Assembly: GCA_903901855.1 (NCBI GenBank) | Contig: CAIUSP010000073.1 | Coordinates: 1 to 35,281, forward strand | Direction: 5' to 3' | DNA length: 35,281 bases | From: an uncultured bacterium | GTDB taxonomy: Bacteria; Actinomycetota; Thermoleophilia; Solirubrobacterales; 70-9 | Part shown: one piece after another, positions 1-35,281 of the stretch | Numbering within the stretch: the first letter of the stretch is position 1 | How the letters are laid out: every line of letters begins with the position of its first letter | Program-made: the position numbers and the translations under genes | Notes under the pieces: model-generated | Database searches by the model: none | Told to the model about the DNA's origin: nothing | What the model saw: the letters and a program-made list of their open reading frames with translations, nothing else

Positions 1-100
1 CATCGCCACCGATCGCACCGGCTCTGTCGCCGCCCCGTCGAAAGCGCCGCTTGTATCCTCACAGCTTGAATCGTCTCCTCGACAGGGATTCGCACGACTC

Positions 101-730
101 ATGAGTTCCACCCCGACCACACCTGAGAAATCCACCGCCGGTAACGGGACATCGCCCAAGCGGCGCGAGGTGATGATCGGCCTCGCCATCGACCTGATCG
201 CTCGAGGGGGGCTGACCGCCCTCACCTACCGGAGCCTCGCGACGGCTGCCGAGGTATCGGTTGGCACCGTTCAGCAGGAGTTCCCGACCCGCATGAACAT
301 ATTGGAGGCGATCTTCGAGCGCAGCTGGAAGAACGCCGGGATGAGGCCCGAGGAAGCGGAGGCGGATGAGCCGCTCGCGAAACTGTTCGAGGTCTGCTCT
401 CGCGCTGCCCCGATCAGTGACCCACCGGATCCCGACCTTCGCGCTTACTTCGAGTTGTTGACCGAGATGACCAGGGATCCCGAGTTGAAGAGGTCGCTCT
501 CACGGGTGGAAGAAGGGGAGTATCCGCTCTACATCCGCCTGATCGAACGCGCCCAGGAGGCTCGGGAGATCGACCCAGGGCTCAGTCCGGATCTTCTGCT
601 CTCGCAGATCTGGGCTCTCAGCGACGGCTTCTGCCTCGCCGCCTACCTCGATCCGGAGACCTCGACCCCGCAAAGCGTCCGCGAGGCCTGGACGAAGGCC
701 TTCGACTCGCTGGTCGCTCAAAAAGCCTGA
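101..730 (+). CDS. TetR/AcrR-family transcriptional regulator
   Basis: 209 aa. A probable DNA-binding repressor. The N-terminal part (about residues 22-70) has the TetR helix-turn-helix pattern: a first helix (MIGLAIDLIARGG), then LTYRSLATAAEVSVGTV and the typical 'F..R..I' helix ending at ILEAIF. The rest is an all-helical ligand/dimer domain like that of TetR C-terminal families. The ligand cannot be read from sequence. It starts at ATG 101 with only a weak AGGGA-like ribosome site about 12 bases upstream, and a TATCCT (54-59) could be a -10 element. It is convergent with rplA, and its stop codon lies inside the shared hairpin at 723-768. The gene it controls may lie left of the window. The family call is firm; the role is unknown. 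Confidence 0.85.
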   Translation: MSSTPTTPEKSTAGNGTSPKRREVMIGLAIDLIARGGLTALTYRSLATAAEVSVGTVQQEFPTRMNILEAIFERSWKNAGMRPEEAEADEPLAKLFEVCSRAAPISDPPDPDLRAYFELLTEMTRDPELKRSLSRVEEGEYPLYIRLIERAQEAREIDPGLSPDLLLSQIWALSDGFCLAAYLDPETSTPQSVREAWTKAFDSLVAQKA

Positions 731-768
731 GGAAGCCGAGGCGAGCCGCGCAGCCGAGGCTCAGGCTT
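723..768. terminator. Hairpin terminator carrying both convergent stop codons
   Basis: AAGCCTGAG (723-731) is the exact reverse complement of CTCAGGCTT (760-768), giving a 9-bp stem around a GC-rich loop that repeats GCCGAGG twice. Read on the minus strand the stem runs into five T's, so it should end the ribosomal-protein operon. Read on the plus strand only two T's follow, so it would be weaker for the TetR gene. The TGA of the TetR gene (728-730) and the TGA of rplA (761-763) are both part of the stem. Confidence 0.7.
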
Positions 769-1546
769 CTACGGGCTCTGCGTCAGTAGGGGCGTCGGTG
801 GAAGGCGCATCCGCGCCGCCCTCGGCCGGAGATCCCTCGCCGAGGATGTCCGCAGCGCGGACGAGCGAGGTATCCACGTGGACTCCGGGGCCCATGGTGG
901 AGGTGAGGGTGATCGAGACGAAGTACTTGCCCTTGGCGGCCGACGGCTTGGCGCGGTTGATCTCGTCGATCACTGCCGCGTAGTTGTCGAGCAATGCCTG
1001 CTCGGTGAAGCTCGCCTTGCCGATTGCGAGGTGCACGATCGATTGACGGTCAGTTCGGTACTCGACCTTGCCGGCCTTTGCCTCGCCGACGGCCTTCTCG
1101 ACATCGTCGGTGACGGTGCCTACCTTGGGGTTCGGCATCTTGCCCTGGGGTCCGAGGACCTTTCCGAGCTTTCCGACGTGAGGCATCATCGCGGGCGTCG
1201 AGATCACCACATCGAAGTCGGTCCAGCCCTCTTCCACCTTGGCCGCGAGATCCGCCCCGCCCACGTGATCCGCACCTGCTGCCTCGGCATCGCGGGCCTG
1301 ATCGCCCTCGGCGAAAACACACACGGAGACGTCCTTGCCCAAACCTGAGGGAAGCGCGAGGGTCCCGCGCAGCTGCTCCTCGGCGTGACGCACGTTCACA
1401 CCGAGCAACACGTGGAGCTCGATGGTCTCGTCGAAGCCTGCCTTGGCGCCCTCCTTGACCAGGCGGATCGCCTCCTTCGGCGGGTAGGCCTTGTCGCGGT
1501 CGATCTTGTCGACTGCCTCGCGGTAGCGCTTGCTGCGGCCCGCCAT
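761..1546 (-). CDS. rplA: 50S ribosomal protein L1
   Basis: 261 aa. L1 forms the mobile stalk of the large ribosomal subunit at the E site and in many bacteria represses its own operon. The protein begins [16 protein letters not shown] and contains the family signature around [22 protein letters not shown], followed by the [10 protein letters not shown] and LTSTMGPGV segments. Bacterial L1 is usually about 230-240 residues. This one has an extra acidic Ala/Pro/Asp tail of about 25 residues (after ADILGEG). The start ATG overlaps the rplK stop (TGATG), so translation is probably coupled. It is the last gene of the cluster and is followed by the hairpin at 723-768. Confidence 0.98.
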
Positions 1547-1983
1547 CAGGACTCGAGTCCTTCCACCGTCACGCCCATCGAGCGGGCGGTGCCGGCGATG
1601 ATCTTGGTTGCGGCGTCGAGATCGTTTGCGTTCAGGTCGGGCATCTTCTTCTCGGCGATCTCGCGGGCCTGATCGACCGTGATCGATCCGACCTTGTTGG
1701 TGTGGGGCTCACCGGAGCCTTTTTGCAGTCCGGCGGCTTCCTTGATCAGGAAGGCGGCCGGAGGAGTCTTGGTGATGAACTCGAACGAACGGTCCTCGAA
1801 GACCGTGATCTCCACCGGGATGATCGTGCCGGAATCCTGCTGGGTCTGGGCGTTGAAGGCCTTGCAGAACTCCATGATGTTGACGCCGTGCTGTCCCAGG
1901 GCGGGTCCGACCGGCGGAGCCGGATTGGCAGCTCCCGCAGGGATCTGCAACTTGATCAGGGTCATTACTTTCTTCGGTGCCAT
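1546..1983 (-). CDS. rplK: 50S ribosomal protein L11
   Basis: 145 aa, the normal length. L11 binds the GTPase-centre region of 23S rRNA and contacts elongation factors. The N-terminal domain ([31 protein letters not shown]) and the C-terminal rRNA-binding domain ([21 protein letters not shown] and GTARSMGV) are complete. It lies 29 bases after nusG, with GAGAGGA upstream of ATG 1983 at a rather long spacing. Its stop overlaps the rplA start by one base. The order nusG-rplK-rplA is the standard bacterial arrangement. Confidence 0.98.
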
Positions 1984-2012
1984 GGGTTCTGGTGGTCCTC
2001 TCTCGAAGGAGG

Positions 2013-2534
2013 TTAGATCTTCTTGACTTGGTCGTAGTTCACCTCGACCGGGGTCTCCCGGCCGAAGATCGAAACCAGCACCTTGAGCTTCTGCGAGTCG
2101 TCGTTGATCTCGGCGATCTCACCCGAGAAGTCGGCAAGCGGGCCGGAGATGACCTTGACCGACTCGCCGATGGCGAATTGGGCCTGGGTGCGCGGACGCT
2201 CGGCCGTCTCGCGGTTGAGCATGCGATCCACCTCGGCCTTCGGCAGCGGCACCGGGTCGGTGCGCGAACCGACGAAGCCGGTTACGCCCGGCGTGTTCTT
2301 GACCACTCCCCAGGACTCGTCGGTCATCTGCATCTGGACCAGTACGTAGCCCGGCATGGTGCGCTTCTCCACCTGTACCTGCTGACCATCCTTGACCTCG
2401 GTGATCTGCTCGGTGGGTACCACCACGTCGCGCACGTTGACGCTCTGTCCCATCGAGTGGATGCGATGCTCGAGGTTCTGCTTGACCTTGTTTTCGTGGC
2501 CTGAGTAGGTGTTGATTACGTACCAGTGGAACAT
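2013..2534 (-). CDS. nusG: Transcription termination/antitermination factor NusG
   Basis: 173 aa. NusG binds RNA polymerase, promotes processivity, links transcription to translation and modulates Rho. It begins [21 protein letters not shown], the NGN domain signature, has the [15 protein letters not shown] segment and [12 protein letters not shown], and ends in a KOW domain (about residues 120-173: [18 protein letters not shown]). The long acidic N-terminal extension of many actinobacterial NusG proteins is absent; in this window the extension is on SecE instead. It is co-directional with secE (44-base gap) and rplK. Confidence 0.97.
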
Positions 2535-2578
2535 CTGTCGGTGTGTCTCTTTCTCTTGGTTGCGGTTGGTTGCGCCGG

Positions 2579-3289
2579 TTAGAGGATCAGGTTGACGAGG
2601 CGGCTGAAGACCGTGTCGAGGACGCCCAGATACGCGGCGCAGGCAGCGACGAAGAGGATCGTCACCGCGGAGGCCTGGATCAGGGTGTCACGGTCAGGCC
2701 ACTGGACGCGCTTCAACTCTGCCCAGCAGGATACGAGGAAGGCGACTACTCGGCCGCGCTGCTTGGGCTCGGCCTTGGTCTCGGGGAGGGGTTTCGCCTT
2801 GCGGCCACCCTTCTTCTCCTTCTTGGGTGACTCCTTCGTCTCGGTCGCAGCTGCGGCAGTCTCGCGCTCCTTCGCCTCGCGGCGCTTGCGCTGACGGCGG
2901 GTCTCCTTGCCGGGCTTGGGTGCGGCGGGAGGCTCGGTGGTCGGGGGCGGGCCGGGCTCTACTCCTCCGGTCACGCCGGGGACGGCAGGCGCCGTAGATG
3001 AGCCGATCGGGTTCTCGGTGGGAACGGTTTCGCCTGAGGGGACGTCCTCCTCCGCAGACTTGGTGTGCTCGCCGTAGTCGGCGACGTTCGCGCCGGTCTC
3101 GATCACGGCTTCGACTTCGGCGACATCGCCGGACACGGGAACCTGAGTGTCGTGCTGGGCGCGGGATTCAGCAGCAGCGTCACCAGAGCCGGCAGCGTCC
3201 TTGGCGCCTGCCTGCTCCTGCTTGCCGGCAGCCTGCTCCTGCTCGCGCCGCTTGCGCTCGGCCTTTCGTTGTGCTCTCGACTTTGCCAT
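2579..3289 (-). CDS. secE: Preprotein translocase subunit SecE with long charged N-terminal tail
   Basis: 236 aa. SecE is the clamp subunit of the SecYEG protein channel. The real SecE domain is only the last 60 residues or so: an amphipathic segment with ELKRVQWPDRDTLIQ, then one membrane helix (TILFVAACAAYLGVLDTVF). Ahead of it lie about 175 low-complexity residues: a K/R/Q-rich start (MAKSRAQRKAERKRREQEQ), an acidic/proline-rich middle, and a second basic block (GKETRRQRKRREAKERE and KKEKKGGRKAK). Bacterial SecE is commonly 60-120 residues, so this tail is long. It sits 27 bases after rpmG. The start could be debated, but the tail is in frame and continuous with the domain. Confidence 0.95.
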   Translation of the reverse strand: MAKSRAQRKAERKRREQEQAAGKQEQAGAKDAAGSGDAAAESRAQHDTQVPVSGDVAEVEAVIETGANVADYGEHTKSAEEDVPSGETVPTENPIGSSTAPAVPGVTGGVEPGPPPTTEPPAAPKPGKETRRQRKRREAKERETAAAATETKESPKKEKKGGRKAKPLPETKAEPKQRGRVVAFLVSCWAELKRVQWPDRDTLIQASAVTILFVAACAAYLGVLDTVFSRLVNLIL

Positions 3290-3316
3290 GCCCTGGTCCG
3301 CTGGACGCGGAGATCC

Positions 3317-3478
3317 CTAGCGGGTCTCCTTATGTGGGGTGTGGCGTCCGCACCAACGGCAGTACTTGCGCATCTCGATCCGGTCGGGCGAGTTGCGCCT
3401 CGACTTGATCGTCTCGTAGTTTCGCCGCTTGCACTCCTCACATGCGAGGGTCACACCTATGCGCTGATCTCCGGCCAT
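3317..3478 (-). CDS. rpmG: 50S ribosomal protein L33, zinc-binding type
   Basis: 53 aa, read directly from the sequence. It begins [20 protein letters not shown] and ends [14 protein letters not shown]. Two CxxC pairs (Cys13/16 and Cys40/43) make it the zinc-ribbon (C+) form of L33. The segment [21 protein letters not shown] is family-typical. GGGAG lies 7 bases upstream of ATG 3478 as a ribosome site. It is the first gene of the rpmG-secE-nusG-rplK-rplA cluster, as in many Actinomycetota. No tRNA-Trp is seen next to it. Confidence 0.95.
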
Positions 3479-3515
3479 TGCTCAACTCCCGTTCAAAGTT
3501 TTGGACCTCTTTACG

Positions 3516-3545
3516 AAAAAAACCTCCGGCCGCGGGGCCTGAGGT
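3516..3545 (-). terminator. Intrinsic terminator between glycosidase gene and rpmG
   Basis: On the minus strand ACCTC-A-GGCC, the loop CCGC, then GGCC-G-GAGGT form a near-perfect stem followed directly by seven T's (3516-3522). It lies 67 bases after the glycosidase stop and 37 bases before the rpmG start, so it separates the two units. A TATATT (minus strand, 3552-3557) sits just upstream, so the hairpin could also fall at the very 5' end of the rpmG transcript. Confidence 0.85.
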
Positions 3546-3551
3546 GCAGTG

Positions 3552-3580
3552 AATATAGCGCGCCAGCCTCCGGAGGACAG
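3552..3580 (-). promoter_or_regulatory. Possible promoter upstream of rpmG
   Basis: The minus strand has TATATT (3552-3557) with a 17-base spacer to CTGTCC (3575-3580), a poor -35 match. Transcription would start near 3545, exactly at the base of the terminator stem, which makes the arrangement odd. This is the only AT-rich -10-like element seen between the two genes. Confidence 0.3.
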
Positions 3581-3612
3581 CCGGGCCGGTGCGCGAGAGG
3601 CTTTGCTTTCAG

Positions 3613-5193
3613 TCAGCCCTTTCCGGAGAGCGACCAGACGAGGCTCGTCAAGGAGCCCACCCGCGCACGAAGCTTGGCCTTCCCTGTGATTGAGAGCTTG
3701 GCCGTGACCGGCACACCCTTGCGGACCCCGATCTTCACAGTCTGGGTCCACCTGCCCTTGATCAGTTGCTCGATCACCGCGTTGCCCTTCAAGGGCGGTC
3801 TGAACCACGCGGTAGCGGCCTTCGAGGAGACGCGCTCGACGGTGAATGGGAAGGTGAATGCGGTCATCGCCGGCTTGGGTGGTTGTTCGGCAACGGTGAA
3901 CGGCCAAGTCGCGGTGTTGGGGAAGAGACCAACGTTGCACTGCCGCGTGCAGCCCTCTGGATTGCTCACCGGGTCGTAGGGGACCTGGTCGCGGAGCTTG
4001 AAGTAGAGGAACAGATCCGCACCCTTCTGCCAGAGCATTCGCATCGCGCGTTGAATCGTGTCGGCTTGACTGCGAAGGCTGGGTGCCCCCGGATCGGGGG
4101 GATTGCTGCCGGTCCAGAACTCGGTCGCCCAGATCGAGCGACCACCGGACACTGACGGCGTGACTTGGCCGAGTCTCTCGATCGCCCTCAGCAGACGCGT
4201 TCCGCGCTCGAAGTTGGAGGGACGGAGATCCGAGTTCGGGTAGTACGGAAGCGCACCGATGTCCCGGTTGGCGGAAGGGATGGCGTTGTGGGCGAAGACG
4301 TCGAGTTTCGGTTTGGAAGAGCAGTCGACTTTCACCTGCCCACCGGACTCGCGAACGCAGAACATCTGCCGCATGAAGTCGAGCGGGCCGGTGCGTACCT
4401 GAGCGAGATCGGAATCGGTACCCGGTCCCGCCGGTGCGGTCCCCGGTCCGATCACTACCGCGCCGGGTTGAGCAGCGTGCACTGCGTCGTAGAAGGCGTT
4501 GAGCATCGAGCGGTAATGACCTGCCACGAAGGGCGAACCGTCGGGGTTGAGCTGGGGGTTCATGAAGCTGAACAGGTTGGCTTCGTTCCAAGCCTGGAGG
4601 TATCTGACTCGCGGGAGAGGCGACCCTGATCCTGGCGGGGTGTACGAACCCGAGTAGCGGGTTGCGACCGCGGCACCGAAAGCTGCGAATGCGGAGGCGC
4701 TCGGCTTCCAGGTGCCCTTCCCTGCGCACTCAGGGGGAATCTGGCCCTCGGCACACTCGAGGGGAGGTCTGCCCACTCCCTCGGCGAACTCCGGCGCTCC
4801 CCAGATGGTGAGCAGGACCTGCATCCCTCGTTGGTTGGCGGCGCGCACCGCCGCGTCGTAAGCGGAGAAGTCGTAGTTCGGATCCGCGGGGCTGCTCGGT
4901 GCGGTGGGAGCGACCGACTCGTCCACCAGGGCATTCCTCCAGATCAGATCGAGGCGGATCAACCCCGTCCCGCCCTCGTCCGCGCGATCGAGCCAGAAGG
5001 CGCGCTGTGGCTCGGGAGTGTCCAGGTCCATGAATTCCGCGTTGTCGTAGAGCGCGAGTTGGTAGAGCGGGCGATCGGCTGCCGCCGCCGATCCGGGAGG
5101 AACCGAAGACCAGATTCCCAAGATCAGGAAGAGCGCCGCGAAGACAAGCGTCAAGTACCGGAGCGAAACCGCAGACGTCTTGGTCCGGGTCAT
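3613..5193 (-). CDS. Secreted glycoside hydrolase-like protein (GH-A clan fold)
   Basis: 526 aa. It probably cleaves a beta-linked glycan outside the cell. Residues about 11-39 form a signal peptide (LRYLTLVFAALFLILGIW followed by an Ala-rich site). The next 350 residues look like a TIM-barrel glycosidase of the GH5/GH39 kind: VLLTIWGAPEF, then QAWNEANLF with Glu204 as the expected acid/base, and SIWATEFWTG with Glu358 as the expected nucleophile. The last 90 or so residues form a beta-rich domain (FTVERVSSKAATAWFRPPLKGNA...). Substrate and exact family cannot be set from sequence alone. The start ATG overlaps the stop of the upstream small membrane protein (ATGA), so the two are co-translated. 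A strong terminator follows. Confidence 0.75.
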   Translation of the reverse strand: MTRTKTSAVSLRYLTLVFAALFLILGIWSSVPPGSAAAADRPLYQLALYDNAEFMDLDTPEPQRAFWLDRADEGGTGLIRLDLIWRNALVDESVAPTAPSSPADPNYDFSAYDAAVRAANQRGMQVLLTIWGAPEFAEGVGRPPLECAEGQIPPECAGKGTWKPSASAFAAFGAAVATRYSGSYTPPGSGSPLPRVRYLQAWNEANLFSFMNPQLNPDGSPFVAGHYRSMLNAFYDAVHAAQPGAVVIGPGTAPAGPGTDSDLAQVRTGPLDFMRQMFCVRESGGQVKVDCSSKPKLDVFAHNAIPSANRDIGALPYYPNSDLRPSNFERGTRLLRAIERLGQVTPSVSGGRSIWATEFWTGSNPPDPGAPSLRSQADTIQRAMRMLWQKGADLFLYFKLRDQVPYDPVSNPEGCTRQCNVGLFPNTATWPFTVAEQPPKPAMTAFTFPFTVERVSSKAATAWFRPPLKGNAVIEQLIKGRWTQTVKIGVRKGVPVTAKLSITGKAKLRARVGSLTSLVWSLSGKG

Positions 5194-5747
5194 TGCCCGG
5201 CGCGGGGTACTCGCGGTGCCTTGGCCTTGGGCTGGTCGTACCGTTTGGCGATCACAGTGGCCAAGAGGACGAGCAACATCAAACTCGGCAGGAGCCAGCC
5301 CATGCCACCCAGTGCCGCGGAGAGGAACGACGAGTCACCGGAGGGAGGGTCCAGACTCACTGCGACCGCAGCGGGAGCCCTCGGGGCCGGGTCGGCTTGC
5401 TTCCGATCGGCCTTGCCTTTGTCCTTCTTGCCGCTGCTCTCCCCGCCGGTCGGAGCCGAGTATGCGCTCCCGTAGTCGTAGGAGCTCCCTGAATCCGAGC
5501 CCGACCCAGAGTCGACCGATGGTGATGGCTTGTCCGAACCACCGGGGGTGGGCTCGGGACGCGGTTCGGGTACGGGGGGCGGTGGCTCCTCGTACTCGTC
5601 GATCACATCGGCTCGGGCGTTACTGATCGATCCGGGCACCATCCCTGAGAGACTCAAAGCGCAAGATCCGAGCAGCGCCACCAGACAGGTGGCTGAAACC
5701 AGGATGAAGGCGGGAACGGAGGCGGGTTTTCGGAGTGTCTGTTCCAA
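5190..5747 (-). CDS. Unrecognised membrane-anchored Pro/Ser/Gly-rich protein
   Basis: 185 aa, no family recognised. An N-terminal hydrophobic segment (FILVSATCLVALLGSCALSL) may be a signal peptide. The middle is low complexity: PPPPVPEPRPEPTPGG, then Ser/Gly/Tyr-rich repeats (SGSGSDSGSSYDYGS), then a K/D-rich stretch. A second hydrophobic helix (MGWLLPSLMLLVLLATVIA) followed by basic residues would anchor the C-terminus in the membrane with a short cytoplasmic tail. The start is TTG 5747; no clear ribosome site is visible. It overlaps the glycosidase by four bases, suggesting a joint role at the cell surface, perhaps spanning the wall. Confidence 0.6.
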   Translation of the reverse strand: MEQTLRKPASVPAFILVSATCLVALLGSCALSLSGMVPGSISNARADVIDEYEEPPPPVPEPRPEPTPGGSDKPSPSVDSGSGSDSGSSYDYGSAYSAPTGGESSGKKDKGKADRKQADPAPRAPAAVAVSLDPPSGDSSFLSAALGGMGWLLPSLMLLVLLATVIAKRYDQPKAKAPRVPRAGQ

Positions 5748-5757
5748 GGGCGAGAGA

Positions 5758-5775
5758 GCAGGCTGTCACGCCTGC
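5758..5775. promoter_or_regulatory. Inverted repeat in divergent gap
   Basis: GCAGGC (5758-5763), six bases, then GCCTGC (5770-5775) is a perfect 6-6-6 inverted repeat. It lies in the short gap between the divergent starts at 5747 and about 5804. It could be an operator serving both genes. TAGGTT (5787-5792) downstream is a possible -10 element for the plus-strand gene. Confidence 0.3.
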
Positions 5776-5803
5776 GTCCTGCTGATTAGGTTAGGTGATG
5801 ACT

Positions 5804-7780
5804 ATGACCCCCAAGGCTGAAGAAAGTTTCGGAAGGACAGGCCGGACGCGATCGAGAGCCGGCACTGCCGCGTTGCTGACCGGTGTGACCGCAGCAACCG
5901 GGCTGTTCTATCTCGCCATGCGAGGCGGCGGCTACGAACTGACAGCCAGAGCAGAGGTCGGCCTGCTGGCGTGGTGGGCGGTCGCCGTGTTGGGTGTACT
6001 GGGCGTGGTTCCCGTCGGAAAACCGGGACGATCGGCTTTCGTCATGCTCGGCGCGATGGCGGCCCTCGCCGCGTGGACGGCAATCGCGATCATTTGGTCG
6101 CCGAGTGCCGAGCGCGGGATGGTCGAGGTCGAACGAGTGCTGACTCTCGGGGGGATCCTCGCGCTGGCGTTGCTGGCCACCCCGCCCCGACATGCGAAAG
6201 CGCTGCTCTGGGGGGTAGCCGCGGCGATCGTCGCGGTGGCCGCGATCGGGATCCTCTCCCAACTGCGAAAGGGTTGGTTTCCCGACTACGGGACGGCCGA
6301 GGATCTCGGCGGGCAGGTCCTCGTGAGGCTCAGCTACCCGCTTCGCAACTGGAACGGCTTGGCCGAGATGTTCGCCATGGGGGGTGCGCTGTTGACTGGA
6401 CTCGGTGCGGTTTCCCGCAAGCCGCGATGGGCTGCCCTCGCCTGTGCCGTACTGCCCGTGCTGGTGCTGGCCTCGTATCTGACCCTCTCACGCACCGGCA
6501 TCGGTTGCGCGCTGGTGGCGCTGCTCGTGGTGATCGCACTGCATCCACTGAGGAGGCAGGTCGCGGTGATCACCACGATCGGCTTGATCACGGGAACGCT
6601 CGCAGTCGGCGTCGTGGCGGCGATACCCGGTGCGAGCGAAGGGGGAGCGAGCGGAGTGGAGGCTGCTTCGATCATCGTCGTGCTGCTCCTGTGCTGCCTG
6701 CTTTCGGCGTGGTTGCTGACGGCGCTCGGTCGCTACGGGGCGCTGTCCTGGATACAACGCCTCGGCAGCGGGCTCGATCTCGGCACGGTGAAGATCCTCA
6801 AAGCCGCAGCAGTGATTGGCACAGCAGCTCTGGTGCTGTTCGCGATCCCGAGCCTGCTGAACGGCTGGAGCGAGTTCAAGAAGCCCGATACCCCCGGTGC
6901 CAGCGCTGATCGCTACACCAGCGCCACCGGCAGCGGGCGCTACCAGTGGTGGAGTCTGGCGGTGGAAGCCGGTGCGGAGAGCCCGCTGACCGGCGCGGGG
7001 CCCGGGACCTTCGAGTTCGTCTGGGCCGAGGACGGAACCATCCCTGGCTATGTCAGAGACGCCCACTCGCTCTACCTGGAGTCGTTCGGTGAGCTCGGAG
7101 TGATCGGCCTGCTGCTCGCCCTGACCCTCGTCGCCACTCCCCTGATCCGCTCGGTGCGCGGATCGTTCGGTGGATCCGGGAGGATCGAGCGCGGGGCCTT
7201 CGCCGCAAGTGCAGGTGCGATGGCGGCATTCGCATTGGCAGCGGGATTCGACTGGGCCTGGGAGACCACCGCGCTGACCGCGGCGTTCATGCTGGTGGCG
7301 GCGGGGACACTGCGACTCGGAGGGTCCGAGGAAACGGCGGAATCCACCCCTAGGGGGCGTGGCATCGCCGGGAGGGTCGCGCTCGCCGCCTCTGGTCTTG
7401 TTGCCGTGGTGGTGATCTCGATCCCTCTCAACATGCAGAGAGCGCTCGATCGAAGCGCATCGGAACTGAGTGCAGGGAATCTGCAAGCCGCGCTCGACGA
7501 GGCAGGCGAAGCCGGCAGGATCGAGCCCTTCGCCGCCTCGCCGCTGATCGCGCAGACGGTCGTCTACGAAAGCGCGGGTGATTACCGGGCCGCACTCGAC
7601 ACCGCGCGAGAGGCAGTGCGGCGCGAGTCGACCAACTGGCAGACCTGGTACCTGCTTGCGAGGATCCAGCGCTGGCTCGATGACGACGCGGCGGCGGCCA
7701 TCTCCTACCAGCGGGCGGTCGATCTGAACCCACGCTCGGAGCGGCTCAGCATGCCATACGAGGAATCGACTCTCAGATAG
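5804..7780 (+). CDS. O-antigen ligase/polymerase-like membrane protein (Wzy/WaaL type) with C-terminal TPR
   Basis: About 658 aa. It probably polymerises lipid-linked glycan repeats or transfers a finished glycan to its acceptor at the outer membrane face. The first 430 residues or so contain about ten or more hydrophobic helices. The Wzy_C signature loop follows ATGSGRYQWWSLAVEAGAE...GAGPGTFEF, with HSLYLESFGELGVIGLLLAL after it. After more helices, about 110 residues form TPR-like helices (SAGNLQAALDEAGEAGRIEP, ...YLLARIQRWLDDDAAAAISYQ). The start at ATG 5804 is preferred because AGGTGA lies five bases upstream; GTG 5795 and ATG 5798 are alternatives. It is convergent with the sugar transferase, with only two bases between stop codons. 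The neighbours support a surface-glycan role. Confidence 0.85.
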   Translation: MTPKAEESFGRTGRTRSRAGTAALLTGVTAATGLFYLAMRGGGYELTARAEVGLLAWWAVAVLGVLGVVPVGKPGRSAFVMLGAMAALAAWTAIAIIWSPSAERGMVEVERVLTLGGILALALLATPPRHAKALLWGVAAAIVAVAAIGILSQLRKGWFPDYGTAEDLGGQVLVRLSYPLRNWNGLAEMFAMGGALLTGLGAVSRKPRWAALACAVLPVLVLASYLTLSRTGIGCALVALLVVIALHPLRRQVAVITTIGLITGTLAVGVVAAIPGASEGGASGVEAASIIVVLLLCCLLSAWLLTALGRYGALSWIQRLGSGLDLGTVKILKAAAVIGTAALVLFAIPSLLNGWSEFKKPDTPGASADRYTSATGSGRYQWWSLAVEAGAESPLTGAGPGTFEFVWAEDGTIPGYVRDAHSLYLESFGELGVIGLLLALTLVATPLIRSVRGSFGGSGRIERGAFAASAGAMAAFALAAGFDWAWETTALTAAFMLVAAGTLRLGGSEETAESTPRGRGIAGRVALAASGLVAVVVISIPLNMQRALDRSASELSAGNLQAALDEAGEAGRIEPFAASPLIAQTVVYESAGDYRAALDTAREAVRRESTNWQTWYLLARIQRWLDDDAAAAISYQRAVDLNPRSERLSMPYEESTLR

Positions 7781-7782
7781 AC

Positions 7783-9213
7783 CTAGCGAGCACCTCGGCC
7801 GCCGAAGACGGCCGAGACCGTGCCGATCAACAGACGCAGATCTTCTCGCAGCGACCAAGAGGTGACGTAGGCATAGTCCAGCCTCAGCATGTCCTCGTGC
7901 GGGATGTCGCTGCGGCCGTAGACCTGCCACGGGCCGGTCAAGCCCGGGCGCATCTCGGAGCGCGCGTAGAAGCGGCCTTTCACAAGTTTGGCCTCATCGA
8001 GGGGGAGCGGTCTCGGGCCGACGATGCTCATCTCTCCACGCAGGACGTTCCAGAGCTGAGGGAGTTCGTCGATCGACCAGCGCCGCAAATACCTCCCGAG
8101 AGGCGTTATCCGCGGATCGTCGGAACGCTTGACGAGGATCCGATCGTTTCCGCCAGCGAGTTCCCTGTGGCCAGCTTCGGCGCCCTCGGACATGGTCCTG
8201 AACTTCAGCATCTCGAAGTGTCCCTCCGCACTGCCTTCTCGCAACTGACGGAAGATCGCCGGGCCGGGCGATCCCAGCCTCACGGCCAGACCGACGGCGA
8301 TCAGCAGAGGCGAAGCAACGAGCAACAGGACGAGCGCTGAGACCACATCCAAGCCACGCTTGATGGCGAGGGCCACGGAGTTGCTGCGGCCAAGCCTCAG
8401 CGAGACGATCGGTTGGCCCTCGAGTCGGTAGATCGACTCGACCGGAATCAGGGTGTCTGGACCGCCCGCGACCGAATCGAGGGCGATGCCTCTGGCCGAC
8501 GCCGCATCGATCAGTCCCAGCTGGGCCTCCGAGTCGAGACCGCGTGAGGCGACGATGACACGGCCTGCCCCGGTGGCCGAGACTGCCTGATCGAGCAGGT
8601 CCATCCAGTCGCGCTCCCCTGCCGCCCGCTCGAAATGGATCGATTCCTGCTCCCGCCCGTCGTGGATCGGCGTGAGTTCATCGGCTCCGCTGCCAAGCGA
8701 GAGCACTCCCGCCGGGACGAGGCCGGTCGACTGCTGCCGATCCAGCCGACGGAGAATCAGGCCGGCCTCTTCCGCCTCCCCGAAGACCAGCACACGCTGG
8801 TCGAGCGCGCCACTTCGGCGGAGCAGGAGCCGCCCGATTCCCCTCGCCAACAAGACGAGCACCACTGCGGCGATCCAGAGGACCGCCGGGGCGCGGATCT
8901 CCGTGATCCCCGAGAAGAGCGCAGAACCGACGAGCACGATGAGCCAGACCCAGGCCGTACTGATCAGGAAAACGGGGCCGATCTCGTCCGCCAGCGAGAA
9001 GTCGACCCGACGCGCCGGTAAGGCATAGAGACCTGCCGCTTGGGCCGCGGCGAACCATGCCGGCAGGAGGATGAGGAAAGGGACCAGCTGTTTGACCGGG
9101 ATGAGATCGCGGTCGGAGAAGAGGTTGACCAGTACCTCGCAACCGAAGGCGAGGCACAAGGCGAGCAGATCGCAGACGGCGAGCGCCAGGAATATACGCC
9201 GGCTCTCCCTCAC
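7783..9213 (-). CDS. Polyprenyl-phosphate sugar-phosphate transferase (WbaP/WcaJ type)
   Basis: About 476 aa. It starts a glycan by moving a sugar-1-phosphate from a nucleotide sugar to undecaprenyl phosphate on the cytoplasmic membrane face. Four N-terminal helices, a central CoA-binding-like domain and another helix lead to the C-terminal catalytic domain: KRGLDVVSALVLLL, GSPGPAIFRQLREG, FEMLKFRTM, TPLGRYLRRWSIDELPQL and MSIVGPRPLP, all hallmarks of the family. An in-frame start exists at 9369, but GTG 9213 (VRESRRIFLALAV) is preferred: it overlaps the wecG stop as GTGA and has GGAGG about 10 bases upstream. The sugar used cannot be read from sequence. Confidence 0.93.
   Translation of the reverse strand: MRESRRIFLALAVCDLLALCLAFGCEVLVNLFSDRDLIPVKQLVPFLILLPAWFAAAQAAGLYALPARRVDFSLADEIGPVFLISTAWVWLIVLVGSALFSGITEIRAPAVLWIAAVVLVLLARGIGRLLLRRSGALDQRVLVFGEAEEAGLILRRLDRQQSTGLVPAGVLSLGSGADELTPIHDGREQESIHFERAAGERDWMDLLDQAVSATGAGRVIVASRGLDSEAQLGLIDAASARGIALDSVAGGPDTLIPVESIYRLEGQPIVSLRLGRSNSVALAIKRGLDVVSALVLLLVASPLLIAVGLAVRLGSPGPAIFRQLREGSAEGHFEMLKFRTMSEGAEAGHRELAGGNDRILVKRSDDPRITPLGRYLRRWSIDELPQLWNVLRGEMSIVGPRPLPLDEAKLVKGRFYARSEMRPGLTGPWQVYGRSDIPHEDMLRLDYAYVTSWSLREDLRLLIGTVSAVFGGRGAR
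7794..7816. terminator. Inverted repeat at convergent gene ends
   Basis: CTCGGCCG (7794-7801), seven bases, then CGGCCGAG (7809-7816) is a perfect 8-bp stem. It lies inside the last codons of the sugar transferase and 13 bases after the stop of the ligase gene. No T-tract follows, so it would be a U-less hairpin at best. Coding constraint on Gly/Arg codons could also produce it. Confidence 0.3.
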
Positions 9214-10040
9214 CGGACCTGGTCCTCCGATGCCCTGCCGATCAATCTGGGTGGCTGTCTGAAGATCGCGAACACGAATCGCGGGATTATCGACAGGTAG
9301 CGCCTCCACAACCTGCGCGGCTCCTGGATCAGACGGTAGAGCCAGTGGAGTCCGAGCCTCCCGATCCAACCGGGGGCATCGCTCCTCAGTCCAGCGTGGA
9401 TGTCGAACGCCGCGCCGACGCCGATCAGGACGACCGACCCGCCGAGCTCCGGCAGATGGTTCGCCATCCAGAGTTCCTGCTTGGGCGTGGAGATGCCGAT
9501 GAATACGACCCGGGCCCCGCTGCTGGAGATCAGTTCGAGCACATCACGATCCTCGCGCTCACCGGCTTCTCGCATCGGCGGACTGTGGGTTCCGGCTACC
9601 TCCAGCCCGCCGAATCGTTCGGTCATACGATCGGCGAGCAGATCAGCCACATCAGGCTGACCGCCATAGAAGAAGACCGGCCAACCGCGTCGAGCGGCGC
9701 GTTCACACACCGCCAACATCAAGTCGGGGCCGTAGACCCGCTCGATCTCTGCGGATCCGGCGCGTTTGCCAGCCCAGACCATCGGCATCCCGTCGGGTAG
9801 ATCCATCCCCGCACCCTGAAGGGCTCGATCGACGGCCTCGTCTGCCTGAGCCTCCATCACGCCGTGGACTCCGGTCAGACAGAGGTAGCTTCGCTGACCG
9901 CCGTCGAGCCAGTTGCCGATCGCCTCCAGCGTGCGAGCCTGATCCACACAGGCGATCTCTACCCCGAGCACATCGACTCTCTCCCAGGCAGGTGCCTGCT
10001 CTCCCCCGATCCGATTCGGCCCTATGGTTCTCTCTTCCAT
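9210..10040 (-). CDS. WecG/TagA/CpsF-family glycosyltransferase
   Basis: About 276 aa. Enzymes of this family add a sugar (for example ManNAc or ManNAcA) to a lipid-linked first sugar. Visible family motifs are DVLGVEIACVD near the start, GMDLPDGMPMVWAGK, YGPDLMLAVCE, VFFYGGQPDVADLLADRM and STPKQELWMANH. The C-terminal LHWLYRLIQEPRRLWRRY is also typical. The ATG at 10040 lies in the palindrome CCATGGCC that also holds a start codon of the divergent epimerase gene. GTG 9971, with GGGAG upstream, is an alternative start just before the conserved region. It is followed by the sugar-phosphate transferase with a four-base overlap, so the two should act in sequence. Confidence 0.92.
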   Translation of the reverse strand: MEERTIGPNRIGGEQAPAWERVDVLGVEIACVDQARTLEAIGNWLDGGQRSYLCLTGVHGVMEAQADEAVDRALQGAGMDLPDGMPMVWAGKRAGSAEIERVYGPDLMLAVCERAARRGWPVFFYGGQPDVADLLADRMTERFGGLEVAGTHSPPMREAGEREDRDVLELISSSGARVVFIGISTPKQELWMANHLPELGGSVVLIGVGAAFDIHAGLRSDAPGWIGRLGLHWLYRLIQEPRRLWRRYLSIIPRFVFAIFRQPPRLIGRASEDQVR

Positions 10041-11079
10041 GGCCACGGATACAAGCAGGGATAAGCAGCAGACGGATGGCGGTGGAACCGCGCTCGTCGC
10101 TGGTGCGGGAGGTTTCATCGGGGGCTACCTCACACGCACCCTGGGAGATCTCGGGTGGAACGTCAGGGCGGTCGACTCGAAACCGATCGGGGACTGGCAC
10201 CAGATCGACCAGCGGGCAGACAGTCGGGTCCTCGACCTGTCGCTCCTCGCGAGCTGCAGAGAAGCCACCGATGGCGTGAGCCGCGTCTACGACCTGGCGG
10301 CGGACATGGGAGGGATCGGATTCATCGAGAACTACAAAGCCGACTGCATGCTCTCGGTACTGATCGGTAGCCACCTCCTGCTGGCGTCCCGCGACGCCGG
10401 GGTGGAGAGATTCTTCTTCTCGTCATCCGCTTGTGTCTACGCAGCCGACCGCCAGACCGCTCCCGACGCAACCGCGCTCGTCGAAGCCGACGCGTACCCG
10501 GCGATGCCAGAAGACGGCTACGGCTGGGAGAAGCTCTTCATCGAGCGGATGTGTCGCCACTTCAGCGAGGATTTCGAACTGGAGACGCGAGTGGCGCGGT
10601 ACCACAACGTCTACGGGCCCCACGGCTCATTCGAAGGGGGCCGCGAGAAGGCCCCGGCAGCAATCTGCCGCAAGGTGGCACAGGCGGTGATCGACGGGAC
10701 CGACACGATCGAGATCTGGGGAGACGGCGAGCAGTCGCGGAGCTTCATGTACATCGACGACTGCATCGAGGGAACCCTGCGGATAATGGACGGTGACTCG
10801 CGCGAACCGGTCAACCTCGGAAGCGCCGAGCTGGTGACGATCAACCAGTTAGTCGGTCTGGTCGAGGAGATAGCCGGTGTGAGTCTGGAGCGTGAGTACC
10901 TGACCGATGCCCCCCAGGGCGTGCGCGGCCGAAACAGCGACAACACGATGATCTCCGAGATCTATGGCTGGGAGCCGTCGATCTCGCTGCGCGACGGAAT
11001 GGAGAAGACCTACCGCTGGGTCTACGACGAGGTGACCAACTCCTCCTCGTCCGGTGCAAAACCGAGCACCCATTCATAG
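10039..11079 (+). CDS. GDP-mannose 3,5-epimerase-like NAD-dependent epimerase
   Basis: 346 aa from ATG 10039 (ATG 10024 is an alternative). It probably converts GDP-D-mannose to GDP-L-galactose and/or GDP-L-gulose using bound NAD. The Rossmann motif GAGGFIGGY is near residue 22. Further matches to GME are LAADMGGIGFI, SSSACVYA, DGYGWEKLFIERMC, RYHNVYGPHG, GGREKAPAAICRK and SFMYIDDCIEG. Cys132, Tyr161, Lys165 and Lys204 fall at a constant offset of 13 from the Arabidopsis GME catalytic residues Cys145, Tyr174, Lys178 and Lys217. No clear ribosome site is seen. It is divergent from wecG, and its 3' end overlaps the sulfotransferase 3' end by 58 bases. A bacterial glycan gene set is its context. 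Confidence 0.88.
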   Translation: MATDTSRDKQQTDGGGTALVAGAGGFIGGYLTRTLGDLGWNVRAVDSKPIGDWHQIDQRADSRVLDLSLLASCREATDGVSRVYDLAADMGGIGFIENYKADCMLSVLIGSHLLLASRDAGVERFFFSSSACVYAADRQTAPDATALVEADAYPAMPEDGYGWEKLFIERMCRHFSEDFELETRVARYHNVYGPHGSFEGGREKAPAAICRKVAQAVIDGTDTIEIWGDGEQSRSFMYIDDCIEGTLRIMDGDSREPVNLGSAELVTINQLVGLVEEIAGVSLEREYLTDAPQGVRGRNSDNTMISEIYGWEPSISLRDGMEKTYRWVYDEVTNSSSSGAKPSTHS

Positions 11080-11783
11080 GTCTCGACAGCCCGAGGGGTA
11101 TCCGGGTGGCTGCGAATAGCCCTCCCGAGATCGTCGAGGCTCTCGGAGGAGGAATCCTCATAGGTAGCGCGCGAAGCCACCCCTCGGGAGATCCTCATCT
11201 CCCGTGCCCGTCGGGAGATCTCCTCACTCGACGACACGGGGATCGCGAGGTCGGTGCCGAACCTGGCGTTGATGGCGCGCACGGTGAAGGATGGGTCGGC
11301 GACTACGCGATCGAACGGGCAGACCACCACGCCTCCTTCCTCGATAAGTGTGGAGAGCCGGCGGTGGTAGTCGGCCCAGAGCGGGACGAAGTGACGAGCC
11401 GCTGCCTGACCGCCATCGAAGACCGCCAGGGACTCGACAGCATCCCGAGGATCACGGATCACCAGCGCGGTCGGGATCCCCAACTGCGCAGCCCGCAACA
11501 CCTGCCCCTCCATATGGGTGTGATGCCCGCCGACCAGCCCGGGATTCCCATCCAAGACCGCGCAGTAAGCGAAGGTATTGGCCGAGAAGGGAAACCCCTC
11601 GACGCAGAAGTCGGACGACCGGGACACGATCTCGTCCGAGCGGAACGACTTCCATGCCTTGAGTATCGGAAGAGCCCTAGGTCGACGACCGAGGTAGCGC
11701 CGGAGCAGGCGCGTCCGATCCACCCGCGGAGCAATCTGGAGATCGGACAGCAGGGATTTCGACGGCTGTCGACTGCCAATCAC
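11022..11783 (-). CDS. Sulfotransferase-like protein
   Basis: 253 aa. It probably moves sulfate from PAPS onto a sugar hydroxyl. The 5'-phosphosulfate loop is seen as EGFPFSANTF, which departs from the usual GxPxSGTT form. The 3'-phosphate-binding motif is clear as VIRDPRDAVESL, with FDRVVADPSFTVRAINARFG further on. The enzyme lacks a signal peptide, consistent with acting in the cytoplasm on lipid-linked or nucleotide-linked sugar. It starts at GTG 11783, ten bases after the methyltransferase stop, and is the last gene of the minus-strand glycan operon. Its final 58 bases overlap the end of the epimerase gene on the other strand. The altered first loop leaves some doubt about activity. Confidence 0.75.
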   Translation of the reverse strand: MIGSRQPSKSLLSDLQIAPRVDRTRLLRRYLGRRPRALPILKAWKSFRSDEIVSRSSDFCVEGFPFSANTFAYCAVLDGNPGLVGGHHTHMEGQVLRAAQLGIPTALVIRDPRDAVESLAVFDGGQAAARHFVPLWADYHRRLSTLIEEGGVVVCPFDRVVADPSFTVRAINARFGTDLAIPVSSSEEISRRAREMRISRGVASRATYEDSSSESLDDLGRAIRSHPDTPRAVETYEWVLGFAPDEEELVTSS

Positions 11784-11793
11784 AGGCAGCTGA

Positions 11794-12810
11794 TCACCTC
11801 TCGGTGGTCTTCAACCAGATACTCGAGGGGAAGTTCCCGGTCGAAGGATCAGGAGCGATTCCCCGCTCCAATCGGCCCGGTACGAAATCCGGGATGAGCC
11901 CGACCAGCCGCTCGGGATCGGATTGGTGCATCGCGGAAAGCGAGCCGAGGACCTCGAGGCGCGGATTGCCAATCAGCAAGGCAGTCAACAGAGCAGTCTC
12001 CTGGAAGTCCCAGAAGTCGCTCAACACTTCCGGACGGTAGGCGTAGGGCAGGAAGACGTCATGAACATGGATGTAGACGCCCGGGGCCAATGCCGGTATC
12101 CCCTCGAGGTAGATCCTCACCAGCTCAGATCCGGCCTTGAGGTTGTGACTCGAGTCGATGAAGAGGATGTCACCTGGCTCGAGAAACTCGAAAGCCTCCA
12201 CCGGCAGGAGTTGACCGTGTTCGGGTGTCACCTCGACCTGCTCCAGACGAAGCAGCGGATCAGCTGCGAACGGGTCCACGCACCTGATTCGGCACGGCCC
12301 TCTGCCCTCCTCGAGATTCAGCGCCGCCGCGTCCGACATCACCGCGGTGGAGGCTCCCGATCCCAGCTCGAGGACCTTTCCGGGCGCCAGAGATCGAACC
12401 ATGCAGTGGAGGACCTCGGCTTCGATCGGTCCAAACCTGAAACTGATCCCGCGCTGTTCGACGCTCTCCACCAGAGAGGCGGCATCGACCTCCCCGATGT
12501 AGTCACGGATCGATTCCTCCAGCCAGGTGAACTGGCCCTCTGAATCCCAGTCGATGCTCCCGAGATCGATCTCTCGCCGCCACATCTCGGGGTTCTCCTC
12601 GAGCCACCGACGGCTCTGCAGGGGGGAGTAGTAGGTCACCGGTGTAAGGCTCAGCCTGACCTTGCCGAGATCGCCGGCAGGAACGGCGACCCGGTCCAGC
12701 AGGCGATTCACTGCGAACAGGAGTTGCTTGATCAGGCCAGACAAGCCAGAACTCGACGAGCCGCTGACCGCGGTCCTCGCCGCGCGATCTGTCGAGGAGC
12801 GACGGTTCAC
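11794..12810 (-). CDS. Class I SAM-dependent methyltransferase (Methyltransf_24-like)
   Basis: 338 aa. The SAM-binding motif I is GKVLELGSGASTAVMSDAA, followed by IRCVDPFAAD (motif II acid) and ILFIDSSHNLKAGSELVRIYLEGI, as in Methyltransf_24-type enzymes. The segment GVYIHVHDVFLPYAY is also typical of that group. About 120 N-terminal residues precede the fold, starting with a Ser/Arg-rich stretch. GTG 12810 overlaps the stop of the next upstream methyltransferase as GTGA. The target is unknown; its place between two other methyltransferases and a sulfotransferase suggests a glycan sugar. Confidence 0.8.
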   Translation of the reverse strand: MNRRSSTDRAARTAVSGSSSSGLSGLIKQLLFAVNRLLDRVAVPAGDLGKVRLSLTPVTYYSPLQSRRWLEENPEMWRREIDLGSIDWDSEGQFTWLEESIRDYIGEVDAASLVESVEQRGISFRFGPIEAEVLHCMVRSLAPGKVLELGSGASTAVMSDAAALNLEEGRGPCRIRCVDPFAADPLLRLEQVEVTPEHGQLLPVEAFEFLEPGDILFIDSSHNLKAGSELVRIYLEGIPALAPGVYIHVHDVFLPYAYRPEVLSDFWDFQETALLTALLIGNPRLEVLGSLSAMHQSDPERLVGLIPDFVPGRLERGIAPDPSTGNFPSSIWLKTTER

Positions 12811-13433
12811 GATCGGCCGACCGCGATCAGCGACTTGGTCGAGGGGCCAACACGCTCGCGCAGGATCTCCGCCTTCGGGAACAGACTCGAGAGATCGTTC
12901 GAAGTGAGCAGGGTTATTTCATCGTAGGGCTCGTTTCTCACTGCGAGCGGCCAGACTTTCCGCTGAAGTGTGCGGGGAAGGAACTGGTAGCCGGGAAGCA
13001 GCACGTGCGGCTCGACCGGAAACCACTTGTTGGGGGTCTGGACGAAGAACCGCGCCGCGACTCGCTGGATCTCGCTCGAGAACCTCTGCCAATCGGTCGG
13101 CAGGAGATGCTCGATCACCGAGTTCGAAAACGCGATGTCGAACTCACCGTCTGCGAAGGGAAGAGCGAGAGCATCCCCCTGTCGGTAGTAGCGATTCGGA
13201 CCGTCATAGCCCGGGAGCGAGGGATCACGATCGATCCCGACCACCTCGATGCCTGGGTCGAGATCGTTCAACCAGCCTGCGCGACCGCAACCGACATCCA
13301 GGATCCGCTCCCCCGGCCGAGGCTCCATCTGCTCGACGAACAGCCTCAGGCGCTTCTTCCTGGCTCTCACCGAAAGCGCCGAAGCCGTCCGTGCCCGAAG
13401 CCCCGGCCGGTCGTAGGTGGGAGGCGAGCTCAA
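12807..13433 (-). CDS. Class I SAM-dependent methyltransferase (Methyltransf_11-like)
   Basis: 208 aa. Motif I is ERILDVGCGRAGWLNDL, followed by VVGIDRDPS, DALALPFADGEFDIAFSNSVIEHL and ARFFVQTPNKWFPVEPH, the usual order of a ubiquinone/menaquinone-biosynthesis-type methyltransferase fold. It may methylate a glycan or a lipid head group. It starts at TTG 13433, overlapping the stop of the preceding methyltransferase as TTGA; no strong ribosome site is seen, so it may depend on coupled translation. It is the middle one of three consecutive methyltransferase genes that share little sequence with each other. Confidence 0.82.
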   Translation of the reverse strand: MSSPPTYDRPGLRARTASALSVRARKKRLRLFVEQMEPRPGERILDVGCGRAGWLNDLDPGIEVVGIDRDPSLPGYDGPNRYYRQGDALALPFADGEFDIAFSNSVIEHLLPTDWQRFSSEIQRVAARFFVQTPNKWFPVEPHVLLPGYQFLPRTLQRKVWPLAVRNEPYDEITLLTSNDLSSLFPKAEILRERVGPSTKSLIAVGRS

Positions 13434-14143
13434 TTGACCTCCCAGCAGTCACCGCGTCGGTACCACTCGACCAGCGATTGCCGGTCGACTGCGAACTCAC
13501 CCCCGAGCTGCTTTCGCCAGTCCTTGGCGATTTGATTGATGCCTGACAGGTGGATGTCGTCGAGGACGAAGGCGCAGCGCTCGGCGAGACGCGGCCCCAG
13601 ACAAGGCAGCGCCCCCCATCGCGACCATGCGGTCTCGGCCGGGCCGTCGACGATCGCGAGCTCGACCGATCGATCGGGAACGGCCACGCCAGCCATGTCG
13701 TACCAGCGCAGTGGCGCTGGCGGAGTAATCTCGCCCTGATGATCGACGAGAGGCGCATGGATCAACTCGATGCTTGCGGGACCCGGATCTCCGACCATCC
13801 GTTCGACCGTCTCGAGCCAGTCGGCGTCCTGATCGACCGATCGGATCTGGAGGGGAAGGTCGAGATTGCGCGCAAGCGCCACCAGGATCGCAGTCATCAC
13901 GCCTGATCCGAACTCGAGGATGTTCTCTCTGCGATTGATCACCACCTCGTTGCAGACCTGGCGAGCTAGATCAGGGTTTACCGAGTAGATGCTCCAGGGC
14001 AGGTACCGGTCGCCGATCAGCGGCTGGAGAGCAGACATCGAGTAGGCGGCGCCTGAGCGGCCGATGCGCCAATCGCGGATCGACAGTCGCGCGGTCCTCG
14101 GCAAGGTCGACAGGTTGGTTCGGATTCGCTCGAAAGAACTCAT
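13430..14143 (-). CDS. Class I SAM-dependent methyltransferase-like protein
   Basis: 237 aa. The SAM-binding region reads ENILEFGSGVMTAILVALAR, followed by IRSVDQDADWLETVERMVG and later VELAIVDGPAETAWSRWGALP and CAFVLDDIHLSGI, which resembles Methyltransf_24-type folds. The C-terminus (GGEFAVDRQSLVEWYRRGDCWEVN) is not recognised. It begins nine bases after the stop of the first ATP-grasp gene and ends in a four-base overlap with the next methyltransferase. The substrate is not known. Confidence 0.72.
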   Translation of the reverse strand: MSSFERIRTNLSTLPRTARLSIRDWRIGRSGAAYSMSALQPLIGDRYLPWSIYSVNPDLARQVCNEVVINRRENILEFGSGVMTAILVALARNLDLPLQIRSVDQDADWLETVERMVGDPGPASIELIHAPLVDHQGEITPPAPLRWYDMAGVAVPDRSVELAIVDGPAETAWSRWGALPCLGPRLAERCAFVLDDIHLSGINQIAKDWRKQLGGEFAVDRQSLVEWYRRGDCWEVN

Positions 14144-14152
14144 CTTGCGAGC

Positions 14153-15049
14153 CTAGGCCTTCACCGCCTTTGCTGAATAGTGGAGGCGCTCTTGGTCGGG
14201 CCAGTACGTACCGAGTTCGAAGTCGAGCGATACCGGTCTGAACGGGATCATCGCATCGCCTGTGTAGGGAGTGAGTTCGGAGAAATAGAAGTGATCGCGA
14301 TCGAGGAGAAAATCCACGCGGAGCGCGTCGAATCCTTCAGCCAGAGACTCTGCGAACCGTCCCGCCTGCTGCAGGCAGGTCGGCTTCGGGATCTCGCCAG
14401 GGTCGGAGTTGTCGAGCTGGGAACCGATCATCTCCCAGGTAGGGGAAAAGAGCACCACCAGGTGTTGATGGCCCCGACCCTGATCGAGTTGCCAGAGCGC
14501 CACCTTTCCATCGAAGACGTAGCACTTGAGGTCAGGCGGAACCACCTCTCCGCTACCCACGAATCTCTCTACGAGATAGCAGCGCTCGGCCTTGGTGTAC
14601 CCCCAGGGCCAGCGCCACGCCGAAGGGCCAAATGGCATGTCCAGCCAACCAACTGTTTGTTCCGTCAGCCGAGTTACCGAATCGAGATCGAGTTGTCCGC
14701 GCCCTTGGTGAGTCAACCCACTGGCGTTGTTCGGCTTCAGGATCCATCTCTCAGGCAGCTCGAGCCGAGTGAGTTCCCGCAAATCATCTCCTGCCCAGAT
14801 CAGCTCGGTAACAGGCAGCCGCGGGCAGCGTTGGAGTGCGAAACGTCTGGCCGCAAGCTTGTCGCAACACATGGCGATCTCGGGCCGACGATCGAAGAGG
14901 ATCCGCCAGAGAACACGTTCGTTGAAGCTTCTGGGTGGGCTCAGCCGGGGCCAGCGGTGGTGGCCGTTGAGAAACCGAAGCCTCCATGCGACACCCGGAG
15001 GCAGCCGCCTTCCAAGCGAATGCGAGACGCGCCTCAGGACTGAATTCAT
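14153..15049 (-). CDS. TupA-like ATP-grasp protein
   Basis: About 298 aa. ATP-grasp enzymes join a carboxylate to an amine or another nucleophile through an acyl phosphate. TupA is the named member, linked to teichuronopeptide synthesis in an alkaliphilic Bacillus. The conserved blocks are FNERVLWRILFDRRPEIAMC, the CDKLAAR segment, ERWILKPNNASG (ATP lysine), LVERFVGSG, DLKCYVFDGKVALWQ, LRVDFLLDRDHFYFSELT and TGDAM. An in-frame start exists at 15097, but ATG 15049 is preferred because it overlaps the upstream paralogue as ATGA. It is paralogous to the next gene. The ligated group is unknown. Confidence 0.83.
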   Translation of the reverse strand: MNSVLRRVSHSLGRRLPPGVAWRLRFLNGHHRWPRLSPPRSFNERVLWRILFDRRPEIAMCCDKLAARRFALQRCPRLPVTELIWAGDDLRELTRLELPERWILKPNNASGLTHQGRGQLDLDSVTRLTEQTVGWLDMPFGPSAWRWPWGYTKAERCYLVERFVGSGEVVPPDLKCYVFDGKVALWQLDQGRGHQHLVVLFSPTWEMIGSQLDNSDPGEIPKPTCLQQAGRFAESLAEGFDALRVDFLLDRDHFYFSELTPYTGDAMIPFRPVSLDFELGTYWPDQERLHYSAKAVKA

Positions 15050-15939
15050 CTGCCTGCCACCTCGTCGAGCGAGGGCAGGGTCCAGAAATCTCCCCACTCG
15101 CGATCGAAGCGATGGGGCATGAACCTGGTCAGGCCTGAGCCCGAGAAAAGCGTCAGCTCGCCAAACCAGATCTCGCCGTCGGCCTCATAGAGGTCTACCC
15201 GGCCGAAGTCGAGATCGCCGGAGATTGCCTCGGCGGCCTCGAAGAGCTTCGCCTTCATCTCCGGCAGCTCGACTTCGCCGATCCTCTGCTTGTTGTCGCG
15301 CACCGACAAGATCTTCCAATCCCGGTCGAGATAAGCGCGATGAGGGTCGCTGTAGCGATCGGAGCAGACCAGGATCACTTCTACGCGTCCGTGGAAGACG
15401 AAGAACTTGATGTCGGCGGGATGCCCCGACCCTGTGCCAACGAACTCCTCCACCAGCAGACCGTGCTCGGCTGCTGCCTCGCACCAGTACTGTCGAGTTC
15501 CGGCGCGGGCATTCGGTTGGTAGGGCAGATCGACCCACCCCTCTGTCTCGATCGCAAGTTCCTGAGCACGCTGCTCGCTCACCTTTCCCTCACCGAAAAT
15601 CACCCTGTGGGTCGAGTTGTTCGGTTTCAGTACCCAGCGCTCAGGCAAATCGAGTCCGACCAGATCAGCAACATCCCTCCCCTTCCAGATCGTTTCGGGC
15701 ACCCGTATCCAGGGGCATCGCTCGAGCGCCATCTGCTTGGAGGCATGTTTGTCGGAGGCGGTGACGAAGATCGGTCGCCGGTCGTAGAGGGTCCGCCAGA
15801 TCACCTTCTCGTTGAAGTCCCTGGGTTGATCGAGGTTGGGCCAGCGGCGATGATGGAGCAGGTAGCGAAGCTGCCAGACAAGCCTGTCAGGGAGTCGCTT
15901 TCCGATCTGCCGTTCTAATGGGATGAAGGGATCTCGCAT
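15046..15939 (-). CDS. TupA-like ATP-grasp protein, second copy
   Basis: 297 aa. It has the same architecture as the gene after it: LPDRLVWQLRYLLHHRRWPNLDQPRDFNEKV (read in parts), WRTLYDRRPIFVTASDKHAS, ERWVLKPNNSTH, LLVEEFVGTGSG, DIKFFVFHGRVEVI, FGRVDLYEADGEIWFGELT and SGSGLTRF. The two copies are clearly related but diverged, which argues for different substrates rather than a recent duplication. Its start lies three bases after the GT4 stop. It most likely acts on a sugar acid or an amino acid of the surface polymer; this is inference from the family and the neighbours. Confidence 0.83.
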   Translation of the reverse strand: MRDPFIPLERQIGKRLPDRLVWQLRYLLHHRRWPNLDQPRDFNEKVIWRTLYDRRPIFVTASDKHASKQMALERCPWIRVPETIWKGRDVADLVGLDLPERWVLKPNNSTHRVIFGEGKVSEQRAQELAIETEGWVDLPYQPNARAGTRQYWCEAAAEHGLLVEEFVGTGSGHPADIKFFVFHGRVEVILVCSDRYSDPHRAYLDRDWKILSVRDNKQRIGEVELPEMKAKLFEAAEAISGDLDFGRVDLYEADGEIWFGELTLFSGSGLTRFMPHRFDREWGDFWTLPSLDEVAGR

Positions 15940-15942
15940 GCC

Positions 15943-17004
15943 TCAGGCGACCGCAATCTCCACGGCCTTCTTCAAATCGTCTACCCAGATATCGGGCTTG
16001 AAGTCCTCCACGCGTTCCCTGCCTGCAGCTGCCAGACGCAAGCGGAGAGCCTCGTCTCCGGCCAACCTCTCCATCGCCTGCGCGAGAGCAGCCGCATCCC
16101 CCTCTGGCACAACCAATGCGGTTTCTCCGTCGGTCGCGAGTCCGCCAAGGGCGGCGCCAACAGAGTCGCTCGAGACCACCGCCAACCCTTGACACATCGC
16201 CTCGGCGACCACGATCCCCCACGGCTCCTTGAATGTGCGTGTGGTGATGGAGGGGACCACCAGCACATCGCTGGCCGCATAGACCTCGCGCATTTGCTCA
16301 CGCGCGACCGAATGTTGAACACTGATACCCGCCGGATACCCACCATCAGGACTCCAGGTGCCATCGCCGATCATCCGAAGGGTCGCCCCTTGGTCGGCGA
16401 GCCCGCTGCGCCTCCAAGCATCCAGCAAGATGTGCGGACCCTTTTCGATCTCTTGCCTGCCGGCGAAGAGGAATTTCAGACCGTCACCTCGGCTCATCGA
16501 CACCGGCGTCGTCCAGAAATCGAGATCGACCGGGTCCATCGAGGTCACCACGGTCTCAGCTCCCAGCGAGGCGGCGAGCCTCGACTGCGGCTCCCCGTAA
16601 GAGAGCACCGCGCTCGACCATCTGAACACCCGGCGGAGAATCCGCCTGCCCACCCGCCAGCGCAGAGTTCCGGGAACCTCCTGAAGACCCACCCAGACGA
16701 TCAGCGGCAAACCCGCCCTGTGAGTGGAGAACGCCGCAAGGGAAAACGATGTGGGTCCCTGCGTCTCGATCATCACCGCGCCGTAACGGCCCGAGCGAAT
16801 CAGCTTCGGTATCTCCCAAGTCGTGGCATCGACCTGGGGAACTGAATCGGGAAGTCGGGCGAGACCCCCTCCGTGAGGGACGTCGTTTGCGAGGTCCACC
16901 ACCTCGATCGAGATCTCCGCAGCCAATCGCTCGATCGCCGCAACCCGATTGGGCAGAACCTGTGCGAGCAGGATCAGTAGGGGTTTCTCAGTCGTAGTCG
17001 TCAC
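15943..17004 (-). CDS. Glycosyltransferase family 4
   Basis: About 353 aa. A GT-B-fold retaining glycosyltransferase that adds one sugar from a nucleotide sugar. The C-terminal domain shows FLFAGRQEIEKGPHILLDAW, LRMIGDGTW, YAASDVLVVPSI and the EPWGIVVAEAMCQG motif with the conserved Glu pair, followed by SDSVGAALGGLATDGETALV. The N-terminal domain begins EKPLLILLAQVLPNR. Longer in-frame starts exist up to 17136, but GTG 17004 (VTTTTEKPLL) fits the domain start. TACCCT lies nine bases ahead of that GTG, and a 15-bp palindrome lies a further 50 bases upstream. It is the first gene of a seven-gene minus-strand operon ending with the sulfotransferase. Confidence 0.88.
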   Translation of the reverse strand: MTTTTEKPLLILLAQVLPNRVAAIERLAAEISIEVVDLANDVPHGGGLARLPDSVPQVDATTWEIPKLIRSGRYGAVMIETQGPTSFSLAAFSTHRAGLPLIVWVGLQEVPGTLRWRVGRRILRRVFRWSSAVLSYGEPQSRLAASLGAETVVTSMDPVDLDFWTTPVSMSRGDGLKFLFAGRQEIEKGPHILLDAWRRSGLADQGATLRMIGDGTWSPDGGYPAGISVQHSVAREQMREVYAASDVLVVPSITTRTFKEPWGIVVAEAMCQGLAVVSSDSVGAALGGLATDGETALVVPEGDAAALAQAMERLAGDEALRLRLAAAGRERVEDFKPDIWVDDLKKAVEIAVA

Positions 17005-17055
17005 CGGGGTGTCAGGGTAACCCGGCTTCACGCACAACCTTGGTGTGCTGGCTAA

Positions 17056-17070
17056 GCGATCAGTGATCGC
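17056..17070. promoter_or_regulatory. 15-bp perfect palindrome upstream of glycan operon
   Basis: GCGATCA-G-TGATCGC is a perfect inverted repeat with a one-base centre. It lies in the 169-base gap between the peroxiredoxin stop (17174) and the GT4 start (17004). No T-tract follows on either strand, so it looks more like an operator than a terminator. The rest of this gap holds no gene. Confidence 0.35.
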
Positions 17071-17173
17071 GCGGGAAGAGTCGCGGCGCTGCGGCGTGAA
17101 AGCCGCTCCAAAGGGCGAGACACCAGCCGGCATCACTTCGCCGACCGAAGTCTGCCCCGGAACCTTCAGACAA

Positions 17174-17833
17174 CTACTTGCTGGGGTCCGGGACGATCCG
17201 GATGTACGGCTTGGGTTCCTCCCACTCGCCGAAGATCTCCTTGGCCTGATCGTTGTCGACCGAGCCGGCGATGACCACGTCCTCGCCCTTCTTCCAGTTG
17301 GCGGGTGTGGCGACCTTGTGGTCGGCGGTCAGCTGGAGCGAATCGATCACCCTCAGGACCTCGTCGAAGTTCCTGCCGGTGGTCATCGGGTAGACGAGGA
17401 TCAGCTTGATCTTCTTGTCCGGACCGATCACGAAGACGTTGCGAACGGTCTGGTTGTCCGCCGGGGTCCGGTCAGCCGGATCGCCTTCCACCTCGGCCGG
17501 AAGCATTCCGTACGCCTTCGAGATCGCGAAGTCGGCGTCGGATATCAGCGGGTAGTTGGGGGCCGTGCCCTGGGTTTCCTCGATGTCCTTGGACCATTCG
17601 GCGTGCTTGTCGAGCGGATCGACCGAGAGGCCGACGATCTTGACGTTGCGCTCATCGAACTGAGGCTTGGCGCTGGCCATGTAGCCGAGTTCGGTGGTGC
17701 AGATCGGGGTGAAGTCTTTCGGGTGGGAGAAGAGCACCGCCCACGAGTCACCGATCCAGTCGTGGAAGTTGATCTTTCCTTCTGTCGTCTCCGCCTCGAA
17801 ATCGGGGGCGGTCTCGCCGAGCTGCAAGGTCAT
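17174..17833 (-). CDS. 1-Cys peroxiredoxin (Prx6 family)
   Basis: 219 aa. It reduces hydrogen peroxide and organic hydroperoxides. The active-site motif PKDFTPICTTE has the peroxidatic Cys45; there is no other cysteine in the protein, so it is the 1-Cys type and needs an outside thiol for recycling. The Prx6-type C-terminal arm is present (LVYPMTTGRNFDEVLRVID, then TPANWKKGEDVVI). The ribosome site is excellent: AAAGGAG (17840-17846) six bases before ATG 17833. TATAAC (17865-17870) is a good -10. It is probably its own transcription unit, downstream of tRNA-Thr. Confidence 0.95.
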   Translation of the reverse strand: MTLQLGETAPDFEAETTEGKINFHDWIGDSWAVLFSHPKDFTPICTTELGYMASAKPQFDERNVKIVGLSVDPLDKHAEWSKDIEETQGTAPNYPLISDADFAISKAYGMLPAEVEGDPADRTPADNQTVRNVFVIGPDKKIKLILVYPMTTGRNFDEVLRVIDSLQLTADHKVATPANWKKGEDVVIAGSVDNDQAKEIFGEWEEPKPYIRIVPDPSK

Positions 17834-17839
17834 CTGAAT

Positions 17840-17870
17840 CTCCTTTAGTCGATCTGGATTAAGGGTTATA
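17840..17870 (-). promoter_or_regulatory. Peroxiredoxin -10 element and ribosome site
   Basis: On the minus strand TATAAC (17865-17870) matches five of six -10 consensus bases. It is followed about 18 bases later by AAAGGAG (17840-17846), six bases from the ATG. A convincing -35 hexamer is not seen. This is the clearest consensus-like ribosome site in the window. Confidence 0.55.
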
Positions 17871-17922
17871 GCGAACCCGAGCCGGATTGGCTACCTCGAA
17901 GTGACGGCGGGCGTGAGCTCAG

Positions 17923-17995
<73 letters not shown>

Positions 17996-18014
17996 GCAGA
18001 GTGGAGCGTAGCGA

Positions 18015-18953
18015 CTAGAGGCCCCTCGCCCAAGCGACCTGCTCCTCCAGACCCTCCTGCAGATCAACCTTCGGCTTCCAGCCAAGCAGCTCCTCGGCTT
18101 GGGAGATATCGGCGATGGTCGCGGCTGGATCAGCCGGATGAGCATCACGTCGATCGACCGCCACCTCGTGACCGGCGATGCCGGAGATCAGATCGACCAG
18201 TTCGCTCACCGCATGTGAATCCGGCGAGCCGATGTTCAGCACCGTGCCCGGGGCGAGATCGGTGTCGAGCGCAGTGAGGATCGAAGCGACCGCATCGCCC
18301 ACGTGCACCCAGGCGCGGCGCTGGGTGCCGTCGCCGAGCAGCGGCAGTGGAGGACCTCCGGTCGCCGCCTCGATGGCCCGGGCACAGAGCATGTCCGGCC
18401 TCTGCCGCGTTCCGTAAACGGTGAAAAATCTCAGGCAGGCGACAGGAACTCCCCCTGCGGCTGCGTCGTCCGCCACTTGCTCCATCTCGGCCTTGCTCTG
18501 CCCGTAGGGCGCTATCGGCTCGAGAGGATCGAGCTCGGTCGAGGGAGAGCCATCTTCGCGAGCGCCGCCGTAGACGGCGGAACTCGATGCGAGCAGGATC
18601 GACCCGACCCCAGCGCCGTGAGCGGCGACGAGCAGCCGTCGCGGAAGATCGACGTTCAACCGCTCGTACTCCGGCAGGTCGGACTCGCCCCCTCGGGCAT
18701 CGGTGAAGGCTGCCAGGTGGACCAGGGCATCGGCGCCCTCGAGCAGATCGACCAGATCGAGCTCCGTTAGGTCGGCCTCGATCAGCTCGAACCCGTCGCT
18801 GTCGATTGCCGAGGCGAGGTTTCGCTCCTTGATCGAGCGGGAGTAGTTGGGCGCAAACGAATCAACACCGACTACCGTGTCGCCGCGTTCGAGAAGCGCA
18901 TCGGTCAGGTGCGAGCCGATGAAGCCGGCTGCACCTGTCACTACTACCTTCAC
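18015..18953 (-). CDS. NAD-dependent sugar epimerase/dehydratase
   Basis: 312 aa. It belongs to the extended SDR family, like UDP-glucose 4-epimerase, and probably acts on a nucleotide sugar. It begins with the Rossmann motif VTGAAGFIGSHLTDALLERG and has VDSFAPNYSRSIKERNL, LVHLAAFTDARGG, LLASSSAVYGG and the catalytic Tyr-x3-Lys in PYGQSKAEME. FFTVYGTRQRPDM and HVGDAVASI are typical of this subgroup. GTG 18953 starts three bases after the stop of the SDR gene. The neighbouring tRNA-Thr may be co-transcribed. The exact sugar cannot be given. Confidence 0.85.
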   Translation of the reverse strand: MKVVVTGAAGFIGSHLTDALLERGDTVVGVDSFAPNYSRSIKERNLASAIDSDGFELIEADLTELDLVDLLEGADALVHLAAFTDARGGESDLPEYERLNVDLPRRLLVAAHGAGVGSILLASSSAVYGGAREDGSPSTELDPLEPIAPYGQSKAEMEQVADDAAAGGVPVACLRFFTVYGTRQRPDMLCARAIEAATGGPPLPLLGDGTQRRAWVHVGDAVASILTALDTDLAPGTVLNIGSPDSHAVSELVDLISGIAGHEVAVDRRDAHPADPAATIADISQAEELLGWKPKVDLQEGLEEQVAWARGL

Positions 18954-18956
18954 TTC

Positions 18957-19682
18957 TCAAGACCCCGCTGGGAAGAGATCCAGCCGCTGCCCGTTCATCG
19001 AGGAGGCCGCTTCAGAGCAGAGGTAGACGATCGAATCCGCGATCTGCTCGGTCGAGGTGAAGGTGGAGAAGTCCTTGTCGGGCTCATCGGCTCGCATCTG
19101 AGCGGTGACTATCGCGTTGACCACGAGGATGTTCGATGTCGCTCTGGTATCGGTGAGCGAATCAGCGAGCGACAGCGTCCAAGCCTCTGCCGCTGCCTTT
19201 GCCGAGGCGTATGCGGCGCTGGTCGCATTGGGCTTCTGGGCAACCGATGAGGAGACCAGCACGAACCGCCCTTGGGGCGAGTTCGAGAGCGACGAGTAGA
19301 AAGCACGAGAGGTGTGCTGAACGGTGCGCACCAGCAGGTCGTGCAGGAACTCGTAATCGGCCAGGTCGAAACTCTCGATCGGCTCGCCTCCACGCCAGCC
19401 GCCGACCAGATGGATCAACCCGTCGCAGTGCCCGAACTGCCCGCTGACTGCCTGCGCCCAGCCAGCAGCTGCAGCCGGATCGAGCAGATCCACCTCGTAG
19501 GGCTGCAGGCGGTCTTCGCCGAGTTCGAGTGAATCCACCACGCCGTGTGCGCTCTCGAGGCTCCGGTCGGCAAGGGAGAGAGATGCGCCAGCCGAGGCGA
19601 GTCGCTCGCAGACCGCTGGTCCCAAACCACCTGCCGCTCCAGCGACGGCGTAAACCCTTCCATCGAGCGTGTGCTCTCCCAT
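18957..19682 (-). CDS. Short-chain dehydrogenase/reductase
   Basis: About 241 aa. A classical SDR oxidoreductase using NAD(P)H. The cofactor motif is VAGAAGGLGPAVCERLASAG, followed by LIHLVGGWRGG (in place of NNAG), LVSSSVAQ with the catalytic Ser, and AYASAKAAAEAW with Tyr-x3-Lys. The C-terminus (STFTSTEQIADSIVYLCSEAASSMNGQRLDL) is typical. A start at 19703 is possible, but ATG 19682 is preferred; TATCTT (19690-19695) lies exactly seven bases before it, the spacing of a leaderless -10. Its start is 19 bases from the divergent purU start. The substrate is unknown. Confidence 0.85.
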   Translation of the reverse strand: MGEHTLDGRVYAVAGAAGGLGPAVCERLASAGASLSLADRSLESAHGVVDSLELGEDRLQPYEVDLLDPAAAAGWAQAVSGQFGHCDGLIHLVGGWRGGEPIESFDLADYEFLHDLLVRTVQHTSRAFYSSLSNSPQGRFVLVSSSVAQKPNATSAAYASAKAAAEAWTLSLADSLTDTRATSNILVVNAIVTAQMRADEPDKDFSTFTSTEQIADSIVYLCSEAASSMNGQRLDLFPAGS

Positions 19683-19689
19683 TGCTGGA

Positions 19690-19695
19690 AAGATA
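19690..19695 (-). promoter_or_regulatory. Possible leaderless -10 element for the SDR gene
   Basis: TATCTT on the minus strand, seven bases before ATG 19682, would place the transcript start on the A of the start codon. There is no Shine-Dalgarno sequence between them and no good -35. Confidence 0.4.
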
Positions 19696-19701
19696 GGTGG
19701 C

Positions 19702-20544
19702 ATGAGCGATCACCTGCTTCTCAGTTGCCCCGACAGGCCTGGCATCGTTGCCGCGGTCACCGGATTCCTCGCTGCTCGCGAATTCAACATCGTCGAACTC
19801 GACCAGTACTCCGAGTCAGGGGAGTTGGTGATGCGGGTTGCCTTCGACCACGAAGGCTCACACGAGCACATCGAGGATGCGTTCGCAGAAGAGGTCGGAA
19901 AGCCACTCGATGCCAAATGGCGGATCGAGCACGCCGATCGTATGCGGAAGGTCGTGCTGATGGCATCGCGTGAGGACCACTGCCTGCACGACATCCTCTC
20001 CCGGGCTTCGCGCAAGGAGATCCTCGCCGAGGTGACCGCGGTGATCTCCAACCATCCCGATGCGGCGGCGCTCGCAGAGAGCCATCAGGTCCCCTTTCAC
20101 CACCTAGCGGTTGGCAAGGAGACGAAGGCCTCGGCCGAAAAGGCAGCACTCGATCTGATGCGCGCCGACCCACCCGAGCTGGTGATCCTCGCTCGCTACA
20201 TGCAGATCCTCTCGCCGGAGTTCCTCGCTGGCATCGAAGAGATCGGCGCCGCAGTGATCAACATCCACCACAGCTTCCTGCCTGCCTTCGCCGGCGGTGA
20301 TCCGTACCGCCGGGCTTACGAGCGTGGCGTGAAGATGATCGGGGCGACCGCCCACTACGTGACAGAGGAACTCGACGCAGGACCGATCATCGATCAGGGA
20401 ACGGCGGCGGTAACCCACAGGGATGCGGTCGAGGACCTGGTCGCGATCGGGCGAGATCTCGAGCGGGTGGTATTGGCTCGGGCGGTGGGAGCCCACCTCG
20501 CCGACCGCGTGTTCACGATCGGTGGCCGGACGATCGTCTTCTGA
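19702..20544 (+). CDS. purU: Formyltetrahydrofolate deformylase
   Basis: 280 aa. PurU hydrolyses 10-formyl-THF to THF and formate, balancing the one-carbon pool. The N-terminal ACT domain begins LLLSCPDRPGIVAAVTGFL. The C-terminal formyltransferase domain shows VISNHPD, VPFHHL, LVILARYMQILSPEF, the catalytic-region motif INIHHSFLPAF, GATAHYVTEELDAGPII and a conserved VLARAV segment. Length is normal. ATG 19702 is chosen because the ACT domain follows at once; the ribosome site is weak (AGGTGG just before it). It is divergent from the SDR gene. Confidence 0.96.
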   Translation: MSDHLLLSCPDRPGIVAAVTGFLAAREFNIVELDQYSESGELVMRVAFDHEGSHEHIEDAFAEEVGKPLDAKWRIEHADRMRKVVLMASREDHCLHDILSRASRKEILAEVTAVISNHPDAAALAESHQVPFHHLAVGKETKASAEKAALDLMRADPPELVILARYMQILSPEFLAGIEEIGAAVINIHHSFLPAFAGGDPYRRAYERGVKMIGATAHYVTEELDAGPIIDQGTAAVTHRDAVEDLVAIGRDLERVVLARAVGAHLADRVFTIGGRTIVF

Positions 20545-20556
20545 AACGGGACTGCA

Positions 20557-20638
20557 TGGGGGAGGAAGGATTCGAACCTTCGTAGGCAGAGCCAACGGGT
20601 TTACAGCCCGTCCCCTTTAACCACTCGGGCACTCCCCC
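20557..20638 (-). tRNA. tRNA-Tyr (anticodon GTA)
   Basis: 82 bases. Acceptor GGGGGAG/CTCCCCC with discriminator A, anticodon stem ACGGG/CCCGT around CTGTAAA (anticodon GTA), a long class II variable arm (TGGCTCTGCCTACG) and T-arm AAGG-TTCGAAT-CCTT. CCA is not encoded. It lies 12 bases beyond the convergent purU stop. Confidence 0.97.
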
Positions 20639-20686
20639 AGAGGATGCGTGGATTCTAGGTAGGTCTGCAGTTCGGCGCAAAGAGAC

Positions 20687-22048
20687 TCAGGTCACCGCAA
20701 CCCGGGCGATCGTGCTGATCGACTGGTAGTAGAGATCGCGATCGAACCCCGGTGCGGGAAAGAGGAACGCCTGCGAGGGAGAAGGCACCGCGGCCCGGGC
20801 TTTCTCCTCACCGGTGTCGAGGTCGAGCACCACCACCTGATCGGAGCCGAGGAAGCCAGAGTTACGCCGGACGAACGAGGACTTGCCGAGCAGATCGATC
20901 GAGGGTCTGAGAGCGCGGCGGACAGGCTTGCGCCTGAGGAACGCAAGATCTCGGAAGTCCTGCACCACCAACTCGCGCGTGTCGGGGAAGAGGATCAGGT
21001 GGCCAGCGTGCGCCAATCCGTCGCGCCTCCATTGCGGGAGCAGCTCGTCGCCTTCCAACTTCCAGCCGCCGACGACGGCGTTGCCGGCGTCGTAGGCGAT
21101 GACGAGCTCCTCCACGGGGTCGTATGCCGGAGGGTTCGACTCGGTTCCAAAGGGCAGACCGCTGATCTCGAGCGATCTGGTCGTCCCGTCGTCGAGCCGC
21201 GACCACCACAGCCGCACCGGATCGGCTCGGTCGCCCGATCCGAGCATCGAACGGTCGACGTGGTTCTGGCCCTGATCCATCCAGAAGACGTGCTCAGGGG
21301 TGATCACCGGATCCCAGCCGAACGAACGCTCGGGTTCCGGCCCGTAGGAGGGTCGCCATTCGTCGTCGAGAGTGAGTGTTCCCGCGTCACGATCGAAGAC
21401 GATCCGGAAGACCTTGGTGGTCCCGATCGCGATCACCGTCTTTCCGTCACCCGCGAGCCTCGCGATCGACGGCTCGGGAAGGGGCAGCGAGGGTGCGAGC
21501 GACTCGAGGGTTTCGGGATCGAGCACCTCGACTGTCGAGGGGGCGAGCCCTGCAGGTGCGTCGCAGTCCTTGGTGATCAATTCGCCGGAGTCGAGCAGGA
21601 CGAAAGAGTTGTAGGGACGGTCCACCGGAAGTTCCCGGCGGGCCTTGACGGTCAGCCCCGGATCTAGGCGATAGGCCCATCGACCCAGCACCGCATACAG
21701 ATCGCCGTTGGCATGAGCAGCCACCCCACCCGGCCAGTAGCGACCACACTCGAGATCACCGGTGGTAGCTGTGACCTCCAGCGTCTCGGGATCGAGTCGC
21801 TCGACCCAGCCCTTGGCTGGTCCCTGCTGCGGCCCACCCCAGGGCATCTCGCGGCGCAGCGCGAACAACTCCCCGTGATCTCGTCGCACCAGCGAATCCG
21901 TGGCAAAAGCATCTCTGACCGCAACCGTCTCCAACCTCTCCCCCGGCTCGAGATCGAGACCACTGATCCCCTCGGCGACGCACCAGCGGCGCGGCCCACC
22001 GTCCTCGCAGGTCCAGGGTTGGGGCCAGTAGGCACCAGGTTGGCTCAC
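20687..22048 (-). CDS. Unrecognised beta-propeller-like protein
   Basis: 453 aa, no family named with confidence. Repeating segments of about 40-60 residues end in hydrophobic/aromatic strands with dipeptides such as LDPETLEV, LDPETLES and LDLDTGEEKA ('coordinate = value' type repeats), as in PQQ/WD-like propellers. There is no signal peptide or membrane helix, so it is probably cytoplasmic. The first residues contain two cysteines (PWTCEDGGPRRWCVAEG). It starts at GTG 22048, nine bases after the sulfatase stop, so it belongs to the sulfatase operon. A role alongside the sulfatase is inference only. Confidence 0.6.
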   Translation of the reverse strand: MSQPGAYWPQPWTCEDGGPRRWCVAEGISGLDLEPGERLETVAVRDAFATDSLVRRDHGELFALRREMPWGGPQQGPAKGWVERLDPETLEVTATTGDLECGRYWPGGVAAHANGDLYAVLGRWAYRLDPGLTVKARRELPVDRPYNSFVLLDSGELITKDCDAPAGLAPSTVEVLDPETLESLAPSLPLPEPSIARLAGDGKTVIAIGTTKVFRIVFDRDAGTLTLDDEWRPSYGPEPERSFGWDPVITPEHVFWMDQGQNHVDRSMLGSGDRADPVRLWWSRLDDGTTRSLEISGLPFGTESNPPAYDPVEELVIAYDAGNAVVGGWKLEGDELLPQWRRDGLAHAGHLILFPDTRELVVQDFRDLAFLRRKPVRRALRPSIDLLGKSSFVRRNSGFLGSDQVVVLDLDTGEEKARAAVPSPSQAFLFPAPGFDRDLYYQSISTIARVAVT

Positions 22049-22057
22049 GCGGAGAGG

Positions 22058-23779
22058 CTAACCGGGCGAGCGGAAGCAGGAGGTGCCGGCGCACTCCTTC
22101 AGCTCTTCTGCCTTGGCCCGGAGTTCATCGAGGACCTGCTGGATCGCAGGGTCACTCGATTCGATCAGGTTCTCCAACTCGTACGGGTCGTTCAGCAGGT
22201 CGTAGAGCTCCTCCTCTTCGGAGCGGCCCTTGGTCGCGTTGGCTACCCACTTGACGTACTTGTAGCGCTCGGTGCGCACCCCGTAATAAGGCGTATCCCA
22301 TTCGTAGGGAAAGCCCGGCAGGACGAAGAGGTCTCTCGTGGCCTCGATCGGCACGTATTCGCGAACCGACTCTCCGGTCTTCGCAACCGGGATCAGGGAG
22401 GTACCGTCCTGGACGCGACCGGGCGAAGGGTTGACCTTGGTCGCCTGCAATACGGTCGAGGTCAGGTCGGTGTTCGCCACCAGCGCATCTACGGTCTTGT
22501 TCTTCGGGATGCCCGGTCCCCGGATGATCAAGGGCACCCTGATGGATTCCTCGTAAGGAACGAACTTGTCTCCGACGATCCTGTGCTCTCCCATCATCCA
22601 GCCGTTGTCAGAGGTGAAGATGATCATCGTGTTGTTCAGCTTGCCCGCGTTCTTGAGTGCATCGACGATCCGCTTGACGCCGTCATCCACCGCCTTGAGG
22701 GATCCGTACCGGCCCCGGTAGTAGTTATCGAGCATGGTGAGGCTGGGATGGCCGAAGGTTCCGTTCACAGGGATGTCACCCAACCGCGAGGTGAACTTGC
22801 TCTGGAAGAAGTCTGGCTTGTCGGAGATGTCGGCCTCGTCGAAACTCGGAGAGTTGCGCGGCGCGGACTTGCCCTGCACCAAGTTGTCGTAGCGAGGCGG
22901 AACCCTGGGGTTGATGCCGCGGTATCCGACCTGCTCGGTCACATCCTCGCGGTGCGGAGCGGGCGGCGCATACTGCATGTAGAAGGGTTTGGACGAGCCC
23001 TTGGTAGAGCGGACGAAGTTGACCGCCCGATTCGACAACTCATCGACCAGATACTTCTTCCGGGACGTGGTTCCGTAGGTTCCTCCATGCGCATCGTTGA
23101 AGGCCCGCGTCGCGAGTATCTGCCCGATCAGGGTGGTCGGGTCGTTGAGATTGTCGAGGTTGGCGAACCGGGTCAATTCCTGTCTCGACACCACACCGGA
23201 AAGCCTCATGACCTCGCCGATCCAATCCTTGGATCCGATCTGGTTGGTCTGGTTGTTGTCGCGGATCCTGGTGTTGAGGAAGTCGTACGAAGTCTGATCG
23301 ACCGTCCCGTGCCAATCACTCCACCCCGGCGGCTTGGTCAAGACACCGTCGTCCCCGTAGCCGTTCAGGTACTTGCCGACATGACTGGTCCGGTAACCGG
23401 CCTTCTGGAGCCACGCTGGCAGCAGGTTGCGCTGCTGCTCGGTGGTCAGACCATGGAACCCGGTCGGGTTGAAGTTGCCTCCGATGCCGTGGTTGTGCGC
23501 CATCTGCCCGCTCATGAAGCTGGTCCTCGACGGACAGCAGAGCGGAAAGGTCACGAACGAATTCGAGAAGGTCGTGCCCTGCGTCTTCAGCAACCGCCTC
23601 GTATTGGGCATCGCGGCCAGCTCGTCGAAGCGCTGATCGTCGGTCATGATCAGGACCACGTTGGGCCTCTTCGAGACGGCGGGCGAGGAGTCAGGGGCGA
23701 GAGCCAGCGCCATGGCGCAGCCGGCGAGCAGGACCGCCACCGCAGCGATCACGCGGCGTGAACCCATGGCGAAGCGCAT
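22058..23779 (-). CDS. Sulfatase, formylglycine type, probable lipoprotein
   Basis: 573 aa from ATG 23779. It should hydrolyse sulfate esters outside the cell. The N-terminus ends in a lipobox-like LLAGC (Cys21). The catalytic motif FPLCCPSRTSFMSGQ has Cys81 in CxPxR, the residue converted to formylglycine. Metal ligands appear in VVLIMTDDQR and IIFTSDNGWMMGEH. The C-terminal YKYVKWVAN...EELYDLLNDPYELENLI is the usual end of this family. A longer start at 23812 is possible, but GGAGAG nine bases before ATG 23779 supports the shorter one. It lies between a small membrane protein and the propeller-like protein on one strand. Substrate unknown. Confidence 0.93.
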   Translation of the reverse strand: MRFAMGSRRVIAAVAVLLAGCAMALALAPDSSPAVSKRPNVVLIMTDDQRFDELAAMPNTRRLLKTQGTTFSNSFVTFPLCCPSRTSFMSGQMAHNHGIGGNFNPTGFHGLTTEQQRNLLPAWLQKAGYRTSHVGKYLNGYGDDGVLTKPPGWSDWHGTVDQTSYDFLNTRIRDNNQTNQIGSKDWIGEVMRLSGVVSRQELTRFANLDNLNDPTTLIGQILATRAFNDAHGGTYGTTSRKKYLVDELSNRAVNFVRSTKGSSKPFYMQYAPPAPHREDVTEQVGYRGINPRVPPRYDNLVQGKSAPRNSPSFDEADISDKPDFFQSKFTSRLGDIPVNGTFGHPSLTMLDNYYRGRYGSLKAVDDGVKRIVDALKNAGKLNNTMIIFTSDNGWMMGEHRIVGDKFVPYEESIRVPLIIRGPGIPKNKTVDALVANTDLTSTVLQATKVNPSPGRVQDGTSLIPVAKTGESVREYVPIEATRDLFVLPGFPYEWDTPYYGVRTERYKYVKWVANATKGRSEEEELYDLLNDPYELENLIESSDPAIQQVLDELRAKAEELKECAGTSCFRSPG

Positions 23780-23823
23780 ATGACGAGTCTCTCCAGTCCC
23801 CGGCATCTCCATCTCAGAGACTA

Positions 23824-24459
23824 CTAACCCGGAAGGGAACCGGTCGTTGCGCTTTTTCGATCCGGCTTCAGGCCCGAGTCCTCGTACAACGCGGCGAGGA
23901 GGCCATCGTACTCACCTCTCGACAGATCACCGATCGGATCAGGGGTGTGAGCGATCAGGGTTCCGTAAGGCAACGAAAAGGCGGCCCGCATCGCGAGCAG
24001 GCGCCGTTGTTCCTCGGTATCGGCGTGCAGGATCCGGCCGGCGGCGTTCAGCCGCCTGATCTGGCGAGCGCGGCGGGGCGCCACTGCGATCAGCAGCAGG
24101 AGAGTCGGAACCAGGAAGGTCGTCCAGCCGAGGAGGCTCGCGAGATGCTCGACAGCTTGCTCACCCTCCCTTCCGAGGTCCACGGCGTTGCCCCCGGTCG
24201 CATCGCCGACCCCGCTGAAGGCATCGGAGATTCCACCGCCGACCAGCGGGACTCCCGAAACCGCCTCACCCGCCTGCTCGAATCCGGTCTGGACAGATCC
24301 ACCGGCGGCCTGCACGCCACGCCCGAGTCCGGCCACATCATCCACTGCATCGTTTACCGCGAGCCCCAACCTCGCAAAGCAGAAGATCAGGAATATCGCC
24401 AATACATCGAGGAGCACGGCGGGAATCCTTCGACTCATCACCTCTGGGTAGATCCGCAT
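23824..24459 (-). CDS. Unrecognised two-helix membrane protein
   Basis: About 211 aa from ATG 24459 (ATG 24438 is an alternative). The first hydrophobic helix is IPAVLLDVLAIFLIFCFARLG, followed by a Gly/Ala/Val-rich stretch of about 75 residues with possible amphipathic character (GLGRGVQAAGGSVQTGFEQAGEA in part). A second helix is FLVPTLLLLIAVAP, then a basic, mostly helical cytoplasmic domain (RQIRRLNAAGRILHADTEEQRRLLAMRAAF). No known family is recognised. It is the first gene of the sulfatase operon (44-base gap) and divergent from folE2. Confidence 0.65.
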   Translation of the reverse strand: MRIYPEVMSRRIPAVLLDVLAIFLIFCFARLGLAVNDAVDDVAGLGRGVQAAGGSVQTGFEQAGEAVSGVPLVGGGISDAFSGVGDATGGNAVDLGREGEQAVEHLASLLGWTTFLVPTLLLLIAVAPRRARQIRRLNAAGRILHADTEEQRRLLAMRAAFSLPYGTLIAHTPDPIGDLSRGEYDGLLAALYEDSGLKPDRKSATTGSLPG

Positions 24460-24504
24460 CCTGCCAAGTATCACCGCGAGTTCGGCCGAATCCACGGAGT
24501 CCCC

Positions 24505-24569
24505 TAGACTTACGCGAAGTCGGACAGAGCAATCGGTCCTCTCGGGCAGGTGACTACCGACACTTCGAC
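24505..24569 (+). promoter_or_regulatory. Possible folE2 promoter and structured leader
   Basis: TAGACT (24505-24510) is a reasonable -10 with only a weak -35. The 52-base leader that would follow can pair CGAAGT-CGG (from 24514) with CCG-AC-ACTTCG just before ATG 24570, with a competing inner stem TCGGT/ACCGA. No Zur-box-like AT-rich palindrome and no ribosome site are seen. Confidence 0.3.
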
Positions 24570-25577
24570 ATGGAACCAGTAAAGGCGCCCGGCGCTCCAA
24601 AATCGGACACCCAGTCCACTGCACCGACCACGGCCGTGAGTCTGTCCCGGGTTGGAGTCTGCGGAGTGGAGAAGGTGATCCGCGTCTCCCTCAACGGCGC
24701 CGAGTCGACCTACCACGCCGATTTCGAGTGCGTCGTAGACCTCAACCCGCAGCAGAAGGGCGTTCACATGTCCCGCTTCGAGGAGGTCGTCAACGAGGCC
24801 ATCGACGACGTCGTCCTCAATAACGCTCTCCGGGCCGAGGAACTGGCCGCCAAGGTCGCCGAGCAGGTGCGCGAACGTCAGGAGGGACTCCGCGCGGAGG
24901 TCAAGGTGACTGCTCGGTACCCCGAGACGGTGCCCGCCCCTGCCTCCGGGATCGACACCCAGGAGATCTACACACTCTTCGGAACCGCTGTTGCCTCTGC
25001 CGCCGGAACGAGAACGATCACCGGCGTGGAGGCTCAAGGTATGACCGCGTGCCCCTGCGCGCAAGGGATGGTCGAGGAGCGTGCGCGTGAGCGACTCGCC
25101 GAGAGCGGCTTCGATGATGCGCAGATCGACAAGATCGTCGAAGACGTACCGATGGCCACCCACAATCAGCGCGGCGTCGGCCAACTCCACATCGGCCTCC
25201 CCGAGGGGAACGAGATGGAACTCGACGCACGTGAACTGCTGAGAATCGTGGAGAGCTCGATGTCGAGCGAGATCTACGAACTGATGAAGCGCTCCGACGA
25301 GGTGACCGTGGTCGAGAAGGCACACCGCAACCCACGCTTCGTCGAGGACTGTGTGCGAGAGATGGTCCGTGCGCTGCTCGAGGCGCACCCCGAGTTGCCG
25401 GATGACGCCTTTCTGATGACCCGCCAGGAGAACTTCGAGACGATCCACCGCCACAACGTGGTGGCCGAACGGTTCGGGACCATCGGCGAGATTCGCGCCG
25501 AGATCGCGGGCGGCGAGCAGACCGCACATCACCGCTCGATGACCGAGTGGCTCGCCGGCGAAGCCGGCCAGCTCTAG
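24570..25577 (+). CDS. folE2: GTP cyclohydrolase IB (FolE2)
   Basis: 335 aa. It turns GTP into dihydroneopterin triphosphate, the first step of folate (and queuosine) synthesis, and is the metal-flexible alternative to FolE. Family marks are VDLNPQQKGVHMSRF, the cysteine motif GMTACPCAQGM, PMATHNQRGVGQLHIGLP and EKAHRNPRFVEDCVREMV, plus NFETIHRHNVVAERFG near the end. Length is close to the family's usual 260-310 with a short N-terminal extension. The gene is convergent with pgsA (seven bases between stops). FolE2 is often induced on zinc shortage, but no Zur site is visible here. Confidence 0.95.
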   Translation: MEPVKAPGAPKSDTQSTAPTTAVSLSRVGVCGVEKVIRVSLNGAESTYHADFECVVDLNPQQKGVHMSRFEEVVNEAIDDVVLNNALRAEELAAKVAEQVRERQEGLRAEVKVTARYPETVPAPASGIDTQEIYTLFGTAVASAAGTRTITGVEAQGMTACPCAQGMVEERARERLAESGFDDAQIDKIVEDVPMATHNQRGVGQLHIGLPEGNEMELDARELLRIVESSMSSEIYELMKRSDEVTVVEKAHRNPRFVEDCVREMVRALLEAHPELPDDAFLMTRQENFETIHRHNVVAERFGTIGEIRAEIAGGEQTAHHRSMTEWLAGEAGQL

Positions 25578-25584
25578 GCGCCCC

Positions 25585-26163
25585 TCAGGCTTTCCGGTCG
25601 GTGTTCGCCTCGGGTTCGTCCCGCTCGGCGAGTTTGCGCTGTATCCCGAAGAAGTACTCGAGTCCGCTGATCACCGTGAAGGCGAGCGCCAGGTAGACCA
25701 GGATGTCCGCCCAGATGGGCGCAGGGTCGGTGGCGATGAGGGCGATCACCGCGACTATCTGGAAGACCGTCTTGATCTTCCCGAGAAGATTGGCCTGCAT
25801 CACGATCCCCCGCTCGGCGGCTACGCCTCTGAGGACGGTGACGGCGAACTCGCGGGCGATGATCACGACTGCGATCCAGGCTGCCAACCGATCGAGCGCC
25901 ACCAGGGCGACCAACGCAGCGACGATCAGCAACTTGTCTGCGATCGGGTCCATCAACTTGCCGAAATCCGAGACGCTGTCGCGGGAGCGGGCGAGATAGC
26001 CGTCGAGTCCGTCGGTCAGAGCCGCGAGGGCGAACACCACCGCGGCGATCGTGTCGCCATGGGGAGTCTCGGTCAAGAGCGCGACCACGACCACCGGCAC
26101 CAACAGGATCCGCAGCATGGTCAAGGCATTTGGCAGCGTGAGCGGGAACACGATGGAGAGCAA
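25585..26163 (-). CDS. pgsA: CDP-diacylglycerol-glycerol-3-phosphate 3-phosphatidyltransferase
   Basis: 192 aa. It makes phosphatidylglycerol phosphate, the first committed step to phosphatidylglycerol and cardiolipin, in the cytoplasmic membrane. The CDP-alcohol phosphotransferase motif DG-x2-AR-x8-G-x3-D-x3-D is present as TDGLDGYLARSRDSVSDFG followed by KLMDPIADK. PNALTMLRILLVPV at the start and about five more hydrophobic helices complete the fold. The start is TTG 26163 or, equally possible, GTG 26151. It follows the UDG gene by 36 bases. Other CDP-alcohol transferases are possible but the length and N-terminus fit PgsA. Confidence 0.9.
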   Translation of the reverse strand: MLSIVFPLTLPNALTMLRILLVPVVVVALLTETPHGDTIAAVVFALAALTDGLDGYLARSRDSVSDFGKLMDPIADKLLIVAALVALVALDRLAAWIAVVIIAREFAVTVLRGVAAERGIVMQANLLGKIKTVFQIVAVIALIATDPAPIWADILVYLALAFTVISGLEYFFGIQRKLAERDEPEANTDRKA

Positions 26164-26199
26164 GTATGCCGGTGACGACCTCGGACCGCAGGTGATCGA

Positions 26200-26928
26200 T
26201 CAGCGAAGTGCGATCGCTGAGGCCTCGGCGAACACCGCATCAAGCATCGGTTCGGTCAACTTGCCCGTGAAGGTGTTCTGCTGGCTCGGGTGGAAGCAAC
26301 CGAGCAGTTCGTAGCCCCCGACCGTTGCCCGTGCTGCGTGACCGAACTTCGGCTTGGGCCTCGGTATCTCCTCTCCCATCCCGCGCAGGGCGCGCAGTGC
26401 GCCGTCCCATGCGAACGAGCCGAGGCAGACTATGACTCTCGCGTGGCCGAGGAGACCGAGTTCACGCTCGAGCCACGGCAGACACTCGTCGCGCTCTGAC
26501 GGAGTCGGCTTGTTTGCGGGCGGCGCGCAGCGGACTACCGCGGTGATCCAGCAGTCGCGGAGTCGCAACCCGTCGGCAGTGTCCACGGACTCTGGCTGGC
26601 TGGCGAGGCCCGCCCGGTGGAGCGCGGCATAGAGCCAGTCACCCGAGCGGTCACCGGTGAACATCCGGCCGGTCCGGTTCGAACCATTTGCTCCGGGGGC
26701 CAGTCCGAGCACGACGATTCGAGCTGAAGGATCTCCGAACCCGGGAACAGGCTGAGCCCAGTAGGTCTCGCCCCGATAGCGCTTAGGCGGATCAGCCGCC
26801 ACCTGCTCTCGCCACTCGACCAGCCGCGGGCAGAGCCTGCAGCGGGTGACCTCTCTTTCCAGCTTCGGGAGTGAACTCGCCAAGGAAATCGAGGGTAGTG
26901 GAGGCTGCGAGCGAGCGGTTGGCTCCAC
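26200..26928 (-). CDS. Uracil-DNA glycosylase, family 5 (UdgB type)
   Basis: About 242 aa. It removes uracil and other deaminated bases from DNA. The family-5 motifs are GLAPGANGSNRTGRMFTGD and CFHPSQQNTFTGKLTE. Four cysteines (CRLC near the start, RCAPPANKPTPSERDEC in the middle) fit the iron-sulfur cluster of families 4 and 5. The open frame runs upstream to 27276, but that part is antisense to the lipoprotein gene. GTG 26928 is the likely start; TATATC lies six bases upstream, suggesting a leaderless transcript. It is divergent from the lipoprotein gene by only 22 bases. Confidence 0.9.
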   Translation of the reverse strand: MEPTARSQPPLPSISLASSLPKLEREVTRCRLCPRLVEWREQVAADPPKRYRGETYWAQPVPGFGDPSARIVVLGLAPGANGSNRTGRMFTGDRSGDWLYAALHRAGLASQPESVDTADGLRLRDCWITAVVRCAPPANKPTPSERDECLPWLERELGLLGHARVIVCLGSFAWDGALRALRGMGEEIPRPKPKFGHAARATVGGYELLGCFHPSQQNTFTGKLTEPMLDAVFAEASAIALR

Positions 26929-26934
26929 GCTTCC

Positions 26935-26942
26935 GATATATT
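26935..26942. promoter_or_regulatory. Shared bidirectional -10 region
   Basis: GATATATT (26935-26942) gives TATATT on the plus strand (26937-26942), eight bases before GTG 26951, and TATATC on the minus strand (26940 to 26935), six bases before GTG 26928. One AT-rich patch in a GC-rich sequence can therefore serve as -10 for both divergent leaderless genes. No good -35 is seen on either side. Confidence 0.5.
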
Positions 26943-26950
26943 CCCGCGCC

Positions 26951-27424
26951 GTGAAGCGAACTCTCGCACTGATCGTCTGCGCTGCAGCCCTTCCCGCACT
27001 GGTTACCGGCTGCGGGTCGTCGGACGGTGAGACCGCCTCGGCCGACCAGACCCCCAACCAGCAGGCCAGGGAACTCCTGACCAACTTCTGGACCCAGGTC
27101 AAGGACGCCGAGACCTCCGGACTCGAGACCACCCTCGATCCGAGTTGGCAGTTGGCGAGAGCCGACGGAACCCACCTGAGCAGGTCCGAGTACATCGACG
27201 AGGTCGGCAAGGGCAAAATCGACATCGTCAACTTCAGGTTCGACCAGATCGACGCCACCCGCTCGGAGTCGTCCATCGTGGTGCGCTACATCACCACCGC
27301 CGACTACACGCTCGACGGCAAGAAGTACAAGGGCACGCCCGCTCCCTACCTGGGGACCTTCATCTTCCAGGACGAGCGCTGGCAGATGACCTCGCAGGCG
27401 AACTTCAACGTCCCAGTCGACTGA
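26951..27424 (+). CDS. Small lipoprotein, NTF2/SnoaL-like fold possible
   Basis: 157 aa. GTG 26951 starts a signal peptide (KRTLALIVCAAALPA) ending in the lipobox LVTGC, so the mature protein should be anchored by lipid on the outside. The mature part has ELLTNFWTQVKDAETSGLETTLDP, HLSRSEYIDEVGKGKIDIVNF and a final DERWQMTSQANFNVPV, a layout like DUF4440/SnoaL-type domains (helix, then strands ending in 'W.i....'). Function unknown. It is convergent with the next membrane protein (six-base gap). Confidence 0.75.
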   Translation: MKRTLALIVCAAALPALVTGCGSSDGETASADQTPNQQARELLTNFWTQVKDAETSGLETTLDPSWQLARADGTHLSRSEYIDEVGKGKIDIVNFRFDQIDATRSESSIVVRYITTADYTLDGKKYKGTPAPYLGTFIFQDERWQMTSQANFNVPVD

Positions 27425-27430
27425 TCCGCA

Positions 27431-28279
27431 CTAGGCGATGGCTGGCGCGTCGCGGCGCAGCCTGATCCACGCCCAAACGCAGCCGACGAGTCCGACCACG
27501 ACCAGCGTCCACCCCAGCCACTGGGGTCCTCCGTCGAATACGAGAGAGCACACGCCCGCCGGAACCAGCCAGATCAACAAATCGCGGGCGAGCATCACCG
27601 GTGGAGGGATCAGGTCCAGGCGGTTGCGGGCACGGGCAACTGCACGGCGGTCGATCCAGAGGGTGAGGTCGAGTGCAACGATCAACGGCAGCGTCTGGAG
27701 TATCCAGCCGGTCCAGAGGTTGGTCGGGTCTCGCAGCACCCACTCACCGAACACGGTCACGATGCTCGCGAAGAGCAGAGCGAATCCCCAGATCGGGGTG
27801 GCAAGACGGTCTAGCCGCACCAAGAGGTCCGGCGGTGCTCCTTGAAATCTCGCCGCCGTGTATTCAGAGGTGAAGGGCCTGCCGATCGCGAGGGAGACGA
27901 ACGCCACGACCGTGAGCGTGATGTTGGAGACAGCGTCGGCGTGATTGGAAAACCAACCCTCCACCAGCCGATCGCCGAAGAACGCCACCAGCACGATCAC
28001 ACCGAAGAGGATCGCATCCGAGACCTCGAAGACCTTTGGGTTCTCTCCGCGCAGCCAAGAGGCAGTGACCAACGCGAGGCTCAAACCGAAGGCGAGCCAC
28101 GCCGTCGTCATGAACCCGAGTGTCGTGAGCAGGAACGAGAAAGCGAACCACGGCACCAGGGCGGTTACGGGATCGTCGAGGAACCTCAGCAGCCCATCGG
28201 GGTGTTCCAGCTCGCGATCCGGATCGATCTCGCGCGCACCGCGCGGCGAGACACCTTTGGGGGAAAGCCGGTCACTCAC
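27431..28279 (-). CDS. Multipass membrane protein, function unknown
   Basis: About 282 aa from GTG 28279. After about 40 polar residues there are around seven or eight hydrophobic helices: LVPWFAFSFLLTTLGFMTTAWLAFGL, ILFGVIVLVAFFGD, ITLTVVAFVSLAIGRPF, WGFALLFASIVTVFGEW, ILQTLPLIVALDLTLWI, LLIWLVPAGVCSLVF and LGWTLVVVGLVGCVWAWI. The motif GRPFTSEYTAARFQG in a loop is distinctive but not assigned here. It follows the GGDEF gene by 43 bases on the same strand, and TAGGCT (28287-28292) lies seven bases before the GTG, the spacing of a leaderless -10. A longer start at 28354 would run into the GGDEF gene. Confidence 0.7.
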   Translation of the reverse strand: MSDRLSPKGVSPRGAREIDPDRELEHPDGLLRFLDDPVTALVPWFAFSFLLTTLGFMTTAWLAFGLSLALVTASWLRGENPKVFEVSDAILFGVIVLVAFFGDRLVEGWFSNHADAVSNITLTVVAFVSLAIGRPFTSEYTAARFQGAPPDLLVRLDRLATPIWGFALLFASIVTVFGEWVLRDPTNLWTGWILQTLPLIVALDLTLWIDRRAVARARNRLDLIPPPVMLARDLLIWLVPAGVCSLVFDGGPQWLGWTLVVVGLVGCVWAWIRLRRDAPAIA

Positions 28280-28286
28280 GCCGCCC

Positions 28287-28292
28287 AGCCTA
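28287..28292 (-). promoter_or_regulatory. Possible leaderless -10 element for the membrane protein gene
   Basis: TAGGCT on the minus strand lies exactly seven bases before GTG 28279, with no Shine-Dalgarno sequence between them and no good -35. Confidence 0.35.
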
Positions 28293-28322
28293 CCCGTAGC
28301 GGTTCGAGAGACGGACCAACCG

Positions 28323-30350
28323 TCAGGCGACCACCACGCGGTCGCCGCCCTCACTCTTGGCGTCGTACATGGCCTTGTCGGCTGATTCGAAGACCTGTTC
28401 CCAGGTGACCGCGGACTCGCCGATCAGCAGAGCGCCCACCGAGGCACGAGCCTCGGCATCAGCGCCGACATCGAGATCGACCTCGGCAATTGCCTCGCGG
28501 ACTCTCTCGGCAGCATGCTTCAGTTGCGGAGCCTGGCAGTGAGGGATCAGCGCGCCGAACTCATCCCCTCCGATGCGGGAGACCATGTCCTCGGGCCGTA
28601 ACGCTGACTTGGCGGCTTCAGCTCCGGCAACCAGGACCTTGTCCCCGACTTGATGGCCCAAAGAGTCGTTGATCAGTTTGAAACCGTCGAGGTCGAACAG
28701 GATCAGCCCGAATGGCCGCGCTTCCGGCCCGCGAGCGGTGATCAACCGCTCACCGAACTGCTCGAAGGCGGCGCGGTTGGGAAGCCCCGTGAGATGATCA
28801 ACCAGTGAGCGGGCGACCAGACGCTCCCGCGATGCAACTTGGGCCAATGCCGTGGACAGCGCGCTCAGGCGATCGGTCACCTCCCTGAACCGAACCAGGG
28901 GATCCATACCTTCGAGGTCCATCTGCGAAGCGATGCTTACCGTCAGGAGACCGAACTCTTCGTCCCCAGCTACGAGCGGCGTACATACCGTCGCGTAGTT
29001 GCTCGCCACTACATGCGAACAGGAGCCGAGCTCGAGGCCGGGGCGGCTCACGTGCACGCGGCCTTCGACGAGAGCACGACAACGCTCGCGGTCGAACCAC
29101 TCCGACTCGCCGCCGACGACATCGGTCAGTCTTCCACCGGTTAATTTCAAGCTCATCTGATTCGGTTGGTCGAAGTCGGAGAGGTAGAGGGCTACCTTGG
29201 CGGGCGGCAGGATCTCGCGTATCGCGGAATCGACCACGCCGAACGAGCCAGAGATGCTCGTCTGGTCCAACACTTCCTGGGTCGTCTTCATCAACAGACG
29301 CTCTCCGTCGCCGCTCCTCTCCACCTCCTGCAGGCGCTTCTCGAGACGACCTGCCTCGGCCTCTGCCCGCTCCACCTCCTCACTCGCGAGCGACTGCGCG
29401 ACCGTTTGGGAGAGGAGTACGAGGATCGGCTCGATCTCCTCCATCACCGCTGCGTCGAAGCCGCCGGTGCGATTAGCCAGCCCGACCATCCCGACCATGC
29501 CCTCTCCCGAGGTCAGGGGGATTCCGGCGTAGGTCTCGAGGGGAGGATGTCCTTCCGGAAGACCACCGGCACGAGGATCAGATGCGGGATCGTCGGAGAG
29601 CAACCTCTCTCCGGTTCGCAAGGTGTAACCGAACAAGGTGTCGAGATTCCTGAATTCGAGACCGGTGTCGGCGTACTCGTCGAACATGTTCTGCGACCAG
29701 GTGTTCCAGGCGATGTTCGTGATCGCGAGCGTATGCAGGTACGGCGCTCCCTGATCGTCTTCCAACACCCGTCCGACGAAGCCGAAGGTGCTGCCGGTCA
29801 CCTCGATCAACCTGCTGATGGCGGTCTCCCACCAAGCACGACTCAGACCGCGGCTGATGTAGGAGGTCTGCAGTTCCGCGAGGGACTCCAGCACCCTGTG
29901 GAGGCGCAGACGTTCTACCTCGTGAGCCCGGGCCTTCGTCACATCGCGGGCGGTCGCCATGATCAGGCCGGTGTCGGGTTCGATCCGCGCGTTCCAGATC
30001 AGATTCAGCCAGCCGCCGTCGGCTGTCTGGTAGCGATTCTCGAACTCGACTATGTCCTCACCTTGCTGCAGTCGACCGACCGCATCGGAGGTCGCCCTGA
30101 GATCGTCGGGGTGCACGAAGGAGATGAAGGGCCTCGACAGCAACTCCTCCCGCGACCAGCCGAGCGAATCGATCCAGCGGTCGTTGACTTGGCGAAAGCG
30201 CTCTTCGTCGGCGAGGCATGCCATCTGGAGGGTCGTCTTGAAAAACGACTCCGCCAACTCCCCGATATCGCCGATGTCCCTTGCCACTTCGTCATCGATG
30301 GTGGCAGGTGCGACGACGCGGTCAAGCCGTATGACCGTTTCCGGCAACAC
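28323..30350 (-). CDS. Diguanylate cyclase with PAS and two GAF domains
   Basis: 675 aa. It makes cyclic di-GMP from two GTP. Order of domains: PAS (about residues 35-140; LADEERFRQVNDRWIDSLGW and YQTADGGWLNLIWNARIE), GAF (about 160-335), a coiled-coil linker rich in E/R (EEVERAEAEAGRLEKRLQEVE), a second GAF (about 365-510) and the GGDEF domain (about 515-675). The catalytic motif is intact as SRIGGDEFGALI, and RPED five residues before it is a product-inhibition (RxxD) site. There is no membrane helix, so the sensor is cytoplasmic. It starts at GTG 30350, 46 bases after katG. What the GAF domains sense is not known; the katG neighbour makes a redox signal possible. Confidence 0.92.
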   Translation of the reverse strand: MLPETVIRLDRVVAPATIDDEVARDIGDIGELAESFFKTTLQMACLADEERFRQVNDRWIDSLGWSREELLSRPFISFVHPDDLRATSDAVGRLQQGEDIVEFENRYQTADGGWLNLIWNARIEPDTGLIMATARDVTKARAHEVERLRLHRVLESLAELQTSYISRGLSRAWWETAISRLIEVTGSTFGFVGRVLEDDQGAPYLHTLAITNIAWNTWSQNMFDEYADTGLEFRNLDTLFGYTLRTGERLLSDDPASDPRAGGLPEGHPPLETYAGIPLTSGEGMVGMVGLANRTGGFDAAVMEEIEPILVLLSQTVAQSLASEEVERAEAEAGRLEKRLQEVERSGDGERLLMKTTQEVLDQTSISGSFGVVDSAIREILPPAKVALYLSDFDQPNQMSLKLTGGRLTDVVGGESEWFDRERCRALVEGRVHVSRPGLELGSCSHVVASNYATVCTPLVAGDEEFGLLTVSIASQMDLEGMDPLVRFREVTDRLSALSTALAQVASRERLVARSLVDHLTGLPNRAAFEQFGERLITARGPEARPFGLILFDLDGFKLINDSLGHQVGDKVLVAGAEAAKSALRPEDMVSRIGGDEFGALIPHCQAPQLKHAAERVREAIAEVDLDVGADAEARASVGALLIGESAVTWEQVFESADKAMYDAKSEGGDRVVVA

Positions 30351-30396
30351 CGTGCCGACTGAAAAAACGCTTTACGTCGTGGTCCGGGCTGCTGAT

Positions 30397-32607
<2,211 letters not shown>

Positions 32608-32613
32608 CTATCA

Positions 32614-32624
32614 GGAACGCTTCC
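32614..32624. promoter_or_regulatory. Palindrome upstream of katG
   Basis: GGAACGCTTCC is an 11-bp perfect palindrome, 15 bases before the katG ATG. A second imperfect pair CGTTC...GAACG overlaps it. It could be a peroxide-regulator or Fur-type operator, but it does not match a consensus closely. Confidence 0.3.
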
Positions 32625-32644
32625 GATTACCCCGCGACGGGTGC

Positions 32645-33253
32645 CTACCGTGCGGCGCGCTCTGCCAGCGGGCAGATCCGCATAGGCGTTGCGCCGGTTA
32701 CCGCGGTCGGTGAGTTCTTGGAGCTCGCGTGAACCTTGACGCGTGGAACCGGATAGTTGGCCGGATAGGGGATATCACCGTCGGCAGCCGGGTGGAACGG
32801 GTCCTTCCAGGCCATTAGCTGCGAACCGCAGTACTGCAGGGTCGGCGTGTCATAGATCCCGGCCTTCTTGGGCCAACGGACCCTGATCGGGAAATCACCG
32901 GAGGTGGCGTATGGCAACCCGGCGCCCGTTGCCGTCCAGGTGATCCTCCAGCCGCCACTCGATGTGCGATCGACGACCGATGTCCAACCGGTAACCGCTC
33001 TGGGTTTGGCGGCCTGCCAGGCGCCTCCCAGCTTGACCACGATCCTGGTGGTCGAGGCATCGTCGGGCATACATCCATGTGGAATCGTCACGGTGAGATT
33101 CCCCTTCTTGTTTGCGACCGCGTATTTGCCGTAGAGGTTGAGCGTGGCGTGGGCGCTGGCTCCCACGGCTGCCACGAGGCATACGACCGCTGCGAGGAGT
33201 CCAACCGAAGAGATCCTTCGAAGAGAGCGGGGAAATCGATTGGTCAGGGACAT
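32645..33253 (-). CDS. YcnI-like (DUF1775) copper-binding exported protein
   Basis: 202 aa from ATG 33253 (a longer start at 33298 is less likely because GGTGA lies eight bases before ATG 33253). YcnI proteins bind copper with the N-terminal histidine of the mature protein. Here the signal peptide (VGLLAAVVCLVAAVGASA) should be cut before His35 of HATLNLYGKYA. Other family marks are PDDASTTRIVVKL, GWRITWTATGAGLP, FPIRVRWPKKAG and LQYCGSQLMAW. The usual partner CopC/CopD (YcnJ) is not next to it. It is divergent from the helicase gene and 46 bases upstream of katG on the same strand. Confidence 0.82.
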   Translation of the reverse strand: MSLTNRFPRSLRRISSVGLLAAVVCLVAAVGASAHATLNLYGKYAVANKKGNLTVTIPHGCMPDDASTTRIVVKLGGAWQAAKPRAVTGWTSVVDRTSSGGWRITWTATGAGLPYATSGDFPIRVRWPKKAGIYDTPTLQYCGSQLMAWKDPFHPAADGDIPYPANYPVPRVKVHASSKNSPTAVTGATPMRICPLAERAAR

Positions 33254-33610
33254 GAGCGGAGTCACCACAGTAGTCCTTTTGGCGGCACTCGAGAGCAAGT
33301 GGCAGCGAGTCGGCCAGGTAGGCGAGTCGATGACGTGGCTGGGCAGTCAATCCACCGACCCAACTCATGCCATGCCATGACCGGGTGCGGAAAGGGAACG
33401 GAGAGACCGTATCTACGGCGATCTCGACCCGCTTGGGTCGTTGGTTGCCGGGTGAAGGTGGCGGGGCGCTACTATCTCCAGTGCGTTCAGCGTCTTGCTG
33501 AACGGAGGTCAGCTTTCTTGGGTCCCGCCACTTACGGCGGTTCGGGTCAGTTGTTCTCTCCCGAATCGCCCCGCTCCATTCCCGGTGCGGGTACACCAAG
33601 GAGTATCCAG
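33254..33610 (+). promoter_or_regulatory. Intergenic region with structured 5' leader of helicase gene
   Basis: This 357-base gap holds no convincing gene. It contains five stem-loops in a row: CGACCC/GGGTCG (33425-33440), GTTCAGC/GCTGAAC (33485-33503), CCGCC/GGCGG (33525-33540), TTCGGG/CCCGAA (33541-33565) and CCCG/CGGG (33581-33591), directly before the ribosome site AAGGAG (33598-33603). A possible promoter is TTGCCG (33445-33450) with TACTAT (33470-33475), 19-base spacer. This resembles the long structured leaders of other DEAD-box helicase genes. Confidence 0.5.
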
Positions 33611-34942
33611 ATGTCTACGCAGTCCTTCGCCGATCTCGGCGTATCCAGTGCGGTTTCGCACGCCCTAGAGGAGCGCGGTTTCACCGCGCCCTTCGCAATT
33701 CAAAAGAAGGTCATCGGCGACGTGCTCGCCGGCAAAGACGTACTTGCCAAATCGCCAACCGGCTCCGGCAAGACGCTCGCATTCATGGTGCCGCTGATCG
33801 ACCTGATCTCGGCCGAAGACCCGCGCCCATCGGCGCTGATTATCGCCCCAACACGCGAGCTGGCGACGCAGATCGTTGATCAGACCTACCCGATAGCGCA
33901 TGCCCGCGCGCTCAAGGTGACGGCCGTCTACGGCGGCGTGGGCCTCGAGAAGCAGGCGCGGACGGCAGCCAAATCGCACATCGTTGTGGCAACGCCCGGC
34001 CGGCTCGAGGACCTCCTTCGCCGTCGAGCCTTCAGCCTCGACAACATCAAGATCCTCGTCCTCGATGAGGCCGACCGGATGCTCGACATGGGCTTCCGCC
34101 CGGCAGTCGAACGCATCGTTGATCTCTGCCCGAAGGACCGCCAGACGCTCTTCTTCTCGGCCACGCTAGACGGCGAGGCCGGCAAGGTCGCGATGGAATA
34201 CACAACTGATGCAGCCCGTCACGAGCACATTCCGCCGCCACAGAAGGCGCCGGACATCGAGCACCGTTTCGTCGAGGTAACCAACGACACGCGTATTGCC
34301 AGGCTTGTCAGCGAACTTGGCGACGGCCATGACCTGAACCTCGTCTTCGTCCGCACCAAGCGTGGTGCCGATCGAATCGTCAAGCGGCTTGCCGGCGAAA
34401 ACGTTCAGGCCGCAGCGATGCACGGCAACAAGAGCCAGCGCCAGCGCGAGCGCGCATTGGCCGATTTCGAGAAGGGCAAGGTCACGACACTGGTCGCAAC
34501 AGATGTAGCCGCCCGCGGAATTCACGTTGACGGCATCTCGAAGGTGATCAACTTCGACCCCCCCGGTCAGACCGAGGATTACGTTCACCGCACCGGCCGC
34601 ACCGGCCGTGCAGGCGAGCGTGGAGTCGCCGTCACTTTCGTCTCCCAGGATCAGCTTGGCGAGATGAAGAAGATGACGCGACAGCTGAAGCTCAGCGATG
34701 AGCTGAAAGAGGCCATTGGCGACAGCCCCAACCAGAGCCACCGCAACAGCAAGCCAAACGGCGGCCAGAAGGGTCGCGGCAAGCCAAGCGGCCGCGGCAA
34801 CCCGAACCGAGGGCGTCCATCGAAGAAGAAGCGCAGCGGTGGAGGCGGAGGCAACCCGAGCGGAGGACGCTCGTCGAAGAAGAGGCGCAGCGGTAGAGGC
34901 GGAGGCAAGGGTCGAAGCGGCGCATCAGCTTCTCGGGCCTGA
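33611..34942 (+). CDS. DEAD-box RNA helicase (RhlE/DeaD-like)
   Basis: 443 aa. An ATP-dependent RNA helicase that remodels structured RNA or ribosome precursors. All core motifs are present: TAPFAIQKKVI (Q motif), SPTGSGKT (Walker A), APTRELATQ, TPGRL, VLDEADRM, FFSATL, ATDVAARGIHVD and HRTGRTGRAGE. From about residue 375 the tail is low-complexity, basic and Gly/Ser/Lys/Arg-rich, with a repeated unit PSKKKRSGGGGGNPSGG / SSKKRRSGRGGGK, typical of RNA-binding tails. ATG 33611 follows AAGGAG by seven bases. An in-frame TTG at 33518 behind GGAGG would add 31 residues, but is less likely. Codon choice (GGC, GCC, CGC) looks somewhat different from the neighbours. Confidence 0.95.
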   Translation: MSTQSFADLGVSSAVSHALEERGFTAPFAIQKKVIGDVLAGKDVLAKSPTGSGKTLAFMVPLIDLISAEDPRPSALIIAPTRELATQIVDQTYPIAHARALKVTAVYGGVGLEKQARTAAKSHIVVATPGRLEDLLRRRAFSLDNIKILVLDEADRMLDMGFRPAVERIVDLCPKDRQTLFFSATLDGEAGKVAMEYTTDAARHEHIPPPQKAPDIEHRFVEVTNDTRIARLVSELGDGHDLNLVFVRTKRGADRIVKRLAGENVQAAAMHGNKSQRQRERALADFEKGKVTTLVATDVAARGIHVDGISKVINFDPPGQTEDYVHRTGRTGRAGERGVAVTFVSQDQLGEMKKMTRQLKLSDELKEAIGDSPNQSHRNSKPNGGQKGRGKPSGRGNPNRGRPSKKKRSGGGGGNPSGGRSSKKRRSGRGGGKGRSGASASRA

Positions 34943-35063
34943 ACAGCGGTAGAGGCCTTCGTTCGATCGACTTCCCGGCATCGCCGCCCGACCGGGCTGG
35001 CTGATCGAGGCGGCTGGACCGCCCCACGGCCGGCCGAGCGGGTGCTCATGGACGGTCGGTCGA

Positions 35064-35281
35064 TCAGGAGGTGAAGCGCACTTCGCCACCTCGCGCGGGC
35101 GACGAGGTGATGAATCGCTGCCGGGTGTGCTCCGGCTCGCCGACCGGCTCCAGCAGGCCGGCCCGAGCGATCGCTCGCATCACGATCTCCATCTCGGCCA
35201 TCGCGAACGAGAAGCCGATGCAGCGGCGGACGCCGCCGCCGAATGGGATCCAGGTATAGGTGCCCGGCTTGACATCAAGCC
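35064..35281 (-). CDS. Cytochrome P450, C-terminal part (gene cut by window edge)
   Basis: 71 complete codons at the window end, read from the minus strand. The heme-binding motif FGGGVRRCIG (ligand Cys in RRC) is clear, preceded by GTYTWIP and followed by FSFAMAEMEIVMRAIARAG, the I/L-helix region after the cysteine. It ends in RQRFITSSPARGGEVRFTS, the usual final beta strand. The stop is TGA at 35064-35066. The 5' part, including the oxygen-binding helix, lies beyond the window. The 121 bases between it and the helicase stop hold only a short GGCGG/CCGCC hairpin (35009-35023) without a T-tract. Confidence 0.93.
   Translation of the reverse strand, partial: LDVKPGTYTWIPFGGGVRRCIGFSFAMAEMEIVMRAIARAGLLEPVGEPEHTRQRFITSSPARGGEVRFTS

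Follow-up and report, generated by a model that had tools for sequence, protein, structure and literature searches.

A GDP-mannose 3,5-epimerase gene paired with a GT26 glycosyltransferase gene in a probable surface-polysaccharide locus of a streamlined actinobacterium

GDP-mannose 3,5-epimerases (GMEs; reviewed in PMC8787198) are already known from bacteria: one characterised enzyme has a proposed lipopolysaccharide role, and others belong to A201A and, probably, bleomycin synthesis (PMC6678494). Among GT26 glycosyltransferases, residue roles have been described for TagA, which takes UDP-ManNAc as its donor (PMC6493773), and enzymes of the WecG family are believed to attach a second sugar once a monosaccharide is on the lipid (PMC11340318). 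A TupA-like ATP-grasp domain of Campylobacter jejuni amidates capsule glucuronate (PMC11800379), and one review takes a Lys or Arg of the PAPS loop as defining for PAPS-dependent sulfotransferases (PMC11625862). We compared these systems with genes in a 35,281-nucleotide stretch of DNA (hereafter the window), which comes from the 1.66-Mb, 92%-complete genome of a streamlined actinobacterium from the order of Solirubrobacteraceae, a draft in many fragments that is probably a MAG. Its GME adds one more member to a known bacterial group. What is new here is the pairing of GME with a GT26 enzyme, which, like the amide signature described below, had escaped an earlier note on this DNA.

The polysaccharide locus takes up 7.8 to 17.1 kb of the window, and the genes that the earlier note had placed in it are where it put them. 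The GME gene (10024..11079, plus strand, starting at 10024 or 10039) lies divergently beside a gene for a GT26 glycosyltransferase of the WecG/TagA/CpsF type (9210..10118, minus strand; PF03808, 4.9e-59); this is the WecG-type transferase of the earlier note, found just outside the range given there for the cluster. The 5' ends of these two genes overlap as open reading frames, and both true starts are probably near 10040, the position of the likely start Met of the GT26 gene. On its other side, the GME gene converges with a gene for a sulfotransferase-fold protein (11022..11783, minus strand), the two 3' ends overlapping by 58 bases. All other genes in the earlier note's cluster are on the minus strand, and GME, alone on the plus strand and divergent or convergent to its neighbors, is therefore not in one operon with them.

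The rest of the locus supports the surface-glycan setting proposed earlier. A polyprenyl-phosphate hexose-1-phosphate transferase, the initiating enzyme (7783..9369, minus strand; PF02397, 4e-56), scores 294.5 bits against TIGR03025, just under the cut-off of 295.55, and is followed by a Wzy/O-antigen-ligase-like membrane protein with 11 hydrophobic stretches and a C-terminal TPR region (5795..7780, plus strand; PF04932, 2.5e-13). On the far side of GME, all on the minus strand, are a GT4 glycosyltransferase (15943..17136; PF00534, 4.7e-23) and two TupA-like ATP-grasp ligases (14153..15097, PF14305 at 4.2e-14, and 15046..15939, PF14305 at 1.5e-21), the GT4 and the two ATP-grasp proteins of the earlier note. 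The three methyltransferases claimed for the cluster fared less evenly: the one at 12807..13433 is clear (Methyltransf_11, 4.7e-13) and that at 11794..12810 is good (Methyltransf_24, 1.3e-7), but the protein at 13430..14143 is a weak, probable SAM methyltransferase-like match below the cut-off (Methyltransf_24, 0.0029). Besides the initiating transferase and the Wzy-like protein, no Wzx turned up in the scanned ORFs of the window; elsewhere in the genome, a single Polysacc_synt match clears the cut-off.

By homology, the epimerase is a genuine GME rather than a chance resemblance. When the PDB was searched with phmmer, the best matches were the plant GMEs 8sg0 and 2c59 (E about 1e-88 to 5e-88), while the next families, including the best GDP-fucose synthase, came in at about 1e-28 to 6e-28. 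Foldseek with the AlphaFold model likewise returned plant GMEs as its 14 best chains without exception (E about 1e-28 to 6e-32). Residues C137, Y166, K170, and K209 correspond to plant C145, Y174, K178, and K217 at a constant offset of 8, exactly as first read from the sequence, and this set is common to 89 of 89 aligned GMEs; in Escherichia coli Fcl the Cys is conserved, but GME Lys217 is replaced by His. A conserved Arg is present as well, equated with plant Arg306 by motif and not by structure superposition. The phylogeny that the earlier note had suggested as a check puts the enzyme inside GME: in a quick maximum likelihood tree, GMEs, including those of plants, split from Fcl, Gmd, RmlB-like, CDP-dehydratase-like, and UXS-like enzymes at 99%, and with long outgroup branches the placement leans also on identity, which is 44% to plant GME versus 19 to 27% to other SDRs. 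The predicted reaction is conversion of GDP-D-mannose to GDP-L-galactose or GDP-L-gulose.

Bacterial GMEs are numerous: at least 571 GME-like loci were confirmed in GTDB genomes. The best 80 of these, drawn from many phyla, gave a sample biased to near relatives. In the loci compared, the window enzyme is about 59 to 69% identical to bacterial GMEs and is thus a bacterial-type GME, not one acquired from a plant. Distribution among relatives is patchy, with GME in 11 of 151 genomes when the window's own is counted.

A GT26 gene is present in 22 of 89 GME loci and stands within 600 nt of GME in 19, against approximately 4.3 adjacent pairs expected if GT26 were placed at random inside its locus. 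Among other SDR ORFs, 1 of 44 adjoined GT26 (Fisher p 0.002; counting the ten Acidobacteriota loci as one raises it to 0.05). GME-GT26 pairs were found in several phyla, the pairing label changes 12 times on the GME tree, and at least three GT26 lineages take part. The two genes are divergent in the window and in loci L018 and L031 and co-directional in most others. One further locus (L165), first taken as GME-adjacent, was set aside, because the neighbor of its GT26 gene matched at only 4e-31, which probably makes it a different SDR. Given the second-sugar role ascribed to the WecG family (PMC11340318), the most economical reading of this recurrence is that GT26 would use the GME product as its donor. 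We tentatively extend this reading to GME-paired GT26 enzymes at large, which might use GDP-L-galactose or GDP-L-gulose to make an L-hexosyl-hexose-PP-lipid, as parts of a widespread L-galactose cassette.

The GT26 enzyme itself has an intact catalytic set. It matches the TagA structure 7mpk at 7.5e-31 and keeps the equivalents of TagA Asp65, Arg83, Gln167, Glu168, Asp191, and Arg221. Pro replaces the uracil-stacking Tyr137 of TagA, a change that was considered as a sign of a GDP-linked donor and dropped when Pro was also seen in 27 of 49 other sampled GT26 enzymes. In a tree whose background is paralogues from the same genomes, the window enzyme sits in a cross-phylum clade of 16 rows (support 94), apart from the GT26 enzymes typical of its class. 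A first tree had made this clade appear specific to GME, a view abandoned once the same-genome paralogues were added, with only 8 of the 16 rows adjoining GME; a second, very divergent lineage of Acidobacteriota type adjoins GME in 10 of 13. Ser precedes the PKQE motif in 14 of 16 members of the window's clade, where others have Gly, but no single residue sets the GME-linked members apart. With no such residue, and with half of the clade away from GME, donor specificity could not be read from sequence.

The idea that this cluster makes a sulfated, methylated L-galactan by PAPS-dependent sulfation fails chiefly at the protein encoded at 11022..11783. This protein, the one sulfotransferase-like product of the cluster, has no Pfam or NCBIfam match, but a model built from an alignment of ten same-class relatives (pLDDT 81) gave PAPS-dependent sulfotransferases for all 50 best Foldseek matches listed (probability up to 1.00, E about 1e-3, TM about 0.4), suggesting a remote relationship. 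His88 and His90 are kept, as is the 3'-phosphate motif RxxxDxxxS (R110, D114, and S118), and the genome has ordinary sulfate activation genes, sat and apsK. The fold, the catalytic His, and the phosphate motif of the proposed sulfotransferase stand. Its PAPS-loop residue does not: Phe66 (codon 11588-11586) occupies a position where Arg is found in all 46 relatives, drawn from across the phylum, that could be scored, and its codon, TTC, would need two or more base substitutions to become one for Arg, so a single sequencing error is not the cause. As the catalytic PAPS-loop residue is missing, sulfation is doubtful, and catalysis of it by this protein appears improbable, although unusual chemistry is possible. 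No relative was found in the other 88 GME loci or on viral contigs, no Sulfotransfer_1 protein was found in the genome, and a literature search returned nothing directly on a sulfated L-galactose polymer from bacteria. After the PAPS-loop residue test, we gave up the sulfated galactan as the main explanation and now consider it unlikely; the likeness to algal sulfated galactans drawn in the earlier note goes unsupported along with it.

Harder to set apart from the GME-to-GT26 route is the proposal that the GME product goes to the GT4 or some other transferase, that GT26 uses UDP-ManNAc or UDP-Glc, and that adjacency reflects common clustering of exopolysaccharide genes. GT4 is also a frequent neighbor of GME in Actinomycetota (14 loci), the GT26 enzymes with established activities take UDP-sugars, the window enzyme retains the TagA catalytic set with its Asp191 ribose contact, and WecB is encoded in the genome, making UDP-ManNAc a possible donor. 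Immediate GT26-GME adjacency nevertheless recurs across phyla and in both arrangements, far from the single case among other SDR ORFs, and the TagA sugar contacts Thr37 and Asn39 are lost in the window's clade, which has Leu and Gly instead. We regard this proposal as a credible competitor, held with less than even confidence. Less probable still is that the epimerase, as a relative of GME, yields a different set of products, such as mostly GDP-L-gulose or GDP-altrose, or is used for a glycoconjugate or antibiotic, as in bleomycin or A201A. Such an enzyme would have the same fold and residues, and bacterial GMEs do serve antibiotic pathways (PMC6678494), but the gene lies in a polysaccharide locus with an initiating transferase, GT26, GT4, and a Wzy-like protein, and no NRPS or PKS families were found among the ORFs scanned.

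In place of sulfate, amidation of a uronic acid is the better-supported decoration. Both ATP-grasp proteins exceed the curated PF14305 cut-off of 25 (77.4 and 53.1 bits), and the genome encodes UGDH, which would supply UDP-glucuronate; with the TupA-like pair and UGDH both present, an amidated uronic acid can be predicted more specifically than sulfate. Next to UGDH and to a bifunctional PGI/PMI is a GMPP-like nucleotidyltransferase, whose nearest family, NF052502, is matched at 261 bits, under the cut-off of 440, and which matches plant GMPP structures at 5e-53. Two PGM/PMM-family genes are also present, the GMP-PMI fusion (TIGR01479) is absent, and neither Gmd nor Fcl is among the five GME-like SDR matches of the genome. 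A supply of GDP-mannose is therefore likely, even with the GMPP match below its NCBIfam cut-off.

Taken together, the locus probably directs a surface polysaccharide or exopolysaccharide. In the pathway that we favor, GDP-mannose would be made elsewhere in the genome, and the initiating transferase (7783-9369) would load hexose phosphate onto the lipid carrier. GT26, encoded back to back with GME, would then add the second sugar, for which the GME-derived L-hexose is the likeliest candidate, and the GT4 enzyme would extend the chain. TupA-like ligases would amidate a uronic acid, the methyltransferases may cap or decorate the chain, and the Wzy/ligase-like protein would polymerise or attach it. 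A surface glycan containing L-galactose or L-gulose is the likely product. If the GT26 assignment is true, it would define a new GT26 donor class and a cassette spread over Acidobacteriota, Verrucomicrobiota, Planctomycetota, Pseudomonadota, and Actinomycetota. The recurring pair offers a concrete, testable prediction of enzyme and donor, and the lost PAPS-loop Arg is a warning against annotating a sulfated galactan here.

Each component has a described counterpart from which it departs. With the PAPS-dependent sulfotransferases (PF00685/PF13469), the window protein has the fold, the His, and the 3'-phosphate-binding motif in common, but it lacks the PAPS-loop Lys or Arg and falls under all Pfam cut-offs. 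The ligases belong, like the C-terminal domain of C. jejuni Cj1438 and Bacillus TupA, to PF14305 and to a capsule-type locus; unlike those, they are a pair of stand-alone proteins, and their substrate is a predicted one. GT26 has the catalytic Asp, Arg, Gln, and Glu set of WecG, TagA, and HfsJ and would be expected, as they are, to add the second sugar to a lipid-linked monosaccharide, but it differs from TagA in its Leu/Gly in place of Thr37/Asn39 and in having GME as its neighbor gene. The epimerase resembles MfGM35E of Methylacidiphilum fumariolicum and plant GME in family, fold, the C/Y/K/K set, and the conserved Arg, and MfGM35E has itself been proposed to work in a polysaccharide-type gene context (PMC6678494). 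In contrast to both, the window GME, known here from its sequence, belongs to another host and another cluster and is paired with a GT26 gene.

Outside the polysaccharide locus, a sulfatase gene of family PF00884 (22058-23812, minus strand) encodes a secreted or lipoprotein-like protein with a CCPSR formylglycine motif. Some 5 kb separate this gene from the glycan cluster, with the peroxiredoxin and SDR genes in between. This enzyme suggests scavenging of sulfate esters rather than sulfation. Among actinobacterial relatives, where five sites were noted, genes of the sulfotransferase-like family of the window protein at 11022-11783 (minus strand) stand in tandem, with about three divergent copies to an array, and members are also fused, to a GT2 in locus L109 and to a methyltransferase-like domain in L108. 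The PAPS-loop Arg is kept in those members that were checked.

A secreted protein of 526 amino acids (3613-5193, minus strand) matched no Pfam family and is possibly a glycoside hydrolase, judging from its WNEAN motif. Its gene is close to that of the Wzy-like membrane protein (5795-7780, plus strand), and it may trim the polymer. The window also encodes a large catalase-peroxidase-like peroxidase (PF00141; 733 amino acids; 30397-32598, minus strand).

A highly divergent lineage of GT26, the WecG/TagA/CpsF glycosyltransferase family, was observed at ten compared loci of Acidobacteriota. These proteins are missing TagA's Asp191 ribose contact, as well as the conserved PK of PKQE, and their genes are almost always directly adjoined by that for GDP-mannose 3,5-epimerase.
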